Below, piece after piece: positions 1 through 64,000 of a stretch of DNA of 64,000 nucleotides. The stretch comes from a virus. How positions within the stretch are numbered: the first letter of the stretch is position 1; every line of letters starts with the position of its first letter. The stretch lies in the IMG/VR virus record IMGVR_UViG_3300042356_000309, positions 1 to 64,000 of that record; one strand, given 5' to 3'. A program made the position numbers and the translations under genes. Below the pieces are notes generated by a model. That model searched no databases, had not been told where the DNA came from, and saw only the letters and a program-made list of their open reading frames with translations.

Positions 1-17
1 GGCTTCAAACTTTTCAT
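1..17 (-). CDS. Start of a small basic protein gene, cut by the window edge
   Basis: The minus strand reads ATG AAA AGT TTG AAG from base 17, identical to the first codons of the 37-residue basic protein at 60762-60875. Only five codons lie in the window. The homology and the -7 box at 22-29 suggest that a second leftward operon like the one ending at 60875 lies to the left of this window. The rest of the gene cannot be seen. Confidence 0.4.
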
Positions 18-179
18 ATAGCAAAGTTAAAAAATTAGTCGCATATTCTGGGGTGGGGGGTAATATATACAATTTCACGTGAACATACGATAAAGGAAAC
101 GAGTTCAAAATGAGCATGGGGGTATCCATTTCTATAGATTTCTCTGAACTTTTCAGCTTTTTGCCTAGCAGGTAGGCAT
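1..179. repeat. Copy A of a 179-bp conserved control-region block
   Basis: This stretch matches 60859-61037 with only three mismatches that I can find by eye. That is much closer than the neighbouring early genes, which differ at many positions between the two copies. It includes a G-rich run (GGGGTGGGGGG at about 50-60) and, on the minus strand, a TAACTTTG -7-type box at 22-29 followed by an ATG at 17. The role is unknown. Its position between a leftward and a rightward operon suggests a promoter, origin or packaging element. Confidence 0.85.
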
Positions 180-470
180 ACCCTTACATATATACATACA
201 TACATCGCACACATTCATGGTGACCTTGATGCATGGCACACATACATACACGCATACATTTATCCCATGTGTAAATGTACCCATGCAGATAGGTATACAT
301 ACATATATACATAACAATATATCTACCGTGGTATATACTACACATACATATATACATATAGATATACTTACCTAGGTATATACTACATCTGTATACATCT
401 ACGCACGCACGCACGCACATACGCATACGCACACGCACGCATACACGCATACGTACATACATTCAATACG
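180..470. repeat. Alternating purine-pyrimidine tract, copy A
   Basis: About 290 bp of mostly alternating purine-pyrimidine DNA made of CATA, CACG, GTAT and CGCA steps, for example repeated ACGC units at 401-418. The equivalent place in the second copy (61038-61311) is a similar tract with a different sequence, while both flanks are conserved. Composition rather than exact sequence seems to be kept. Such tracts can adopt left-handed or flexible DNA; a function here is inference. Open frames through it are low complexity and are not called as genes. Confidence 0.75.
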
Positions 471-662
471 TGATTTATTGTCACGTGTCGGCAAAGGTTT
501 ATTTTTTTAGCGCATACTTTCAGACAGGAAATCACAACTATCACCCGACCAACAGACCAAAATATCTTGAGTAACACATTTAGCGTAAATTTTTTTTCAT
601 TTTTTTCTCGCTGATTATCAACGAGTTACGAATTATTTTCACTTGTGTTGTTACTTGTCGTG

Positions 663-691
663 TTACTTTTTGTTTCCTTTTACATTATATC
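663..691 (+). promoter_or_regulatory. Early promoter-like box A1 (TTACTT-N17-TATATC)
   Basis: TTACTT and TATATC are separated by 17 bp. The same TTACTTTTT-N12-(A/G)TTATA arrangement occurs at 765-793, 61494-61522, 61745-61773 and on the minus strand at 57461-57489, always with the same spacing. It resembles a sigma-70 -35/-10 pair, unlike the TAnnTTTG promoters found in the late block. Confidence 0.6.
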
Positions 692-764
692 TTCAGAACA
701 TCAAACGAGATGTGGCTGAGACGGCAAGAGGGGAGGGGTTGAAAAAAAAATTTTAGGTAGTGTG

Positions 765-793
765 TTACTTTTTCAAAGCATCTGCATTATACT
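765..793 (+). promoter_or_regulatory. Early promoter-like box A2 (TTACTT-N17-TATACT)
   Basis: Second member of the tandem pair, with exact 17-bp spacing. It lies just upstream of the boxA at 806-816, so the RNA start would fall close to the boxA. It corresponds to 61745-61773 in the second copy. Confidence 0.65.
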
Positions 794-805
794 AGAAACA
801 ACACA

Positions 806-816
806 GTTCTTTGACA
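806..816 (+). promoter_or_regulatory. boxA-like antitermination site, copy A
   Basis: GTTCTTTGACA matches the boxA family used by NusB-S10 (for example CTCTTTAACA in E. coli rRNA leaders) and the form I recall from Bacteroidota 16S leaders. It sits about 15-25 bp after the promoter at 765-793 and is identical, with its flank AAACAACACA, in the second copy at 61786-61796. No rRNA follows; the early phage leader does. Confidence 0.65.
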
Positions 817-996
817 TCTTGTAACATGCGTTTCCTTAGGTAAAGTTCCAAGGGACAAACAAAGCTCCCCGATGTGACATCGGTACAAGCTAAGATTAAA
901 TGGTAAACTTTCACGCATGGGTTTACATCCAACAAACCAAATTAAAGGACATCCGATAGGGGCACGGGGCTGAGAAGTTCTGCAAGCCAATGCCCC
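817..996 (+). other. Structured, non-coding early leader RNA, copy A
   Basis: No convincing gene lies here. Hairpins visible by eye are GTTC-CAAG-GGAC (about 850), CCGATG-TGA-CATCGG (about 878-892), GTAAAC/GTTTAC (about 903-925) and a long-range GGGGCA/TGCCCC pair (about 958-996) that closes just before the ribozyme. CTTAG near 836 can pair with CTAAG near 892. The second copy has a different leader sequence here, so only the flanking boxA and ribozyme are conserved. Confidence 0.45.
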
Positions 997-1045
997 ATGT
1001 CATGTGGTGTGTGCCACATCTGATGAGTCCAAAAGGACGAAACAT
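997..1045 (+). ncRNA. Hammerhead ribozyme, copy A
   Basis: All core elements are present in order: GUC cleavage triplet (999-1001); stem I AUGUGG/CCACAU (1002-1007 with 1014-1019, loop UGUGUG); CUGAUGA (1020-1026); stem II GUCC-AAAA-GGAC (1027-1038); GAAA (1039-1042); stem III AUGU/ACAU (997-1000 with 1042-1045). Stems I and II are closed and stem III is open, so the topology is type III with a short 4-bp stem III. Cleavage would follow C1001. A second copy at 62226-62274 keeps the core and shows compensatory changes in stems II and III. It lies 27 bases upstream of the first early gene. Confidence 0.9.
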
Positions 1046-1071
1046 TATTAACCAAACAAAAACCAATCACC

Positions 1072-1176
1072 ATGAGTAAAGTAATCAAGATTGAAGGTCA
1101 ATTCGAAATTATCGGATTCTTCGTAAACGATGTATTAGTTAGAACTACTAAGCGAAGAGTAACTAATTGGAAGTAA
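1072..1176 (+). CDS. 34-residue early protein, conserved in both copies
   Basis: First gene after the ribozyme. The ATG follows the recurrent leader 'TTAACCAAACAAAA...CACC' with no Shine-Dalgarno. The protein is small and basic and ends in RRVTNWK. The homologue at 62671-62775 is identical at 31 of 34 residues, and most base differences are silent, which supports real coding despite the size. In the second copy the gene lies third instead of first, so the cassette has been reshuffled. Function unknown. Confidence 0.8.
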   Translation: MSKVIKIEGQFEIIGFFVNDVLVRTTKRRVTNWK

Positions 1177-1319
1177 ACGTATAAGTAAATGGGTGCGCAA
1201 ACGTTAGGTATTGCAATATAACTATTGAACACATACAAAAATTAATTAACCAAACAAACGTGAATTATCTATCAAGGCGAGACGGCACGTTATTCATTAA
1301 CCAAATAAAAACAATCACC

Positions 1320-1442
1320 ATGAGAGCAATCGAGAGAATTTTAGACGTAGTTTATTTAGCTATATTAACTACATCTGTAGTGTTAACAATCGTAATGTTA
1401 GCAACGGGACATGCGCATTCGTTCTACACAGGACAAGGGTAA
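1320..1442 (+). CDS. 40-residue single-span membrane protein
   Basis: A short polar N-terminus (MRAIERILD) is followed by one hydrophobic segment at about residues 10-29 and a small polar tail. The start is the ATG after CAATCACC; an upstream GTG in frame lacks the leader motif. The homologue at 62303-62425 is the first gene of the second copy, with 21 of 40 residues identical. Probably an inner-membrane early peptide; role unknown. Confidence 0.75.
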   Translation: MRAIERILDVVYLAILTTSVVLTIVMLATGHAHSFYTGQG

Positions 1443-1469
1443 TTATTAACGAATTAAAAACTAGAAATC

Positions 1470-1694
1470 ATGAACGGACAAATTCACACAAGCGTAGGAT
1501 TCTCAAAGGTAGAAGGTAACGCAAGAAAGCTAACAATCGTAGAGCAGTTGACAAGAGTAGTCAACATGAACATAGACGAAATCGATCACCCTATTCACGG
1601 GAGAATCAATGTAGAAAAGGATGTTGCTAGTTATCTATTGAGATACGAAGAGGAGCATTTGTATAGATTTAAGTTATCAATGTTTAATAAATAG
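1470..1694 (+). CDS. Hypothetical early protein, 74 residues
   Basis: The ATG is preceded by the recurrent leader AACTAGAAATC. The protein is charged, soluble-looking and has no recognised domain. It ends with a short basic helix (LYRFKLSMFNK). It lies six bases before the next gene in the early run. No homologue was found in the second copy within the window. Confidence 0.7.
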   Translation: MNGQIHTSVGFSKVEGNARKLTIVEQLTRVVNMNIDEIDHPIHGRINVEKDVASYLLRYEEEHLYRFKLSMFNK

Positions 1695-1699
1695 AAATC

Positions 1700-1891
1700 A
1701 TGTCGACAATAGTAGCAAACAGCGTATCAGCTAAGAATAAAGTTGATGCGCTAAAGAGTTATGGATACGAACAAATATACTTCAAGGGAAGCAATCCATA
1801 CGTAGTTGAATGGGGCATATATGTGTACCACATCTTCGCATTAAGAATAAAGAAAGGAGAGTATTTAATATTTAAAGAAAGGAAGATATGA
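1700..1891 (+). CDS. Hypothetical early protein, 63 residues
   Basis: Mixed beta-type sequence with alternating hydrophobic residues (YVVEWGIYVYHIFALRI) and a basic C-terminus. Its TGA overlaps the ATG of the next gene by 4 bp, which suggests translational coupling. In the second copy the equivalent position (63593-63784) holds a 63-residue protein of similar size without clear sequence similarity. Function unknown. Confidence 0.65.
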   Translation: MSTIVANSVSAKNKVDALKSYGYEQIYFKGSNPYVVEWGIYVYHIFALRIKKGEYLIFKERKI

Positions 1892-2028
1892 ACAAGAGAA
1901 TGTTTCTGATATCCATCGGCATGATTGCCATGGGTATCGTCTGTTCGGCACAAGGTATCGAAGAGTCAGGTATAATGTACGTACTTGGTGCATTATTTAT
2001 GTTGAAATCTAAAGCTTATAAGTTATGA
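1888..2028 (+). CDS. 46-residue small membrane protein, conserved in both copies
   Basis: Two hydrophobic stretches, about residues 5-20 (FLISIGMIAMGIVCSAQ) and 28-40 (IMYVLGALFML), joined by a short acidic linker. This suggests a hairpin membrane protein. The homologue at 63781-63930 keeps the layout and most residues. It overlaps the genes on both sides by 4 bp (ATGA), showing tight coupling. Function unknown. Confidence 0.75.
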   Translation: MNKRMFLISIGMIAMGIVCSAQGIEESGIMYVLGALFMLKSKAYKL

Positions 2029-2099
2029 GTAATCACCAAAGATTAATCCTAATAGGATTGGGAAGGACAATGAGAAATTATATTAACCGTTTTAATTAA
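2025..2099 (+). CDS. 24-residue basic peptide, conserved in both copies
   Basis: A very short reading frame coupled by ATGA to the previous gene. The partial homologue at 63927-64000 is identical at 22 of 24 residues (…LILIGLGRTMRNYINRFN) while the DNA differs at many third positions, so it is clearly under protein-level selection. It looks like a hydrophobic-basic amphipathic peptide. Function unknown. Confidence 0.75.
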   Translation: MSNHQRLILIGLGRTMRNYINRFN

Positions 2100-2105
2100 A
2101 TCACC

Positions 2106-2291
2106 ATGAGAACAGAAGAAATCAAAAAAGAAATCGACATCATCATCTCTGAGATGCAGAAATGTTTTGATGTTATGTGGTCAAACGATTTAGAGGAATC
2201 TCACCAAGTAATCGTCACTGAAGACACAGATGAAGTTAAGTATAACGGATGGCTTGAACGTATGTTTGAATTACAAACCAAATTAAAATAA
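2106..2291 (+). CDS. Hypothetical acidic early protein, 61 residues
   Basis: Starts MRTEEIKKEI after the leader AATCACC. It is mostly helical and acidic, with no known domain. Its first residues resemble those of 2453-2638 (MRTEQIL), so the two may be distant paralogues or share a selected start region. Confidence 0.65.
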   Translation: MRTEEIKKEIDIIISEMQKCFDVMWSNDLEESHQVIVTEDTDEVKYNGWLERMFELQTKLK

Positions 2292-2297
2292 ATCACC

Positions 2298-2456
2298 ATG
2301 AATGTAGAAATTAAAATAAGTCTAGCGAATGGATTCGACATAGACCATGCTATTCAAAGCATAACAGATGCGCTATATTACAGCGGAAACGTTACTCAGT
2401 ACGAGTACGATTTGATAGACCATATATTAACCGAAATTAAAAACCAAATGCCATGA
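2298..2456 (+). CDS. Hypothetical early protein, 52 residues
   Basis: Begins at the ATG after AATCACC. The acidic sequence has a helical pattern (IDHAIQSITDALYYSG) and ends in EIKNQMP. It overlaps the next start by 4 bp. No recognised family. Confidence 0.65.
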   Translation: MNVEIKISLANGFDIDHAIQSITDALYYSGNVTQYEYDLIDHILTEIKNQMP

Positions 2457-2638
2457 GAACAGAACAAATTTTAGAACTAGCGAGCGAGTTAGCACACGAC
2501 AGAACGTTATACGAATCGGGAGACATTTGTCTATGTGAAGACGACATGTATGACGGAGAAAATTATACCGAAGAAATACAAGACCGTTTCAACGAATGGT
2601 ATGACTATTACTTAACTAAAATAGAAAACGTATTATGA
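2453..2638 (+). CDS. Hypothetical acidic early protein, 61 residues
   Basis: Strongly acidic, with two cysteines close together (ICLC) and many D/E/Y residues. It is coupled by ATGA overlaps to both neighbours. Small acidic early phage proteins often act as DNA mimics or host-enzyme inhibitors, but nothing in this sequence proves such a role. Confidence 0.65.
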   Translation: MRTEQILELASELAHDRTLYESGDICLCEDDMYDGENYTEEIQDRFNEWYDYYLTKIENVL

Positions 2639-2793
2639 GAACAATAGTTTTAAATAGTCACCTAACCATTAGCGGATACACTATAACGGGTGAGTACGAT
2701 GTGATAGGTACATTCTTCCACAAGGAAACGAATGAGTACATGTACGTGTTACAAGATAGGAATGATTTGAGTATATATGTAATAACTGAATAA
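2635..2793 (+). CDS. Hypothetical early protein, 52 residues
   Basis: Beta-rich pattern (SGYTITGEYDVIGTFF…EYMYVLQDRNDLSIYVI) consistent with a small beta-barrel or SH3-like fold. Coupled by a 4-bp overlap to the previous gene. Function unknown. Confidence 0.65.
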   Translation: MRTIVLNSHLTISGYTITGEYDVIGTFFHKETNEYMYVLQDRNDLSIYVITE

Positions 2794-2804
2794 AATTAAA
2801 CGAC

Positions 2805-3176
2805 ATGAAAAATTTATTAGACTTCTGCGATGCTGTTTTGGAAAATGGCGGAGCAACATTCAACCTAGTACTGGGCGCAAATCCTACAACTGGATACGCA
2901 GTAAGCATGCAAGGATACGAGGACACGATTGATTTGTTTGGCAACAAGGTAACACAGACTATGCTAGTCAATTCGTTTGTACGCAAGTATGTAAGCGAGC
3001 ACGGATTTGAGTTGTCGCTAGTTGACTACAACTTGGGCGGATGGATACACGACAAGAAGTTATACCTAGACATAAGCATAGTATTCGACAATGAGACGTA
3101 TGCGAGGGAGTATGCTAAGGATAACAATCAGCTAGCTTATTTTGATTTAACTAACGGAAAGGAGATAATCGTATGA
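2805..3176 (+). CDS. Hypothetical early protein, 123 residues
   Basis: The largest product of the first early run. Starts MKNLLDFCDAVLENGG after AAACGAC. It mixes alpha and beta elements, with a central GYAVSMQGYED stretch and an acidic C-terminal half. I do not recognise a domain. Its end overlaps the following small membrane gene by 4 bp. Confidence 0.7.
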   Translation: MKNLLDFCDAVLENGGATFNLVLGANPTTGYAVSMQGYEDTIDLFGNKVTQTMLVNSFVRKYVSEHGFELSLVDYNLGGWIHDKKLYLDISIVFDNETYAREYAKDNNQLAYFDLTNGKEIIV

Positions 3177-3265
3177 CAATAGTTCTTAAAATATTTTTTG
3201 TATGTTTCGTATCTTTGTTTATAATTGAGAAGTTCATTAGATTTATAGAAAGACACGGATATTAA
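3173..3265 (+). CDS. 30-residue single-span membrane peptide
   Basis: Almost entirely one hydrophobic helix (residues 2-19, rich in F, V, L and I) followed by a basic tail (KFIRFIERHGY). It is coupled to the preceding gene by an ATGA overlap. Function unknown. Confidence 0.6.
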   Translation: MTIVLKIFFVCFVSLFIIEKFIRFIERHGY

Positions 3266-3276
3266 AACTAATTATT

Positions 3277-3480
3277 ATGTACCAAGCAGTAATAATACCT
3301 TACGGAGTACCCGAAGAGTGGGTACTAAATGTTTTGTTCGGGAACACAGACGAGGAGCGATTAATGGAGATAGCATCTCAGCTCCTCGAACTTGGTGTTA
3401 GGTCGTTCACTATAACGCACTACTCACCAATCAGAGATACAGGTGTAATGATAGCAATTGAAGACATCTGTCTGAACTGA
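3277..3480 (+). CDS. Hypothetical early protein, 67 residues
   Basis: Last gene before the 310-bp control region. Preceded by AACTAATT with no Shine-Dalgarno. It has an alternating hydrophobic start (MYQAVIIPYGV), an acidic middle and a beta-like C-terminus. No recognised family. Confidence 0.7.
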   Translation: MYQAVIIPYGVPEEWVLNVLFGNTDEERLMEIASQLLELGVRSFTITHYSPIRDTGVMIAIEDICLN

Positions 3481-3790
3481 TTCTGTGCTTCACACTCATC
3501 TTCTGTGTCAAGATTCACTATTTTGTGACGCAAAATGACGGAAAAATGACGCAATTTTTTGGGCTTAAATCCTTTATTATCAATACTTTATCTCTTTTTA
3601 GTGCTGAGATGTTACTATACTCAGAAAAAAAATAAAAAAATATATATAGAGAGAAGTAAAGAAGTATTATCTTAGCCGAAAAAAAATATTTATTTTTTGA
3701 CGCTCGTGTCGTCACAGCGTCACTAAACGTAGTTAACTAATTAATAATCAACAAGATAGGTGCTGTCACTTATCGTCATACTTTAAACAT
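3481..3790 (+). promoter_or_regulatory. Control region with TGACG repeats and A+T core; candidate origin or operator
   Basis: No gene lies here. TGACG occurs at 3526, 3536, 3547 and 3698 on the plus strand, and CGTCA (the same element inverted) at 3710, 3718 and 3774. The two groups flank a strongly A+T-rich core (about 3625-3697) with ATATATA and poly-A runs. Iterons beside an A+T-rich unwinding region are typical of replication origins, but regulator operators would look the same. The segment 3596-3760 also shares a three-part architecture with the late promoter region at 60521-60674. Confidence 0.55.
3596..3760 (+). promoter_or_regulatory. Middle-operon promoter region sharing elements with the late promoter
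   Basis: A 24-bp element at 3596-3619 (beginning TTTTAGTG, ending GATGTTACTATA) matches 60674-60651 on the minus strand at 22 of 24 bases. It is followed at similar distances by TGTCGTCA (3707; minus 60565) and by TAACTAA plus TAATAATCAA (3734; minus 60539). The first gene downstream is at 3791. Inference: the same regulator or modified polymerase drives both operons. Confidence 0.65.
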
Positions 3791-4021
3791 ATGTCAACAC
3801 CAATGAGAGAACTGATGCTACATATAGATATGTGGCTCGATGCAGGATTAAGTCTTGAGTCGTTCAAGACACACTACATGCAGGTATACTACGAGAAGGA
3901 ACGGGCCACCATTATAGGTGCTCACTACGATGCGAGTATGGAGGCAGGGTTTGAACACAGCGCAGAGGACTGGGCGAACGAGTACTTCGAGATTAAGTTT
4001 GGAGACTTAAAAAATAAATAA
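3791..4021 (+). CDS. Hypothetical protein, first gene of the middle operon (76 residues)
   Basis: Helical and acidic, beginning MSTPMRELMLHIDMWLD. No known domain. It starts right after the control region at 3481-3790, so it should be the first gene translated from the middle promoter. It is followed three bases later by the VEWL-type gene. Confidence 0.75.
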   Translation: MSTPMRELMLHIDMWLDAGLSLESFKTHYMQVYYEKERATIIGAHYDASMEAGFEHSAEDWANEYFEIKFGDLKNK

Positions 4022-4023
4022 AT

Positions 4024-4182
4024 ATGGAATTAACACCTGTTGAGTGGTTAGAAGAATTAATTGGTAAGAAGCATATGGATACTTTTTTAAGTAACTCAAT
4101 TGATAAAGCCAAGGAAAAAGAAAAAGAATATTTAGAAAAACTTAAAGATTTCGACACATGGAAAGAATGGAAAAACAGTTGA
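4024..4182 (+). CDS. VEWL-motif small protein 1 (52 residues)
   Basis: The N-terminus LTPVEWLEELI matches the start of the next gene (LTAVEWLVEEL). This 'VEWL' motif recurs in small proteins of Bacteroidota phages. The remainder is a charged helix rich in K and E. It overlaps the following start by 16 bp. The two genes are probably a tandem duplication. Function unknown. Confidence 0.7.
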   Translation: MELTPVEWLEELIGKKHMDTFLSNSIDKAKEKEKEYLEKLKDFDTWKEWKNS

Positions 4183-4385
4183 CAGCCGTAGAATGGTTGG
4201 TTGAAGAATTACAAATATGTGCAACTAAACAAGAAATGGATATTATTGACCAAGCCAAAGCAATGGAGAAGGAGCAGATAATTGAAAGTTATTGTGTAGG
4301 GTGTGCAGAGATAATAAAAGATAATAGTATATTCCCAAGAGAAACAAGTGAAAAATACTACAACGAAACCTTTAAATCAGAATAA
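4167..4385 (+). CDS. VEWL-motif small protein 2 (72 residues)
   Basis: Paralogue of the preceding protein at its N-terminus (MEKQLTAVEWLVEEL), followed by a longer helical region with three cysteines, two of them in YCVGCAE. I prefer the ATG at 4167 because it gives the usual MEKQLTAVEW start; an in-frame ATG at 4158 would add three residues. Function unknown. Confidence 0.7.
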   Translation: MEKQLTAVEWLVEELQICATKQEMDIIDQAKAMEKEQIIESYCVGCAEIIKDNSIFPRETSEKYYNETFKSE

Positions 4386-4386
4386 G

Positions 4387-4530
4387 ATGACAGACGAAGA
4401 ATTTTGTGAATTATATAGTTCATACTACGGAGAAAAGGTAGATAAAGTAGGTCAAGTTGTACAAGAAGTACTAACTGGTGAAGAACTAAAAGAAATAATA
4501 GAATTTTTTATTAAACAATCTAAAACATAA
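4387..4530 (+). CDS. Hypothetical protein, 47 residues
   Basis: Starts at the ATG after CAGAATAAG, one base past the previous stop. It is acidic and helical (MTDEEFCELYSSYYGEKV). A longer frame starts upstream at 4348 but overlaps the previous gene and lacks a leader. No recognised family. Confidence 0.6.
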   Translation: MTDEEFCELYSSYYGEKVDKVGQVVQEVLTGEELKEIIEFFIKQSKT

Positions 4531-4534
4531 TAAT

Positions 4535-4759
4535 ATGGCAAAGATAAGACTAGAGTACGACTCCAACGAAGATAGAGAAGAGATGGAGTCAGCGATCAAC
4601 GGATGGAAATGGAAGATGGTTGTATGGGACTTAGACCAACACTTGAGGTCTGAGCTGAAGTACAACGATAAAATAACTGGAGACGTGTATCTGTCACTAG
4701 AAAAGCTAAGAGACAAGCTACACGAATTTAAGAATGAACACGGACTAATACTAGACTGA
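4535..4759 (+). CDS. Hypothetical protein, 74 residues
   Basis: Contains NGWKWKMVVWDLDQHLRSEL, a tract I associate with short conserved proteins of Bacteroidota phages. It is followed by a charged helix (SLEKLRDKLHEFKNEH). Function not known to me. It lies in a close-packed run, four bases after the previous stop. Confidence 0.75.
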   Translation: MAKIRLEYDSNEDREEMESAINGWKWKMVVWDLDQHLRSELKYNDKITGDVYLSLEKLRDKLHEFKNEHGLILD

Positions 4760-4760
4760 T

Positions 4761-4844
4761 ATGAAGAATGAAGGAGATTTTATGTGGCTCGTGGTACTAG
4801 TTATCGGAGCAGCCATGATGTTGTTTGTAGCCTATATGCCATGA
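4761..4844 (+). CDS. 27-residue single-span membrane peptide
   Basis: A short polar start (MKNEGDF) then one continuous hydrophobic helix (residues 8-26). It is coupled to the next gene by an ATGA overlap at 4841-4844. Membrane location is clear from the sequence; function is unknown. Confidence 0.6.
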   Translation: MKNEGDFMWLVVLVIGAAMMLFVAYMP

Positions 4845-5086
4845 CAGAGAAGGAGATAAAGATGCTGGGATTCGAGAAGAATTACGTATCAAAAGAAGAG
4901 AGTGGAAGTAACGCCTACCACTACTACACGCTTGACATTGCGAATGGGTTGTCGTTCATATCAAGTTCAAGCGATGAGGGAGACAAATGGAGCATTAGGT
5001 TCTTCAACACTGAGCCAGAGATAGTTATAAATGATTTTGCTAACGCTCAAAAACTAATCAATGAAATTTGTAGATATAAAACTTGA
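4841..5086 (+). CDS. Hypothetical protein, 81 residues
   Basis: Begins MTEKEIKMLGFEKNYV at the ATG that overlaps the previous stop; a longer in-frame start at 4784 would run through the membrane-peptide gene. The alternating pattern (YHYYTLDIANGLSFIS) suggests a small beta-sheet. No known domain. Confidence 0.65.
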   Translation: MTEKEIKMLGFEKNYVSKEESGSNAYHYYTLDIANGLSFISSSSDEGDKWSIRFFNTEPEIVINDFANAQKLINEICRYKT

Positions 5087-5327
5087 GGAGTTCAGACCTA
5101 TAATGATGGTCTATATAGGGACTGATTTAATAATGCTACGTGACTGGGTAAACGATGAGACTGAGTACATACCAAACGTTAGTGGAGACATGCTCAATGA
5201 CACTGCCTTGTACATGAATACAATAGGTATAACTGTCAATGGTTACTCATCGTTGAACAGGGAGAATATGTTAATTTATACTAAAAACTTTGATATTAGT
5301 ATAAAGAATAATACATTTGAGAAATAG
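5061..5327 (+). CDS. Hypothetical protein, 88 residues
   Basis: Overlaps the previous gene by 26 bp in another frame. It has a mixed alpha/beta pattern and ends in a lysine/asparagine-rich tail. It is the last gene before the tRNA-like element and terminator. Function unknown. Confidence 0.65.
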   Translation: MKFVDIKLEEFRPIMMVYIGTDLIMLRDWVNDETEYIPNVSGDMLNDTALYMNTIGITVNGYSSLNRENMLIYTKNFDISIKNNTFEK

Positions 5328-5332
5328 TAAAT

Positions 5333-5447
5333 AGTCAGATGGCGTAATGAGGCATGGTAGCCGAGTCCAGAAGTCCGTTGATGCCAGACACTTGTGGTGG
5401 TCATGGAGACGTATGGTTGCTTTAGGGTTCGAGTCCCCATCTGACTA
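5333..5447 (+). tRNA. tRNA-like element, non-canonical centre
   Basis: The outer ends form a perfect stem: AGTCAGA (5333-5339) pairs with TCTGACT (5440-5446), and the pairing extends as TAGTCAGATGG/CCATCTGACTA. A T-arm is evident at 5423-5439 (TAGGG-TTCGAGT-CCCCA, one A-C mismatch). The middle (about 83 nt) does not fold into a normal D and anticodon arm. A GGC/GCC pair at 5341/5360 and a seven-pair stem with one mismatch at 5367/5391 are possible. No anticodon can be assigned and no CCA is encoded. It may be a decayed or split tRNA, a tRNA mimic, or an attachment-site relic. Confidence 0.5.
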
Positions 5448-5485
5448 CACATGTTTCGTGGTGGTTACATGTTTGGTTAAGTAAG

Positions 5486-5515
5486 TCTGGAGGGGTGGTT
5501 CCCTCCAGATTTTTT
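5486..5515 (+). terminator. Rho-independent terminator after the tRNA-like element
   Basis: Perfect 9-bp stem TCTGGAGGG / CCCTCCAGA with loop GTGGTT, followed by six T. It would end or attenuate the transcript that carries 3791-5327 and the tRNA-like RNA. Confidence 0.85.
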
Positions 5516-5536
5516 GTCTAATTAAAATTAATTGAT

Positions 5537-6067
5537 ATGTTATACTACAAAAAGAATTTCAAGTACTACAGAGTAAAGGGTTCTCTGTTGATGATTATAG
5601 CAGGAGTAGTTATCTTCCTGCTGTACATGAAAAGCACAAAGCCAACCAAGGTGGTGAGTGTGAAAGAAAGAGTGGTGGTGCACGACTCTGACGTGTTCAC
5701 GCCAGAACGTTTGTACAACTCCATCGTGGAGTGCGGAATAAAGTTTCCAGACATCGTGTACAGGCAGGCACTACTGGAGTCTGGAAGGTTCTCATCTGAC
5801 ATCTTTGTATGTGGCAACAACCTGTTCGGTATGAAGGTAGCCAAGCAGAGACCTACAACGGCAACAGGAGAGTACAAGGGTCACGCTGAGTACAGGGACT
5901 GGAGGGCATCCGTGCAGGACTACGCACTATTCCAGTCAGCGTTCATGCGTAAGTACAAGACAGAGGAGCAGTACTACAAGGCGTTAGGTAAGTCGTATGC
6001 TGAGGATGACAGCTACATTAGGTTATTAAAAAACATGAGCGATACACTGCTCAATAAAAACAAGTAA
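5537..6067 (+). CDS. Membrane-anchored glucosaminidase-type lysozyme (176 residues)
   Basis: After a basic N-terminus and one membrane span (about residues 16-32), the rest resembles the glucosaminidase domain (Bax/LytG/FlgJ type) that cuts peptidoglycan between N-acetylglucosamine and muramic acid. QALLESG supplies the expected catalytic glutamate. NNLFGMK and the AEYRDWRASVQDYALF tract are typical of the family. The enzyme would face the periplasm. It sits in the rightward operon, far from the late lysis cassette, so it may be an entry-linked, superinfection-related or second lysis enzyme. The terminator at 5486-5515 lies just upstream; how the gene is transcribed is not clear. Confidence 0.8.
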   Translation: MLYYKKNFKYYRVKGSLLMIIAGVVIFLLYMKSTKPTKVVSVKERVVVHDSDVFTPERLYNSIVECGIKFPDIVYRQALLESGRFSSDIFVCGNNLFGMKVAKQRPTTATGEYKGHAEYRDWRASVQDYALFQSAFMRKYKTEEQYYKALGKSYAEDDSYIRLLKNMSDTLLNKNK

Positions 6068-6068
6068 T

Positions 6069-6254
6069 ATGGCAGATATAACAATGTGTGACGGTGGCAA
6101 TTGTCCACTAAAGAAGACCTGCTACAGGTACAAGGCGATGCCATCTGAGTACAGACAGGCATACTTCTTTGAAGCACCTTACGTAGACACAAGTAATGGT
6201 GCAGTATGCGACCACTACTGGGAGCATGAAGGGGACGACAGAGAAGAGGAGTAA
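6069..6254 (+). CDS. Small cysteine-rich, probably metal-binding protein (61 residues)
   Basis: Cysteines lie in CDGGNCPLKKTCYRY near the N-terminus, with a further CDHYWEH later. Together with the histidines they could bind zinc. The tail is acidic (EGDDREEE). Similar short proteins occur in Bacteroidota phages and prophages. The ATG is two bases after the glucosaminidase stop. Molecular role unknown. Confidence 0.75.
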   Translation: MADITMCDGGNCPLKKTCYRYKAMPSEYRQAYFFEAPYVDTSNGAVCDHYWEHEGDDREEE

Positions 6255-6276
6255 ATAAACCAAAAAATTAGAAATT

Positions 6277-6669
6277 ATGAAGGCATGGGAAGAGATTGAT
6301 AGAGACCCACACATAAGTCTGTACGAGACAATGAAGTCTCAGTACTACATAGACCACGGGTGCAAGATAGAACGTTTTAAGGATGGCAGGTTCGAGCTGA
6401 AGAATGTAATGACTAACTCGGACCACTATGAGGATGTTCCAGAAGAAATTGTAGATGTTTTTGTGAACGATGGATGGTTGATAGGTGCGTTTACCATGTG
6501 TGCCCACGTATATAAGACAAGGGCGCACAAGGTAGCGTATCTAGTAGAGAGGGCGAGATTCAACGAGAACGAAGAGCTAGTAGACAGGTTGCTAAGCACT
6601 TACGAAAGACTGAAAAAAAAATATGAAGATTATGAGATGAGGATTGAAAAAATTTCTTCATCTTTGTAG
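6277..6669 (+). CDS. Hypothetical protein with C-terminal coiled coil (130 residues)
   Basis: The N-terminal half is mixed and acidic. The C-terminal 45 residues (ARFNENEELVDRLLSTYERL…) form a charged helix likely to be a coiled coil. It starts at the ATG in GAAATTATGAAG. No family recognised. Confidence 0.7.
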   Translation: MKAWEEIDRDPHISLYETMKSQYYIDHGCKIERFKDGRFELKNVMTNSDHYEDVPEEIVDVFVNDGWLIGAFTMCAHVYKTRAHKVAYLVERARFNENEELVDRLLSTYERLKKKYEDYEMRIEKISSSL

Positions 6670-6677
6670 CCCTAAAT

Positions 6678-6698
6678 GGCGAGGGGTATCAAGTCGCC
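6678..6698 (+). other. Intergenic hairpin before the replication cluster
   Basis: GGCGA (6678-6682) pairs with TCGCC (6694-6698) around an 11-nt loop, followed by only TTT. It could be a weak terminator or an RNA-processing stem between the small-gene run and the replication genes. Confidence 0.35.
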
Positions 6699-6725
6699 TT
6701 TAACTCAACTCAAATTAAATTTATT

Positions 6726-7229
6726 ATGCATTGGAGACAAAACTTCAAGGACAGCGACAAGTATCTAGGAGCTGTCGATTTATGGAACGACCAGAAGAAG
6801 GGTTACAACTCAGTTGTTGTAACAGTAGACAAGTTCTTCGTTGACGAGATGGTAGGACAGATGGGCAAGGAGCGAAAGGTATTCGCCAAGCTCAAAGAGT
6901 TCCAGAAACCTATGGTGGTCAACGTAACGAACTTCAAACGACTACAGAAACTATTCGACAGCGTAGAGCAGGATGCCTACCTTGGTAAACCTATTCAGCT
7001 TGGTGTTGAGAAGGTGTCATCACCAGAGGGTAAGGTTGACGCACTACGTTTCAGTGGACGACCAGTACAGGTAGCCAAGAAAGAGAAGGAGGTACTTACA
7101 GATGACGTGTTGCCAAAGGCAATAGCGGCACTGGAGAAGGGCTCAAGAACGCTTGACGATATCCTACTTAAGTACTCAGTAACAGAAGAACAACTTAAAT
7201 CTTTGAAGGATGCAGTTCAGAACTCATAA
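6726..7229 (+). CDS. Conserved-type hypothetical in the replication cluster (167 residues)
   Basis: Begins MHWRQNFKDSDKYLGAVDLW. It is followed by an alpha/beta region and a C-terminal helical part (AIAALEKGSRTLDDILLKYSVTEEQL) that looks like a small helical DNA-binding or adaptor module. It overlaps the nuclease gene by 20 bp, and the context (nuclease, ssDNA-binding protein, primase-helicase) suggests a replication or recombination accessory role. No catalytic motif seen. Confidence 0.7.
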   Translation: MHWRQNFKDSDKYLGAVDLWNDQKKGYNSVVVTVDKFFVDEMVGQMGKERKVFAKLKEFQKPMVVNVTNFKRLQKLFDSVEQDAYLGKPIQLGVEKVSSPEGKVDALRFSGRPVQVAKKEKEVLTDDVLPKAIAALEKGSRTLDDILLKYSVTEEQLKSLKDAVQNS

Positions 7230-8043
7230 CATAGCACCACTATTCCTTGGGACTGATGGGTTAACAGACAAACAGCAGGAGAGATTGAACGAGCTGTCTA
7301 CAAGACACGCTAACTTTCTCACTGAGTCTGACCCTAAGCTCAAGGCTAAGTACAAGCTAACAGACAACATGGAGAGGGAGCTCGATGAGTTGCTCGACAT
7401 GAAGGAGAAGTACGATAACGGAGACTTCGAACTACCAGATGGAGCGAAGACCCTTATCGAGGAGTACGTAGATGCTGACGTATACCAGTACAGGACAACG
7501 TTCGACAGTAAGGAGGTTAGCAAGGGTAGAGATGAGGACGTTGAGAACGCAAGCATAGAGCTATACAATGAGGTGTACTTCACATCGCATAGGAAGATAG
7601 TTGAAGGAGATAAGTACTACGAGCTTTCTTATAACAGTATTATTGGTCATCCAGACATCGTGTGTGAGGACACTAAGATGGTTAAGGATGCCAAGAGTTC
7701 ATGGAGTAAGAAGACATTCCCTAAGACAGTAAAGAAGGCAGAGAACAGCACATATACTTGGCAGGTTCGGACCTATCTATACATGTTGCAGGGTATAACT
7801 GGTGATCGGGACTGGCGTTTTGGTGTGGTGTTTCACGCACTTGTAGACACACCAGAGGGCTTAGTCCCAGATTACGAGGACGATAGTCTTCACGTCTCTA
7901 GCAACCTACAGGACAACATCAGAATAACTGCTGTACCTGTGGAGCTTACAGAGGAACACGTTCGTCACATGGACAGACGTATCAAGATGGCATTGAAGTA
8001 TGCAGATAATTATAAACAATTTTTATTAAACAAAAACAAATGA
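7210..8043 (+). CDS. RecB/Cas4-like PD-(D/E)XK nuclease (277 residues)
   Basis: The nuclease core is at about residues 138-200: GHPDIV, then VKDAKSS supplies the D...DAK metal-binding pattern. A downstream Q in WQVRTYLYML fits the QxxxY motif of RecB-family exonucleases. A charged helical N-terminal region precedes it. Probable role: 5' or 3' exonuclease in phage recombination or DNA processing, working with the ssDNA-binding protein coded immediately after. The start chosen (ATG 7210) overlaps the previous gene by 20 bp; no later start keeps the N-terminal region. Confidence 0.8.
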   Translation: MQFRTHNIAPLFLGTDGLTDKQQERLNELSTRHANFLTESDPKLKAKYKLTDNMERELDELLDMKEKYDNGDFELPDGAKTLIEEYVDADVYQYRTTFDSKEVSKGRDEDVENASIELYNEVYFTSHRKIVEGDKYYELSYNSIIGHPDIVCEDTKMVKDAKSSWSKKTFPKTVKKAENSTYTWQVRTYLYMLQGITGDRDWRFGVVFHALVDTPEGLVPDYEDDSLHVSSNLQDNIRITAVPVELTEEHVRHMDRRIKMALKYADNYKQFLLNKNK

Positions 8044-8390
8044 ATCAATTCAAATTAAGTGGCACAATCAAGATGATTGGCGAAAAGAAAGAGGTAAGCG
8101 ATAAGTTTGCCAAGAGAGAATTCGTTGTAACGATTAACGAGACAGACAAGTATCCTCAAGACATTATGATGCAGTTAACCAACGCCAAGTGCGATGAGTT
8201 GAACAGCTTCATGGAGGGTCAGTCTGTTGACGTATCGTTCAACCTTCGAGGAAGGGAGTGGACAAGTCCACAGGGTGAGGTGAAGTACTTCAATACTATT
8301 GAGGCTTGGAGAATAGAGCTACAGGGTGGGGATGCTGTAGCTCCTGCTCCAACAGTAGTTGCTGAGGATGGCGATGACCTCCCTTTCTAA
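8040..8390 (+). CDS. DUF3127-type single-stranded DNA-binding protein (116 residues)
   Basis: An OB-fold-like beta pattern (LSGTIKMIGEKKEVSDKFAK…REFVVTI) and a WTSP..GEVKYFNTIEAWRIE stretch fit the DUF3127 family common in Bacteroidota. The C-terminus ends DGDDLPF, like the acidic DDxxPF tip of SSB that recruits partner proteins. It overlaps the nuclease stop by 4 bp and is followed by a terminator, then the primase-helicase. Likely the phage SSB. Confidence 0.8.
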   Translation: MNQFKLSGTIKMIGEKKEVSDKFAKREFVVTINETDKYPQDIMMQLTNAKCDELNSFMEGQSVDVSFNLRGREWTSPQGEVKYFNTIEAWRIELQGGDAVAPAPTVVAEDGDDLPF

Positions 8391-8400
8391 TTGATCAACG

Positions 8401-8430
8401 GCTACCCATCACAATGGTGGGTAGCTTTTC
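8401..8430 (+). terminator. Terminator after the ssDNA-binding protein gene
   Basis: Stem GCTACCCA (8401-8408) / TGGGTAGC (8418-8425), nine-base loop, then TTTTC. The T run is short, so partial read-through into the primase-helicase gene is likely. Confidence 0.7.
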
Positions 8431-8454
8431 TTAACGGTCTTAATAAAAATTTTT

Positions 8455-10842
8455 ATGATTACATACTTTAAGTCATTATCAGAGACTGATAAGCCATACT
8501 ATATTGATATAAGCAAAGCACTTGAACGCATACGAATAGGTAAGTCAAAGGACCTATGTGAGAGGATTAGGCAGTATGCAGGACCAGAAAACAAGGCAAA
8601 AAGAAACGAGCTGAAGAAGGGTCTTCCAGCAATATGTTTCTCTGGTACATTTACCAAGAGGTCCAAGGCTTCAATCGTTGAGCATAGTGGGTTTATTGCC
8701 ATCGATTTCGATGGGTTTGATGACGAGTGGGTTATGCTGGACTTCAGACACTTTCTGACAAGGGACAAGTACTCGTATGCCGTATTCCTATCACCATCTG
8801 GTGATGGTTTAAAGGTAGTAGTCAGAATACCTAAAGATATAGATAACCACTTGAACTACTTCCTGTCACTGAAGAAGTACTACGACATGCCACAGTTCGA
8901 TACATCGACAAAGGACATAAGTCGTGTGTGCTTCGAGTCGTATGACCCAGACATATATGTCAACGAGAACAGCGAGGTATTCACTGAGATAACCACCGAG
9001 GAGTATAAGATATTTGAGAAGAGTACGTCAAGGAGTACCATTAAGTTAGACAATGCAAACGAGATAGTACGAAGACTACTAGTGTGGTGGGAACGAGACT
9101 TCGGTATGGTGCAGGGTCAGAAGAATAATAATCTATTCATACTTGCGTCAGCACTAAACGAGTTCGGTATCAGTGAGCATGAGGCTAGAGAGGTGTTGCT
9201 CAGCTATGACGAGGGTGATAAGGATAAGGAGATAATCAATATTCTACGCAGTGCGTATAAAAACACCTCAGCACATGGCACTAAGTTCTATGAGGACAAT
9301 GCGAAGGTTGACGCTATCAAGACTATGGCCAAGCAGGGCGTACCAACAGACGAGTTGGTTAGTATGAATAACCTACTGTCAGCTGACGTTGTTCAGTCCA
9401 TAGCGTCAGAGGTAGATGCCAACGACCCGACAGTGTTCTGGTCCAAGAGCAGTAAGGGTTCTGTCACGCACATCAATCACCTGTACAAGGAGTACCTAGA
9501 GTTCATGGGTTACGGTAAGTATCACGTTGAAGGAGGTAATGCGTTCGTGTTTGTCAAGGTACGCAACAACATTATATCTGACGCATACGACACAACTATC
9601 AAGGACGCAGTTCTTAATGAGTACCTGTACAACTTGGATGACAAGAGTATATACAACTACTTCGCAGACAAGAGCAAGCTATTCAAGGAGGACCACCTGT
9701 CATTCCTTAATACCATTAGACCTAATATAATTAAGGACGACAAGGATACAGCGTACCTGTACTATAGGAACTGTGCTGTCAAGGTTACTCTCGACAGTGT
9801 CGATATAATTGACTACTCAGACATAGATGGGTACATATGGGAGAAACAAATGATCGACAGAGACTTTGTTGTCTGTGACTACTCAGACAGCGTGTACAAG
9901 AAGTTTATAAGTAATATTGGGGGAGGGGAGACCGATAGGATAAGGTCTATAGAGTCAACGGCAGGATACCTGATGCACAGCTACAAGCCACCTAGTTACG
10001 CACCAGCAGTCATCATTAATGACGAGGTGATATCAGACAATCCAGAGGGTGGTACTGGTAAGGGTATCTTTGTCAGCTCTATATCTCACCTAAAGAAGAC
10101 CGTGATTATCGATGGTAAGGCGTTCACGTTTAACAAGTCATTCCCATACCAGAGGGTATCAGCGGATACTCAGTTACTGGTGTTTGATGACGTTAGCAGA
10201 CACTTCGACTTCGAGAAGCTGTTCTCCATCATTACTGAGGGAATAACTCTTGAGAAGAAGAATAAGGACGAGATACATATACCGTTCGAGAGGTCACCAA
10301 AGATCGTAATAACCACTAACTACGCAATCAAGGGGGCAGGTAACTCGTTCGAAAGAAGGAAGTGGGAACTTGAGTTCGCACAGCACTACAGCAAGAACTT
10401 CACTCCAGAGAACGAGTTTGGCCACCAGTTGTTTACAGGGTGGGATGCACACGAGTGGTCTAAGTTTGACAACTACATGATTGCTAACCTACAGATGTAC
10501 CTCAAGAAGGGTCTAATCAAGTCACAGTTCAAGAACCTCAGAGAGAGGAAGTTTGTTGCTGAGACATCGATGGACTTCTATGACTGGTGCAAGGACAGGT
10601 ACAACAACATGACGAAGGTTGGCTCTGAAACGTTAGGGCAGGAGATGTATCGTTCGTTCACAGAACAGAACCCAGACTACGGACCTAGAGGTAAGATGTC
10701 GCTTCCGCTTACTAAGTTCTATAAGTGGCTAGACTCTTGGGGAGAGTATATGTTTAACGTCAGACCTATAACGTATAGGAGTGCACTAGGTAAGATGGTT
10801 AAGTTCGAGATGAAGTATGACGAACAATCTAAAATGTTTTAA
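8455..10842 (+). CDS. VirE-type primase fused to SF3 helicase (795 residues)
   Basis: The N-terminal ~180 residues resemble the BT4734/VirE N-terminal primase-like domain (FIAIDFDGFDDEW, then YAVFLSPSGDGLKVVVRI). The C-terminal half is a superfamily 3 helicase: Walker A NPEGGTGKGIF (about residues 527-537), Walker B LLVFDDVS, and motif C KIVITTNYAIKG. The enzyme would unwind and prime phage DNA. No DNA polymerase is visible, so host polymerase is probably used. The ATG follows AAAAATTTTT. The product is full length with no break. Confidence 0.85.
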   Translation: MITYFKSLSETDKPYYIDISKALERIRIGKSKDLCERIRQYAGPENKAKRNELKKGLPAICFSGTFTKRSKASIVEHSGFIAIDFDGFDDEWVMLDFRHFLTRDKYSYAVFLSPSGDGLKVVVRIPKDIDNHLNYFLSLKKYYDMPQFDTSTKDISRVCFESYDPDIYVNENSEVFTEITTEEYKIFEKSTSRSTIKLDNANEIVRRLLVWWERDFGMVQGQKNNNLFILASALNEFGISEHEAREVLLSYDEGDKDKEIINILRSAYKNTSAHGTKFYEDNAKVDAIKTMAKQGVPTDELVSMNNLLSADVVQSIASEVDANDPTVFWSKSSKGSVTHINHLYKEYLEFMGYGKYHVEGGNAFVFVKVRNNIISDAYDTTIKDAVLNEYLYNLDDKSIYNYFADKSKLFKEDHLSFLNTIRPNIIKDDKDTAYLYYRNCAVKVTLDSVDIIDYSDIDGYIWEKQMIDRDFVVCDYSDSVYKKFISNIGGGETDRIRSIESTAGYLMHSYKPPSYAPAVIINDEVISDNPEGGTGKGIFVSSISHLKKTVIIDGKAFTFNKSFPYQRVSADTQLLVFDDVSRHFDFEKLFSIITEGITLEKKNKDEIHIPFERSPKIVITTNYAIKGAGNSFERRKWELEFAQHYSKNFTPENEFGHQLFTGWDAHEWSKFDNYMIANLQMYLKKGLIKSQFKNLRERKFVAETSMDFYDWCKDRYNNMTKVGSETLGQEMYRSFTEQNPDYGPRGKMSLPLTKFYKWLDSWGEYMFNVRPITYRSALGKMVKFEMKYDEQSKMF

Positions 10843-10843
10843 C

Positions 10844-12076
10844 ATGAAAGAACTCAGAGATTATCAGAAGCAAGGAGCTATTAATGGTGTCGAGATACTC
10901 AATAGGTACAAGATACTTTATATGGCTTGGAGCGTTAGAACTGGGAAGTCGGCTACCTCTATGGAGGTGGCCAGACTTTTTGGTGCTAAGAAGGTTCTAT
11001 TACTTACAAAGAAGAAGGCTATTGACAGTATCACTAGTGACTACAAAGACTTTGGTTTTGATAGTTATTTTATGCAAACAATATGTAATAACGAGTCAAT
11101 GCATAAGATAACATGCACAGACTTTGATCTTGTAATCATGGATGAGTCACACAGGCATGGTGCATTTCCTAAGCCATCAACTGGAGCCAAGTACTTCAAG
11201 AAGAGGTTTGGACATCTGCCTATCATCATGCTGTCTGGTACACCTTGTCCAGAGTCATTCAGTCAGATGTACCACCAGATGTGGGTATCGGCATACTCAC
11301 CTTGGAGTAGGTACACTACGTTCTATAAGTGGTCATCAGACTATGTTGTGCCTAAGCAGAAGCGCATAGGTGCGTTCATGTATAACGACTACTCGTTCGG
11401 TATAGAGGATAAGATAATGAGTGACGTTGCTCACGTAATGACAACCTACACACAGGAGCAGGCAGGGTTCGAGTCAGTGATAGAGGAGGAGGTTATACGT
11501 ATTAAGATGAAGCCTATGACATATAACATAATGGATACACTTCTTGCTGACAGGGTTGTTGAAGGTAACAACGAGGTTATACTTGGCGATACTGCCGCCA
11601 AGTTGATGCAGAAGGTTCACCAGTTGTGTGGAGGCACGATTAAGTTTGAGTCTGGTAAGTCTATGGTACTTGATACAACGAAGGCTGAGTTTATTAAGTC
11701 GCATTTTGCGACATCAAAAATTGGAATCTTCTACGTGTTCAAGGAAGAACTTAACGCACTGAAGCAGGTATACGGAGATGATCTTACTACAAGTATTGAC
11801 GAGTTCAACTCAACTGATAAGGTTATAGCCTTACAAACTGTATCTGGACGTGAGGGTATATCCTTAAGAAATGCTGACTACCTTGTCTTCTATAACATTA
11901 TGCATAGCGCAGTGTCTTACTGGCAGGCTAGGGATAGGATGACTACTATAGACAGGAAGTTCAACAAGGTGTACTGGATATTCACTGAAGGAGGTATAGA
12001 GGACAAGATCTATAAGGTAGTGAAGAGTAAGAAGAAGTATACTAGTAACGTATTTAAGAAAGACTATAAGATATGA
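10844..12076 (+). CDS. SF2 helicase, DEAD/SNF2-like (410 residues)
   Basis: Motif I is WSVRTGKSAT, motif II is VIMDESH (a DESH variant), motif III is MLSGTP, and motif VI-like residues fall in YWQARDRMTT near the C-terminus. These define a compact superfamily 2 helicase or translocase. The ATG one base after the primase-helicase stop (MKELRDYQKQG) is preferred over an upstream in-frame ATG at 10817, because it starts at the conserved LRDYQ Q-motif-like segment. Likely role: remodelling of replication or recombination intermediates. Confidence 0.85.
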   Translation: MKELRDYQKQGAINGVEILNRYKILYMAWSVRTGKSATSMEVARLFGAKKVLLLTKKKAIDSITSDYKDFGFDSYFMQTICNNESMHKITCTDFDLVIMDESHRHGAFPKPSTGAKYFKKRFGHLPIIMLSGTPCPESFSQMYHQMWVSAYSPWSRYTTFYKWSSDYVVPKQKRIGAFMYNDYSFGIEDKIMSDVAHVMTTYTQEQAGFESVIEEEVIRIKMKPMTYNIMDTLLADRVVEGNNEVILGDTAAKLMQKVHQLCGGTIKFESGKSMVLDTTKAEFIKSHFATSKIGIFYVFKEELNALKQVYGDDLTTSIDEFNSTDKVIALQTVSGREGISLRNADYLVFYNIMHSAVSYWQARDRMTTIDRKFNKVYWIFTEGGIEDKIYKVVKSKKKYTSNVFKKDYKI

Positions 12077-12243
12077 AACCTAAAGAAAAAGCAAAAGAGT
12101 TGATAGATTATTCTATAAAACTACATGGATCTGAAGATGCTAAAAAGCAATGTTTAATCACTGCGGAACAGTTAATTTTTCTAGCACCTTTTGAAGAAAA
12201 AAATTACTGGAATAAAGTTAAACAAGAACTAGAGAACATATGA
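12073..12243 (+). CDS. Small conserved phage protein, 56 residues
   Basis: Starts MKPKEKAKELIDYSIKLHG and contains AKKQCLITAEQLI. This pattern of a charged helix with a central cysteine recurs in short Bacteroidota phage proteins. The stop overlaps the next ATG by 4 bp. Function unknown. Confidence 0.7.
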   Translation: MKPKEKAKELIDYSIKLHGSEDAKKQCLITAEQLIFLAPFEEKNYWNKVKQELENI

Positions 12244-12584
12244 GTGGAGGATATTTTGAATACAGGCAATATAGTATGGAAGATGTTGCTGAGATGATTG
12301 AAAGAGAAATAGAAAAAAGTGGCAAGCCATATTCTGAAGAAGAACTAAAGGAAATGAGCTGGCGTGATAGCGACTGGTATGATAAGTATCCAGAGGATAA
12401 GTTCCATTATAAGTATCCAGACGAGGTGTTGACACAGTTTAAACTAGGAGTTGAAATAATTAGGATGGCTGGAATATATATGCACAGAATAGACTGGCTA
12501 CTATCTGGTGACGATGGTGACGATACATTCTTAGAAAGATTGCAAAAAGATTTAAAGAAACTATATGAAAAAGATACTGACTGA
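12240..12584 (+). CDS. MSGG-type conserved phage protein (114 residues)
   Basis: Begins MSGGYFEYRQYSMEDVAEMI, a start I recognise from short proteins widespread in Bacteroidota phages and prophages. Acidic, helical and tyrosine-rich, ending in a charged helix (LERLQKDLKKLYEKD). Coupled by overlaps to both neighbours. Function not established. Confidence 0.75.
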   Translation: MSGGYFEYRQYSMEDVAEMIEREIEKSGKPYSEEELKEMSWRDSDWYDKYPEDKFHYKYPDEVLTQFKLGVEIIRMAGIYMHRIDWLLSGDDGDDTFLERLQKDLKKLYEKDTD

Positions 12585-12822
12585 CCCAAACGTTCAGCTC
12601 CTCATCAAGCAGTTCGATCTTGAGATACCTAAGATGCACAACATTCTGGTTGATCGTTACGAACTAAATGATGGTAAGATTATAATTTTATCTGCAAAAG
12701 TTTTGGATGGTGATTTGAATTTTGTTAAATTAGCCGACCAGAGTAGATTGATTGACCATCTACATATGTGTAACGTGATATTCGATGATAGAATCAAAAG
12801 TCCAGAAGTCGCTAATCGATGA
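12565..12822 (+). CDS. Hypothetical protein, 85 residues
   Basis: Overlaps the previous gene by 20 bp and the VRR-NUC gene by 38 bp. It has a mixed pattern with a beta-like middle (GKIIILSAKVLDGDLNFVKL). No recognised domain. The codon pattern fits its neighbours. Confidence 0.65.
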   Translation: MKKILTDPNVQLLIKQFDLEIPKMHNILVDRYELNDGKIIILSAKVLDGDLNFVKLADQSRLIDHLHMCNVIFDDRIKSPEVANR

Positions 12823-13039
12823 GCTTGAACGCAATGGCTTCTACGTAATAAAATTATCTGTAACCAATAAGAACGGAATACCAGACATCGTAGCCTTTCC
12901 AAAAGGCTGCGGTGCAGTATTCTATGAGGTAAAGCAGAAGGGTAAGAAGCCTAGTAAACTACAGGAGTTTAGAATAAAGGAACTAAAGAATCACGGAATT
13001 AAAGTATTTGTACATGACGGAGATACCACTGAAAGATAA
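12785..13039 (+). CDS. VRR-NUC domain nuclease (84 residues)
   Basis: Nearly the whole protein is a VRR-NUC fold, a minimal PD-(D/E)XK-type endonuclease: GIPDIVAFPKG, then VFYEVKQKGKKPS supplies the E-x-K, and Q plus IKELKNHGIKVFV completes the family pattern. Phage VRR-NUC proteins cut branched or structured DNA. It sits with other DNA-metabolism genes downstream of the helicases. Confidence 0.85.
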   Translation: MIESKVQKSLIDELERNGFYVIKLSVTNKNGIPDIVAFPKGCGAVFYEVKQKGKKPSKLQEFRIKELKNHGIKVFVHDGDTTER

Positions 13040-13040
13040 G

Positions 13041-13310
13041 ATGAACGTTTATAACTTAACTATAAGCGGAGTAACTATGGATGACATAGTATTTGAAACT
13101 GGGATACAATATAAAAGGGTATCTAAGATAATAAAAGAGATGTCAGAAATAGTACATAATAACAGGTTTACAAAACTTGGAAGAAAGGACGAGCCATACT
13201 ATGAGTGTGAAGAAGATTATGCGCTCACACCAGTTTACGAATGGAATGATTTAAATTTAAATGAAATAGAGTTTTATGAAAGCTATAGCAAAGGAGGAAG
13301 CAAATCCTAA
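13041..13310 (+). CDS. Small protein with possible helix-turn-helix (89 residues)
   Basis: The ATG two bases after the VRR-NUC stop is preferred; upstream starts would overlap that gene. Residues 6-33 (TISGVTMDDIVFETGIQYKRVSKIIKEM) read like a helix-turn-helix with the glycine at the turn. A charged tail follows. It could bind DNA, but this is inference. Confidence 0.6.
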   Translation: MNVYNLTISGVTMDDIVFETGIQYKRVSKIIKEMSEIVHNNRFTKLGRKDEPYYECEEDYALTPVYEWNDLNLNEIEFYESYSKGGSKS

Positions 13311-13527
13311 GATAACACACTACGAGTACTACACAAACATATCTCATCCAGAGCATTATGATAACAGCAACGGATCACTGTATAAGTTTGCTGTTGATCA
13401 CGAGCTCAATGCGTACGAGTTTGATATTGTTAAACGAATCGTTCGTTGCAGGAAGAAGGGTCAGTTAAAGGAAGACCTAGAGAAAACAAAAACAGTTATT
13501 GATTTATATTTAAAAGAACAGTTATGA
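13276..13527 (+). CDS. DUF3310 family protein (83 residues)
   Basis: Shows the DUF3310 pattern: SHPEHYDNSNGSLYKFAVDH, then FDIVKRIVRCRKKGQLKEDLEKTKTVIDLYL. The family is common in phage replication regions and has been linked to nucleotide metabolism by context only. It overlaps the genes on both sides. Confidence 0.75.
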   Translation: MKAIAKEEANPKITHYEYYTNISHPEHYDNSNGSLYKFAVDHELNAYEFDIVKRIVRCRKKGQLKEDLEKTKTVIDLYLKEQL

Positions 13528-13979
13528 AGAAACCAACAACATCACAGAAGTATTTAGCACTGGCTATTATACTTCCAGTACTCGCAGACTTTATCGAGGA
13601 CCTAAGAGATACAAACGTGTTCAGACATTCATTAAAGATGAAGGCAAACCTATTGCTCAGTGAGATAAGAATCGCAGACTCTAAGTTCTATGAACGTGGA
13701 GCGTTTGGAAATATCTCAGATGAGGAGTATATAAAAAGAATTACAGCTATAGCAGATCAACAGGTTATAGGAGGAATATCATTTAGACAGTGGGTAGCAT
13801 CAGAATTTATAGATCCGTATGAAGAAGGCAGTGTACATAGTGACGATAGTAGTAACAATGAGAAACAAGAAGGAGGTGAGGAAAATAAGGAAGGAACTCT
13901 GCCCGATGATTCTAAACGAACAAAAAGAAATTCCACGGGAAAGCCTAAGAAGTCAGCTAAGGATGCTGTTAAGGAATGA
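13524..13979 (+). CDS. Hypothetical protein with acidic/basic disordered tail (151 residues)
   Basis: The N-terminal ~100 residues are helical with a hydrophobic start (KYLALAIILPVLADFIEDL). The last ~45 are low complexity, first acidic (GSVHSDDSSNNEKQEGGEE) then basic (RTKRNSTGKPKKSAKDAVKE). It is preceded by a 4-bp overlap with the DUF3310 gene. Resembles small accessory proteins near phage SSB or helicase genes; function not established. Confidence 0.65.
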   Translation: MKKPTTSQKYLALAIILPVLADFIEDLRDTNVFRHSLKMKANLLLSEIRIADSKFYERGAFGNISDEEYIKRITAIADQQVIGGISFRQWVASEFIDPYEEGSVHSDDSSNNEKQEGGEENKEGTLPDDSKRTKRNSTGKPKKSAKDAVKE

Positions 13980-14097
13980 AGTTAAGTTTAAAAATTTTGA
14001 TAACTGGATGTACAGTTACGAGATAATAGATTATAAATTTAGTACTAACATATATGAAGCTAATAAAGTTAAGAAAGACCTTAAAGACATGTCTTAA
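13858..14097 (+). CDS. Possible overlapping gene, 79 residues
   Basis: This frame overlaps the tail of the previous gene in another register and continues to 14097, where it is the only open frame covering 13980-14053. Starts at 13858 or 13963 are possible; the second would give about 44 residues (MLLRNEVKFKNFDNWMYSYE…). The non-overlapping part looks protein-like (aromatic and charged residues). Start uncertain. Confidence 0.4.
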   Translation: MRNKKEVRKIRKELCPMILNEQKEIPRESLRSQLRMLLRNEVKFKNFDNWMYSYEIIDYKFSTNIYEANKVKKDLKDMS

Positions 14098-14173
14098 GTA
14101 TTACAAGAAAGAAAATAATCAAGTCAAGATCAAAGAATTAGAAGAAAAGATTGCACAGCTTGATAAAAAGTAA
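14054..14173 (+). CDS. 39-residue basic coiled-coil peptide
   Basis: Starts at the ATG in ATATATGAAGC. It has a very basic first half, then heptad-like NNQVKIKELEEKIAQLDKK, a short coiled coil. It overlaps the end of the possible frame at 13858-14097. Function unknown. Confidence 0.5.
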   Translation: MKLIKLRKTLKTCLKYYKKENNQVKIKELEEKIAQLDKK

Positions 14174-14196
14174 TACCTTTGGTAAAACAGAAGGTA

Positions 14197-14376
14197 ATGA
14201 ACACTAACCTAGTTACATATGTAAACTCAACCATGAACGAGTTCCACGAGCTCGGTTCAGATCTCTATGAGGCAATGATCGACATGGATCAAAAGGCTGT
14301 AAACGATACAGTTATTAAACTCAAGAAGATGTTGAGTGAAATACAAAAGTCCTACCATGAGGAAACAACTTTATGA
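14197..14376 (+). CDS. Hypothetical helical protein, 59 residues
   Basis: The ATG at 14197 is used; the frame is open further upstream only from a TTG at 14179. Almost fully helical and acidic (MNEFHELGSDLYEAMIDMDQ). It overlaps the following gene start by 20 bp. Confidence 0.65.
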   Translation: MNTNLVTYVNSTMNEFHELGSDLYEAMIDMDQKAVNDTVIKLKKMLSEIQKSYHEETTL

Positions 14377-15526
14377 GTTAGCTCTAAAACTATATAGAGA
14401 AAGCACAATAACAAAATCAGAAGCCACCAGACGTGCGTGTGAGCATTTAGGAACACAATACTCAGACGTAATAAGAAGAAGCGTTAGCGACTATATTACA
14501 TCTAAACTAGAAAAGGTTGATGAAGGTATAGTAAATGCCTCTGAGTCTGTTGAGGTTAACTACGAGAACGTGCCACATCTTTGGCTAAAGACAAAGGGTG
14601 CATCGTTATTTGTAAAGAACCCCTGGCATGGCACTAAGGATATAGACTTCCAGTCTGTCATAGACTCGTGTATGTCTGAGTATCAAGAAGTACCAAAAAT
14701 TGGTATTCCTAAATCAAGGTCATTCGATAGACTTATATGGACTGACGTTCATATAGGTATGGACGCACACGGAAATGGAATGTCTCTCTATCCAATGGAC
14801 TGGAATGAGGAAACTCTAATGTCTAGGATAGATATCATGGTTAATTTTGTCCTTGAGAACAAGTCATCTAACATACTTGTTATAGATGAGCTTGGTGACT
14901 TCATGGATGGATGGAACGGTGAGACTACCAGAGGAGGCCATAAGCTACCTCAGAACATGTCTAACCAAGAGGCGTTTGATGTTGGACTCAGAGCAAAGCT
15001 AAGGCTTGTTGATGCACTATCGAACCACTACAAGTACGTAACTTGTAACAACATATGCAACGATAACCATGCTGGTTCATTTGGGTATGTAGTTAACTCT
15101 GCGTTCAAGAGTATTGTTGACTGTAAGTACGATAACGTTTCTATTAACAACTACAACAAGTTTATATCGCACTACGTGATGGGTGACCACTGTTTCATAA
15201 TCACTCATGGAAAGGACGACAAGAACCTTAAGTTTGGATTTAAGCCTATGCTAGATCCAAGGACATCTGAGAAGATCTCTCAGTACATAAGACACAACAA
15301 CCTATTAAACGAGTGTAAGTACATAGAGTTCAGCAAGGGTGACTCCCACCAGTGCCTGTTCGATATGTGTACGTCAGATGAGTTTGACTACTTTAACTTT
15401 CCTGCGTTCAGCCCATCATCACAGTGGGTTCAGACTAACTTCAAGAAAGGTAGGTCTGGATTCGTGATGCAGAACGTAGACATGCACTCAGACAGGAAGA
15501 ACATTAAACCGTTCTTCTTTAACTAA
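14357..15526 (+). CDS. Metallophosphoesterase with N-terminal helix-turn-helix (389 residues)
   Basis: Calcineurin-like phosphoesterase signatures in order: WTDVHIGMD (D-x-H), ELGDFMDG (G-D), a GNHD-like NICNDNHAG, ITHGKDD (G-H) and KGDSHQC. These residues bind two metal ions in MRE11/SbcD and related phosphatases. The first ~50 residues (LALKLYRESTITKSEATRRACEHLG) form a helix-turn-helix-like module, so the enzyme probably acts on DNA. The ATG at 14357 is preferred over a GTG at 14336. It is the last rightward gene and faces the 3192-residue late gene. Confidence 0.8.
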   Translation: MRKQLYELALKLYRESTITKSEATRRACEHLGTQYSDVIRRSVSDYITSKLEKVDEGIVNASESVEVNYENVPHLWLKTKGASLFVKNPWHGTKDIDFQSVIDSCMSEYQEVPKIGIPKSRSFDRLIWTDVHIGMDAHGNGMSLYPMDWNEETLMSRIDIMVNFVLENKSSNILVIDELGDFMDGWNGETTRGGHKLPQNMSNQEAFDVGLRAKLRLVDALSNHYKYVTCNNICNDNHAGSFGYVVNSAFKSIVDCKYDNVSINNYNKFISHYVMGDHCFIITHGKDDKNLKFGFKPMLDPRTSEKISQYIRHNNLLNECKYIEFSKGDSHQCLFDMCTSDEFDYFNFPAFSPSSQWVQTNFKKGRSGFVMQNVDMHSDRKNIKPFFFN

Positions 15527-15527
15527 G

Positions 15528-15547
15528 AAAGGGCCTAATGGCCCTTT
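15528..15547. terminator. Bidirectional terminator between convergent operons
   Basis: Perfect stem AAAGGGCC / GGCCCTTT with loop TAAT. A T run follows on the plus strand and an A run precedes, so it can stop the rightward operon (last gene ends 15526) and, less strongly, the leftward one (last gene ends 15550). Confidence 0.85.
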
Positions 15548-15549
15548 TT

Positions 15550-18500
15550 TTATTTGTTTTTGAAGTTTTCATTATAATATATCAGCGCAGTTTTAGATAT
15601 TCTAGAGTTTGTCTGTTTCATAATAGTATTTAATTCATCTAGTTCTTCGTCATCTAAACTTGCCCCATATCTCTCGTACATATAAAGAGCTTGCAGTTTA
15701 GGTTTATTTTCGAATACTATGTTTAACAGTCTTCTATCTAAACTCATATTATTTATGTAGTTATTATATTTATTATAATACGAATCTAATTCTGATTTAG
15801 TAACTGGTTTAAACCTTTCATCAATCATATCTAAAAGTTCTCCAACATTTAATTCTTTTCCAGAGTCATATATATCCTTTATATCATCATAAGTTTTTGT
15901 AGTATTATAATACTCCTCATCATTTTCTTCTATTAACATTTCAGCTATCCTGTCTTGTTCTTTTTTATCAAGAAGATTTTTATTAGTAGATCTAACTAAT
16001 TTTCTGCTTGTATTTTTGATAAATTCATCCGTTGCGATAGAAAAAGCTTCTCCCATATCAGTCTTATCATCAAACATTCCATTAGCAACAGCATACAGTA
16101 TAGATAATGTAGGATTTGTAGATTCAGATGTAATTATTTTTTCAACCATCGCTTGAGTTCTTATAGGAGACATTCCAAATATAGGTGCTATAGTTTTAAA
16201 TAAGCTATTTACATTATCATCATTTATACCTTCATACTCTGGACTTATTACCCTATTTTCCCATCCCCTTTGTTGTTTAAATATTTTCTCTCCTCTAAAT
16301 GTATCATAGTTTAATCCGTAAGCTATTCCAGCAGCAACCAATGGGTTTTTACCTAAAACGTTTTCTGGATAGAATGGAACTGATGATTTAACTGTATTCC
16401 AAAAAATATCATTATTTACATCGTAATCTACACCCCTAGAACTAAAAAAGAATTTTGTAATCATCTGTTCTGCAAATGTAGTAATTACTGAAAGCCCAGG
16501 AAGTTTTTTAATTCTTTTATATTTATACTCTCCGTTCTCATCTTTTTCTCCAGTAAATATTATATGATAGTTAGCTTTTTCGTATTCTGGTATAGAGTTT
16601 ATAGCATCCATCATTTTTTTGTTACAATCATCTTCATCTTCTGCTTCAGCACAAGCACGTTGTAGTAATACAGATATAGAGTATGCAGCTATTCCAGCAG
16701 ACATTATAGATCCTTGAATCATATTGCTTGCAAATCCGTAAGGATTTTTTGTAGCGTATTCCCTAGTTCTTCTAAGGCCTTGCATACCTGCATTAAAGTA
16801 TGGCATAACAGCATCTATATTTTTTGCATATTCTCCACCTTGATTAAAGTCAATAACCTCCCTAGCTTCTCTAACAGCATCATGCATTATATCTTCAAGG
16901 TCTTGTCCTTGAGGATCTAATCCATTATTTTCTTTTTTATATTTTTTAATTAGATCACTCTTTGTTTTTTCATATACAGAAAGTCTAAACGCCTCTTCTG
17001 ATTTTTCACCTAAATATGATACAACTTTTGCATAGGTAACCAGAGTCTTTCTAGGTAATGAAAGAACTGGTAAGCCAAATACTTCTATCGTATATTCTTT
17101 TGATAGAAGCTGTCTAATTCCATCGGAAGACATGTAGTCCATTGCTCCACCATGCTCTAGGTATTCTCTTTTAATATTCTTATACTTTATTCCAAAAGAA
17201 GCTCTTAAGAAATTCTTTACAAAATCAAATGCAAGATGAGGAGCTCCATAAAATTTTCCAATAATTGGCATTTTACCATATACATCTGATAAAAATAAAA
17301 TGTTAGAAAAGTCAGCAGGAACGTTACCAAGTATAAAGAATGGGTTTCCAGATGTAGCAAAGAATCTTAAAAGAGATCCTCCAGATAATTTACCTATTTG
17401 TTTTAGTGTATCTGGAACATTATTTAAATCAAGTATTTGATCTGCATATTTATTCTTTACGATCATCTTTCTTTTTACACCTTTCTTATAAAATATTACT
17501 TCTTTATATCCAAGAGGTATTTTATTCTTATCGTATTTGTATATTAATGATCCTGTCTTAGTTTTTCCTATAACTGGATTATCTAAAAATATTTCAGATA
17601 ACGCTTGTTTTTCTATATCAGTAGCATTTTCTATACTATCATTTATAGCATTAAGAAGTTTATTCTCAAAGTTTTTTCTTTCAGATGCATTTATTGCCAT
17701 CATCATTAGCCACCTTGTGTCAGAGGCAAATGCATTTTCGTTTTCATCACCAAGTCTTTTTATATCATCACTCTTTATACCTAGTGTTTTTGACATTGTG
17801 TCTATCTCAGTTGATGTAAACTGATCCTCACCTATTATATATTTAAGAGTTTTAATTGGAGAGTACTCAATGTCTTTTAATGTATTGTATGTCTCTTCAT
17901 TTATTCTGCCAGATTTAAAAGCATTTCTTAAATTTTCTTCATAAACCTTGAAGTATTCATTTGTTCTATTTTCAAAATCTGCATACTTCTTATCTCCAAT
18001 AGCATTTTTTATTTCTTGCAAATCTGCCTGAGCTTCAGCTGTAGAGTATCCATCCATACCCTTATACGGCTTCATTCCTCTTTCAGCTCTATTTTTATTA
18101 ATAGCTATAATACGTTTTGCGTATATCATGGCGTTAAGAAGATCCATATCTTTAACGCTAAGCAATAAATTTCTATTTAACTTTCTTCCATATATCTTTT
18201 TCTGAGCCTCTTTAAATCTTTCGTTTGCCCATCCAGAAGCACCAGCTTTATTTACTAATAAATTTAAAGCTCTCTTTGAGTATACACCAGCTATATTTCT
18301 TAAAGCTCTTTTTGCATCAGCTTGTCTATCTTCAAACTTTTGTATATACTCTTCAGCTAAATCTTTAGCCTTGGTCTTTTTTGTTCTTTCTTTTATATAT
18401 TTTTTATTTTCATCTAATATATCTAAAGCCTTAACGTTCTTTAGGCCCTTCTGTCTTCTGGCCTTAGTTATACTTGTAGCGTTTCTTTTAGTGTCTATTG

Positions 18501-21500
18501 ATCCAGACATTCTTTCTCCCTTAAATGTAGCTACAGTTCCATCCATTGAAGTTATAGTAGCCTTACCTCCGTACACTATAATCTCATCTCCCACCTTGTA
18601 AACGTCAGCCTCTTGTTCCTTGAATGGAATGTTCTCTTCAATAGGCGTTAGCTCCTTAACTGTCTGAGCTCTCAACTGGTCACCCTTCCACTTAGATACA
18701 AGCATATCGTACCCATTGTCAGCAGCCACCTTACTGATCCATGCAGCCTGGTAGTTAGGACTGAATGCCTGTCCAGGACGTACTTCTAAGAACTGTCTTT
18801 TAGCTTCGTCATAGAAGTTTTCTTGGTCTTCCTGTAGGTAGTATACCTTGTCTTTAGGTACAACAACAGTATGAAGTACTGGACCAACTCCAGCCTCCTT
18901 CTGACCCTCCTGTGTATAGAACTGAGCAACACCTCCAACAGAGCTTAGTGCAGCTGCCTCGTCTCTACCAGTTATCATGTTATCTCCAGATCTAGGCTTG
19001 ATGGTTTCTCTCTTCTGATTAGAGTAGTGATGGAATATATAGTTTCCGTTACCGTCTTCAGTAAGTTTGTCAGCTACTTCCTTTTGAAGAGCCTTCTGTC
19101 TTCTTGGAGCAGGTCCTTGATCTTGTATTTTAGATGTGTTTACTCTAAGTCCTCTAACAGAAACACCAGATGTTGGAAATATCTTATTCTCTCTTTCCTT
19201 AGATGCTACAATATCATTTGTCTCAAAGTCCTCAAATACTTCTGACCAATTAAACCTATCTTTTAGTATATGAAGAGTTACTTTATTATTAGCTTTTTCA
19301 GATTGAATTGCTTTTGGATATGATTCATGCTTATCTGAATTAACATCTTTAACCTTACCTCTTAATTCTAACACAGCATAAACTTGTCCACCTTTATCCC
19401 TTTTAACTCCTTCTTTTAGCATAGGTTCAGTAAACATCTCAGATAATGCTTGAGTCATGTTTGCTGCGGATATAGATAGCTTTCCAGTTTTTGTAATACC
19501 CTTAAAGTATTTATTTTGAATGCCTTGAGAAAATAATTTTCCAAATTGTTCAACAGATTTAGGGTTTGATCTTATAACATTAGCAGCTTCTTTTATTAAT
19601 TCTTCAACAAAAGTTTTTCTATCCTCAAATGATGTAATATCTGGATTCAATAATTCCTTTATTCTTGATGCTAAAATATCAACAGAATCTGATTTATTTA
19701 ATTTAAATTGAGTTCCTAATCCAACAAGTTTTATTCTATATTGTTTATTTCCTTTTTTATCAAGAACTGGTTTACCATCTTTCTTTATTAATGTCTTTTT
19801 TTCTCTTGTAACTTTTGCAGCATTATTAAGCATTGTTTTTAACTGAGATGGAGTTATGGAAAAATTCTTATCAAATGCCTTAGATAAAAAGAAATCAAGA
19901 ACTGAGTTAGACATCGTAGTACTTGATAATAATTTATCATAAGGAGCAGTTGTAAGACCCATATAAATAACACCACCATTTTGTTCAAATACCTTGTTTA
20001 GATCTTTAGCCATTTTATTGGCCGTTTCATCTGTACTTGCCCAAAAATAACCATCTTCATGAAATTTAATAGGATAGAATACACCTCCTTTACCTTCTAC
20101 TAATATTTCTCCATCTTTATAAATCATTCCTGAGAAAGCTGCGTCAGGTTGATGAAGGAACATATATTCACCATTAAAATCTTTTATGGATTTATTTCTA
20201 GTTATGTATCCATCATCTTCAAGTTTCTTAAACTTATTTCCATTTTTATCAAATACAAATGTAAGTTTAGATACAAAGTCAGAAAAATTAGACTGGAATC
20301 TTTTATTTGCATTTGATATTTCAGTACTAGATTCAATTTTCTTTACATCTTTTTGTTTTATAGTCTTACCCTTAGCAGTCTTTCTAGCAATAGTAGTAAG
20401 TACATCGTAAACCTCATTCCTATTGAATGGATTTAATCCAAATGATTTAGCTATTCTGTCTATCCATCTCTTGATTACATCCTTAACAGATTCTGGAGCT
20501 TCCATATAATACTCAGACAACATACCAACTAACTCGGATACCTTTTCCTCGTTCTGTATATTCTCCTCGTATTGAGATGCAAAATCATCTAAGTATTTTT
20601 TTAACTTTGGATTACTATCTATCTTCTTAGATACAGCCTCAATCATTTTTCTTGTAGTCAAAGCTGCATTTGCTTCAGTCTTAACTGCGTTAATAAGTAC
20701 TGCATGGAATACCTCATGGGCTACAGTTCTTGCGTTAGCCTGTTCTAAGTTAATGTGTATCTCTCCAGTTGCAGGATCAAAATAACCTCCAGACTCAGTA
20801 TCTCCAGCAATAGCAGCAAATGAATCCCGTGTATCGTGAACAATGAACTTTGTGTTAGGTAGTATTCTAGAAACTGCCTTAGCTGCGTTAGCAACTATCT
20901 TAGCCATTCTAGGCTTAGATATCTGAGCAGCACGATTTTCAATCTCTACGTCAGTACCAGATATAACTGTACCTGTTGATGATTGTGAAGGAGCAGTTTG
21001 CTCAAACACGTTTGGCAACCTTCCCTCTTTTAACGCTTTTGCAATTTCCTTGAACTGAGCTCCACTAAACTGCATAGGATTTTTACCTGTACCTCCAGTC
21101 TTTACGTTCTGAAAAGACCCAAGATCAAATAGTGATTCTTGATCTGCTAGTCTACCAAACTCAATGGCCTGCTCTCTAGATGACTCTGGAGCCACAACGT
21201 TTAGATCGATAGACATCTCGTTAGAGTTAGGGAACTTATAGATACCTACCTTAACAGTTTCGTTGTCACCAATCTTATCTGCGTGCTGCTCAACGAAGTC
21301 TGCAATCATTTCTGGAGTAGCTTCCTCAACAGTTGTATTAATACTAACTACTGGTACAACTAATCCTACACCGTCATAAACTGTTCCATCAAGATTAAAC
21401 GTTGCCCCATCCTCTGCTTCTGGAGTTACTGCCTTTACTCTTTCTAGTTCTTGAGAAGAGTTGGTAGCAATTGTAGGTTTGTCTATAACAACTTCTTCTG

Positions 21501-24500
21501 CAACAGGTTGTTGCACAACTGTTTCCTCCAAAGCAGCTAGTTCTGCATCATATTTAGCATTTACAGCTTCTTCAATGGTTTGGTCATTGTTAACTTGATA
21601 AGTTTCTTTAAGACCATCTTCTGTATAAGTATTAAGTTCTTCTTGTCTTCTTGTTTCTATATCAGCTTTCTGAGCCTCTACATCTACTACTTGCGTCTCC
21701 TGGAGCCCACCGCCTGCGATAGTGCTATCGCCAAGATTTGTTTCTGGCTGCGTGGCTTGCCCGACTGTCCCTTCTCCTTGCCCGACTTGAGGTTGTCCTT
21801 CATTAGTTCCCTCACGTTGTACGACACCGCCTTCTGCTGTGCCTTCTTGCTGCTGTTCTGTGCTTTTCTTAATGGCATTTTTAGATATTTTTTTTAGTTC
21901 ATCATTAATCTGCTCTATCCTTTCTTTCTGGCCAGCAACTAGAGCCTCATCCTTACCAGCTATCTCTTCTTCTAGTTCTTGTTTTTCTAATAATAAGCTA
22001 TATGACTCTATCTTATCAGAAGTAGATAATTTATTTGGAATAGAATCCAATAACTCTCCAGTTTTTTTAACAAATTTTATCTTTGCATCAGCTTCATCTT
22101 TAGATATTTCTCCCTTTTGAAGCAGTATACCTACACTTGTTATATATGCATCCCTATTTCTTACATCAGATGTATAATCATAAAATTTCTTAAACTCTTT
22201 ATTTGCAGATGCAGATGCCATCCTGTTTGTTACTATGCTTGCACCATTAGACATCGTACCAAATATAGCACCACCTGCCATTCCTAAAACTACATTTTCA
22301 GCTAATGATGATATATACTCTTTTCTACCTTCATCAGTACTAAGATCTGGAGCATCTTTAAAATAATCTAGATTATATGCAGCATTTATAGCTGCCTTCA
22401 TTCCTCCTTCAAATATAAATTGAGTTCCTTCTGTACCTCCTTCTGCAACTGCACCAACAGTAACATCAAACGCTCCAGCCGCAATAGCCTTTCCTATGTT
22501 CTTAGATATCTCCCTTTTAATAGTTTCTTCAGTAGCATCTTTTGGTAGGCCAGCTAATGATCTGCCTATTATAGATGTTATAACTCTTGAGTTAACTGGG
22601 GCCTTCATTTGTTCAAATCCATACTTCTCCAGCTTACCCATGACAAGTCCATAAGCAAAACCGTATGCATTTTTTTCTAATATTCCCATGTTGTCAAACT
22701 CTTCTGCTGTCATTTGCTCCCTCATGTCTGCATATGCCCCAAGTATAAATCCAACTGATCCTCCAAGAGATGACCCCAAAGTTCCTCCAAGAGACCCTAT
22801 AGCTTTTTCCCATATACTCCTATCTTCAGAAGACATCCATTCTGGAGTTGTTTCTTCCATAAATCCAAGTGATGACATAGTTTCTACACCAAGCTTTTTA
22901 GAATCTACTATAAATCTTGAAATGTCTCCATATACCTTATTGTTTATTTCTTCTGGAGTCATTCCTTTTTCCAACATGTTATTATATAATGTTGGTTCTA
23001 CAAAATTTTTAGCATCTAATCCTAACTTAACTAGATCCGTCTCTACATACATAATAGCTTCAGCTATTCCCATAGATGCATCCATAAAATTAGATATAAA
23101 TGAACCTACAATACCACCACTTTGTTCTCTTTCAAGAGAATTTAAACCTGCTGTTTTTTCTAGGCCTATAGATAGTTTATCTAAGTTTGCAGAAGATTGC
23201 TCGTAGTTGTATTTATCCTGCTCTACCTCTATTGTCTTTTTGTCTATTTCTTCTTGAGCTTTTTGAAAATCAAACGGATAATTTTTTATTACTTCAAGAT
23301 TTTCATTTGCTAGATTTAAATATGTTTTATCTTTAGTTTTATCGTATTCTTTTTGATAATAATCAGCCTCTGCCTTTTTAGATTTTAAGAAGTCCTCCTC
23401 AAATCTTACTCTGCTTATGAGTCCACCTAAATCATTGTTTGATTTTTGATATATTTTATATGCTGAATTAGATTGTTCTTCTACACTTTTAGCAATATTC
23501 TGCCACATGTCACCTCCTAGAGATACATTCTTATCCATCATATTTTTATATACTGATGGGTTCCTGTATATCATATCGATCATTGCTCTCTCATACTCAT
23601 CTTTATTTACAGCATTGATGTCTCCGTTATTAGAGTTAAACTTTCTCTCTAATATCCTAAAGTCTTTCTCTTTATTCCAAGTATCTATTAACCAGTCAGA
23701 AATTTCTTGAGGCGTGCTGTCTAGAGAAAATTTATTTTGTCCAGGAGAGGTTATATTATCTCCATCTATAAAGAATCCATACTTATTCCAAAGAGATGAG
23801 TACTCTCCAGAATTTATTGATTTCTTTACATCATCATAAAAATCAATATCTAGATTAGAAAAGTATTTTTCATCATCTTTATCTACTGTAAAGTATCTCT
23901 TTTTAGTTTCTCCGTATACCTCTTTCTTTTTTTCTATTTCTTTTTCAGCTTCACTCTGAAGGTAATTCCACTCTCCCCAATAATTTTGATTATAATAAAG
24001 ATATGCCTTACCCATATCTATCTCTTCACCCTCTAAGCTATACATCTTTGATCCGTCTGGACTTTTATATGTATTCTCCTGTATCCATTCTGGGAATGAT
24101 GGGAATTTTTTATAAGATTTTCCAGAAATAAATTCATGAAATTTATCAACAGCAGATTTGTTTGATTCATTTATTTCTTTCTGTATATCTATCTTTGTTT
24201 TTAAGTTCTCAGTAAATCCTTTTGTACGTCTCTCTATTTCTTCAAACTTACTTCTTGCTGGATCAATAACAGCTTCAGTGAACCACTCTATTAATTTTTT
24301 TCTTGGTTTTTTAATAGATTTACCATCTAAATAAACCGTAGCCTCCTCCATTGTTTCTTTAAACTGACCTGTTTCTGGATCATATAATGACCCAGATGTC
24401 ATATAGTCTCTAGTTGAGGCATACTCTAGTTCCTTTCCTACAGGAACCATAGCAGGTATAAGCCCAGACTGTCTTAGTAAGAAGGCTGTTCTTTCAGCGT

Positions 24501-25128
24501 CATTGGTCAATGAATTATACTCTTGTAGTTGCTGAATAGCTTTAGATGATGAGTTTGGATCGTACTCCCCCTTAGCAAATTTTTGAAAATCTACTTGACC
24601 TAACTTTGCAGCATTTTGCAAGTCCATAAGCATTTTTTCTTTGGGACTCATTTCATAGTTGTCCAAAACGCCCATTTGCTTCCTCCACTCTCTATCTGCA
24701 ATTTGAGAGTTCCAGTCTGTTTCTTGAAGATTACCCTTTAGTACTTCATCTTTTTCTATAGCATTTTGTACAGGGTATAGAATATTTTCTTTGTATTCTT
24801 GATCTGGACTTTTAGTAGTTGTTGTATCTACGTTTCTTTGCAAAGACGAGGATACCGAAGGCTCTGGCATCCCCATTTCTGGTGTAGCCAATGAACCACT
24901 TGTTGGATCTTCCATTGATGGTGATACCAACTCTTCTTTTTTTTTTAATGGTGTATACTTTATGTCAAAAGTTTCAAAGTCAGTACTTTCAATACCGTCT
25001 CTAGTAAGTACACCGTGTACCTTTTTTCTGTAAATAGGGTCATTAAGCTGGTCTTCAAACTCACCTAATGTTTTTGTGTAGTAACCTCCTTCTGATAACT
25101 TATTGTATAAATCTTCTACTAACGCCAT
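15550..25128 (-). CDS. Giant polyvalent virion protein, probably ejected (3192 residues)
   Basis: By far the largest gene and the end of the late operon. Recognisable parts, N to C: helical coiled regions (about 1-1100) with glycine-rich hydrophobic segments near 780-800; a low-complexity Q/E/G/T linker (about 1100-1145); a zincin-type metalloprotease with AHEVFHAVL (HExxH at about residue 1471); a region with YIFHHYSNQ and repeated aromatic motifs (about 2025-2160) typical of large-polyvalent-protein-associated domains; and a C-terminal part with NPFFILGNVPADFSNILF (about 2600). Such proteins sit in the capsid and are injected with DNA. Codon use is A+T-rich throughout, with a slightly G+C-richer patch at the linker. 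Exact enzymatic activities are unproven. Confidence 0.8.
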   Translation of the reverse strand: MALVEDLYNKLSEGGYYTKTLGEFEDQLNDPIYRKKVHGVLTRDGIESTDFETFDIKYTPLKKKEELVSPSMEDPTSGSLATPEMGMPEPSVSSSLQRNVDTTTTKSPDQEYKENILYPVQNAIEKDEVLKGNLQETDWNSQIADREWRKQMGVLDNYEMSPKEKMLMDLQNAAKLGQVDFQKFAKGEYDPNSSSKAIQQLQEYNSLTNDAERTAFLLRQSGLIPAMVPVGKELEYASTRDYMTSGSLYDPETGQFKETMEEATVYLDGKSIKKPRKKLIEWFTEAVIDPARSKFEEIERRTKGFTENLKTKIDIQKEINESNKSAVDKFHEFISGKSYKKFPSFPEWIQENTYKSPDGSKMYSLEGEEIDMGKAYLYYNQNYWGEWNYLQSEAEKEIEKKKEVYGETKKRYFTVDKDDEKYFSNLDIDFYDDVKKSINSGEYSSLWNKYGFFIDGDNITSPGQNKFSLDSTPQEISDWLIDTWNKEKDFRILERKFNSNNGDINAVNKDEYERAMIDMIYRNPSVYKNMMDKNVSLGGDMWQNIAKSVEEQSNSAYKIYQKSNNDLGGLISRVRFEEDFLKSKKAEADYYQKEYDKTKDKTYLNLANENLEVIKNYPFDFQKAQEEIDKKTIEVEQDKYNYEQSSANLDKLSIGLEKTAGLNSLEREQSGGIVGSFISNFMDASMGIAEAIMYVETDLVKLGLDAKNFVEPTLYNNMLEKGMTPEEINNKVYGDISRFIVDSKKLGVETMSSLGFMEETTPEWMSSEDRSIWEKAIGSLGGTLGSSLGGSVGFILGAYADMREQMTAEEFDNMGILEKNAYGFAYGLVMGKLEKYGFEQMKAPVNSRVITSIIGRSLAGLPKDATEETIKREISKNIGKAIAAGAFDVTVGAVAEGGTEGTQFIFEGGMKAAINAAYNLDYFKDAPDLSTDEGRKEYISSLAENVVLGMAGGAIFGTMSNGASIVTNRMASASANKEFKKFYDYTSDVRNRDAYITSVGILLQKGEISKDEADAKIKFVKKTGELLDSIPNKLSTSDKIESYSLLLEKQELEEEIAGKDEALVAGQKERIEQINDELKKISKNAIKKSTEQQQEGTAEGGVVQREGTNEGQPQVGQGEGTVGQATQPETNLGDSTIAGGGLQETQVVDVEAQKADIETRRQEELNTYTEDGLKETYQVNNDQTIEEAVNAKYDAELAALEETVVQQPVAEEVVIDKPTIATNSSQELERVKAVTPEAEDGATFNLDGTVYDGVGLVVPVVSINTTVEEATPEMIADFVEQHADKIGDNETVKVGIYKFPNSNEMSIDLNVVAPESSREQAIEFGRLADQESLFDLGSFQNVKTGGTGKNPMQFSGAQFKEIAKALKEGRLPNVFEQTAPSQSSTGTVISGTDVEIENRAAQISKPRMAKIVANAAKAVSRILPNTKFIVHDTRDSFAAIAGDTESGGYFDPATGEIHINLEQANARTVAHEVFHAVLINAVKTEANAALTTRKMIEAVSKKIDSNPKLKKYLDDFASQYEENIQNEEKVSELVGMLSEYYMEAPESVKDVIKRWIDRIAKSFGLNPFNRNEVYDVLTTIARKTAKGKTIKQKDVKKIESSTEISNANKRFQSNFSDFVSKLTFVFDKNGNKFKKLEDDGYITRNKSIKDFNGEYMFLHQPDAAFSGMIYKDGEILVEGKGGVFYPIKFHEDGYFWASTDETANKMAKDLNKVFEQNGGVIYMGLTTAPYDKLLSSTTMSNSVLDFFLSKAFDKNFSITPSQLKTMLNNAAKVTREKKTLIKKDGKPVLDKKGNKQYRIKLVGLGTQFKLNKSDSVDILASRIKELLNPDITSFEDRKTFVEELIKEAANVIRSNPKSVEQFGKLFSQGIQNKYFKGITKTGKLSISAANMTQALSEMFTEPMLKEGVKRDKGGQVYAVLELRGKVKDVNSDKHESYPKAIQSEKANNKVTLHILKDRFNWSEVFEDFETNDIVASKERENKIFPTSGVSVRGLRVNTSKIQDQGPAPRRQKALQKEVADKLTEDGNGNYIFHHYSNQKRETIKPRSGDNMITGRDEAAALSSVGGVAQFYTQEGQKEAGVGPVLHTVVVPKDKVYYLQEDQENFYDEAKRQFLEVRPGQAFSPNYQAAWISKVAADNGYDMLVSKWKGDQLRAQTVKELTPIEENIPFKEQEADVYKVGDEIIVYGGKATITSMDGTVATFKGERMSGSIDTKRNATSITKARRQKGLKNVKALDILDENKKYIKERTKKTKAKDLAEEYIQKFEDRQADAKRALRNIAGVYSKRALNLLVNKAGASGWANERFKEAQKKIYGRKLNRNLLLSVKDMDLLNAMIYAKRIIAINKNRAERGMKPYKGMDGYSTAEAQADLQEIKNAIGDKKYADFENRTNEYFKVYEENLRNAFKSGRINEETYNTLKDIEYSPIKTLKYIIGEDQFTSTEIDTMSKTLGIKSDDIKRLGDENENAFASDTRWLMMMAINASERKNFENKLLNAINDSIENATDIEKQALSEIFLDNPVIGKTKTGSLIYKYDKNKIPLGYKEVIFYKKGVKRKMIVKNKYADQILDLNNVPDTLKQIGKLSGGSLLRFFATSGNPFFILGNVPADFSNILFLSDVYGKMPIIGKFYGAPHLAFDFVKNFLRASFGIKYKNIKREYLEHGGAMDYMSSDGIRQLLSKEYTIEVFGLPVLSLPRKTLVTYAKVVSYLGEKSEEAFRLSVYEKTKSDLIKKYKKENNGLDPQGQDLEDIMHDAVREAREVIDFNQGGEYAKNIDAVMPYFNAGMQGLRRTREYATKNPYGFASNMIQGSIMSAGIAAYSISVLLQRACAEAEDEDDCNKKMMDAINSIPEYEKANYHIIFTGEKDENGEYKYKRIKKLPGLSVITTFAEQMITKFFFSSRGVDYDVNNDIFWNTVKSSVPFYPENVLGKNPLVAAGIAYGLNYDTFRGEKIFKQQRGWENRVISPEYEGINDDNVNSLFKTIAPIFGMSPIRTQAMVEKIITSESTNPTLSILYAVANGMFDDKTDMGEAFSIATDEFIKNTSRKLVRSTNKNLLDKKEQDRIAEMLIEENDEEYYNTTKTYDDIKDIYDSGKELNVGELLDMIDERFKPVTKSELDSYYNKYNNYINNMSLDRRLLNIVFENKPKLQALYMYERYGASLDDEELDELNTIMKQTNSRISKTALIYYNENFKNK

Positions 25129-25138
25129 TGTTTTTATT

Positions 25139-26635
25139 TTAATTATCTAATTCTCCACCTATTTCGCTTCCTGTTTTAACAGCATCTCTTGCTGAACTCC
25201 AACTTACATACCTGTTAAGAGTATCAAAAGTTCTAAACGTTTTAACATCCTTCCATACCTTTTCAGTAGGAATTATTTTATTAGTTTTCTGATCTCTTAT
25301 TATCTCATCTCCAGCATTTTGCAATTGTTGTAGTTTATAACTTCCATTATTAAGCAAAACAAGTTTATATCCAGAATCTAAGTAGTCATTAATTAAGTTT
25401 GTTGCAGCAACAGTCTTCTTGTTAAATAAATTTTTAAGTTGTTTAGCAGCCGTTGCATCTACTATCTCTGATTTAGTTGGTCCTCCAGATGATCCTCCAG
25501 AAGAACCTTTGTCTTTAGATTGTTCAAATTTTTTGGTTTCTAAATCAATCTGATACTCAAGGCTTTTATCTTTTGTAATCTTATCTTCAGTAGTCATATC
25601 TATCTGATTAGATATAAAATCCTTAACAGCTTGTCTTTGACCCTCAGTAAGATCTGGATTATACATATTATTCTCGTCAACACCCATTCTTACTAGTGAC
25701 ATATCTATATTATTTAGATCGTCCTCTGTTATCTCTTGACCAAGAATTTCTTTTTCAGACTGTAATTTAGAAAACAATTCATCATACTTCTGATTGTATT
25801 CTTCATCAGTATAATAGAAGCTAACGTCAAAGGCTCCATTGTCACCTAAAACACTTACCTGTGCCCTTGGATTTGAGTCTGGAGCAATAGCGTTATATAT
25901 CCTTTCTTTCATCAGCTCGTACTCTTTCTTAACCTTAACACTTTCAGTAGTTATTTCAATGTTAGGATTATCTGGGTCTTTACTAAACATTGTTGCTGGC
26001 TGCCAGTCAGCTGTATAGTTTTGAATTTCTGAAGGAAGGTCAATCTTATTAACTTGAATGTTTTCTGGTAGACTTAACAACCTAATGTCTGATACCTTCC
26101 CTATAGGTTGTCCAGTAGTTCTATCAAACTTAGACGTGTATACCCTGCCGTCATCACCAACAACTACAGAGTTACTCTTTACATCAGTAGCGTCTGTCCA
26201 GTTTTTTAAAAGCTCTGCCTCTAATACTCCAGACTTACCTTCCTGTTGTCTTGTGATAACATCTGCAACTCTTTGATCGTAGTTCTTAGCATTATTAGCT
26301 AGAGTACCCCAGTACTCTTTTAAGTTATTTTGTTTTATTTGAAAGTCTTTAGGCTTTAATCTACCAGCCTTCAACTCTTTCTCCCAACCCATTATCTTGT
26401 TCCTAGCATCGTCAGCACCCCTAAGTATCATCTCATTAAATGTCTGATCCTTACCTGGTGTATAGCTATTAATAAGTTTCTCGTTGTCACGAGACATTTG
26501 ATCGAGTGCGTCTCTTTCGGCCTGTCTCTCTTTCTCTATAGTTTCAAATTTAGTAGACAACTTGCCACTAAGCCCAGACCAATCTACCCCCTGTGTCGTT
26601 GGGGATACGTAACCCATATATGTTTGTTCTGCCAT
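25139..26635 (-). CDS. Internal virion protein, hypothetical (498 residues)
   Basis: Begins MAEQTYMGYVSPTTQGVDWS. Long charged helices dominate (residues 20-130 and 230-360), with a glycine/serine linker (SSGGSSGG) at about 378-388. It is coded directly before the giant ejected protein and after the alanine-rich core protein, the order expected for internal proteins of short-tailed phages. No enzymatic motif. Confidence 0.7.
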   Translation of the reverse strand: MAEQTYMGYVSPTTQGVDWSGLSGKLSTKFETIEKERQAERDALDQMSRDNEKLINSYTPGKDQTFNEMILRGADDARNKIMGWEKELKAGRLKPKDFQIKQNNLKEYWGTLANNAKNYDQRVADVITRQQEGKSGVLEAELLKNWTDATDVKSNSVVVGDDGRVYTSKFDRTTGQPIGKVSDIRLLSLPENIQVNKIDLPSEIQNYTADWQPATMFSKDPDNPNIEITTESVKVKKEYELMKERIYNAIAPDSNPRAQVSVLGDNGAFDVSFYYTDEEYNQKYDELFSKLQSEKEILGQEITEDDLNNIDMSLVRMGVDENNMYNPDLTEGQRQAVKDFISNQIDMTTEDKITKDKSLEYQIDLETKKFEQSKDKGSSGGSSGGPTKSEIVDATAAKQLKNLFNKKTVAATNLINDYLDSGYKLVLLNNGSYKLQQLQNAGDEIIRDQKTNKIIPTEKVWKDVKTFRTFDTLNRYVSWSSARDAVKTGSEIGGELDN

Positions 26636-26637
26636 AA

Positions 26638-27288
26638 TTAAGATGTAAATCCTTTATTTATCATCATAGGCTTGAAGAATTGCTCTAATGCCTTTCTTTT
26701 ATCTTTATTTAAAGTTTGTGGATTTAATGATTTATATAAATCAGTACTTGAGTATATATCTCCACCCAAACCTATTCCAGACTCAATAGCTCCAGTTATA
26801 GCTAAATTTTTTCTATCCTGTGCATCAGCAGCTGCCTGTTGAGCACCAGTTAGTTCAGCAGTATACATAGTCTCCTCTCTTTGAGCTTTTCTTTGCTCTA
26901 TCTCTGCCTTGTTTTGAGCTTGATATAAATCTCTTTGTAGTTTAGTTTCTCCAAACTGTGATGCTACGTTTAATGCCTGTTCATTTGTTTGGGCAAGAAT
27001 ATTTCCAATACCTCCAATAACCCCTTCAGAACCTGCCCCTTTAGATGCCTCAATAGCTCCTTTTGCAGCTCTGTCTGTAGTTTGTTGAGCCAACTCATAA
27101 CCTAGAGTAGGTACTTGGACACTTCCAAATGCATCAAGTTCTTTGATTCCAGTTAATTTAGCAGCTGCTTGAGCAGCCGCTTTCTGAGCTTGCTCTCTTG
27201 CCTTTTGAGCTTTTATAGCTTGTGCTACATTTAGACCTAGGCCTGCTACTCCTCCTGCTACCGCCATAGTTGTTGTTACCGCTGCCAT
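26638..27288 (-). CDS. Alanine-rich internal core protein, T7 gp14-like by position (216 residues)
   Basis: A hydrophobic glycine/alanine N-terminus (MAVAGGVAGLGLNVAQAI) that could insert in a membrane is followed by long A/Q/E-rich helices (KAREQAQKAAAQAAAKL). This composition and position upstream of large ejected proteins matches small internal core proteins that form part of an ejection channel. Assignment is by character and context, not detailed similarity. Confidence 0.65.
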   Translation of the reverse strand: MAAVTTTMAVAGGVAGLGLNVAQAIKAQKAREQAQKAAAQAAAKLTGIKELDAFGSVQVPTLGYELAQQTTDRAAKGAIEASKGAGSEGVIGGIGNILAQTNEQALNVASQFGETKLQRDLYQAQNKAEIEQRKAQREETMYTAELTGAQQAAADAQDRKNLAITGAIESGIGLGGDIYSSTDLYKSLNPQTLNKDKRKALEQFFKPMMINKGFTS

Positions 27289-27319
27289 CTTATTTTTTAT
27301 TATTCAAAGTTATTAAAAA

Positions 27320-27730
27320 TTATTGTAATATCTTAATCATTTCTTGACAATTTTTATCACCAGATAAAAATCCACACTCTACGTACCTGTCAACTAAATG
27401 CTTGTTCTTTAGTGACGTATATATGTACTTATACCCCTCCTGCTCTACGTATATAGATAGAACGTTTATCAGCATGTTCAGTGCCTCCTTACGGTCTGCC
27501 CTGTTCTTGTAGTTAGGGTTTGAAACTATGTACTCTATCCAAGCTGTCTTGGAGTTTGTGAAGTACACAAACCCAGCACATATATGCTCTCCACCCTTAG
27601 ACACCATTATACCTCCAGCACCGTTCTGAGGGAGCATATCCCTGCTAGGTGCAGTCCATCTCCACTGCTCCCACCAACCCTTAAGGATGGTATCGTAGTC
27701 ATCTTCTTTTAGATATCTAACCTCCATCAT
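27320..27730 (-). CDS. GNAT-like acetyltransferase-fold protein (136 residues)
   Basis: MMEVRYLKEDDYDTILKGWW at the start and ICAGFVYFTNSKTAWIEYIVSNP followed by a helix fit the N-acyltransferase (GNAT) fold. The acetyl-CoA loop R/QxxGxA is poorly kept, so activity is doubtful. Its ATG overlaps the previous stop (ATGATGG). Its place among virion genes suggests a structural or virion-modifying role. Confidence 0.6.
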   Translation of the reverse strand: MMEVRYLKEDDYDTILKGWWEQWRWTAPSRDMLPQNGAGGIMVSKGGEHICAGFVYFTNSKTAWIEYIVSNPNYKNRADRKEALNMLINVLSIYVEQEGYKYIYTSLKNKHLVDRYVECGFLSGDKNCQEMIKILQ

Positions 27731-28473
27731 GGATAACTTTTAAATACTGAAGACTCTATAGAGAATAGCTCAAACTGTGAAGTAGACTTAGGCGTGTTAA
27801 TTGTAAGCTCTACCTGCATGTAGTACCCCCTAAGTCCGTAAGACTCAACCATATTGTTTTTAGCTATAAGTATATACATACCGTAAAAAAGAGGAGGCCC
27901 AACTAATGACGAAAAACTAATAGTGCTCGATGAAACATTAATAGCCTGTCCTAGATAAACTAACTGTCCTAATCCATCAAGTGTATAAACCCTGTCAGTT
28001 ACAGAAACTTTATTTTCTATTTCATATGAAAAACTCATAGAAAGTGATGTAAAGGATGTTAAAGCTCCAACTCCCTGTACTGATAATGAAGCTGTGTCAA
28101 CAGTATTGTCGTCTGGCCTTCTAATAAATGCGTACCACTCACCCTCCTTAGCCTTGAAGTAGCTATCATCAATAATACCTATCTCTAGATCTGTAAGTAA
28201 ATCAGCGTCCCAAGACTTGTCACTGTCAATAACTAGCGTCTTAAACATCTTTATCTCCGTAGGACTTTCATTTAATACAGTCTTTATAGAAGATGGATAC
28301 TGAGTTCCGTAGAAAGTATTTCTAGATACGTTTGTATCGTGCTTGTATAGATTTCCATCACTCCATGTATAGAAAGTATTATTCATACCAATCATCCAGT
28401 CTGGTATGAACGCCCACCTAGAGGTCCATCCGCTGGACATTGTAGAGTATGTAAGTGTAACAGGAGGATTCAT
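27727..28473 (-). CDS. Virion protein resembling the C-terminal part of stabilization/muzzle proteins (248 residues)
   Basis: The start is the ATG at 28473; a TACCTTTG box lies just upstream (28479-28486). The segment SGWTSRWAFIPDWMIGMNNT…GNLYKHDTN resembles what I recall of the C-terminal region of crAss-like stabilization proteins. That would make this a separately encoded piece of the 32265-36209 protein. The rest is beta-rich. Identification is tentative. Confidence 0.55.
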   Translation of the reverse strand: MNPPVTLTYSTMSSGWTSRWAFIPDWMIGMNNTFYTWSDGNLYKHDTNVSRNTFYGTQYPSSIKTVLNESPTEIKMFKTLVIDSDKSWDADLLTDLEIGIIDDSYFKAKEGEWYAFIRRPDDNTVDTASLSVQGVGALTSFTSLSMSFSYEIENKVSVTDRVYTLDGLGQLVYLGQAINVSSSTISFSSLVGPPLFYGMYILIAKNNMVESYGLRGYYMQVELTINTPKSTSQFELFSIESSVFKSYP

Positions 28474-28478
28474 ATTTG

Positions 28479-28486
28479 CAAAGGTA
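28479..28486 (-). promoter_or_regulatory. -7 box TACCTTTG before 27727-28473
   Basis: Matches TAnnTTTG five bases upstream of the ATG. No TTG lies at the usual 17-23 bp distance, so it is a weak candidate. Confidence 0.35.
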
Positions 28487-28492
28487 CTAAAA

Positions 28493-29410
28493 TTACACCA
28501 AACAGCTATCGATAGATTTCATAAAGTTATAGTAGTTGTAAGAACACCTATCTTTATTAACGTCAATCTCTTCATTAAACGGGTACGAGTCTATGTAGTT
28601 TGCCTTAAAGAACATACCCTGTTTCTCGTCCTGTACCCCAGCATTATGGAAGAAGTAGTGCGTGTCCCAGCTAGATATTGGGCACGTTGCCCAACAAAAA
28701 TCAAACTCATCTGGAACCCTTACCTCATGACCAAACTTCCATGCCGTCCATAGTTCTGACCACATAGACGCAGTCCATACCTGTATGCCGTATGGATCAC
28801 CTTCCTTCTTAAGATTTGTTAACTTAACAAGTTCATCGTATAGGTTTCTAGAGTTCTTGTAAACCTCAGCCCAGTATACGTGATCAATGTTCTTCATTAG
28901 TTTCTGAGCACCACCAGAGTTATCTTGATTATCCTCAACTAGTTTCCTGTCAACACCGATAACCTCACACATCTTGTTTAGAACATCCTCTGACTTACTC
29001 TTTATATAGTTCGCTCCTATATAGCTGATCGTGTCACTGAAGTACCACGTGTCGTCATTAAGGTATGGGCTAAAGTCGAAGTACTTGGTAAACAAGAAGT
29101 CGCAGTCATGGAAGAATATAGCGTCATCCTTAAGGTACGGATGTTCTCTAAAGTGCTGCTCCAACATATACGACTGTATCGCTGGAGGATAGTTACACTC
29201 TCCCATATTGTCTTCATAGAAGAAGAATCTTACGTATGGGAACTTGGCCTGTATCTTTCTCCAAGACTCTGGAATCTCTTCCATATAACAGGCCACCACA
29301 TCTATATCATTACCACTGTATCCTAGAGATAGGAAGTTGTGTAGATAAACCTCAACCTGCCAAGCATAGTAATCAATAGCTGGTTGAGCAGAAAGAAATC
29401 TTAAACGCAT
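28493..29410 (-). CDS. Glycosyltransferase-like protein in the tail-gene cluster (305 residues)
   Basis: The N-terminal region is alpha/beta (MRLRFLSAQPAIDYYAWQVEVYL), and FFHDCDFLF at about residues 98-106 looks like the DxD metal/nucleotide-sugar motif of GT-A fold transferases. The C-terminal half is rich in W, Y and D. It overlaps the poly-threonine adhesin gene by 10 bp, so the two are co-translated. Inference: it may add sugars to the adhesin's threonine linkers. Confidence 0.6.
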   Translation of the reverse strand: MRLRFLSAQPAIDYYAWQVEVYLHNFLSLGYSGNDIDVVACYMEEIPESWRKIQAKFPYVRFFFYEDNMGECNYPPAIQSYMLEQHFREHPYLKDDAIFFHDCDFLFTKYFDFSPYLNDDTWYFSDTISYIGANYIKSKSEDVLNKMCEVIGVDRKLVEDNQDNSGGAQKLMKNIDHVYWAEVYKNSRNLYDELVKLTNLKKEGDPYGIQVWTASMWSELWTAWKFGHEVRVPDEFDFCWATCPISSWDTHYFFHNAGVQDEKQGMFFKANYIDSYPFNEEIDVNKDRCSYNYYNFMKSIDSCLV

Positions 29411-32265
29411 AAAGTACTATTTCCTGTCCAATTAGTTCCGTCCCACTCGTATGCAACTGTAGTAGCTAACTGCAAGTAATAGTTTGCAGGAGCCAATACA
29501 TATACACCTAAAACATATTCGTATATACTATTAGTATATACTCCAACTGTACCATCTATAAAGAACTCACCTATAGGTGACTCGCATATAGTGTCAGCAT
29601 CACCATGTCTAAAGTATGAACTTGTAGGAGGTGCAGCAGTTGTTGTAGTTGTAGTAGTCGTAGTAGTAGTCGTAGTAGTAGTTGTAGTTGTAGTCGTTGT
29701 TGTGATACCTGTACAGTCCACACAGTTGTCATACGTAAATAACACACTAGATACAGCTACCCCTGGAGATGCTGAGCCAAGTATTGTATAACATACATTA
29801 TTAGCGCACTTAACTACCTCACCTGGAGATAGTGTACTAAACGACTGATGTGAAATTAAAACTGTTGCTCCTGCAACACATACTCTTGCTAAATAATATG
29901 ATGTAGGCAGCGTAGTAGTTGTAGTAGTTGTAGTAACTCCAGAACAAGCAACAATCAATAGAACCTGTCCAGTACTTGCAACCTGCATGGCGTATGCCGC
30001 TCCATCAAAGAAGTAGTACCACCCATTGCCACCAGCAAGTGGAATAGTTCCAATAGAGTTTGTATATACAAAGTCATTTACAACTGGATACGGATTAGTT
30101 CCATTATGATAGTAAGTTGAAAGTGGACCAGTAGAGTTAGCACAGGCATCGTAAGATGAAAGCTGTCTATCTGGATCCATACTAAACGCAGTAAATACTG
30201 GAGCAGTCGTTGTTGTGGTTGTGGTTGTAGTTGTTGTAATATTTAAACATGTGGCACAGTCTCCATACGGACCAACAGTATTATCTATTAAAACATATGG
30301 ATACGAAGCTGTAGTTGTTGCTGTTATCTCCCAACAGTTTCCATCAGTTGTTTTAACATAGTCTCCAACAATAAATCCACTAGTTGTTGTGTCTACTAGT
30401 GTAGCTATAACTAAACCATCTGGACACAATGTAGCTGTAAACCAGTCACCAGTTGGAAGTGTAGTAGTTGTAGTAGTAGTTGTAGTTGACGTTGTTGTCG
30501 TAGTAGATACTGGGCACTCGTTCTTGTCACATACTGTTCCAGTTTCACAAACCTTTATTGAGTATGTAGAGTGATCAATCTTATACCATTGGCTGCCACC
30601 CATAAACTTTGTAGTGGCCTTGAAGTCAACATATATGTTATCATTTATATCTGGAACCCTTCCATTACCATCGTGATATAATAAAGTGTATATTGGTGAC
30701 ACAGCGCAAGCTGCATCTCCAGTATCCCCAAAGTTTTCTACATCTATAGCGAACGGAGTAAGTTTTATTCCAGTTTCTACTGTTATATTTATAGTTTTTG
30801 GATCTCCATATCCTAAACAATTTGAAGCTCTTAACGTAATATCATAAGAACATGCCTCCTCTGGAGTTCCAAATATCTCTCCAGTCGTATAGTTAAACGA
30901 CAATCCCTTTGGAAGATAGAAATCTAAGCATGCCTTATTAAAAGTATATGTACCGTTACCAAGAACAAGAGTAGGTGTAGTGCTAGAGCAGGTTGTTATA
31001 CTTTCACTGTTCAGTGTTCCAACCGTTATTCTTTTATTATTACCGTAGCAGTCAACAATATCAAATATAGATCCAGTGTCTCCAGATGTAAATGTATACG
31101 AATCACAAGACCCTAACACTCTCCATTCAGTTGGATTGTTACTTGCCTGCATAGGAACGTTGATAAAATTTCCTTGAGTAATTACAATGTCCTCTTGAAA
31201 TATAAATGGAACAGCATACTCTAAGCAGTCACATCCTGCAAATGCATTTACAACTCCATTCTCTCCAACTAGCCCATACAATCCACCAGATACTGGAGGT
31301 ACAGCCATAGACACATCACTTATAAGGTGATACGAATTATTACCGTTGTATGGACTAAGTCCTGTAGAGTCTGTAAATATCTGATCTCCAGTTACTGGAT
31401 ACAGACCTAATCCATTATGATACATAGCAACGTTTGCTGTTTGCGAACAAACATTACTAGGTTCTCCATCAGTAGTATCTATATAGAACGTCTTAAGGTA
31501 CGGGTCAATCCTTGATATGTTCCAAGAAGAATTAGCAAGAGGAGAGTGTACGTATAGCACAGACTCATCATCTGTAGATGCAGACTTAAAGAACTCTATA
31601 GAACCAGATCCGTTATCAACTAGTCCATCATAAGGAAAAACAAGATTAATATCAGAAGGACTTATTCCAGCAGATATTAAATTATTATAGTTTGCCAGTG
31701 TATTTAGACCTACATAACCAGTGTCTTGAATAACCCTATCGTTATAGCTAAGTATATACCTAACTGGCTTTAATACTGTATTATAGTTTACTCCAGATAT
31801 ACCTCTCTCGTCTGGGAAAGGAATATTTATATACCTCTCTGTAGCTGCGCCAGAGTATGATGCGTATCCAGAAGTAAGACTATCTGTATAGTCCCATATA
31901 AGGTATAGATTTTCGTAGTTATTAGGGTTGTTAAATACAAACGAACCCTCATACTTTCCAGCCATCAATACCATAGGTATCTCTGTTGCTAGAGATATAA
32001 TTATATCCTTTTGAGTGTCATCGTAAAGTACGTCAGACACTAGGTAGTACACCTTATTATTAAGAGATGGTTCTAAATCCTTTATAAAAGAAGACTTATC
32101 TATTGGCACATAAACCTTTATAGTGGCTCCGTCATAAGGTATGTAGCCTATACCTCCCTCACCAGTTAACTCGTTAAATAGAGCTATCTCGTTTGCCTCT
32201 AGTGATACACCGTTTATCTTAAACTCTGAACTTCCTGTATACTGAAAACTCTGATTTGTATTCAT
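29401..32265 (-). CDS. Modular tail adhesin with poly-threonine linkers (954 residues)
   Basis: The N-terminal ~580 residues are beta-rich virion-type sequence, with an Ig/cadherin-like part near 420-490. After that, four poly-threonine linkers (about residues 587-602, 676-687, 777-785 and 854-877) separate two repeated module types. One carries YYHNGTNPYPVVNDFVYTN-like and GGNGWYYF-like motifs; the other has paired cysteines ending NCVDC or DCATC. The linkers are trinucleotide arrays mixing ACT, ACA, ACG and ACC. This layout suggests a stalk of swappable receptor-binding or glycan-binding modules. The ATG follows the stabilization gene, sharing base 32265. Confidence 0.75.
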   Translation of the reverse strand: MNTNQSFQYTGSSEFKINGVSLEANEIALFNELTGEGGIGYIPYDGATIKVYVPIDKSSFIKDLEPSLNNKVYYLVSDVLYDDTQKDIIISLATEIPMVLMAGKYEGSFVFNNPNNYENLYLIWDYTDSLTSGYASYSGAATERYINIPFPDERGISGVNYNTVLKPVRYILSYNDRVIQDTGYVGLNTLANYNNLISAGISPSDINLVFPYDGLVDNGSGSIEFFKSASTDDESVLYVHSPLANSSWNISRIDPYLKTFYIDTTDGEPSNVCSQTANVAMYHNGLGLYPVTGDQIFTDSTGLSPYNGNNSYHLISDVSMAVPPVSGGLYGLVGENGVVNAFAGCDCLEYAVPFIFQEDIVITQGNFINVPMQASNNPTEWRVLGSCDSYTFTSGDTGSIFDIVDCYGNNKRITVGTLNSESITTCSSTTPTLVLGNGTYTFNKACLDFYLPKGLSFNYTTGEIFGTPEEACSYDITLRASNCLGYGDPKTINITVETGIKLTPFAIDVENFGDTGDAACAVSPIYTLLYHDGNGRVPDINDNIYVDFKATTKFMGGSQWYKIDHSTYSIKVCETGTVCDKNECPVSTTTTTSTTTTTTTTTLPTGDWFTATLCPDGLVIATLVDTTTSGFIVGDYVKTTDGNCWEITATTTASYPYVLIDNTVGPYGDCATCLNITTTTTTTTTTTAPVFTAFSMDPDRQLSSYDACANSTGPLSTYYHNGTNPYPVVNDFVYTNSIGTIPLAGGNGWYYFFDGAAYAMQVASTGQVLLIVACSGVTTTTTTTTLPTSYYLARVCVAGATVLISHQSFSTLSPGEVVKCANNVCYTILGSASPGVAVSSVLFTYDNCVDCTGITTTTTTTTTTTTTTTTTTTTTTAAPPTSSYFRHGDADTICESPIGEFFIDGTVGVYTNSIYEYVLGVYVLAPANYYLQLATTVAYEWDGTNWTGNSTLCV
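29636..30508 (-). repeat. Four (ACN)n trinucleotide arrays encoding poly-threonine
   Basis: Arrays at about 29636-29706, 29911-29937, 30205-30240 and 30459-30508. Because each unit is a codon, slippage or recombination between arrays would change linker length or drop a module without shifting the frame. Codons are mixed, so the tract is not a pure microsatellite. Confidence 0.8.
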
Positions 32266-35200
32266 TATTTAATCAGTTTATTATTTCTTACTATGGTAAC
32301 TACATTTAACCCTTTGCTTCTAGCCTGCTTCAATGTAAAGCTAACAGTTTTTCCGCAATAAGTAACAACAAATCCCATACTTCTTACTACTCCAGTTGTA
32401 TTCTGTGAAACCTGTGCAGATATTACAGCGTCACCTGTCCCAGCAGATATAAATCCAGTAGCCCAGTTTGTACCAAATCCAAGGTCAGTAACACTAATCG
32501 TCCAAGATACATCTGTTGTTATCCTAAATAGTTCGACTAAGTTACCAAAAGTTCCATTAACATTTATAATTCTTTCTGTTCTATTTATCGACAATTTACA
32601 ACCAAGTATACTTATGTTGTTTGAAGACAGTGTATACAAATGATTATGAGGGTCGTAGCATCCTATCTTCTGAGTATCACCGTAGTTCTGCATCATGTCT
32701 ATGAAGTAGTCCTTCATACCGTTTGCAGATATTTCAGCTATCTGATTTCCTGCCATCTGAAGAACTGCACCTCTGTTTGCATCTGTAAAGAATATATCGT
32801 CACCCCACATTGCAAAAGACTCTGGGTTTCTGCTTATACCATACTCACCTGGAAACGCTATCTGTGTTCCCAATACCTGTGGTATTGATACTATCTGCCC
32901 ACCTCCAGCAGAATCTGATAGTAGGTTCTTTTCATAAAGAACAGAGCTCACCTTGTTTTCTTGGAAAACAAGAACGTCTGTATCTCTAGCATGCATCTTC
33001 TGTATTGATCCAAACTCCCCATCAAGATACTTGAAGTTAGCTATTGAAAGATTAAACTCGTTCAATGAGTTTATGCCTGTGTTTTCTCCAAATATACCAC
33101 TATAACATATAGCGTTTCTACTAACCTTCTGCTCGTATCCATCTACAGTCGTTGTAGCTCTTGGGCTATACTTTAGTGTAGCTGCGTTCCAGTCATCTCT
33201 TATTCTATAGGTCTCAAGACCATTTGCGTATGACCACGCATTGAAGTCAGAGTTTATACTGTATAACGGATTGTTTATCTTTATAACTGCTGGCTGAACA
33301 GCTGTTTGGTTCTGATCTATCTGATCATAGCTTGCTGCTCCTGCAAGAATTTCTGGAGGAGACAGAGCAACATAAGCAAAGTTTATAACAACACTGTACG
33401 GACTTGGCACAAATAGAATCTCATAATATCCAGAAGGTATTACCACACCGACTGTACTTACAGCTGACCTTACAAATATATACTCCCCAACAACAAAGTT
33501 ATGCATCATATCTGTTGATGTAGGAGAGTTTTGTGAAACTGGACCTAGAACTGTTTTATTGTTTAGAGGTATACCTGTTATAGATGTACCTGTACTAACA
33601 AACTGATTGTAGTTTGCATACTGCCAAACAACCTCATGCCTTCCAGCCTTTAGTCTGTACGTTCTAGATAGCTCGTGATAGATATCTGTCTCTGATTCAT
33701 CTGGAACTGTCTCCGCAATGATCTGATTTGATAGGTGTCTAATATATATACTAGCAGACATTCTGTTTGTAACTCCATTAACGTTGCTTCCAGATATAAT
33801 CATATATACTGGATAATTTAAAAAGTTTGGAACATTTGTTAAAAATGAATCTAGTTCTATATTTGATAGTGGAGTCCCAGATGTTGTTGTTTGAAAATTA
33901 CCACCCCTTCTAAAAGAAACAGCCTTAGCTCCTAATGCGTTTCCATTAACATCTGTATATTGAAAATCAATATATGCTCCAGACTCAACAAACCACTCCT
34001 CTATATTTTGATATGTGCTATTACTATAAAATACCTGTGGAATATTACTAGCATTTGGATTTTCAGTCTCATTGTAATTTATCTCTATAACATCTCCTGG
34101 ATATATTATTACATCAGTAGAAATGTTTGGAGTAATTGCGCACTGTGGCAAATCATTTGCATCATATACTCCCTTTCCTCCAAAATAATTTAAAGTTGGA
34201 TTATTATATACAGACCTTATACTAGTTTTCCATACATCTCCTACGGAAGGTTGAGAATTCCATATTATATAAAAATTCTGACCATATTGAGATCCTATAT
34301 TAATAGGAAACGGAACTCCTAATGATATTGTATAGTTTCCGTTCCACTGTCCACTTGAAGTTATATCTGTTGTCCATCTAAATTCCGTACTACTAACAAC
34401 CTCTATAGTTATCCTATAATCATTATTTAATACTGGTACATTATTAGCTGGTACTAACGGTAGCGATACATCTTGAGTTAATGATAATGCGTTACCATTA
34501 TTTTCTCCATAGTATATTGGATTCTCAACAAAATTAGTATTTTGAGAGGATTGAGCTACAGATCCTCCTTCATACCCATATGCTGCATGCCAATAAATTT
34601 GAACCCCAACATTTGAATTAAGTTCTGTAGGTGAGTCAACCTTTATCTTAAAGTATAGACCTGCCTGTGCTCCAGCAATTCCCTCAAATCCTGCTGGCTG
34701 CATATTTAACTCTAACACCTTATATTTCTTGTTTGAGTATGTAGGTCCAGATGAATCAGACTTAAATATAACATACTTGCCTACAGGAACTTTATCTCTG
34801 TCAGACTCGTGTATCAAGAAATATCTAAACTGATTCTTAGTATAGAAGTATATAGGGAACATATTATAGTACTGTCCCTTTGCCTGCTTTATTACTAACC
34901 TATAACTTGTTGCCCATGTAGGAGCATTGTTATATATGCTTGCTATTAAACTGTTACCTTTATCTGATTGCGTTGGTGGTATGTACACAGTATTACCGTC
35001 AGATGTAAGTGTTGTCGTTGATCTACCATAGTCATCTAGGTATACTAGACCAATCTCGTAATCCCTGTCAGATCTGAATGTTTGCAGAGGACCTAAAGGA
35101 GTGGTATTATTAGTAGACAGATACTTAAGACCTATCCTAACTGGCTCCAACACATCATAGAACTGCGTGTAGTTTCCATACATAACTCTGTTACCAACAA

Positions 35201-36209
35201 ACTCTTGAGCCTTTGCAAGTAGTGGAACATTGTCAAATAATCTTGTTACTTGATCGTATGTTATTATGCTGTAAGTCTTGTTGTTGCTAAACGTAAATGT
35301 TCTAAATACATTACTTTGAATATTTTGAGCTTGCTTATTAATTGTCTCTACAATATACACGTTTAGTGCTCTTGTATCAATCATTAGTACCTGCACCTCT
35401 TTAACAAACTCGTTTCCAGTAAATACAGTTATATTAGCCTCGTTATACCTATTAACCATTGACTTATTGTTTCCAATGTTATAGTCTAGCATGTAGTCTT
35501 TAGGCTGGAACGCAACAGATGAGAACGGAGACATAGCACTGTACTGATTGTCTAGGTACTTATATCTGTATGCGAAGTATATAAACTTCTCCTCAATATT
35601 ATTTGACTGAGAGTTATTGTTTAGTTCTAGTCTTATCTTTGGAGAATGTAGAGGTGGAGCCAATATAACGTTTATGTCATTATCTATACGTGGGTCGTCT
35701 ATTGTGTATCCACCTATACCATTCGGTCCAGACTTAACTCTTGATATGTTTATTCGTCTTGGAGGATTATAGTTGTCAGTCCAAAACAAAAATCCACTGA
35801 TATAGTTAATACCAGTAACTACAAACTCTTGACTAAAGTTTAGCTTACTAGGAGTAGTTGGAGATGCCTTCATGCACTGAAGAACTCTTGTACTAGCCCC
35901 GTTTGATTGATTGTACTCAAATATACCATCAAACTGATCGCAAGCAACGAGCCAGTAAATCAAGTTATCTCTCTCACTAGCTACAGCCCCAATAGTTTTA
36001 GCGTTAGTTATATTCTGTACACCAGATAGTGCAGACAAACTTGCAACGTTAGTGTTTCCTAACTGATTCCTAGCTGCACCAATGTTACCATTGTCAGACG
36101 TATCAACAGTTATATTAAATGCATCAATATATACTCCAGGAGGTATTAATCTCTCATCGAGATCTTTATTCATAATCCCTTGGAGGAACGTATTGGTAAT
36201 ATCTGGCAT
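32265..36209 (-). CDS. Stabilization/muzzle-type tail protein with C-terminal BACON-like domain (1314 residues)
   Basis: The start MPDITNTFLQGIMNKDLDERLIPPGVY matches the 'GxMNKDxDERLxPxGxY' signature of the crAss-like stabilization (P22 gp10-like, muzzle) protein, which closes the tail. The body is beta-rich. The last ~90 residues (DVSWTISVTDLGFG…VVTYCGKTVSFTLKQA) look like a BACON domain, a carbohydrate- or mucin-binding module of Bacteroidota. Flanked by the ring protein and the adhesin, as expected for the tail tip. Confidence 0.8.
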   Translation of the reverse strand: MPDITNTFLQGIMNKDLDERLIPPGVYIDAFNITVDTSDNGNIGAARNQLGNTNVASLSALSGVQNITNAKTIGAVASERDNLIYWLVACDQFDGIFEYNQSNGASTRVLQCMKASPTTPSKLNFSQEFVVTGINYISGFLFWTDNYNPPRRINISRVKSGPNGIGGYTIDDPRIDNDINVILAPPLHSPKIRLELNNNSQSNNIEEKFIYFAYRYKYLDNQYSAMSPFSSVAFQPKDYMLDYNIGNNKSMVNRYNEANITVFTGNEFVKEVQVLMIDTRALNVYIVETINKQAQNIQSNVFRTFTFSNNKTYSIITYDQVTRLFDNVPLLAKAQEFVGNRVMYGNYTQFYDVLEPVRIGLKYLSTNNTTPLGPLQTFRSDRDYEIGLVYLDDYGRSTTTLTSDGNTVYIPPTQSDKGNSLIASIYNNAPTWATSYRLVIKQAKGQYYNMFPIYFYTKNQFRYFLIHESDRDKVPVGKYVIFKSDSSGPTYSNKKYKVLELNMQPAGFEGIAGAQAGLYFKIKVDSPTELNSNVGVQIYWHAAYGYEGGSVAQSSQNTNFVENPIYYGENNGNALSLTQDVSLPLVPANNVPVLNNDYRITIEVVSSTEFRWTTDITSSGQWNGNYTISLGVPFPINIGSQYGQNFYIIWNSQPSVGDVWKTSIRSVYNNPTLNYFGGKGVYDANDLPQCAITPNISTDVIIYPGDVIEINYNETENPNASNIPQVFYSNSTYQNIEEWFVESGAYIDFQYTDVNGNALGAKAVSFRRGGNFQTTTSGTPLSNIELDSFLTNVPNFLNYPVYMIISGSNVNGVTNRMSASIYIRHLSNQIIAETVPDESETDIYHELSRTYRLKAGRHEVVWQYANYNQFVSTGTSITGIPLNNKTVLGPVSQNSPTSTDMMHNFVVGEYIFVRSAVSTVGVVIPSGYYEILFVPSPYSVVINFAYVALSPPEILAGAASYDQIDQNQTAVQPAVIKINNPLYSINSDFNAWSYANGLETYRIRDDWNAATLKYSPRATTTVDGYEQKVSRNAICYSGIFGENTGINSLNEFNLSIANFKYLDGEFGSIQKMHARDTDVLVFQENKVSSVLYEKNLLSDSAGGGQIVSIPQVLGTQIAFPGEYGISRNPESFAMWGDDIFFTDANRGAVLQMAGNQIAEISANGMKDYFIDMMQNYGDTQKIGCYDPHNHLYTLSSNNISILGCKLSINRTERIINVNGTFGNLVELFRITTDVSWTISVTDLGFGTNWATGFISAGTGDAVISAQVSQNTTGVVRSMGFVVTYCGKTVSFTLKQARSKGLNVVTIVRNNKLIK

Positions 36210-36211
36210 AT

Positions 36212-37114
36212 TTATTTAATTTGTTTTCCTTGACCTCTAAGCGACATAAGAAGCCTAGATGGGTGAATGTTACTTAACCTAAGTTTTGCATTTCTCAGTT
36301 CAGCTGTCTTCTCAGTTCTTGCTAAATTCTTTTCGTATATAGGCACTCCATACTTATTATTAAGTAGTGACCACTTAGCGTATCTATATATAAACTCCTC
36401 AGCAAACTTATGAATGGTAATATCTGCATCATTACCGTTCTCCATACCGTCAGATATGTACTCAAGTATTACAGTCTGTCCTGCAATTCCAGAAGAGAAG
36501 TCTATGACACCATTATTTACTCTGAACGATGGTCCTGCTGAAAGCTCAGATGGGTCAACCATAAACTTAGCTCCAACCTCGTAACCAAAGTACCAGTACC
36601 CATCAACACACCATCCGTAGCATCCGCTATATAAACCTGGTCCCTCGTAAAGAGTTTTCTCTAGTCTATCAATATCTAATCTAGATGTACCTATAAGAAT
36701 TTCTCCGTTCTGATCAAATAGTATATTATGGTTGTTATCCTGTAGGTAACCAAGAGCAGTGTTAACCTTCCTGTTCTCATACAAAGGTCTAAGCAAACCA
36801 TTTTCAAGAACTGATATCCTAACATAGTTCACGTAGTCTGATGGAAGGATAAACTTCAAATTATCTCCCACACTCATCTCTATAGACTTTATAGACCTAA
36901 GTGCGTCATAGTTAAGCATCTTTATTGCCTGCTTAATATGGAAAATAACCTCGTAACGTTGCACATTATTAACAGTCTTATCGTTTCCAACGTACATAGC
37001 CATAAAGTTGTTTACAGCATCCTTTAGAGATATATACTGATACGACCCCCAGTTCTGGTCTTCTGGGACTACACCGTTATTTGTGTAGTACTGATATGGA
37101 GTTATATATGGCAT
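36212..37114 (-). CDS. Ring/neck protein of the tail (300 residues)
   Basis: Begins MPYITPYQYYTNNGVVPEDQNWGSYQYI, with the pattern IKMLNYDALRSIKSIEMSV and KFAEEFIYRYAKWSLLNNKYGVP that I associate with ring/tail-tube proteins of crAss-like phages. It shares base 37114 with the next protein's gene and lies between capsid and tail genes, as a head-tail connector would. Confidence 0.7.
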   Translation of the reverse strand: MPYITPYQYYTNNGVVPEDQNWGSYQYISLKDAVNNFMAMYVGNDKTVNNVQRYEVIFHIKQAIKMLNYDALRSIKSIEMSVGDNLKFILPSDYVNYVRISVLENGLLRPLYENRKVNTALGYLQDNNHNILFDQNGEILIGTSRLDIDRLEKTLYEGPGLYSGCYGWCVDGYWYFGYEVGAKFMVDPSELSAGPSFRVNNGVIDFSSGIAGQTVILEYISDGMENGNDADITIHKFAEEFIYRYAKWSLLNNKYGVPIYEKNLARTEKTAELRNAKLRLSNIHPSRLLMSLRGQGKQIK

Positions 37115-37845
37115 TATTGACCTTTTTCTTGTATGTTTTGTAATTCTTCTGTCTTAGCTGCCTGCACAACTTCTGTCTCTCTAATCGATACGCCAGCATA
37201 CTGAAGTATTTTTAAGACAAGGTCAGCTTCATAGCTAACTGGCAACTCAAAGTCTTGATACGCAGGAAGAGACGGATTAAATACAGCCTCACCTCCAGAT
37301 AAAGAGTTATATGTCCAGTTTGGAATTTGTGGGTATCTTATATACTGAGCCGTTATAAATCCAATCTGAGATGCTGAATTTAATGTAGTTGGATACAACT
37401 GTATAAATGTTGGTGTTGTAATTCCTTCATACATAGTGTATACTGGATACGCTACAGATGGTGCTGCAATATTTGACGCAAGTAAGTTATGTATCTTACT
37501 GTGAGACACCTTCTCTATTTCAGTTGTATTATTATACAAAAGTTTATCTAGATAATAGCAGTCTCCTGGTGCATCAAACCTCTGTGCTATTGGATTAAAT
37601 GTAAGAACTCCATACTTTGAGAAAGTCTCTATGGCCTCAGTAAGTTTTTTAGGAATATCAGTGTATCCAGCGTTGTATGACCTTGCATTCTGTGCGTTTA
37701 CAGCCATGCTGTATCTACTCATTAGAGCATCAAATATCTCCATCTGAGCTTGATTAGCGAATAGGTTAAACTCCATAGGAGTAACGTATCCCCTGTTATC
37801 CTTACTAATTATGGATAGTACTGTATTTCTTACGCTATCTATCAT
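37114..37845 (-). CDS. Ring protein 1 / head-completion type (243 residues)
   Basis: The N-terminus DSVRNTVLSIISKDNRGYVTPMEFNLFANQAQMEI is a common start among Bacteroidota short-tailed phage connectors. A beta-rich middle follows. Likely binds under the portal. It has its own promoter (37850-37878) and comes after a terminator, so it begins a separate transcription unit. Confidence 0.7.
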   Translation of the reverse strand: MIDSVRNTVLSIISKDNRGYVTPMEFNLFANQAQMEIFDALMSRYSMAVNAQNARSYNAGYTDIPKKLTEAIETFSKYGVLTFNPIAQRFDAPGDCYYLDKLLYNNTTEIEKVSHSKIHNLLASNIAAPSVAYPVYTMYEGITTPTFIQLYPTTLNSASQIGFITAQYIRYPQIPNWTYNSLSGGEAVFNPSLPAYQDFELPVSYEADLVLKILQYAGVSIRETEVVQAAKTEELQNIQEKGQ

Positions 37846-37849
37846 AGTG

Positions 37850-37878
37850 CAAATATAGTAAAAAAAAAGAGGTCACAA
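37850..37878 (-). promoter_or_regulatory. Bacteroidota-type promoter before the ring-protein genes
   Basis: On the minus strand TTG, 18 bp, then TATATTTG, ending five bases before the ATG at 37845. It matches the TTG-N17-23-TAnnTTTG consensus. The -33 TTG lies inside the terminator hairpin of the upstream gene. Confidence 0.65.
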
Positions 37879-37887
37879 TCTGTGACC
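37855..37887 (-). terminator. Terminator after the 111-residue capsid-region gene
   Basis: Minus-strand stem GGTCACA / TGTGACC with a three-base loop, followed by TCTTTTTTTT. It ends the capsid unit just before the ring-protein promoter. Confidence 0.8.
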
Positions 37888-37912
37888 CCTTCTCTAATAA
37901 TAAATAATATTA

Positions 37913-38248
37913 TTATGCTGACCACTCCTCCTCAATCTGAGTAATAGCAGTAACAGCGTAAGGTAATCTAGAAGTAATATCAAGAACTGGTCTAGTCCAA
38001 GATAAAGTTAAAGACTCCTCAATTAAGTTAGCAAATGCTGTTAACTGAGCTTTTGTTTTAGTAGCATCAGATGCAGTTGTAGCAGTGATCTGAAGACCAA
38101 TTACTTCAGACGCTCCAGTAGCACCAAAACCTACAGTATTGTAAAGAACTTGAATGTGGGTATCAGCACCTACTTCAATGTGTAAAATGTTTTTAACTGG
38201 AATTAAAAACGGAGCATTACTTAAAGTAATTTTTAAAAATTTTTCCAT
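37913..38248 (-). CDS. Small virion-region protein (111 residues)
   Basis: The start at 38248 (MEKFLKITLSNAPFLIPV) follows a TATATTTG box; an upstream in-frame start is not needed. Beta-rich with a short alanine/threonine helix. Its position after the capsid genes and before a terminator suggests a minor capsid, decoration or spike protein. No family assigned. Confidence 0.65.
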   Translation of the reverse strand: MEKFLKITLSNAPFLIPVKNILHIEVGADTHIQVLYNTVGFGATGASEVIGLQITATTASDATKTKAQLTAFANLIEESLTLSWTRPVLDITSRLPYAVTAITQIEEEWSA

Positions 38249-38278
38249 TTTGTAAAAAATTAATGGGTTAGTAAAGTA

Positions 38279-38286
38279 CAAATATA
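38279..38286 (-). promoter_or_regulatory. -7 box TATATTTG before 37913-38248
   Basis: Perfect TAnnTTTG match 30 bases upstream of the ATG. The nearest TTG is only 11 bp away, so the -33 element is not convincing. Confidence 0.4.
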
Positions 38287-38292
38287 ATAAAA

Positions 38293-39051
38293 TTAATCAA
38301 CGTACATCTGCTTCTCTAGATACTGGTAGAACTCTAGGCCTTCATCAGATTTAAGCCAACTCATAAATACGTCCTCCTTTCTCTCTCCAAATGGTACGGT
38401 GAGTATCTTCTTTTTGTTATTTTTCAAGTTATAGTGGATATCCTTTCCAGCTCTAAACGTTACATAACCCTCATCAAACGCTCTTGATGAAATATCGTTA
38501 ACATCAATATCTGGATCTTCTATAGCATATAAGAAGTCTTCTGGATAGTTTCTTGCAAATAATAATATGTCATGCTTAATTTCAGCAGCCGTCATTTTAT
38601 CTACATTAGACTCTAAATGAACCCTAGCAATAGACTTCATCTTGTCTAAGTCTAAAGATCTTGCTGCAATTAATGCATCTACCTCTAGATTTAAATCACG
38701 AATACTATCTTCAGCTACTTTTTGTGGATCAAACTCATAAAACAATAATCCTCCGTTAGATAAATTATCTGGATGCATATCCATGAACTGTTGAAGCATA
38801 GGATTATTTTTAGTAACACTAATTTTACCATCCTCCATTACGATTGGTTCAAGTATAGCAGTTCCGTCCTGCTCATCTTCAAATACTGATTTTTGATTCT
38901 TAGAGTATCTAAGAGCTCTATTGATACCCTTTTCTTCATCAAAGTGAAGAAGTTGTCTCCTCTTGTTACTTCTTGATTGAACAAAAAAACTAACTGGAGA
39001 TTTGTCTTGTCTTAAAACATAGACCTTGTCTTTTACTTCATTTTTTTTCAT
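38293..39051 (-). CDS. Capsid-associated hypothetical protein (252 residues)
   Basis: A basic N-terminus, then acidic helices (VAEDSIRDLNLEVDALIAARSLDLDKMKSIARVHLE) and an ISSRAFDEGYVTFRAGKDI segment. It lies directly downstream of the major capsid protein, beyond a terminator. Similar neighbours are found in Bacteroidota short-tailed phages, but the molecular role is unknown to me; an auxiliary capsid protein is plausible. Confidence 0.6.
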   Translation of the reverse strand: MKKNEVKDKVYVLRQDKSPVSFFVQSRSNKRRQLLHFDEEKGINRALRYSKNQKSVFEDEQDGTAILEPIVMEDGKISVTKNNPMLQQFMDMHPDNLSNGGLLFYEFDPQKVAEDSIRDLNLEVDALIAARSLDLDKMKSIARVHLESNVDKMTAAEIKHDILLFARNYPEDFLYAIEDPDIDVNDISSRAFDEGYVTFRAGKDIHYNLKNNKKKILTVPFGERKEDVFMSWLKSDEGLEFYQYLEKQMYVD

Positions 39052-39074
39052 TATACTTAATTTAAATTAAAATT

Positions 39075-39108
39075 ATAAAAAGAGAGGGACATTGGTGTCC
39101 CCCTCTAG
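39075..39108 (-). terminator. Terminator after the major capsid gene
   Basis: Minus strand: AGAGGGGGACA, loop CCAA, TGTCCCTCT (a two-base bulge), then CTTTTT. It would cap the very abundant capsid transcript. Confidence 0.75.
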
Positions 39109-39119
39109 TTTTATTGTTA

Positions 39120-40517
39120 TTAGTCTTTGAACAATACAAAGTTGTTTGCTCCAAGAGTACAAAGTGCACGCTCAGACAAGAAGTTAACTCGCATTGCATC
39201 TAGATCGCTAGTTTGAGCACCTCCAGCAGAACCAGTAACCCAAGTCTTGAATTTTCTGTTTTCTGCTTCGTTTGCACGGTAACGAACGTGTAAGAACGGA
39301 CGCTTCATGTTTTTACCCATAACTTGGTCATATACTGACATAGTACCAGCTGGAATAAGAACACCATTAATAGCTCCACCTACTAATCCTCCACGAAGAG
39401 TTGCATCATTCAAGTATTTCCAGTCAGACTTATAGAAGTCATAACCTCTTCTAAATGAAGTAAACCCTAAGTTAAGAGCCATATCCTTGTCGTTATCAAA
39501 CAATCCGTAAGAAGTACCACCAACTCCGTAAGAGTTTTGAGCAGCCAACATATCATCGATATCGAAAGAGAACTCACGATTAACGAACAATACGTTTTCT
39601 GCGATAGCTCCTTGCTTGTCAAGACGAGCAACGATGTCATCAAACTCACCTAATGTAGATGGATTACCTCCAGACCAAACATTTCCACGAGTTTCGATAG
39701 CTTCAAACATACCTTGAGAACCAGAATTTGTTCCTAAAACTGTAGCAGCTCCAGAAGTAGCTTCTGTCTCAACGTGTTCGATCATCATCATTTCAAGATA
39801 ATCGTCAAAACGTAGACGAGTCTCGTGCTCTGCTTTAACATACCAAAGATATCCTGTAGCACCATTCTCAGTGGTTACTTCAATCCATCCAATTTGTGCC
39901 ATGTCAGATCCAGCAACCTCGAAATTATCTTTAATAATAACTGGTTTTACTTCAAAGATGTCATCAACTGGATCTAAAGAACCATCCATTCCTCCAACAC
40001 CTTTCTTAAATTCAGAACCATAAACAAATGCAGTTACTGTTCCAGAAGCAAATGGAGATGTAGCGTTGTAAGCACTATCGTAGTAAGCGACAGTAAATGT
40101 AGTTCCGTTAGTAGCAACAGCAACAACAATACCTTTTGCGAATGCACTAGTTGATTCAGAAGATAAAAATACAGTTTGATTAACTCTAAAGTTACAAACA
40201 TCTGAACCTGCCATTGTAAACACTTGCTGTCCAGCAGAAGGTGTTCCAATAGATCCATAAGTCAATCCTGTAAATTTAGTGTGTAGACGACCTTGCTCTG
40301 CCCATTTAATTAAGTCAGAAGCTGAAGGAATTTCAGCACTTACATTACGTAAGAAAGATGCAATAGAGCGATTACCGTAACGCTCGAATTCTTGCTCATA
40401 AGTATCAGGAAGATACTGATTCATAAAGTCAAAAGTACTAATATAGTTACTTGACAATGTAGCTTTTACAGAACTTGGCTGTAAGTCAAATCCTGGGGTG
40501 TTTAATGATCCTGCCAT
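39120..40517 (-). CDS. Major capsid protein, HK97-fold type (465 residues)
   Basis: Starts MAGSLNTPGFDLQPSSVKAT. It is followed by a helical N-arm (YEQEFERYGNRSIASFLRNV), an alternating beta region, a spine-helix-type region (DDIVARLDKQGAIAENVLFV) and a C-terminal FKTWVTG...LCTLGANNFVLF segment. Size, position directly after the scaffold gene and the flanking terminator mark it as the capsid protein. No separate protease is evident. Confidence 0.8.
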   Translation of the reverse strand: MAGSLNTPGFDLQPSSVKATLSSNYISTFDFMNQYLPDTYEQEFERYGNRSIASFLRNVSAEIPSASDLIKWAEQGRLHTKFTGLTYGSIGTPSAGQQVFTMAGSDVCNFRVNQTVFLSSESTSAFAKGIVVAVATNGTTFTVAYYDSAYNATSPFASGTVTAFVYGSEFKKGVGGMDGSLDPVDDIFEVKPVIIKDNFEVAGSDMAQIGWIEVTTENGATGYLWYVKAEHETRLRFDDYLEMMMIEHVETEATSGAATVLGTNSGSQGMFEAIETRGNVWSGGNPSTLGEFDDIVARLDKQGAIAENVLFVNREFSFDIDDMLAAQNSYGVGGTSYGLFDNDKDMALNLGFTSFRRGYDFYKSDWKYLNDATLRGGLVGGAINGVLIPAGTMSVYDQVMGKNMKRPFLHVRYRANEAENRKFKTWVTGSAGGAQTSDLDAMRVNFLSERALCTLGANNFVLFKD

Positions 40518-40529
40518 TTTGTTTTAATT

Positions 40530-41603
40530 TTAACGTTTTTTAATTCTTAATTGTCCACTGTAACCTTCGTCAATAGCTTTAACTTGAAATCCAGACTTTG
40601 GTGTTGGTGTCGGAGAGTTTCTAGTCATATCTATATTCTTCGACTCCTTATCAAAGTTTGTAACAGCGTCAGACTTTCCTTTTTCGTAGAAAAATCTTGC
40701 CGTCTTTTCTGGCTCCATTGCCATTGCTATTGCCTTATGAAACATCTCCGCATCTTTTAAGTATCCGTCCTTATCTAAAAAATTAGATATGAAGTTACTT
40801 AGGTTCGACTGCTTCGAAAGAATGTCATTGCTTTCTCCAGGCTTGTAAACAATCTTGGTGCTATCATCTATGTTGAATCCGAAACCTTCGAAATTGTTAG
40901 AGAATAGCTCCTCAGTTTTTTGCTTGAAGTACTCTGACTTCTTTTGTTGATCATCAAGGTTACTTTTATATGACTTAAAAGACTCATAGGCATCTCTCTC
41001 TTCCTGTGGAACAAAACCTTCTCTTGACTCAAGAGGAGCTTTATACTGTTCCTTCATTTCGTTGAAATACTGCTTCGCCTTTTTAAGCTCTTGTTTTTTA
41101 GCTAACTTTCTTTCTTTGATATCTTCATCTGAATCGTAGTCCTCATCGTACTTCAACTTACTCAGTTTGTACTCAACGTCCTCTTCATCATCTCCGTTAT
41201 CTTTATAGAAATCAGCCAATAATCTATCTGGATCGATAGAGTCAATATCTCTGTTTAGTTTAACAAAGTCTTCGATTCCTCGTCCAGTATCCCTCTTGTA
41301 CTTTCTAAAGGCAGCAACGTCTTCCTCCAAATCATCTTCAATAGATCTTGGTTGGAATAGATCGTCTATAGAGCTAACCTCCTTATTGTACTTATTCTTG
41401 ATGTGAGATAAAACAATATCATCATCTATTTCAAATTGATTAGAGCTCGTTTGCTCTAAACTTGTATCTGGTGTGTTTTGTTCACTAGCAGCCTCTTGTT
41501 CAATTAGAGACTTCTCATGATTCTCAACTAACTCTCTTTCTATCTCTTGTAATGACTTCTCTTCAGAGTCAACAAGTCTTACCTTTATCTTTGGTTCTTC
41601 CAT
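40530..41603 (-). CDS. Scaffolding protein (357 residues)
   Basis: Highly charged and mostly helical with long acidic coiled-coil stretches (EEDVAAFRKYKRDTGRG…EYKLSKLKYDEDYDSDEDI), low in aromatics, and placed immediately upstream of the capsid gene in the transcription direction. These are the usual marks of an internal scaffold. The C-terminus is basic (GQLRIKKR), as expected for capsid binding. Confidence 0.75.
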   Translation of the reverse strand: MEEPKIKVRLVDSEEKSLQEIERELVENHEKSLIEQEAASEQNTPDTSLEQTSSNQFEIDDDIVLSHIKNKYNKEVSSIDDLFQPRSIEDDLEEDVAAFRKYKRDTGRGIEDFVKLNRDIDSIDPDRLLADFYKDNGDDEEDVEYKLSKLKYDEDYDSDEDIKERKLAKKQELKKAKQYFNEMKEQYKAPLESREGFVPQEERDAYESFKSYKSNLDDQQKKSEYFKQKTEELFSNNFEGFGFNIDDSTKIVYKPGESNDILSKQSNLSNFISNFLDKDGYLKDAEMFHKAIAMAMEPEKTARFFYEKGKSDAVTNFDKESKNIDMTRNSPTPTPKSGFQVKAIDEGYSGQLRIKKR

Positions 41604-41653
41604 TTTATTTGATTTAAATTGTTACAAAATTAATTAAAAAAATAATATAGCGA

Positions 41654-41959
41654 TTAAGATCCCTTAACCCACTTCTTATTCTTAGGTTGTGCAGTATCTT
41701 TTGGACTCCACTTTACCTTGTCTGCCCAGTATGCTGCCGATAGTTTTCCCTTAGAAATATTCTTAGCATGACGACTTTTAAATGCCTCACGTTGTCCAGC
41801 AGTCTGGTTAGTCTTAACTCCTTGTTGTCCAAAACGTATAGTCTTTACAGAGTCTCCTTCCTTAGCCACAACAATGTGAGACTTTGTTGGGTGACTTGGA
41901 GTTCTTTTGGGTTTGTTATATCCAGTAACTCCTGCACGTTCTAGTCTTGAGTCTTTCAT
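41654..41959 (-). CDS. Basic conserved phage protein (101 residues)
   Basis: The pattern KTIRFGQQGV...AFKSRHAKNISKGKLSAAYWADKVKW is one I recognise from conserved small basic proteins in many marine and Bacteroidota phages. Very lysine-rich. It sits between the portal region and the scaffold. It overlaps the preceding gene by 4 bp. Probably a minor virion or DNA-associated protein. Confidence 0.75.
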   Translation of the reverse strand: MKDSRLERAGVTGYNKPKRTPSHPTKSHIVVAKEGDSVKTIRFGQQGVKTNQTAGQREAFKSRHAKNISKGKLSAAYWADKVKWSPKDTAQPKNKKWVKGS

Positions 41960-42102
41960 TTCTTCTTAGCCGTTTTCTTTGATTCTTTGAATGCCTTTTC
42001 CGTAGGAGCACCTTTAGTTCCTGGTTTTCTCATAATCTCTCCAGATCCAGACTCTATACGTGCTCTCTTGGCATGTATGTTTGCATATAGTCCTTTCTTC
42101 AT
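41956..42102 (-). CDS. DUF5872-like small basic protein (48 residues)
   Basis: MKKGLYANIHAKRARIESGS followed by GEIMRKPGTKGAPTEKAFKES matches the DUF5872 pattern (KKGLxANIHAKRxRI, then MRKPGxKGAPT). Lysine/arginine-rich. The stop overlaps the following start by 4 bp. Function unknown; the family recurs in phage virion regions. Confidence 0.75.
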   Translation of the reverse strand: MKKGLYANIHAKRARIESGSGEIMRKPGTKGAPTEKAFKESKKTAKKK

Positions 42103-42105
42103 AAA

Positions 42106-42738
42106 CTAATTATTATCGTAAAACATATATTCAGAATCCTCTGTCTGCCACTTCTCAAAGCCTTCGCAGTTGAAGTACTCCTTATTAACCATGTAGTCTG
42201 GTTTCTCTGGGAATGGTTTAGTAACAAAGCTAGGCTCTGACCACTTGATTCTGTTATTAGGTTGTAGTGCTATCTGACCATTATCAAGAAGTATAATATG
42301 ATGAGACTTATGCTCCATAGGATCCTCTGCTAAACTGATATCTGTATTAATATCTCCAGACCCCCAGTTAATTGTTGCGTAGTATGTCCCGTTGTACCAC
42401 TTTTTGTCTTTCATGTAAACTTCTACTGGAGAGTCAAACACATAAGACAATTGTGTGAGTGTGAAATTATAGCTAAAACAATTCCAAATTTGTAAAAAAT
42501 GAAACGGTAAATCGGTTTCTGGTAGATTATCTGTAGTTAATAATGCATGTGATGGCAACTTATCACGCATCACACCATTGTTTAACAGAACCTGGAATAA
42601 TGCTGCTTGTCCTGGAAGGCATCTAACAGAAATAATTGTTCCTTCTGTAAACTCTCCATGACCTTTACTAAACTGATACATGTACTCGTTCCTAACAAAT
42701 ACCTTAAGCGGAAAGAAGTTATGCTCTATATATGCCAT
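42106..42738 (-). CDS. Conserved phage protein of the portal-capsid interval (210 residues)
   Basis: Beta-rich with many aromatic residues; starts MAYIEHNFFPLKVFVRNEYMYQ. The middle has DINTDISLAEDPMEHKSHHIILLDNGQIALQPNNRI. I associate this type with conserved proteins in Bacteroidota and marine phages, of unknown role. It shares one base with the preceding gene. Confidence 0.65.
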   Translation of the reverse strand: MAYIEHNFFPLKVFVRNEYMYQFSKGHGEFTEGTIISVRCLPGQAALFQVLLNNGVMRDKLPSHALLTTDNLPETDLPFHFLQIWNCFSYNFTLTQLSYVFDSPVEVYMKDKKWYNGTYYATINWGSGDINTDISLAEDPMEHKSHHIILLDNGQIALQPNNRIKWSEPSFVTKPFPEKPDYMVNKEYFNCEGFEKWQTEDSEYMFYDNN

Positions 42739-42953
42739 TATAATTTTTTACGCTTATCCTTTAATCTCTTAGTAATAGGAATAGATAACGATAAGTTTAT
42801 ATCTGTCTCTGGTTTATATCCTGTTCCAGCACTCTGTCCAATGTCTAGTGATACTGGTCCCTTTGAAACATTTACACCGTAGTATGCATCAACTCCAGAT
42901 TTCTGTGCTGACCCACTTATGTATGGATTAATCTTTAGTTTATTCTTTCTCAT
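42738..42953 (-). CDS. Small beta-strand protein (71 residues)
   Basis: The ATG at 42953 (MRKNKLKINPYISGSAQKSG) follows the portal stop closely; a longer frame would overlap the portal gene. Alternating polar/hydrophobic residues and glycines (VSKGPVSLDIGQSAGTGYKPETDINLSLSIPI) suggest a small beta-barrel-like protein. Function unknown. Confidence 0.6.
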   Translation of the reverse strand: MRKNKLKINPYISGSAQKSGVDAYYGVNVSKGPVSLDIGQSAGTGYKPETDINLSLSIPITKRLKDKRKKL

Positions 42954-42954
42954 G

Positions 42955-45390
42955 TTATCTAGGTTCAAATGATGATAAATCAAACGCATCTAATGAATCT
43001 TCCTCTGATTCAAAGTTCATTGGAGGAAGGTTATTCTTTCTTTGGTTAATTAGATCAGACTGACGTGTAGCTTGAAGGTCAACTCTTTTATCTTTAGCCT
43101 TCTCACGCTCCTTCTCTCTCTTCATTAATCCATCAGTCTCGATACCCTTAAGCTTCATGTTATACTCAAACTCAAGTGCCATTAGTTCCTTCTTAGCCGC
43201 AACCTCATACTGCATCTTCTGAATGTCGTACTGAGCTTCTGCTTCTTTAATAGAAATCTTAGACTGTGCCTCAATCTGAGCTGTCTGTTGTTTCTGCTCT
43301 GCTGCTGCTTGCTGAGACTGCATGTTGATCTGCATCTGTATCTGAGACTGTTGATCCTCTCTCTGTTGTTGCTTCTCAACTCTTCTCTTTCTCTTAACCT
43401 TAAGCATCTCATTTGCAAGCTTAAGATTCTTGATCATTCTAATATCAATAGCGTCCTCTAGATCAATCTGACCAGACTGTAGTGCTATCTGTATATTCTG
43501 TTCAACCTGCGCCTTCTCTTCCTCATCTGGCTCTAACTCTATAAAGATACCAAAAGAGTGAAGATATAGATTCTGAATGTCTTCTAGTATAGCTAAGTTG
43601 TACTTACCAACCTGCATAGCAAACTCGTCTCTAAAGTCTGCATAGTTTAGTATGTCAGCAATTCTAAGTGATAGGCACTCAGCAAGTCTCTTAGTTATAT
43701 TAAGACCTCCATTTAATATGTGTCTTGTAGCAACGTTACTATTTAATGCAGCTAACTTCTGAACCCCAACAAGTGTATCTGGATGAGGCGTAGATCCATC
43801 TCTAGCTTCATTTAATCCAGTCACGTCACGGATCATGTTCAAGTTATAGTTATAGTTACCAATAAGTGCAGACATCTTAGACTGACCACTGTTAGTACTC
43901 AACTCTTGAATAGGAATTCTTGCATTGTTAAACTCACCGTCACCAGTGTAGCTCCTACCTATAACGGAACCAGTCTGGAAATATAACTTAAGCGCATCCT
44001 CTGGATTGTATGCAGCACCTGTACCAAGATCAACCTCGTTAATACCGTCAGCATCAATGAATACACCGTCAGGTATAATTCTTGACATTACCTGCTGTAG
44101 CTTCAAGTGAGTTAACTGAATCTGATCTGCAAATGGAACCATTCTCTTAACTAGAGATTGTATCTGCCCCTTATACATGCTAGGCGCATTTATAACGTAG
44201 TTACATAATGCTTTCTGAGTTGCAGCTTCTGGACGAACCATATTCTTTAGTAAGTCCCACTTAATAAGTATGTTACTACCCATTACAAGAACACCCTCGT
44301 ACCAAACATCCTTTACAACATCTATCTTCTCAAACTTTTCGTTCTCTCCTTCTGGATTGAATCCCTCGTCTCTTCTAATTACTCTCTCACCTCCGTTGTC
44401 TAAGAACTTCTTCTTATATACAAACCTCTTGTCAGACTTGTAGTTGAAGTATAGTAGAGTAACAACCTCTTCATTAAATATGTCATCCTGGAACTGTCTG
44501 ATAACTGGAAAATAGTTATACCATGCAGAACCAGAGTTCTTTATATCAACTAACTCTTCTTTTGTTAGGTTAGGATTAATCTTTCTTAACTCGGTATAGT
44601 GTACCTGCTTAACCTCTCCTACATAGTATATATCAGAAAAGTCTGGCTTCTCTGTATAGCTATAGATAAGCGCAGCTGGATCAACATAGCTAACCTGTAG
44701 CCCTGCCCCTACTAAGAACTCATGCTTCGCAGCACCAATACCAATCTCAGTAATATCTTTATCGATCATAGGCTTTACAACGTCCCTATAATCGTTCATC
44801 TCTAATAACGTGTTAATCGCAACCTCTTCAGCTATCTCAATAGATGGTTTATACTTAAGCTGCATGTACAATGCAAGCTCCTCATCTGTTTCTGGAATCT
44901 CCTCCTGTGGAACATTGAAAGCATCAATACCAAACTGCTCCTTTGTCTGAACAAGCAAATCACTTGCAAGCATGTCTGCCTCAACCATCTCTTGGAACGC
45001 ATTCTTCTTCTCTGCTGAGTTTATGTCTTGTGCTGATGCCTTGATAGCGTATAGCCTGTCGTTCATACCGTTAACAACGATATCGACAAACTTAGGTATA
45101 ATCTGTACTGGCTTCCAGTCTAGGTTCAAGTAAGATAGGTCGCCATTAATAGCCAATAAGTCCTTGTACATCTGCGTAGGCTGTTCACCACGAGCGTACA
45201 GTCGCAACTTATGGAACTCTAAGTATTGATCGTAATACCTACAACTACCAGAGTTAACTCGCTTAAACCATTCTCCCTCAATTGCTTTCCCTACCCTCAG
45301 ACCATACTCCTTTGTATTCTTCTCTGAGTCAGTAGCCATTTGATTTGGAAAAGGTGTGCTACTTATAATTACAGATGGTTTGCTATCCAT
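42955..45390 (-). CDS. Portal protein (811 residues)
   Basis: Size and order (terminase, portal, scaffold, capsid) fit the crAss-like portal. Typical parts: a clip/wing region with DVVKPMIDKDITEIGIGAAKHEF, then RSYTGDGEFNNARIPIQELSTNSGQSKMSALIGNYNYNLNMIRDVTGLNEARDG in the stem-to-crown region, and a very long glutamine/lysine coiled coil (EKQQQREDQQSQIQMQINMQSQQ…) near the C-terminus that probably forms the barrel inside the capsid. It starts on base 45390, which it shares with the terminase stop. Confidence 0.8.
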   Translation of the reverse strand: MDSKPSVIISSTPFPNQMATDSEKNTKEYGLRVGKAIEGEWFKRVNSGSCRYYDQYLEFHKLRLYARGEQPTQMYKDLLAINGDLSYLNLDWKPVQIIPKFVDIVVNGMNDRLYAIKASAQDINSAEKKNAFQEMVEADMLASDLLVQTKEQFGIDAFNVPQEEIPETDEELALYMQLKYKPSIEIAEEVAINTLLEMNDYRDVVKPMIDKDITEIGIGAAKHEFLVGAGLQVSYVDPAALIYSYTEKPDFSDIYYVGEVKQVHYTELRKINPNLTKEELVDIKNSGSAWYNYFPVIRQFQDDIFNEEVVTLLYFNYKSDKRFVYKKKFLDNGGERVIRRDEGFNPEGENEKFEKIDVVKDVWYEGVLVMGSNILIKWDLLKNMVRPEAATQKALCNYVINAPSMYKGQIQSLVKRMVPFADQIQLTHLKLQQVMSRIIPDGVFIDADGINEVDLGTGAAYNPEDALKLYFQTGSVIGRSYTGDGEFNNARIPIQELSTNSGQSKMSALIGNYNYNLNMIRDVTGLNEARDGSTPHPDTLVGVQKLAALNSNVATRHILNGGLNITKRLAECLSLRIADILNYADFRDEFAMQVGKYNLAILEDIQNLYLHSFGIFIELEPDEEEKAQVEQNIQIALQSGQIDLEDAIDIRMIKNLKLANEMLKVKRKRRVEKQQQREDQQSQIQMQINMQSQQAAAEQKQQTAQIEAQSKISIKEAEAQYDIQKMQYEVAAKKELMALEFEYNMKLKGIETDGLMKREKEREKAKDKRVDLQATRQSDLINQRKNNLPPMNFESEEDSLDAFDLSSFEPR

Positions 45391-47663
45391 TATTTTTTTA
45401 ATTGACTTTTATTGCCAGTACTATTATCGTATTTTGCAAATTTAATACTTATTTTTGATTTCTCCTCTTGACGTGCAATCATATTGTTTCTTGTAGCCAT
45501 AATTGCTAGTCCAGAACTAATCGAGGCATCGTGCTTTGTTCTATTGTTTATATCGAACCTAGCCCAGTCTTCTAACGTTTTAGTGAAGTACATGCTTCCC
45601 ATCTCCTCTGGATCTCTATACGTACCCTCTTGATCGTAACCCACATACTCTTCGATGTACGTGCCTATAGCTGATGCGTGAGCCTGTTTTACATCCTCAG
45701 ATGAGTTAGGTATACCACCAAGCTCTAACTCTGTCTTAGAGAGGTTAGAAGAGTGCTTGTCTGGTCTGTTCATAGAGAACCCTCTATACCCCCTATTCTT
45801 TAGATGATAGAGAAGCCTTGTCTTGTTATTCTCTATAAGTATAGGCATACCATAGAAAACAATTGCCATCAGCACATCCTCAAAGAATATCTCTGCTGTC
45901 TGTGTCCTAGTTACGTACTCTAGAAAGAACTGGTTAGTAGGACTACCCTGTTCCATATGGAACTTAGTCTTACCGTGCAGTGATCCGTTAGAACCTCCTC
46001 CACCTACTGGACCAGATATGTCATAGGGGTCACACCCAAATGCACCCATGTGTTCGTTCCCAGGTCTGAACCTTCCTGCTCTATCCTTAACTACATTGTT
46101 TCTAATACCGTTTCCTGGAATCCACGATACCAAGAACCTTCCAGATGGATCTGGTGACCATACAACCTCTGTATCTAGCTCTCCATTCTTCCAGTGAAAG
46201 TTCCCCCTTGTTAGTACCCTATCCTTAATTAGGGAATCATTATAATCAATCTGCTGATATATCTTAGAAAGGTTATACAACGACTGTCTTGACTCATCAC
46301 GAAAAGCATGAGATTCAGTTCTCGGATACTGTCTATAAAATTCATTGAGTGCGTCAGGGTCGTTTTTAAGCGCATTAACTTCATTATTCCAATATGTAAT
46401 TACTCCAGTTTTAATTAGCTCCCCATCTATTCCCACAACTGGCTTTGATGGGTCCTCGAATACTGGAAAACCGTACTCGTCTATAAACCCTTCAAAGTTC
46501 CACTCCATAGGTATAAATAAGGAATATAGACCAGACTTTGTCTGGCCGTTGGCAGATCTCCTTCTAGGGTCAGAGTCCATGTATAGCCTCTTGAAGTTAT
46601 CACCACCCTTTGATAGTGCGTTAGACGTTGATCCCATCATACACTTACCAATAACCTTGCTACCAAGACGTAAACAGGTCTTTGTTACCCTCCAGTTATT
46701 TAATATGTTGTCTGGCTTCATCCACTTACCACTTTCATCGTGTATGAGCATCAGAAGCTTCTCACCATCGTATGAGTTGTCAGCAGTGTTCTTCCAGTCT
46801 ATCGTAGTGTCTAGACCCTCCATCACCTCCTGTCCCTCATCGTTCATGCTCCTCTTAGTGATCTTGGATGCAGGAACCCTAAACGATAGCTCTGTCTTTG
46901 GATTATCCATACCATCCTGTATCGGTTTGAAGAAGAACGGGTAGTTCTTTACGATAGGTACAACCTTATCTGTAAACATCTTCTTGGCATCAGTACCAGT
47001 CTTTGATAGTATGCCGAGTCTAGAGTCTTTAGATATTGTACCTATATTACATACCTCACCAGAACTCATGAACGAGAAACCACTACGTCTGTTCTTTAGG
47101 TAGCACATACCGTATGACCTGCTGTCGGCCTTGCACGCCTCCCAGAATATATAGAATAGTCTGTTCGACTCTCTGAAGTCTGGTAGACCTATATCTATCT
47201 TAGACCACTGTAGATACATATAGTGTGTACCAGTTATGTATGTAGGGCTACCGTTATTTATAAACCAGTAACCGTTGTCTCTTCGATCAAACTCGCCCTC
47301 TATATAGTCTACCCACTGAGACTTAAATATGTTATCTCTTCTGGTCCACTCAAAGAACGTCTTTATCTTCTGTAACTCTTTGGGTGATTCTGTAGGATGC
47401 CACCTATTTCCTAAGTTATCTACCTCTTTAGGTGTGCTTGGAAGTGCTATATATAGACCGTTTATCTCGTATATATCACCTATGGTTCCGTCCTTTGATA
47501 TAACTACAACGTCATACTGATCGTCATATCCATACTTCCATGACTTTGCCTTATTTCTTACGTGCATAGCGTTCTTGTTAACGTGATCGCTAACAACCCT
47601 ATGCAGTTCATAGTTACTACTTCTTTCCGCTTGACTTTGCTCTTCCCTCTGCAAATCCACCAT
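45390..47663 (-). CDS. terL: Terminase large subunit (757 residues)
   Basis: ATPase domain: Walker A-like KNRRSGFSF (about residues 190-198) and Walker B LLMLIHDES with the catalytic glutamate in DE (about 310). Nuclease domain: FGCDPYD, IENNKTR and NRTKHDASISSG supply the three acidic positions of the RNase-H-like fold. About 750 residues is normal for crAss-like TerL. It drives packaging into the procapsid. The start overlaps the small upstream gene by 47 bp. Confidence 0.85.
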   Translation of the reverse strand: MVDLQREEQSQAERSSNYELHRVVSDHVNKNAMHVRNKAKSWKYGYDDQYDVVVISKDGTIGDIYEINGLYIALPSTPKEVDNLGNRWHPTESPKELQKIKTFFEWTRRDNIFKSQWVDYIEGEFDRRDNGYWFINNGSPTYITGTHYMYLQWSKIDIGLPDFRESNRLFYIFWEACKADSRSYGMCYLKNRRSGFSFMSSGEVCNIGTISKDSRLGILSKTGTDAKKMFTDKVVPIVKNYPFFFKPIQDGMDNPKTELSFRVPASKITKRSMNDEGQEVMEGLDTTIDWKNTADNSYDGEKLLMLIHDESGKWMKPDNILNNWRVTKTCLRLGSKVIGKCMMGSTSNALSKGGDNFKRLYMDSDPRRRSANGQTKSGLYSLFIPMEWNFEGFIDEYGFPVFEDPSKPVVGIDGELIKTGVITYWNNEVNALKNDPDALNEFYRQYPRTESHAFRDESRQSLYNLSKIYQQIDYNDSLIKDRVLTRGNFHWKNGELDTEVVWSPDPSGRFLVSWIPGNGIRNNVVKDRAGRFRPGNEHMGAFGCDPYDISGPVGGGGSNGSLHGKTKFHMEQGSPTNQFFLEYVTRTQTAEIFFEDVLMAIVFYGMPILIENNKTRLLYHLKNRGYRGFSMNRPDKHSSNLSKTELELGGIPNSSEDVKQAHASAIGTYIEEYVGYDQEGTYRDPEEMGSMYFTKTLEDWARFDINNRTKHDASISSGLAIMATRNNMIARQEEKSKISIKFAKYDNSTGNKSQLKK

Positions 47664-47913
47664 TTCCAGTATCTATTATCTTTACCGTTCCCTCATGGAA
47701 CTTTGATCTCTCAGAATCTATTCTGTCTAGCATAAATAACGCATCCTCAAAAGCTAATCTCTTAGCAGCTGCTGCATTCTTCATCTTGTCAGCAGATATA
47801 TCGTCTTCGCTATTGTTTATGATTGGGTCATTAAGTACGTTTATAAGCTCATCTACAGCCTTTTCTGCTGCCCTTAATAACCTATCCTTCTTACCCCTTA
47901 AATCTTCAGACAT
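47617..47913 (-). CDS. Possible small terminase or packaging accessory (98 residues)
   Basis: Helical and charged, starting MSEDLRGKKDRLLRAAEKAV, with an AAAAKRLAFEDALFMLDRI helix and a basic C-terminus. It lies directly upstream of and overlaps terL, the usual position of a small subunit. No sequence signature proves it, so this is context-based. Confidence 0.5.
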   Translation of the reverse strand: MSEDLRGKKDRLLRAAEKAVDELINVLNDPIINNSEDDISADKMKNAAAAKRLAFEDALFMLDRIDSERSKFHEGTVKIIDTGNGGFAEGRAKSSGKK

Positions 47914-48452
47914 AAGCTACTTAATTTCATTCTGTATAACTTCTTGTTGTCTATCCTAAATTCATATTCAGACTCTGGTTTGAATGATACTAAGTCTCCA
48001 GTTTTAACGTGCTTATTTTCTGGTATATATCTAACGTATCCGTGCAGATATTTCTCCACGTCTGTGCTTAGTATATAGTCAGAGTTATCGTTATCTATAG
48101 GCTCTACAAAGCAGAACGGATATGGAGCATTCCACTCGCTCTTACCGTATAGAAATATTTGATCTAACTCAACGATAAATATATCCTCATCATAATGGTT
48201 CCAGCTTGACCTCTCGTTACCCTTCATGTCGTAGTATATTCTAAATACATTATGATGAACGATAACAAAGTCTCCAACAGATATATCTCCGTCATATCCT
48301 ATTGGAACACTGTCTACTATCCCTACCCTGTTCGTTACAGTATGGTCCTCCTGTGATGATGATATCACAAAATCAATGTCTCCATACTTACGTACAGAGT
48401 CGTATCTCTGACCATTAAATGGCCTTATCACAAAGTAGTGAGGTGACTTCAT
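47898..48452 (-). CDS. Protein with two GroES-like barrel segments (184 residues)
   Basis: Two similar segments end in the same way. About residues 60-105: VGDFVIVHHNVFRIYYD…EDIFIVELDQIFLY. About 147-184: TGDLVSFKPESEYEFRIDNKKLYRMKLSSLCLKI. Each resembles the co-chaperonin pattern GDxVxFxxxxxxxxxxxxxxLYIMxxxDILAI. It may be a structural protein reusing that barrel, or a GroES-like partner. A true groES is coded at 55005-55286. Confidence 0.55.
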   Translation of the reverse strand: MKSPHYFVIRPFNGQRYDSVRKYGDIDFVISSSQEDHTVTNRVGIVDSVPIGYDGDISVGDFVIVHHNVFRIYYDMKGNERSSWNHYDEDIFIVELDQIFLYGKSEWNAPYPFCFVEPIDNDNSDYILSTDVEKYLHGYVRYIPENKHVKTGDLVSFKPESEYEFRIDNKKLYRMKLSSLCLKI

Positions 48453-48670
48453 TAAAAGTTGATGTTATACTCTATTGAAACTGGTACGGTTGATCCTACA
48501 GACTTCCACTTTACAGCTTCTCCGTCCTTCTCAACCCATATATCATATAAACCTTCGTCTGTTCTCTTGATATCAAATACAACGTACTCACCACCCATAA
48601 CTGGCTTCCCTACCTGGAAATGCATAGCGTTCAGTGGGTCAGTACCTATTGATATCTTTCTAATTATCAT
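48452..48670 (-). CDS. Small conserved crAss-like phage protein (72 residues)
   Basis: MIIRKISIGTDPLNAMHFQV, then KWKSVGSTVPVSIEYNINF at the end. This start and end pairing is a pattern I recognise from short proteins of crAss-like and related Bacteroidota phages. It overlaps the genes on both sides by 1-4 bp. Function unknown. Confidence 0.75.
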   Translation of the reverse strand: MIIRKISIGTDPLNAMHFQVGKPVMGGEYVVFDIKRTDEGLYDIWVEKDGEAVKWKSVGSTVPVSIEYNINF

Positions 48671-48912
48671 GAGATTTCTCCTGTTTGGCCGTTCACGACA
48701 CCCTCACCATACTTCTCATAGATCTCTTTCTGAATAACAGCGAACTCGTTCTGAGACATATCTACATTCATAAGCGTAGACTGCTTGTCGTTCTTAAGTC
48801 TCTCTTCTGTAATTGTGATGTCAGCTAGACGTGATCTAAGTTCAACGTAACGTGTTCTTGCAGAGTTGAATCTTTCTAGCTCTTCTGGTGTTAACATTCT
48901 AGTTTCTTCCAT
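48667..48912 (-). CDS. Small coiled-coil protein (81 residues)
   Basis: The ATG at 48912 gives MEETRMLTPEELERFNSART; upstream extension from 48960 would read through the promoter. One long helix (YVELRSRLADITITEERLKN) then an acidic tail. Its own promoter lies at 48934-48960. Unknown role; the coiled coil suggests a structural or chaperone part. Confidence 0.7.
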   Translation of the reverse strand: MEETRMLTPEELERFNSARTRYVELRSRLADITITEERLKNDKQSTLMNVDMSQNEFAVIQKEIYEKYGEGVVNGQTGEIS

Positions 48913-48933
48913 TTTATTTAATTTAATTTGTGA

Positions 48934-48960
48934 CAAATATAATAAAAAAAATCCTCGCAA
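48934..48960 (-). promoter_or_regulatory. Bacteroidota-type promoter before 48667-48912
   Basis: On the minus strand TTG, 16 bp, TATATTTG, 21 bases upstream of the ATG. The -33 TTG lies in the loop of the preceding terminator. Confidence 0.55.
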
Positions 48961-48968
48961 GAGGATTT
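48949..48968 (-). terminator. Terminator after 48983-49417
   Basis: Perfect 8-bp stem AAATCCTC / GAGGATTT with a four-base loop. On the minus strand it runs directly into a TTTTTTTT tract. Confidence 0.85.
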
Positions 48969-48982
48969 GTTTTTAGTTTGCG

Positions 48983-49417
48983 TTATAAACTGTGTGTAAA
49001 TATTTCTATATATAAATTTGATATTGCCCCATTTGCAGCCAATCCAGAAAGATAACTCTTGAATGACACTGAATTAGCTCCACCAAAAATAAATTCAAAT
49101 GCCTTGTCTTTTGAGTTAGAAACCGATATTATACAGCCAGATTTTCCAGATGCAAATGTTCCAGTAGAAGTAAATAAAAAATCACCTACACCAACATATG
49201 TCCATGTTCCAGCTATTGTGTTTCCAGGTACCTCAACAGTAGTTGGGGCTGATGTTGAAACCTGGCTAATGTATGCTCTATATACCTTTTGAGATGTCTG
49301 AATATCATATAAAGATTGAGCAGTAATGTTTTTAGTATTACCAGTTGTTGCATCTGAAGCTAGAATCTTATCTCCAGGACTTGGAGCTGTTACAGCGTAA
49401 TTATTAATTTTTCCCAT
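48983..49417 (-). CDS. Small fibre-like virion protein (144 residues)
   Basis: MGKINNYAVTAPSPGDKILASD followed by TGNTKNITAQSLYDI is a common start of Bacteroidota phage fibre or head-fibre proteins. The C-terminal ~85 residues are beta-rich (GTWTYVGVGDFLFTSTGTFASG). It has its own -7 box and terminator, so it is a one-gene unit; high expression is likely. Confidence 0.65.
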   Translation of the reverse strand: MGKINNYAVTAPSPGDKILASDATTGNTKNITAQSLYDIQTSQKVYRAYISQVSTSAPTTVEVPGNTIAGTWTYVGVGDFLFTSTGTFASGKSGCIISVSNSKDKAFEFIFGGANSVSFKSYLSGLAANGAISNLYIEIFTHSL

Positions 49418-49421
49418 ATTG

Positions 49422-49429
49422 CAAATTTA
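49422..49429 (-). promoter_or_regulatory. -7 box TAAATTTG before 48983-49417
   Basis: Perfect TAnnTTTG match five bases before the ATG. No TTG at the usual distance. Confidence 0.45.
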
Positions 49430-49446
49430 ATAAATAAAACAATATA

Positions 49447-49478
49447 CTTTTTACAGTAGCATACTGTTTTGTAAAAAC
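49447..49478 (-). other. Inverted repeat between 49478-49618 and 48983-49417
   Basis: Minus strand TTTTTACA ... TGTAAAAA with a nested ACAGTA-TGC-TACTGT palindrome. There is no T run after it, so an operator or processing hairpin is as likely as a terminator. Confidence 0.4.
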
Positions 49479-49618
49479 TATTTACCTTGACCTCTATATG
49501 CCTTTCTGTAATTCTTGCTGCTTTTGAGTCTGCTTATCTTAGTCTTAGCGTGAACACCAGGACGCTCAACGTGTTTTGCTACTCTAGCAACTAAATCTTG
49601 TACCTTTAACTTAGCCAT
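49478..49618 (-). CDS. Small basic conserved protein (46 residues)
   Basis: MAKLKVQDLVARVAKHVERP, then GVHAKTKISRLKSSKNYRKAYRGQGK. I recognise this short, strongly basic pattern from other Bacteroidota phages. Its start overlaps the amidase stop by 8 bp. Possibly a virion-DNA or RNA-binding protein; unknown. Confidence 0.75.
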   Translation of the reverse strand: MAKLKVQDLVARVAKHVERPGVHAKTKISRLKSSKNYRKAYRGQGK

Positions 49619-50294
49619 TTCTTAGTGATTTTAACATTTCTATTATCTTAGGTTGAGGCGTGATATCAATCTTGTCTCTTCTATATGAGTTGTGAGTATA
49701 TAACCCATTTGCTCCAGACAGTGCATTCTTTGATACTGTCCACATATCATTCTCCTTATAAGTTATATCTATACCATAGATCTTGTTCCAGTACTGCAAT
49801 AGATTCTTAACCGACTCTATCTGCTTGTCTGTATACAAATGAAAGTGCTTGTATCCCTTATAAGAGTCAGATAGTGTACACACCTGATCAGCAGGAACTT
49901 CCTTATCTACGTAGTTGTAGAACTTAGATCCTACCTTATCTAGTGCTCCCCAGTTACATATCTCAATACCTATTGATAACTTGTCTAGGTTCTGGTATGT
50001 AACCTTGTTAGCAGAGAACACCTCCTGCTTTACACCTAAGTGATATGCCCAGTACTTAGAAGAGAATCCCTGTACGATCTCTCCGTCATACGAGTTTGTT
50101 GAACCCTTTCCAGAAATAGCAACGCAAGTGGCGATTCTGCCCCTGTCATCGTTATTCCAGTTGATCATTGTGTTCAATGCTGAAGAGTTTCCAGCAGTGT
50201 GATGTAAAACTATTTGTTTTTTAGCAGTCTCTTCCTTAAGGTACTGTGATTCTGATAGAGAGTACTGCTTAATTTTTGATAAAAAATCTGACAT
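49611..50294 (-). CDS. N-acetylmuramoyl-L-alanine amidase endolysin (227 residues)
   Basis: Amidase_2 (T7 lysozyme-like) zinc site: IVLHHTAG (first H), YWAYHLG, the catalytic-site IGIEICNWG, and KHFHLYT with the later H near the C-terminal part. It cleaves the amide bond between MurNAc and L-Ala of peptidoglycan at the end of infection. No signal peptide, so it needs the adjacent holin. Last of the holin/spanin/amidase cassette. Confidence 0.85.
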   Translation of the reverse strand: MSDFLSKIKQYSLSESQYLKEETAKKQIVLHHTAGNSSALNTMINWNNDDRGRIATCVAISGKGSTNSYDGEIVQGFSSKYWAYHLGVKQEVFSANKVTYQNLDKLSIGIEICNWGALDKVGSKFYNYVDKEVPADQVCTLSDSYKGYKHFHLYTDKQIESVKNLLQYWNKIYGIDITYKENDMWTVSKNALSGANGLYTHNSYRRDKIDITPQPKIIEMLKSLRNG

Positions 50295-50295
50295 A

Positions 50296-50790
50296 TTAAT
50301 ATTTATTAAATTTAAGTAGTGCTATTGATGCCAATAAAAGTCCTGCGGCAATAACCCATATCCATGGACCCTTCTTATTTTCTTGTCTTGTCTGAACTAT
50401 TTCAGCCTTCTTAGTCTGCTTGTGCTGCTTATCGTCTGACTTCAGCTGCATCTTTAGGCTATCGTTCTGTAGTTTCATCATCTTTTCTAGGTGATCAAAC
50501 ATATCCTGCATCGCCTTTCTTTCTTGTCTAGTGATGCCGCTAGTTATAGTATTCGTAACAGTATACGGAAAGCTGTCACGTATAATTTGTTTAGTCTCAT
50601 AAGATTTGGTTATGTTATTGAATACTGTATCTGTATCATATACGTACTGCCAAACAGTGTCTGGTTTAATCACAGCACCCTTTCTTTTTGCTATCTCTAT
50701 ATGCTTCTTTGCCTTAGACAAATGCTTCTCTACTGAACAAGAAAAAATAGTTACAGCACAACAGCAAATAATAATTATTCTACAGATCAT
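50296..50790 (-). CDS. Unimolecular spanin (u-spanin) candidate (164 residues)
   Basis: A hydrophobic N-terminus ends in a lipobox (VTIFSC, Cys at about residue 18), a charged periplasmic coiled-coil region follows (MQDMFDHLEKMMKLQNDSLKMQ), and a membrane span lies at the very C-terminus (about 143-160). A lipoprotein anchor plus C-terminal inner-membrane helix in one chain is the u-spanin layout that fuses inner and outer membranes in lysis. It lies between holin and amidase. Confidence 0.75.
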   Translation of the reverse strand: MICRIIIICCCAVTIFSCSVEKHLSKAKKHIEIAKRKGAVIKPDTVWQYVYDTDTVFNNITKSYETKQIIRDSFPYTVTNTITSGITRQERKAMQDMFDHLEKMMKLQNDSLKMQLKSDDKQHKQTKKAEIVQTRQENKKGPWIWVIAAGLLLASIALLKFNKY

Positions 50791-51292
50791 CCTTTGTCTC
50801 TTTTATAAATCCAGTAAAGTACTTTATCACATCTCTAATCTTCTTGGTCATCTGCCAAACAGTCTTAAGAATATTGTTACCAGTTATGTCAAAATAATTC
50901 TCGTTAATCGAAGATAATTCGATTAAGCAGAAAATAATTAACAGAAAGTTGGTACATATTGCTTGTGTTGGCAACTCTATAGCCACTCCAAAATACTTTA
51001 TTGACCCATCTATAAACGGAGTCAAAGCATAAAAATCTATCGGGAATAATGCTATTGCAAATAGAAGATATCCAGCACCCTTGTAGATGTATCCTTTTCT
51101 AAGCATGTTAGATCTGAACACATCTCTAAATAATCTTCCTTCCTTGTTGGCTAATCTTTTTAGAGATATAAGTTTTACAAGTGTATCAATAACCATCATA
51201 AATATAAGAAGTATTACACACAACTCTATTGGTGTAAAGAAGCTGAACACTCCTATTATTAGTGACGTTAGCTTCTTCACCTTATCGTACAA
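50780..51292 (-). CDS. Phage holin (170 residues)
   Basis: Three hydrophobic segments at about residues 10-38, 70-90 and 100-130, the last containing TNFLLIIFCLIEL. A basic linker (LKRLANKEGRLFRDVFRSN) and a charged tail follow a typical holin plan of the larger kind. It is coded before the u-spanin with an 11-bp overlap and would time pore formation for the amidase. Confidence 0.75.
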   Translation of the reverse strand: MYDKVKKLTSLIIGVFSFFTPIELCVILLIFMMVIDTLVKLISLKRLANKEGRLFRDVFRSNMLRKGYIYKGAGYLLFAIALFPIDFYALTPFIDGSIKYFGVAIELPTQAICTNFLLIIFCLIELSSINENYFDITGNNILKTVWQMTKKIRDVIKYFTGFIKETKDDL

Positions 51293-51594
51293 TTATTAGA
51301 CGTTCCATTTCCGCACCCATACACGTTACATACCCTAACATCACAATATATTACAGATCCAGACCATCCTGATTCTATAAATAAATCTTGCTCTGTCTGC
51401 TCTTCAATTACCTCTTCATCTTTATACCATACAAATCTAGGCTGAGATGTACCGTAGTTCCATGTACCTATATCACATGTAATTGTAGTATTAATTACTC
51501 CAGTTCTTGGTATACTTGGAGGAGTAGTATTTACTGGTACTCCAGTAAACCTTACCTTATTTGTTTGTGATGATGTGAAACCGAATCCAAACAT
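51277..51594 (-). CDS. Ig-like domain protein (105 residues)
   Basis: Beta-sandwich pattern with a tryptophan-centred strand (RFVWYKDEEVI) and paired cysteines (TCDIGTW ... IYCDVRVCNVYGCG), as in immunoglobulin-like virion domains. Such domains decorate phage surfaces and bind carbohydrates weakly. It shares one base with the preceding gene. Confidence 0.65.
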   Translation of the reverse strand: MFGFGFTSSQTNKVRFTGVPVNTTPPSIPRTGVINTTITCDIGTWNYGTSQPRFVWYKDEEVIEEQTEQDLFIESGWSGSVIYCDVRVCNVYGCGNGTSNNCTIR

Positions 51595-51887
51595 TACTTC
51601 AATACTAAAACAACGCTTCCAGAAGCTAGTTCAACCTTTGAAAATGGGCTCCCTATAGACAAAGGAGTTATAATAGCTCCAGCCTTAACAGCTAATAATG
51701 GATCTGCAATCTGAAGAGAAAGAACAGGCGTTACAACCGTTCCAGTTGGATCAGTTACCTCTAAAGTATCAAAAATTGTATCCTCTAGAACAGATATCAT
51801 ATATACTGTACCTGTATATGCTGATGTGTCGTTTAAAATGTATGACCCACCTCTTGCTGTTAGTATTTCTCCGTATGAATTTGGCAT
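51594..51887 (-). CDS. Small beta-rich virion protein (97 residues)
   Basis: Starts MPNSYGEILTARGGSYILND. Mostly beta-strand and hydrophobic-polar alternation (LAVKAGAIITPLSIGSPFSKVELASGSVVLVLK), like small head-fibre or adaptor proteins. Function inferred only from fold pattern and neighbours. Confidence 0.6.
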   Translation of the reverse strand: MPNSYGEILTARGGSYILNDTSAYTGTVYMISVLEDTIFDTLEVTDPTGTVVTPVLSLQIADPLLAVKAGAIITPLSIGSPFSKVELASGSVVLVLK

Positions 51888-51899
51888 AACTATTAGTTT

Positions 51900-52166
51900 T
51901 TATTTTTTTGTACTCTTACCATTTGAGCCGTTTCTTGCTCTATTATTTTTAAAGTATTCCTTAACAATACCGCCTCCTCTCGTGTGGCTCATGTCCATGT
52001 TGTCTCCATTTCCATATGTCCCAGCATTTCTGTTGGCCTTGTTAAGCTCTACCCTCTTATCCTTCTCTTTCTTTGACTTATTATACTCCTTCTGGTACTC
52101 AAGTCTTTTATTTCTAGCCTCTGAATTTTCAGCGTAATACTTCGCTGTCCTCCCCTTTGTTGCCAT
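51900..52166 (-). CDS. Conserved phage protein of HNH-like type (88 residues)
   Basis: KGRTAKYYAENSEARNKRLEYQ, then ELNKANRNAGTYGNGDNMDMSHTRGG is a pattern repeated in many tailed phages. It looks like an HNH-related or virion-associated small protein, though the H/N catalytic set is incomplete. Lysine-rich. Overlaps the next gene by 38 bp. Confidence 0.65.
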   Translation of the reverse strand: MATKGRTAKYYAENSEARNKRLEYQKEYNKSKKEKDKRVELNKANRNAGTYGNGDNMDMSHTRGGGIVKEYFKNNRARNGSNGKSTKK

Positions 52167-52329
52167 ATGGAAACATGTTATTTAGTTTCTCTTGTCTTTC
52201 ATTACATCCACAGTCTCCAATGATACCTAGTTCCTTTGCTTGTTCAATAGCATACTTTATTCCTGTATACTTTGTTACCATTGCAACGGTATCACCTAAA
52301 CCTTTCTGTTTTGAAAGAACCTTAATCAT
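52129..52329 (-). CDS. Small conserved cysteine-containing protein (66 residues)
   Basis: KGLGDTVAMVTKYTGIKYAIEQ, then DCGCNERQEKLNNMFPYG matches a short protein type I know from Bacteroidota phages. The CGC pair and flanking residues could bind a metal or form a disulfide. Overlaps both neighbours. Confidence 0.7.
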   Translation of the reverse strand: MIKVLSKQKGLGDTVAMVTKYTGIKYAIEQAKELGIIGDCGCNERQEKLNNMFPYGNKGEDSEVLR

Positions 52330-52496
52330 TTCATTCTCTTGAGACCGTTCTTCATTGATGACATTACAGCCATCTTAACCATAGCCTCTGAAGCCTCTTC
52401 TGCTAATTCTTTAGCGTCTTTCTGACTTTTCTTAGCTTTAATCAACTTATCGATATAAGTATCATAAATACCTTCTGGTTTCTTCATGTTTTTCAT
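52326..52496 (-). CDS. Small lysine-rich helical protein (56 residues)
   Basis: MKNMKKPEGIYDTYIDKLIK then an alanine/glutamate helix (SQKDAKELAEEASEAMVKMA). A TATATTTG box begins four bases upstream of the ATG. Overlaps the next start by 4 bp. Unknown role. Confidence 0.6.
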   Translation of the reverse strand: MKNMKKPEGIYDTYIDKLIKAKKSQKDAKELAEEASEAMVKMAVMSSMKNGLKRMK

Positions 52497-52500
52497 AATG

Positions 52501-52508
52501 CAAATATA
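52501..52508 (-). promoter_or_regulatory. -7 box TATATTTG before 52326-52496
   Basis: Perfect TAnnTTTG match close to the start codon; the -33 element is not clear. Confidence 0.45.
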
Positions 52509-52515
52509 AGTATTT

Positions 52516-52824
52516 TTACAATATAATTTCTACGTTATATCCTAAATTTTCATAAACCGTCTTAGTACAGTTTAATGCTGTATTAATGCTTTGAGGAGAA
52601 CCATCATATATCTCTACTGTAAATGATCCTTGTTGAACATCTGTATATAGAGGCATATTTTGAATATATGTGTCCTTACTTGCATAAGTAACTACAGCTA
52701 TCTCTAAAGTTTTACCATCTGCTCTACCAGCAAATTCTATTCTTCCATAGACATTTAATAAATCTATTTCAGTTCCTGCTATTTTTATAGGCTTAGCATC
52801 TGTAGCCTTAATTAATAATCCCAT
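52516..52824 (-). CDS. Small virion-type protein (102 residues)
   Basis: MGLLIKATDAKPIKIAGTEIDL, then GRIEFAGRADGKTLEIAVVTYASKDTY: a beta-rich pattern common next to fibre genes in Bacteroidota phages. Likely a fibre adaptor or collar part; unproven. Confidence 0.65.
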   Translation of the reverse strand: MGLLIKATDAKPIKIAGTEIDLLNVYGRIEFAGRADGKTLEIAVVTYASKDTYIQNMPLYTDVQQGSFTVEIYDGSPQSINTALNCTKTVYENLGYNVEIIL

Positions 52825-52834
52825 ATTTATAAAT

Positions 52835-54478
52835 TTATGCTAATAATCCAACATTTCGTAATGCTTGTACTACCTGTTGCAATGTGTAACCACCAAATGT
52901 ATCTGTACTTGTTAATGTTGTACCACCACCACTTACCAAAGTTGCTCCTGCTACTCCTGTAGTAGGTTGCACTATTGGAGTTTTATTCCAAAATGCAAAC
53001 TTTTGATTTGTTGCCGCACCTATTTTTGTTCCTGTACCTGTATCAAAATAAATATCACGACCTGCACCAAATGTTAATGCATCCGACCATTGACCTTTTA
53101 TAGTAACTTGTGGTGTACCTGCACTATTACAGAATTCCATCATTGATCCATTTGATGTAGTACGTAGATTATAAATTGATGTACCTGCAGTATTAAATAT
53201 TCTTTGTACATTATCATTTGCATTACCTGCATATACGAATAATGCACCGCCTGTATCTGTCATGCCTGAAGTTCCGCAAGTCATACGGCTGCTTACACTA
53301 GCATATCCATTCCCTTGCACATCAAATAAATTTGCTGTATTAGCTGAATTCCGAACTCTGAATCCGATATCTGTACTGAGTGCCCCTTGCGCCCTAACAT
53401 CTAATCTTACAGTAGTAGCAGGCGTTGCACCTATACCAAGCCTTTTATTAGTATTATCCCAAAATAATGCAGAATCTTGACCTACAACATTACCTCCATT
53501 TTGGAATAATACCCTTCCTACTGTACCAGAAGCTATTGGTGTTGTGCCTACTGTAATACTTGATGATGCATTTTGAGCCACCCATAATGATCCATTATAT
53601 GTTAATACGTTACCGTTTACTGGCGGAGTGGTTATAAGATCAACATCATGTATCTCATCTAACTCGTACCCATTCTGAACCCTTACATATATCTGTCCGT
53701 TACCAGCGTTTGCTCTCTCAACAATGCCTGCATAAACCAAGTGATTTGGTGCATATGGTTTAGTAGAAGTAAGAGTACCTGCCGTAGCTCCTACATATAA
53801 CGTAGCTCCTGGAGAATACATAGATGTGTTCAAGTTCTGTATTACACCCTGCGTTATAATAAAACCTGTGCCGTTAGCAGCAATAGAGCTGCTAAATACA
53901 AGTCCTACAGTCTTCGCAGAAGTTGCGTCACTCGTGTTAGCAGCAAGCTTAACAGACATCCTGTCTCCTACTGCTCCAAATGCGTATACTGGTTGACCTT
54001 TGTTTATTGTTACACTGTCGGCATTAGTAACGTATGCAAACATCTGATTCGGTTTTATACCGATCATCTGAAAGTTCGTTCCATCGTAAATAACTAAAAA
54101 CTCTTGCCCTACACGTATGTCTCCACCAGTCAATATTACATCGTTGTTTTTAACAAGACTTACAGCACCAATGCTGTTAATGTTCAATGTAGCACCGTTG
54201 ACATTATTCGTGTTGAACTTTATAATATAAGCATCATTAGTAGTGTATGACGTTACACCAGTTATTGTTGTTGTATAAATATCTGTTACTGCCGCAGTAG
54301 CCGTACCACTCTTTATTCCTCCACCAGCACTTACTGTGGACCACGTACCATCACCTCTTAAATACGTAGTATTATCCGCAGTACCTGTACCCAAGTTAAA
54401 TGTAGGTATCTTGTCCTCTTGAGAGAATGGTATTATTTTATCTAGAACCTTCTTAAGTGGTCTTGGGAAAATACTCAT
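52835..54478 (-). CDS. Tail or head fibre (547 residues)
   Basis: The ATG at 54478 (MSIFPRPLKKVLDKIIPFSQ) is preferred; the longer frame to 54520 would overlap the divergent promoter. The sequence is beta-rich, low in cysteine, with repeated short fibre motifs (TTYLRGDGTW, VLTYNGSLWVAQNASSS, ALFWDNTNKRLGIG) and ends in a trimerisation-type helix (GYTLQQVVQALRNVGLL). This is the usual layout of receptor-binding fibres. No endosialidase chaperone is present. Confidence 0.75.
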   Translation of the reverse strand: MSIFPRPLKKVLDKIIPFSQEDKIPTFNLGTGTADNTTYLRGDGTWSTVSAGGGIKSGTATAAVTDIYTTTITGVTSYTTNDAYIIKFNTNNVNGATLNINSIGAVSLVKNNDVILTGGDIRVGQEFLVIYDGTNFQMIGIKPNQMFAYVTNADSVTINKGQPVYAFGAVGDRMSVKLAANTSDATSAKTVGLVFSSSIAANGTGFIITQGVIQNLNTSMYSPGATLYVGATAGTLTSTKPYAPNHLVYAGIVERANAGNGQIYVRVQNGYELDEIHDVDLITTPPVNGNVLTYNGSLWVAQNASSSITVGTTPIASGTVGRVLFQNGGNVVGQDSALFWDNTNKRLGIGATPATTVRLDVRAQGALSTDIGFRVRNSANTANLFDVQGNGYASVSSRMTCGTSGMTDTGGALFVYAGNANDNVQRIFNTAGTSIYNLRTTSNGSMMEFCNSAGTPQVTIKGQWSDALTFGAGRDIYFDTGTGTKIGAATNQKFAFWNKTPIVQPTTGVAGATLVSGGGTTLTSTDTFGGYTLQQVVQALRNVGLLA

Positions 54479-54482
54479 ATTG

Positions 54483-54514
54483 TTTGTTCTTGTCGCAAAT
54501 TTAGCATATTTTTG
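54483..54514 (+). promoter_or_regulatory. Bacteroidota promoter of the winged-helix regulator
   Basis: TTTG, 20 bp, TATTTTTG: a complete match to the TTTG-N19-21-TAnnTTTG consensus. The -7 box ends six bases before the ATG at 54521, so the transcript is nearly leaderless. Confidence 0.8.
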
Positions 54515-54519
54515 CGACA
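54491..54519. promoter_or_regulatory. 9-bp inverted repeat operator with two opposed -7 boxes
   Basis: TGTCGCAAA (54491-54499) and TTTGCGACA (54511-54519) are perfect inverted repeats separated by 11 bp. The right arm overlaps the plus-strand TATTTTTG. The left arm overlaps a minus-strand TAAATTTG (54496-54503) that faces the fibre gene. A dimeric repressor here could control both directions. Confidence 0.75.
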
Positions 54520-54520
54520 T

Positions 54521-55036
54521 ATGGTCCCAGTAGTCAAAAGAAAAAAGGTATACGTAAAGAAAAGGAAGCGAAAGGTTCTTATATGTGATCGTACCGAAGT
54601 TAAGTTCAACTACATGAAGTACTACCGTGTTGTCCGTTACTGGGCAATGCGTACCTACGACATCACTACACCAGAACTTGAGATGCTGTTCTTTCTCTAT
54701 GATGAGAAACTGTTCACCATCTCTAAGTTTGATAAGTACGACAACATATTCTCCTGGAACACAAGAAGGCTATACAAGCTACAGAACAAGGGTCTTGTTC
54801 ACGTATGGAGACCAGCAGGTCACCAAGAGGCTAGACTATACGAGCTTACGTACAAGGCAAAGCGCATGATATTCAGCATATATAAAAAGCTAAATGGGGA
54901 AGAACCAATCCCAACATCAGAAAGGCGCAACCCCATTTTTAGGAAGAATAGCAGCTACACCGATAAGGTGTATGCCATGGCAATCAAAGACTTCAATAAC
55001 GAGATCAAAGAATCAAAGCCACGTCTCTATACATAA
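54521..55036 (+). CDS. Winged-helix (MarR/replication-initiator-like) regulator, only rightward gene in the late block (171 residues)
   Basis: A basic N-terminus (VVKRKKVYVKKRKRKV) is followed by a helical/winged region: TPELEMLFFLYDEKLFTISKFDKYD, NTRRLYKLQNKGLVHVWRP and ARLYELTYKAKRMIFSIYKKL, which read as helix, recognition helix and wing of a MarR-type winged helix. It likely binds the inverted repeat at 54491-54519 just upstream. Its end overlaps groES by 32 bp on the other strand. Start: ATG 54521; a TTG nine bases upstream falls in the -7 box. Confidence 0.75.
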   Translation: MVPVVKRKKVYVKKRKRKVLICDRTEVKFNYMKYYRVVRYWAMRTYDITTPELEMLFFLYDEKLFTISKFDKYDNIFSWNTRRLYKLQNKGLVHVWRPAGHQEARLYELTYKAKRMIFSIYKKLNGEEPIPTSERRNPIFRKNSSYTDKVYAMAIKDFNNEIKESKPRLYT

Positions 55037-55286
55037 TTATCCTGTAGTTCTTATCGTTCATCCTGTAGTCGTGACCCTGCACAGAGTCATACGCAACCAC
55101 GTCACCAGTTTTTATTACTGGGTTACCATCCTCGTCATACGGTAGATCCTCACTAGCGAGTATTACCTCAGCCTGCTGGTATCTCTGTTTTGCTGTCTCC
55201 ATTCCAGAAAGTAGGAGCCCTGTACTGGACTCCTGTCTCTCTAACTCCATAGGTAGTACAACAATGAAACTATTCAACGCTTTCAT
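55005..55286 (-). CDS. groES: GroES co-chaperonin (93 residues)
   Basis: Small barrel protein with the mobile-loop pattern ESSTGLLLSG, a GEV-like turn (QAEVILAS), KTGDVVAYDSVQG and a final VALIL, matching GroES end to end. It would cap the phage GroEL. It overlaps groEL by 17 bp but is coded after it; bacterial operons have groES first. Confidence 0.85.
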   Translation of the reverse strand: MKALNSFIVVLPMELERQESSTGLLLSGMETAKQRYQQAEVILASEDLPYDEDGNPVIKTGDVVAYDSVQGHDYRMNDKNYRIIMYRDVALIL

Positions 55287-56865
55287 TCTCTCTTACGTTT
55301 GTTATTATCGCATTAGTACTTAGTATAGTTGTTGCCACAGAAACTGCGTTCTTGATGGCGTTCTTTGTTACCTTAGCTGGATCAATGATACCCATCTTGA
55401 TCATGTCTCCATACTTGTCGTTCTTCACATCGTAACCGTATCCATCCTTGTTGAACACGATGTTGTTGTAGCACTCCTCTGGATCTACTCCAGAGTTCGT
55501 ACATATCTTGTACAACGGAGACTTCACAACGCTAGACATGATGTTGTAAGCTATCTCACGCTCTACTGTTGATCCGTTCTTAACCTTAGACATCGCATTG
55601 ATTAGCGATATTCCACCACCTGGTAGAATGCCTTCGTCAATCGCTGCCTTCACTGCCAACACCGCATCGTCAACACGGTCCCTCAACTCCTTCTGCTCGA
55701 TGTCAGAGTCTGCACCTACGTATATAATACCTATACCTCCAGAGATGTTGGCGATACGCTCGTTCAAGAAGTTGATATAGCTCTCGTCCTTCTCCTCCTC
55801 GATCAGCATCTTAAGGTCGGCAACGTGTGACTGAACGTCACTCTTTTCAATGTAGTCCTCGTCTGGAATGATCACCGTTGAGTCCTGCCCGATAATAATC
55901 TTCTTGGCCTTACCCAACCCATCAAACGTACACAACGCCAAGTTGTCTCCAGTTGCCTGGCTGTAGTAGTGGCCTCCGAGAGATACTGCGATGTCCTCCA
56001 TCAGCTCGTCCTTACGGTATCCCATTGATGGTGGAATGATGTTGCAGAACCTGATCTTCTTCTCAAGAACGTTCATGTTAATTGTCGCTGCTACCTGTGG
56101 TGACAGCTGACCAATCACCAACAACGGGATACGCTCAGCTACTATGCGCTTAAGTATTGACTCAATGTGTGATAGGTTAACGATCTCGTGGTCCGTGATC
56201 AGTACGTATGCATCCTCGAACACACACTCCATCCTCCTGTTGTCTGTAACGAAGTGTCGTGATGTCCAACCACGCTGCACCCTAATACCGTTGATGATCT
56301 CTGAGTAGGTGTCGTTCGTCTTGGTGTTGTTCTCAACGGTCACAAACTTAACCTTGTCATACACGTCAGCGATTAGTTTACCAGTCACTGGGTCGTTGTT
56401 AGATGAGATCGTTGCAACGTCTAGTAATCGTCTATCCTTAACTGGCTTAGCCATCTTACCAAGGTTCGTCACGATCTCGTCACAGATCGACTGTATAGAC
56501 CTAAGAACCTCTGTCTTGTTGAACTTCTGGTACATGCCAGTGATCCAGTCATACACATCGATCAGCTCTCTTGTCAACACGATGCTCGTTGTTGTACCGT
56601 CTCCAGCCATCTTCGCTGTATTCGATGCAGCCTCACGCACGAGTTGTACCGCCAAGTTCTCAACTGGGTTATACAGGTTGATTGACTTTGCTACCGTTAC
56701 ACCGTCCTTGGTAACTGTAACCCCTCCGACATGTTGCTCAGACTCTATCAGAACGGTCTGACCACCTGGGCCTAGTGTTGATGCAACTGCGTCAGATATC
56801 TTATTTATACCGTTCTTCAGTTGATTTCGACCCTTTTCGTCTAAAAATATTTGTTTTATTACCAT
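55270..56865 (-). CDS. groEL: GroEL chaperonin (531 residues)
   Basis: Hallmarks along the chain: TLGPGGQTVLI near the start, MAGDGTTTSIVL with the ATP-hydrolysis aspartate (about residue 88), SGGIGIIYVGA in the intermediate region, and RVDDAVLAVKAAIDEGILPGGG with the second catalytic aspartate. The C-terminal GGM tail of bacterial GroEL is absent. The apical domain diverges. Probably folds phage virion proteins. It has a strong own promoter. Confidence 0.9.
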   Translation of the reverse strand: MVIKQIFLDEKGRNQLKNGINKISDAVASTLGPGGQTVLIESEQHVGGVTVTKDGVTVAKSINLYNPVENLAVQLVREAASNTAKMAGDGTTTSIVLTRELIDVYDWITGMYQKFNKTEVLRSIQSICDEIVTNLGKMAKPVKDRRLLDVATISSNNDPVTGKLIADVYDKVKFVTVENNTKTNDTYSEIINGIRVQRGWTSRHFVTDNRRMECVFEDAYVLITDHEIVNLSHIESILKRIVAERIPLLVIGQLSPQVAATINMNVLEKKIRFCNIIPPSMGYRKDELMEDIAVSLGGHYYSQATGDNLALCTFDGLGKAKKIIIGQDSTVIIPDEDYIEKSDVQSHVADLKMLIEEEKDESYINFLNERIANISGGIGIIYVGADSDIEQKELRDRVDDAVLAVKAAIDEGILPGGGISLINAMSKVKNGSTVEREIAYNIMSSVVKSPLYKICTNSGVDPEECYNNIVFNKDGYGYDVKNDKYGDMIKMGIIDPAKVTKNAIKNAVSVATTILSTNAIITNVRENESVE

Positions 56866-56885
56866 AAATTTGATTAAATTCTATG

Positions 56886-56915
56886 CAAATATATAAAAAA
56901 TAAGTAAGCCCACAA
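56886..56915 (-). promoter_or_regulatory. Bacteroidota-type promoter of groEL-groES
   Basis: Minus strand TTG, 19 bp, TATATTTG; the -7 box ends 20 bases before the groEL ATG. One of the best matches to the phylum's consensus in the window. Confidence 0.75.
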
Positions 56916-56924
56916 CTGTGGGCT
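56895..56924 (-). terminator. Terminator after the secreted protein gene
   Basis: Stem AGCCCACA / TGTGGGCT (56907-56924) with a two-base gap, followed on the minus strand by TACTTATTTTTT. It overlaps the -33 of the groEL promoter. Confidence 0.75.
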
Positions 56925-56934
56925 CGATTTTTTA

Positions 56935-57435
56935 TTACTTTCCTAACCATTTATCTACTAACTCCTTTCCGTAAATACGTATGTAGTGTTTCTTTAAATG
57001 TTTAACTTGAAAAACATGATCTTCATGTGATAACTGACTAACATATAGATGAGATGTTTCTTCAAAATTTAATAGTACCATGAAGTAGTGCTCTCCATCA
57101 TCTGTAATTATCTCCCACTCTTTTCTGCAATCTACATCTCTATATGATGGAACTTCATACGAATCATCTCCAAACTCACTAGCTATGTTGTATGCATACT
57201 CTATCATGTCTTCCTTCATTCCATACATCCCCTTTCCCATTGAAGTCCTTTGATTATTATCTATATAAAACCAAACGTATGGATCTGAAGCTAGAACACT
57301 GTCTACTATGTATGGATTATCAAATGAACCTTTTTCTGCTGTTGTGTCTATATACACACCATATTCATAATACTCTAACTGTGCATTTATTACTCCTGTA
57401 ACTGCTAATGCTAATGCTAAAACTATCTTTTTCAT
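56935..57435 (-). CDS. Secreted moron-like protein (166 residues)
   Basis: The true start is MKKIVLALALAVTGVINAQL at 57435: a typical Sec signal peptide with a cut after INA-Q, as in many Flavobacteriia. The frame is open upstream to 57492 but that part is the promoter. The mature part is acidic and tyrosine-rich with no known domain. It has its own promoter (57461-57489) and terminators on both sides, the layout of a phage 'moron' that is expressed independently of the lytic programme. Function unknown; it could alter the host surface. Confidence 0.75.
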   Translation of the reverse strand: MKKIVLALALAVTGVINAQLEYYEYGVYIDTTAEKGSFDNPYIVDSVLASDPYVWFYIDNNQRTSMGKGMYGMKEDMIEYAYNIASEFGDDSYEVPSYRDVDCRKEWEIITDDGEHYFMVLLNFEETSHLYVSQLSHEDHVFQVKHLKKHYIRIYGKELVDKWLGK

Positions 57436-57460
57436 AATACTAGAATTTAATTTGTTTTCA

Positions 57461-57489
57461 CTTATAACTCCAATATATACAAAAAGTAA
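57461..57489 (-). promoter_or_regulatory. TTACTT-N17-TATAAG promoter of the secreted protein
   Basis: Fifth instance of the early promoter box (TTACTTTTT-N12-GTTATA, 17 bp between hexamers), here on the minus strand inside the late block. It suggests this gene is transcribed early or constitutively. Confidence 0.6.
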
Positions 57490-57518
57490 CATCCGATCAA
57501 AAAAAATTTAATCGGATG
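57490..57518 (-). terminator. Terminator after the 667-residue basic protein gene
   Basis: Stem CATCCGAT / ATCGGATG around a 13-base loop, leading into TTACTTTTT on the minus strand. It separates the basic-protein unit from the secreted protein gene. Confidence 0.65.
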
Positions 57519-57542
57519 CACAAAAAATTATTTATTTATTTA

Positions 57543-59546
57543 TTATTTCTTACTAAATCTTCTAGCTCCAGCCTGCATATTACCTTGGCTTGATGAGTAT
57601 TGTCTAGCTCCAGTTTTTATGTTTTTACCAGCCTCTAGAATTTTTCCAAGTTTAACATTTTTACCACTCTTAGCATACTCCTTTATATCTGACTTAGTCA
57701 TTAACTTAGGCTCTTTATACTTAGCAACATCAGCAGCACCTTTTAGAGGTATTGTTTTGTTTAGCTCTGTCATACTAAAGTAACTAGTTCCTCTCATTGT
57801 TTTACCCTTAGCTGTTTTTCTAGCTTTTTTAGCTTCACTAGCTGTTGCAGCAACATTAATTGCTCTGGTATCCTTCTTCTCCATACGAAGACCCTTTCTG
57901 ATATCACCTTTGAATGATCTAGCTTCTTTAGCAACTCCTCTGGTTCCTTTAACTCCAGTTCTGATCATTTTCTTCTCTTCAGCAGTTCTCTTCATGCCTC
58001 TAGCCTCTTTCATAGCAGTACGTGCAGATGACTTCATTGCCTTGATCTCAGCAGGAGATTTTGCAGACTTCATTGCCTCAAGATCTTTTGCTAGTCCAGC
58101 AGCACTTGTGTCCTTACTAAACTTCTTAGGAGCCTTAGCAGCTTTAGCCTCAGCCATCATTGATTTAGATTTTGCAATAGCTCTACCTTTAGCACTTCCT
58201 TCAGTTCTAATTCCCTTAACTTGACCTTTTGATAGTTTACCTATTTCCTTAATATCTGCCTTAGCTCCTTTTAATGAAGATACTCTTTCTCCAGATGACG
58301 ATGATAAGTTTCCTGTAAGTTTTTCACCTTTTATTGCTCCAGTTTTTCTTTCAACACCTTTATCGTCTTTGTATGTCATAGAATCAGAGTCATACAATGC
58401 CTTTAAATCTTTAAGTCTTTGAGCTGAACCTTCTTGAAGTTTTTCACCACGCTTAACTGCCGTACCATACTTATTAGCTTGATCCTTAAGTGCAACTCCA
58501 CTCATTCCAAGAACTCGTTCCCTTGCACCTGCAAGTTTCTCCTCCTTCTTGTACTTCATTCTTTCGGAAAGTCTTGCGTTTTTAACTTTTGTTGTAGTTT
58601 GTGTAACAACCCCTCTTCTAGAACGGTTCCAGCCTGGTTTATCTAGTCCAGTAATTCTTTCAACTAAATCAGTGTCTTTCCAATCTTTTACCCTTTCTTG
58701 CTTAAAAGGCATATTCAACTTTGCGGCAAGTGAATCTTTATAGTCAAAAGCTAACTTTTTTTTACTCTTAGTTCTTCCTTTAGGACCAGAAACAGTCTCT
58801 GGAACCTGTATATCTCTTTCAGCTTCCTTGTCTTTTGTGATAAGATTAGGTTGCTTTAACTTTCTCTCATCAATAGCCTTTTGCTTAGCCTTTGCAGCAA
58901 ACTTACTTCCTGTCTTAACTAGCTCCTTTCGTTGTGGAATCTTGTTCTTCTCTGGGTTTCTTGGTATCAGACCAGCGTGCAAGCTTCCAGAGAATCCCCA
59001 GTCGTCACCTGCCTGTGAGTATGGATTGTATGCATCGTATTCTTTTTGACTTTTAAACTCATCTCTAAACTTATCAGTAGTTGGTTTTTTACCAGCTTTC
59101 AACCAAGCGTTATACATTGACTGAGATAGCTCTACGTCTTGATCACTAGATCCCATAGAATCAAGATTAAGCTGCTTCCTTAGTAACTCCTGGTCCTCAT
59201 CTGGAATATCAGCTATAGTCATGTCTGCATCTGGATGACGGTAGTCGTACCACTTATCTGCTTTAGGATTCTTGCTTGTTCTCTCCTTTCTACTTCTAGT
59301 GTCCTCTCCAACTGTAAATGTGTCTGACCTAACTTGTGGGCCTAACATTCCTTGGTTTACACCTTGATACTGAACCTTAGACCCCTTATCTAGCTTAGCA
59401 GGCTCTCCCTCTTTTGGTTTTGCCTTGATACCTACCTCACCAAGCATCTTCGGGCTAGACGATGTCTTCCCATCGTTCGATGTCGTCTTTGTTACAGCAC
59501 GACCCATACGTGTACGTGCTGTAGACATTTTACTTCTTACTGCCAT
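57543..59546 (-). CDS. Large lysine-rich, disordered protein (667 residues)
   Basis: Dominated by K, A, R, G, S and T with few hydrophobic residues. Many short repeats of the type AKS/AKA/KSMMAEAKAAKAPKK give it a histone-H1-like composition, with AEYRDW-type order absent. The N-terminal third has a more acidic, ordered patch (DADMTIADIPDEDQELLRKQL). It is followed by two smaller basic proteins. Inference: a DNA-condensing internal virion protein or a host nucleoid interferer. Confidence 0.65.
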   Translation of the reverse strand: MAVRSKMSTARTRMGRAVTKTTSNDGKTSSSPKMLGEVGIKAKPKEGEPAKLDKGSKVQYQGVNQGMLGPQVRSDTFTVGEDTRSRKERTSKNPKADKWYDYRHPDADMTIADIPDEDQELLRKQLNLDSMGSSDQDVELSQSMYNAWLKAGKKPTTDKFRDEFKSQKEYDAYNPYSQAGDDWGFSGSLHAGLIPRNPEKNKIPQRKELVKTGSKFAAKAKQKAIDERKLKQPNLITKDKEAERDIQVPETVSGPKGRTKSKKKLAFDYKDSLAAKLNMPFKQERVKDWKDTDLVERITGLDKPGWNRSRRGVVTQTTTKVKNARLSERMKYKKEEKLAGARERVLGMSGVALKDQANKYGTAVKRGEKLQEGSAQRLKDLKALYDSDSMTYKDDKGVERKTGAIKGEKLTGNLSSSSGERVSSLKGAKADIKEIGKLSKGQVKGIRTEGSAKGRAIAKSKSMMAEAKAAKAPKKFSKDTSAAGLAKDLEAMKSAKSPAEIKAMKSSARTAMKEARGMKRTAEEKKMIRTGVKGTRGVAKEARSFKGDIRKGLRMEKKDTRAINVAATASEAKKARKTAKGKTMRGTSYFSMTELNKTIPLKGAADVAKYKEPKLMTKSDIKEYAKSGKNVKLGKILEAGKNIKTGARQYSSSQGNMQAGARRFSKK

Positions 59547-59548
59547 TG

Positions 59549-59932
59549 TTATCCTCTTTTAGTAGATGTTAACTTAGATACAAACCTCTTAAATTTACCA
59601 GGCGCAGTTACCTTTACCTCTGGCAACATCTTAGCCTTAGGCTTCTGCTGTGTAGGCATAATCGTACCAGTCTTAACTGCCTTACGTGCGATCTTTGGTT
59701 TAGGCATATATATACCTGCCGATGAACCCATGGTCATAGCATTCTCAACTTGTTTATATGCATTCTTAAAGAAACCTCCTTCTGGAGCAGAAACTTCTTT
59801 CTTCATACCCATTGACATTGGCTTAGATGATTTACCTTTACCAATGTTCTTTACTCCCTGTCCTACAGACTTGGAGTTAGTCAACGTGCTCATCGGAGTC
59901 ACGGTGCTTGCTTTTGTTACTTTTCTGATCAT
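59549..59932 (-). CDS. Basic, low-complexity protein (127 residues)
   Basis: K/T/S/M-rich throughout (SSKPMSMGMKKEVSAPEGG), with a short ordered middle (FFKNAYKQVENAMTMGSSAGIY) and a basic C-terminus ending KLTSTKRG. Two bases separate it from the 667-residue gene. Probably belongs with the other basic proteins; function unknown. Confidence 0.6.
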   Translation of the reverse strand: MIRKVTKASTVTPMSTLTNSKSVGQGVKNIGKGKSSKPMSMGMKKEVSAPEGGFFKNAYKQVENAMTMGSSAGIYMPKPKIARKAVKTGTIMPTQQKPKAKMLPEVKVTAPGKFKRFVSKLTSTKRG

Positions 59933-59944
59933 TGTTATATATGT

Positions 59945-60322
59945 TTAGCGTCCTCTTCTGGTCATTGGTTTATTACTAGGCTTAGGAAGACCTGCCTTCT
60001 TAATAGTTGTGTAAGTAGATTTTTTAGCATCTCTCTCAGCTTTGTTATTAGCAATGTTCATCTTTACATTACCAACAGCTTCTTTAAACTGTTTTCCAAT
60101 TTGCTTAATAGAACCCTTAACAGCAGTCGCTAATGGACCAGGTCTGTTCATACTTTTTAGCTGATTCCCAGCGTTCTCAGATGCTTTCTTTTTAGCATCA
60201 TCCATTTTTTTCTTTTTCATAGCAGCTTGAATACCAGATCCTATTCCAGTATTGCTGTATGCAGAGCTTCCTTGTGATGCCTTTGGCATCTTCGTGCTCA
60301 TCGCAGTTACCATTCTTTTCAT
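59945..60322 (-). CDS. Basic, low-complexity protein (125 residues)
   Basis: Lysine- and alanine-rich (MKKKKMDDAKKKASENAGNQL) with a helical central part (GSIKQIGKQFKEAVGNVKMNIAN) and a C-terminus RRGR. A TACATTTG box (60355-60362) precedes the start. One of the first genes of the late operon. Confidence 0.6.
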   Translation of the reverse strand: MKRMVTAMSTKMPKASQGSSAYSNTGIGSGIQAAMKKKKMDDAKKKASENAGNQLKSMNRPGPLATAVKGSIKQIGKQFKEAVGNVKMNIANNKAERDAKKSTYTTIKKAGLPKPSNKPMTRRGR

Positions 60323-60354
60323 AACATGTTATATTTTTAAAGTTTATCGATATG

Positions 60355-60362
60355 CAAATGTA
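60355..60362 (-). promoter_or_regulatory. -7 box TACATTTG before the basic-protein genes
   Basis: TAnnTTTG match 33 bases upstream of the ATG at 60322; -33 not evident. Confidence 0.4.
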
Positions 60363-60366
60363 ATAA

Positions 60367-60513
60367 TTATTCCTCACAGTTCATTCTGTGATACCTACAG
60401 TTTAATGATGCGTAGTACTGATCCCAGTCCTTCTGACGCTTCTTAGACCTCTCAGCGTAGCTTGTGCTGACTTGTGACGGCTTAGTGTTGAGTTTGTGCT
60501 GCCTTTTTTTCAT
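60367..60513 (-). CDS. Small basic protein (48 residues)
   Basis: MKKRQHKLNTKPSQVSTSYA, then RSKKRQKDWDQYYASLNCRYH. It is the first gene after the late promoter region at 60521-60674. The basic N-terminus suggests nucleic-acid binding. Stop TAA at 60367. Confidence 0.6.
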   Translation of the reverse strand: MKKRQHKLNTKPSQVSTSYAERSKKRQKDWDQYYASLNCRYHRMNCEE

Positions 60514-60761
60514 CTATTGTATTGATTATTAGTTAGTTACGTGTTTTTGTGTCGAAATGACGACAGGGGGCTCAGAAAAAAAATATTTTTTTTATTTATT
60601 TCTATAGTCTCTTTATATATATAATTATTTTTTTTTTTTTAATTTGTAAATATAGTAACATCTTAACACTAAAATAGCTATAACCATTATAAATAAAGAG
60701 ATATAGAGCTTTTCAACTAAGCATTTAGTCAGCACTAAATGGCAAATCTTGACACTAATCG
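60514..60761 (-). promoter_or_regulatory. Late-operon control region
   Basis: No gene lies here. It carries the three-part architecture shared with 3596-3760 (24-bp element at 60651-60674, TGTCGTCA at 60558-60565, TAACTAA/TAATAATCAA at 60522-60539), long A/T runs (60575-60642), and a perfect hairpin CATTTAGT-CAGC-ACTAAATG at 60722-60741 that could end the small gene at 60762. Confidence 0.65.
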
Positions 60762-60875
60762 CTACTTCTTGACACGGATCTTCGGTAGTGACTTCTTTAG
60801 TGAAGGCTTCTTAACGATCAATCTCCTAAGACTAGGATTCTTCAACCCCTTTATTTTTGGCTTCAAACTTTTCAT
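60762..60875 (-). CDS. 37-residue very basic peptide
   Basis: MKSLKPKIKGLKNPSLRRLI, then KKPSLKKSLPKIRVKK. Repeated Pro-Lys/Leu-Lys units give an antimicrobial-peptide or DNA-binding character. A TAACTTTG box (60880-60887) lies just upstream, and the same box and start codons occur at 17-29. Small but with a consistent codon pattern and a conserved start in both copies. Confidence 0.6.
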   Translation of the reverse strand: MKSLKPKIKGLKNPSLRRLIVKKPSLKKSLPKIRVKK

Positions 60876-61037
60876 ATAGCAAAGTTAAAAAATTAGTCGC
60901 ATATTCTGGGGTGGGGGGTAATATATACAATTTCACGTGAACATACGATAAAGGAAACGAGTTCAAAATGAGCATGGGGGTATACATTTCTATAGATTTC
61001 TCTGAACTTTTTAGCTTTTTGCCTAGCATGTAGGCAT
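60859..61037. repeat. Copy B of the 179-bp conserved control-region block
   Basis: Matches 1-179 with three mismatches seen by eye, including the identical G-rich run and minus-strand TAACTTTG box. Marks the start of the second, diverged unit. Confidence 0.85.
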
Positions 61038-61311
61038 GCACGCACACATGCACGCACGTCACACGTGCACATCGCACGCACGCACATACGTCACGCATGG
61101 ACGTACACGCACACGCATACACACATGAGCATGTGCACACAAGCACGCATACATGTACGCATGTACATGAGCGAGCGCACATATGTACGCACATACATAC
61201 ACACATGCATGTGAGCGTACACACATACACACGTGCACACATAAGCGCAGGCATACACACATACGCACATCACGTCATGCACACACGCACACATCACGTG
61301 CGTCCGCTCGG
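61038..61311. repeat. Alternating purine-pyrimidine tract, copy B
   Basis: Rich in CACGCA, CATACA and ACGTGC steps. Same place and similar character as 180-470 but a different sequence, while both flanks align. Minus-strand frames here (cysteine/valine/arginine-only proteins) are artefacts of the repeat. Confidence 0.75.
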
Positions 61312-61493
61312 TTCGTTTATGCGCTGAGGTTTCTTTTTTGGGCGCATGTCTTCAGACAGGAAATCACAACAGCACCCATTTCCCCCCGTCAAAATGTATG
61401 GTAACACACATTTAGCTAAATTTTTTTTCATTTTTTTCTCGTTGATTATCAGTGAGTTACGAATTATTTTCACTTGTGGTGTTACCTGTCGTG

Positions 61494-61522
61494 TTACTTT
61501 TTGTTTCTTTTCACATTATACT
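61494..61522 (+). promoter_or_regulatory. Early promoter-like box B1 (TTACTT-N17-TATACT)
   Basis: Counterpart of 663-691, same 17-bp spacing, with the upstream context CACTTGTGGTGTTACCTGTCG (copy A differs slightly). Confidence 0.6.
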
Positions 61523-61744
61523 ATCAGAACACCGAACGAGGTGACACAGATTTGACAAGCGACACACATGGGGATGAACAACAAGACCTTCAGTCTAGTC
61601 AGCGTATGCGACAGCACTAGTGAAAGTAATGAGGGCACGGAATAGTAGTCTACTGAGAACGAACATGGATGCGATGATACGAGCTACATAGATTGAAATT
61701 GCTTAGTAACATCAGTCAAACAAAAAAAATTTTAATGCAGGTTG

Positions 61745-61773
61745 TTACTTTTTCAAGCAGGTTGCATTATACT
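61745..61773 (+). promoter_or_regulatory. Early promoter-like box B2 (TTACTT-N17-TATACT)
   Basis: Counterpart of 765-793; followed at the same distance by the boxA at 61786-61796. Confidence 0.65.
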
Positions 61774-61785
61774 AGAAACAACACA

Positions 61786-61796
61786 GTTCTTTGACA
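61786..61796 (+). promoter_or_regulatory. boxA-like antitermination site, copy B
   Basis: GTTCTTTGACA, identical to 806-816 together with its flanks, while the DNA further downstream differs. Selective retention supports function. Confidence 0.65.
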
Positions 61797-62225
61797 TAAC
61801 GATACAACGATTAGCACATTTAATCATGGCACATAAGACGAGTAATACCCCTAGCTGATAGGTTTCGCAGTCGTAGGTAACAAAGCATCCTACTAATCAT
61901 AGCAACGGCAATGTGAATCAGATTGTATCAAAAGTAATAGATTGCTCGGATGATAGAGATATCATCTAACGTAGGAGCAAAAAAAAATAATTAATCACTA
62001 TGGGGGCGGAAAAACAATTAATCCCTATAGGAGTAAAAAATAATTAATCACTAACGGCATAAGTGCCGTAACAACATCTAATGTATAACAAAGGTAATGA
62101 TGTATGAACACTATACGTAATTGTATATAGCATGTGGCTGTCATTGAATGTTATACAAGCGAACAATTCCTTTCGGTGGTGGGATAACCGACTAGTAAAT
62201 AGGGAGAGACAAACCAATCTCTCCC
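61797..62225 (+). other. Structured leader RNA, copy B, longer than copy A
   Basis: About 430 bases with no clear gene. It holds hairpins GTAGG/CCTAC (about 61874-61894), GATGAT/ATCATC (about 61951), ACGGCA-TAAG-TGCCGT (62054-62069) and a three-unit repeat (61989-62049). A 15-codon frame MGAEKQLIPIGVKNN (62000-62047) begins inside the repeat and could be a leader peptide, but evidence is thin. Confidence 0.4.
61989..62049 (+). repeat. Tandem AATTAATC repeat, three units
   Basis: AATTAATC(A/C)CTA begins at 61989, 62016 and 62042, periods 27 and 26, with A-rich spacers. Units resemble the A-rich translation-start leaders of this phage. Absent from copy A. Confidence 0.6.
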
Positions 62226-62274
62226 GTGTCATGTGGTGTGTGCCACATCTGATGAGTTCGAAAGAACGAAACAC
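62226..62274 (+). ncRNA. Hammerhead ribozyme, copy B
   Basis: GUC triplet (62228-62230), stem I AUGUGG/CCACAU, CUGAUGA (62249-62255), stem II GUUC-GAAA-GAAC (62256-62267), GAAA (62268-62271), stem III GUGU/ACAC. Relative to copy A, stem II has a C-G to U-A change and stem III an A-U to G-C change, both keeping the pair. Same position, 28 bases before the first gene. Confidence 0.9.
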
Positions 62275-62302
62275 ATTATTAACCAATTAAAAAACAATCA
62301 CC

Positions 62303-62425
62303 ATGAAAGCAATTAACAGAATCGTAGACGTAGTTTTTTTAGGAATCTTAACTACAGCATTAGCACTAGCAATCTTAATGATTGTAACTGGTAACGTCCA
62401 TGCATCATTCACGAATGTAGGGTAA
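62303..62425 (+). CDS. 40-residue single-span membrane protein, copy B
   Basis: Homologue of 1320-1442 (21 of 40 residues identical): a polar start, one span at about residues 10-28. Here it is the first gene after the ribozyme. Confidence 0.75.
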   Translation: MKAINRIVDVVFLGILTTALALAILMIVTGNVHASFTNVG

Positions 62426-62453
62426 TTTATTAATCAATTAAAACTTAGAAATC

Positions 62454-62621
62454 ATGAACGAATTAATCAACAGAATCAAGCACGACATCAAGCAAGCTGA
62501 GGCAAGAAGAGATGCATTTGAAAAAGGTACAAGGGAGTATGGTTTTAATCAAGGTATTGTATCCGCATTAAAAACAGTTTTATTCGACATGCGAGAATTA
62601 AGGTTAACTGATGAGTCTTGA
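62454..62621 (+). CDS. Hypothetical helical early protein (55 residues)
   Basis: MNELINRIKHDIKQAEARRD, then EYGFNQGIVSALKTVLFDMRELR: charged helices with no known domain. No counterpart in copy A within the window. Preceded by the leader AACTTAGAAATC. Confidence 0.65.
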   Translation: MNELINRIKHDIKQAEARRDAFEKGTREYGFNQGIVSALKTVLFDMRELRLTDES

Positions 62622-62631
62622 GTAGACGAAA

Positions 62632-62645
62632 GGGGATGTATCCCC
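62632..62645 (+). other. Intergenic hairpin GGGGAT/ATCCCC
   Basis: Perfect 6-bp stem with a two-base loop between two early genes and no T run; a possible RNA-processing or stability element. Confidence 0.4.
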
Positions 62646-62670
62646 TCTTAACCAAATAAAATACACCACC

Positions 62671-62775
62671 ATGAGTAAAGTAATCAAAATTGAAGGAGCT
62701 TATGAGATTATAGGCTTCTACGTGAATGACGTATTAGTTAGAACTACGAAGAGAAGAGTAACTAACTGGAAGTAA
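62671..62775 (+). CDS. 34-residue early protein, copy B
   Basis: Identical to 1072-1176 at 31 of 34 residues; differences are Q/A, F/Y and F/Y. Preceded by the conserved leader CTTAACCAAATAAAA. Third gene here instead of first. Confidence 0.8.
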   Translation: MSKVIKIEGAYEIIGFYVNDVLVRTTKRRVTNWK

Positions 62776-62802
62776 TTGTTTAACCAAATAAAATTTAGAG
62801 TC

Positions 62803-62892
62803 ATGGACAGAGACATCAAGATGTTCTTAACGGCATCAGTAACACTAGCAATTGGGATAGTATCAATGGTATACTACGGACTAAACTATTAA
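62803..62892 (+). CDS. 29-residue single-span membrane peptide
   Basis: MDRDIKMFLTASVTLAIGIV then a short polar end: one membrane helix with a charged N-terminus. Leader AAATTTAGAGTC. Function unknown. Confidence 0.6.
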   Translation: MDRDIKMFLTASVTLAIGIVSMVYYGLNY

Positions 62893-62912
62893 CCAAATAA
62901 AACTTAGAAATC

Positions 62913-63074
62913 ATGAAAACATTTTTTGTAACAAGCGTATACGCTGATAGTGTACTAGACACATATAAAATTAAAGCTGTAGATGTAAGCGAAGCAATCA
63001 AGAAAGCTAAAAATAAACTAGCAAAGATTACTGGTAAAAGCTTTGCTGAGAGATGTGAGTACTTGACAAAGTAA
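62913..63074 (+). CDS. Hypothetical early protein (53 residues)
   Basis: MKTFFVTSVYADSVLDTYKI, then KAVDVSEAIKKAKNKLAKIT: a short beta part followed by a lysine-rich helix, reminiscent of small beta-alpha host-interaction proteins. No family. Confidence 0.65.
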   Translation: MKTFFVTSVYADSVLDTYKIKAVDVSEAIKKAKNKLAKITGKSFAERCEYLTK

Positions 63075-63102
63075 ATTATTAACCAAACAAAAACCAAACA
63101 CC

Positions 63103-63285
63103 ATGAAATCAACATTCAATTCATTAGTATCGATGATACCATGTGCGGATAAACAACTGATGTTGTCCGCACTATATGACAAAGCGACAACCGTACAGAA
63201 GTTAGAGTTGATTGTATCACTAGAAGACTTCTTAGGAATCGACAAACAGAACATAGTTAAGAACTTTTTAAACCAATCGAGATGA
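63103..63285 (+). CDS. Hypothetical early protein (60 residues)
   Basis: Helical and mostly uncharged (LVSMIPCADKQLMLSALYDK). The leader TTAACCAAACAAAA precedes the ATG. The stop overlaps the next start by 4 bp. Confidence 0.65.
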   Translation: MKSTFNSLVSMIPCADKQLMLSALYDKATTVQKLELIVSLEDFLGIDKQNIVKNFLNQSR

Positions 63286-63419
63286 CAATTGACAAAGGAA
63301 TAATCATAGCAACAGGACAGGAAGTTGTTATACGCAGAAAACAAATGGGACGATACTTGATCGAATTCCCGAACGGAATGACATATTGGTATTCACGAGA
63401 TAAAATTAGAGAGATATGA
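63282..63419 (+). CDS. Hypothetical early protein (45 residues)
   Basis: MTIDKGIIIATGQEVVIRRK, then RYLIEFPNGMTYWYSRDKI: a compact beta-strand pattern (SH3/OB-like). ATGA overlaps on both sides. Confidence 0.65.
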   Translation: MTIDKGIIIATGQEVVIRRKQMGRYLIEFPNGMTYWYSRDKIREI

Positions 63420-63586
63420 AAAGCGAGAAAGAATTAATCAGAACACTATTGTTTTATGCTGAGATGCTATCAGATAAGAATTCATCAGAGAAATTTCAGA
63501 ATGAATACAGCAGGCTATCGTTAACGTTTGACTACTACACGAGAGCAATTGAAGAGGCAAGAGAGTACATGACCAATCAAAAATAA
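63416..63586 (+). CDS. Hypothetical helical early protein (56 residues)
   Basis: MKSEKELIRTLLFYAEMLSD and then YTRAIEEAREYMTNQK: charged amphipathic helices. Function unknown. Confidence 0.65.
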   Translation: MKSEKELIRTLLFYAEMLSDKNSSEKFQNEYSRLSLTFDYYTRAIEEAREYMTNQK

Positions 63587-63592
63587 ACCACC

Positions 63593-63784
63593 ATGAAACG
63601 ATTAAAAGACATCAGAGAGGGCACGTTAGTACAACTTGCCAACAGCATCCTTGAGTACTACATTCGAGGGAAAGCTAGCAACGGACGTGTAAAGCTTGTA
63701 TGCTTCACGACAAAGCACGAGAGGTATTCACACCTTGATTGCTCATTAACTAAAGATACTAAAGTTATAATCTATAAGCCATGA
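63593..63784 (+). CDS. Hypothetical early protein (63 residues)
   Basis: MKRLKDIREGTLVQLANSIL, followed by a basic beta-rich part (GRVKLVCFTTKHERYSHLDC). It occupies the position of 1700-1891 in copy A without clear similarity, so the slot has been replaced. Confidence 0.65.
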   Translation: MKRLKDIREGTLVQLANSILEYYIRGKASNGRVKLVCFTTKHERYSHLDCSLTKDTKVIIYKP

Positions 63785-63930
63785 AAAGAAGAATGTTATT
63801 GATATCGCTTGGCATGTTTGCCATGGGTATTGTATGTTCGATGCAGGACATCGAAGAGGCAGGAGTAATGTATGTAATGGGTACATTATTCATGATAAAG
63901 AGTATGAACTTTAAAAGCTATAAGCCATGA
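63781..63930 (+). CDS. 49-residue small membrane protein, copy B
   Basis: Homologue of 1888-2028 with the same two hydrophobic stretches and the motif IEE(A/S)G(V/I)MYV between them. Overlaps both neighbours by 4 bp. Confidence 0.75.
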   Translation: MKRRMLLISLGMFAMGIVCSMQDIEEAGVMYVMGTLFMIKSMNFKSYKP

Positions 63931-64000
63931 CTAACACACAGCGATTGATACTCATTGGCTTGGGTAGGACAATGAGGAATTATATTAATAGATTTAACTA
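63927..64000 (+). CDS. 24-residue peptide, copy B, cut one base before its stop
   Basis: 22 of 24 residues match 2025-2099. The window ends at the second base of what should be the stop codon (TA-). Confidence 0.7.
   Translation, partial: MTNTQRLILIGLGRTMRNYINRFN

Follow-up and report, generated by a model that had tools for sequence, protein, structure and literature searches.

Hammerhead ribozymes predicted to cut early transcripts just upstream of start codons in Bacteroidota podophages

Cis-acting hammerhead ribozymes, as judged from their modelled folds, probably cut the early transcript of Bacteroidota podophages just upstream of start codons, yielding shorter mRNAs. Three such ribozymes lie in the window, by which we mean the whole 64,000-nucleotide stretch analysed here (positions 1 to 64,000 of the IMG/VR record IMGVR_UViG_3300042356_000309). 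A type III copy would sever a boxA-like leader from the first early gene, and a type I copy would cut between two early genes, exactly where the UUAACC leader of the downstream gene starts. In most relatives, of both types, the cut would separate neighbouring cistrons of a polycistronic RNA. Over more than 200 sites with compensated stems, the place of the cut and the shape of its products follow a consistent rule.

Hammerheads of the early locus

The two type III hammerheads occupy positions 997-1045 and 62226-62274 on the plus strand. In the left copy, stem III is formed by 997-1000 and 1042-1045, stem I by 1002-1007 and 1014-1019, and stem II by 1027-1030 and 1035-1038, with UGUGUG (1008-1013) as loop I and AAAA as loop II; the right copy has the same anatomy shifted by 61,229. 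In both, stem III is open and stems I and II are closed by loops, which is the type III topology. In all three hammerheads of the window, the core (C3 U4 G5 A6 N7 G8 A9 / G12 A13 A14 A15 U16 H17) is free of mutations, and the three stems are paired next to the core without multiple mispairs. The original prediction, which had recognized the two type III copies and their intact cores, was borne out both by reading the letters and by a structure-aware scan, and the differences it listed between the copies are exact (C-G to U-A in stem II, A-U to G-C in stem III, and AAAA to GAAA in the loop). Across the whole 66,234-bp record, the scan returned three hammerheads, with scores of 34.8, 34.8, and 38.6; 60 approximately dinucleotide-keeping shuffles of the record, searched on both strands, gave one hammerhead-like fold, with a score of 24.9.

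In a covariance-model search, a type III model (R2) made from eight type III sequences of other phages, with the window excluded, matches the copies at 66.6 bits (E 3e-19) and 59.8 bits (E 5e-17), and the fold supports the predicted cut sites after C1001 and C62230. The Rfam model RF00008 scores the same copies at 36.5 bits (E 1.6e-6) and 33.5 bits (E 6.4e-5), below its gathering cut-off of 48.5, and a search of the window with Rfam at the gathering threshold returned no match. Default Rfam annotation thus misses the type III copies because their scores fall under the curated cut-off, and they are filed here under the structural hammerhead class, not under the RF00008 model. Minimum-free-energy folding of single type III copies did not recover stem III, as expected for an open stem of 4 bp. 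Two further matches were rejected as chance, namely a weak hammerhead match at 64669-64713 (GAAT, inside an ORF) and a match of the type I covariance model (R1, likewise made from other phages only) at 24944-25017 on the minus strand (E 0.02).

The surroundings of the type III copies follow a common plan. An AT-rich promoter-proximal block with TATACTAGAAACAACACAGTTCTTTGACAT lies at 743-817 (plus strand) and is 88% identical to its counterpart at 61722-61797 (plus strand); no promoter itself was identified at this block. The boxA-like GTTCTTTGACAT (plus strand, 806-817 and 61786-61797) is identical on both sides, and its resemblance to boxA suggests that this leader may act in antitermination. 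Abutting the 5' side of stem III, the plus strand carries a hairpin that is kept with different bases, GGGGCA...UGCCCC at 959-996 (-16.9 kcal/mol, equalled by 1 of 40 shuffles) and GGGAGAGA...UCUCUCCC at 62202-62225 (-12.6 kcal/mol, equalled by 0 of 40). After the cut, hairpin 959-996 would be left at the 3' end of the leader RNA. Its interpretation as an intrinsic terminator was rejected, the sense direction being without a U tract. Downstream of the left ribozyme, UUAACCAAACAAAAACCAAUCACC at 1048-1071 (plus strand) forms the leader of the first early gene; it is a recurrent early-gene leader, with the ATG 23-24 nt after UUAACC. The gene itself (1072-1176, plus strand) encodes 34 aa (MSKVIKIEG...) and has no function assigned. 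On the right side, the first gene (62303-62425, plus strand) encodes 40 aa and is a relative of ORF 1320-1442. As had been proposed, the ribozyme has the conserved promoter-proximal/boxA-like block on one side and the first early gene on the other.

The copies had been described as a pair within one window. Two copies are indeed present, but their interpretation as two loci of one genome was dropped after analysis of the repeats at the ends of the record. Exact repeats of at least 60 nt occur only there (1-125 equals 60859-60983, and 3276-3402 equals 66108-66234), so a single early locus, represented by alleles from two strains that were joined in assembly, most likely accounts for both type III copies; a tandem duplication is a much less likely alternative. 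The stretch 60859-66234 begins and finishes like 1-3402, with broad similarity between and a partly changed gene order, and the implied circle measures about 60.9 or 62.8 kb, compared with 60.85 kb in the nearest complete relative, MW202828. If the copies are alleles, as is probable, the covariation between them represents a comparison between strains. The promoter block is 88% identical between the alleles, and the ribozyme with its following leader 87%, whereas the leader body between them has no significant similarity (best E 0.09), indicating that the cut site is kept and the leader sequence is not. In addition, the late and early genes are separated at 180-470 and 61030-61300 by some 300 nt of microsatellite-like DNA in which purines and pyrimidines alternate (CA/CG/TA runs); it differs between the alleles and might serve as an origin or be a spacer prone to form Z-DNA.

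With MW202828, an uncultured circular phage genome of 60,850 bp, the terminase shares 67% identity, and with the Flavobacterium elemo, Maribacter Panino, Cellulophaga, and Tenacibaculum podophages 31-42%. Two blocks of early genes, one from 1 to 15.5 kb and one from 62.3 kb onward, point rightward, and the late genes between them point leftward.

The original prediction overlooked a type I hammerhead in the same operon, at 62602-62653 on the plus strand, with a predicted cut after C62647 (R1, 71.8 bits, E 1e-13). Its stem I is open and its stems II and III are loop-closed, as in the type I topology. Its best Rfam match is RF03152 (RAGATH-1), at 26.2 bits against a gathering cut-off of 56.3. 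Stem I pairs GGUUAA (62602-62607) with UUAACC (62648-62653), and the latter strand also supplies the opening six bases of the next gene's leader. This UUAACCAAAUAAAAUACACCACC leader (62648-62670, plus strand) would begin with the 5'-OH left by the type I cut, and the gene behind it (62671-62775, plus strand) encodes a protein 91% identical to that of 1072-1176. On the other side, the last codons of a 55-aa gene (62454-62621, plus strand) encode the 5' half of the ribozyme, and its UGA stop (62619-62621) lies inside loop II. TTAACCAA on the plus strand followed by a start codon occurs at eight places in the record, with the start 23-24 nt away in seven. Only one of these eight leaders carries the type I ribozyme, indicating that the UUAACC leader is an independent element, borrowed by the ribozyme as stem I. 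UUAACC leaders without a ribozyme precede many early genes of this phage, so cutting is not needed for each gene.

The same gene thus follows a type III ribozyme in one allele (1072) and a type I ribozyme in the other (62671), and small early genes are shuffled between the alleles, as would be seen if the ribozymes were inherited or exchanged along with these genes and brought no benefit of their own. However, compensatory changes maintain every stem, and the occupation of junctions by two topologies, and by other ribozyme classes in related phages, points to selection for cutting there, and we regard mere hitch-hiking as highly improbable.

Relatives, covariation, and hairpins at the upstream end

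The primase was the query that recovered related records; among the 38 records sharing it, R1 matches 15 and R2 matches 3. A scan of viral contigs for GGTTAACTGANGA..CGAAA gave at least 120 stretches, and U-H-TTAAYC follows within 80 nt in 137 of the 141 distinct viral matches listed, compared with 2.3% of random 80-mers. Collection by structure from viral contigs yielded at least 148 distinct type I hammerheads, mostly intergenic. The start codon lies 12-32 nt past the cut (median 22 nt) in 130 of the 148 listed, compared with 12.6% of random positions. A stop codon of the upstream ORF was found for 134 of those listed, nearly always between -9 and +20 of the ribozyme start, with clusters at +3 and +7, inside GGTTAACTGA. 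For type III, a pattern that set only core and loop letters and left the stems free matched at least 77 distinct sequences. Among the 77 listed, 66 are intergenic and 11 stand at operon heads, stem I is paired at 6/6 positions in 76 and stem II at 3/3 in all 77, and 92% have a start codon no more than 40 nt downstream (26% at random).

Relatives make the covariation, first noticed between the two window copies, much stronger. In type III, 10 of 14 pairs have changed on both sides (score 0.908, versus at most 0.19 with slid partners); in type I, 10 of 16 pairs have done so, and sliding controls score far lower. The near-invariance of type I stem I is partly an effect of selection, because most relatives were found with a pattern fixing GGTTAA. 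Likewise, the loops of the listed type III sequences are strongly conserved (TGTGTR/TGAGTR with NAAA), loop I being partly fixed by the search pattern. The 4-bp stem III, which had been called unusual, proved ordinary, with two fixed and 2-4 more pairs in 72 of the 77 listed type III relatives. Nor is the motif an oddity of leaders, most relatives of both topologies being intergenic. Hammerheads require a tertiary contact between loops I and II for speed at low Mg2+. No such contact was identified in the type I hammerheads, and with an open 6-bp stem I this makes their speed at cellular magnesium uncertain.

The relatives nearly always score under Rfam thresholds. BLASTN of the type I consensus against phage records gave no convincing match, and the 34-aa first early protein, the promoter/boxA block, and the leader (BLASTN against phages) yielded nothing useful as queries; no relative was recovered with DNA patterns in which TTAACCAA had to follow the type III core. 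Such short, divergent ribozymes therefore need models, since covariance models found copies in the elemo phages and in phi19:3 that BLASTN did not. R1 and R2 had no match in MW202828, the closest complete relative, or in the isolates Panino, phi38:1, phi46:3, Calle_1, Gundel_1, and BT-TP2. In bacterial genomes, matches to the type I pattern were mostly chance, with the leader (UH followed by TTAAYC) in 10 of 84.

Several contigs are individually noteworthy. At 7691-7746 of one contig (L013, G009), the predicted type I cut falls immediately before the AUG and would give a leaderless mRNA. Six type I hammerheads lie in an 82,750-bp contig (L190), and a repeated element of the form AAAAGUCAGGUGCAGACUAUAACAGGCACA comes after every one of them. 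Another contig, 5.8 kb long and binned as Aliivibrio (L285), has nine, with a start codon soon after nearly all cuts, and is probably a misbinned phage.

The two types differ in what stands upstream of the cut. A strong hairpin abuts stem III in 54 of the 77 listed type III sequences, compared with 4.8% of random positions; by site, it is present at 51 of the 66 intergenic and 3 of the 11 operon-head ribozymes among the matches listed. None of the 147 type I hammerheads listed for this comparison has an abutting upstream hairpin, which fits the fact that their own stem III, a hairpin with a median of -10.5 kcal/mol among those listed, remains on the upstream RNA. Upstream fragments of either type therefore tend to end in a hairpin, whether the abutting one (type III) or the ribozyme's own stem III (type I). 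In both window copies the hairpin comes after a noncoding leader, and at operon heads it is found in just the 3 of 11, so the argument rests mainly on the intercistronic relatives. This anatomical regularity is the strongest hint of orderly mRNA processing over destruction.

Two other readings of the cut were weighed. Cleavage could expose early mRNA to decay and so shut off or tune genes, perhaps under the control of a switch that keeps the ribozyme inactive; in one variant, a ligand could bind to those stem III inserts that contain a conserved three-way junction. Five records do share the stem III insert CAAUUAAAUGA..UCAGCC..GGUUUG, but nearly all members have plain stem III hairpins, and both pieces mostly carry terminal hairpins or intact leaders, which suggests preservation; down-regulation appears very unlikely. 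The insert itself is located in type I stem III of L108, L109, L099, L110, and L123 (G011, G012, G042, G044, and G026) and forms a conserved three-way junction with compensated hairpins that might bind a ligand.

Alternatively, the piece cut off, either the boxA leader RNA or the segment between ribozymes, could be a functional small RNA, with the mRNA not being the product of interest. Type III and type I ribozymes flank a 417-nt segment (62231-62647) in one allele, which with 5'-OH and cyclic-phosphate ends could be circularised by a ligase, and the leader RNA would finish in a stable hairpin. On the other hand, the leader sequences are unlike between the two alleles, most relatives lie between protein genes and their pieces are coding, and Perreault et al. 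searched for spliced or circular products of hammerhead arrays and detected none (PMC3088659). We consider a small-RNA product unlikely, and processing of the early mRNA remains the preferred reading.

Cultured phages and proposed mRNA processing

Both topologies also occur in cultured phages. The Flavobacterium elemo phages (host sp. BAL314) carry a type III hammerhead ahead of gp59, the first gene of their leftward early cluster, after a promoter-like TTTG-N19-TATATTTG, and a type I hammerhead inside this cluster, between gp64 and gp66. In the elemo record NC_055854, the cuts are predicted on the minus strand at 18146/18145 (type III) and 16310/16309 (type I). In stem II of the type I hammerhead, two compensated pairs differ between two elemo species. 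The gp65 annotated on the plus strand of NC_055854 (16289-16396) overlaps this type I ribozyme in antisense and is unlikely to be a real gene. Cellulophaga phage phi19:3 (host Cellulophaga baltica #19) has a type I hammerhead between gp051 and gp050, with its predicted cut at 21775/21774 of KC821608, as well as a Pistol ribozyme between gp046 and gp045 (KC821608, 20369-20436, minus strand; 46.5 bits, cut-off 34.5). A type-P3 twister ribozyme (42.5 bits) at 174-241 of contig L129 shares this phage contig with a type I hammerhead at 609. The occurrence of different ribozyme classes at gene junctions suggests that cutting there, not a particular sequence, is selected. The elemo/BAL314 and phi19:3/C. 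baltica #19 pairs offer cultured systems for a direct look at the predicted 5'-OH ends.

Hammerhead self-cleavage after H17 leaves a 2',3'-cyclic phosphate and a 5'-OH. By analogy with this established chemistry, cuts after C1001, C62230, and C62647 would give a cyclic phosphate on the upstream piece and a 5'-OH on the downstream piece. The latter would be an mRNA that opens with a short leader after a type I cut and with a hairpin, right from its first nucleotide, after a type III cut. At its 3' end the upstream piece would usually have a hairpin, a few nucleotides, and the cyclic phosphate, the hairpin being the ribozyme's stem III in type I and the separate abutting one in type III. The likely purpose would be to break up a polycistronic early RNA, without help from proteins, into shorter mRNAs whose 3' ends are protected and whose leaders are uniform, through which small early genes would gain separate stability and expression; we infer both cleavage in vivo and a benefit of this kind for stability or translation. 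A broader proposal, on which we are evenly divided, is that this Bacteroidota phage lineage uses self-cleaving ribozymes of any class or permutation as a general intercistronic signal, leaving a hairpin end upstream and a 5'-OH near the start codon downstream, and thereby converts early operons into single- or few-gene mRNAs without a protein nuclease.

Relation to known ribozymes

The role of hammerheads in prokaryotes and phages has been described as an open question (PMC6155905, PMC10085705), and we found no literature on ribozymes in these Flavobacteriia phages, most subscription journals lying outside the search. Intergenic phage hammerheads and the idea of RNA processing are already known: according to Perreault et al. 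(2011; PMC3088659), hammerheads occur in prophages and bacteria in clusters flanking single genes or short gene blocks, bacterial arrays flanking phage genes cleave in vitro and in E. coli, and long phage RNA was proposed to be cut down in this way to shorter mRNAs. What appears to be new is the anatomical rule, its scale in this lineage, and the cultured hosts.

In comparison with the set of Perreault et al. (PMC3088659), the family reported here has an identical core and topologies. However, the genes there were mostly prophage genes of other hosts, and the text consulted gives no anatomical rule, whereas the present ribozymes make up one coherent family in relatives of the Flavobacteriia podophages, with cultured examples, a start codon about 22 nt past the cut, a downstream leader that builds stem I, and usually a hairpin at the upstream end. 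For the Mu-like phages, a published summary reports hammerhead and twister ribozymes near phage genes and calls the biological reason unknown (PMC10085705). As here, several self-cleaving classes are enriched near phage genes and near one another, but the present lineage is another one, and its ribozymes lie in the early region, in podophages that are relatives of Elemovirus and Pachyviridae.

Among Rfam families, RF00008 (Hammerhead_3) shares the type III stem order and an identical core with the window copies (36.5 and 33.5 bits), which differ from it in their short stem III, NAAA tetraloop in stem II, and UG(U/A)GU(G/A) hexaloop in stem I, and stay under its cut-off of 48.5. RF03152 (RAGATH-1) is the best Rfam match for the type I hammerheads of the window (26.2 bits), L189 (28.6 bits), and elemo (27.8 bits), and like them has an open stem I and closed stems II and III. 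In contrast, the type I set has another stem I sequence, lacks the 5' hairpin of that model, and scores far under its cut-off of 56.3.
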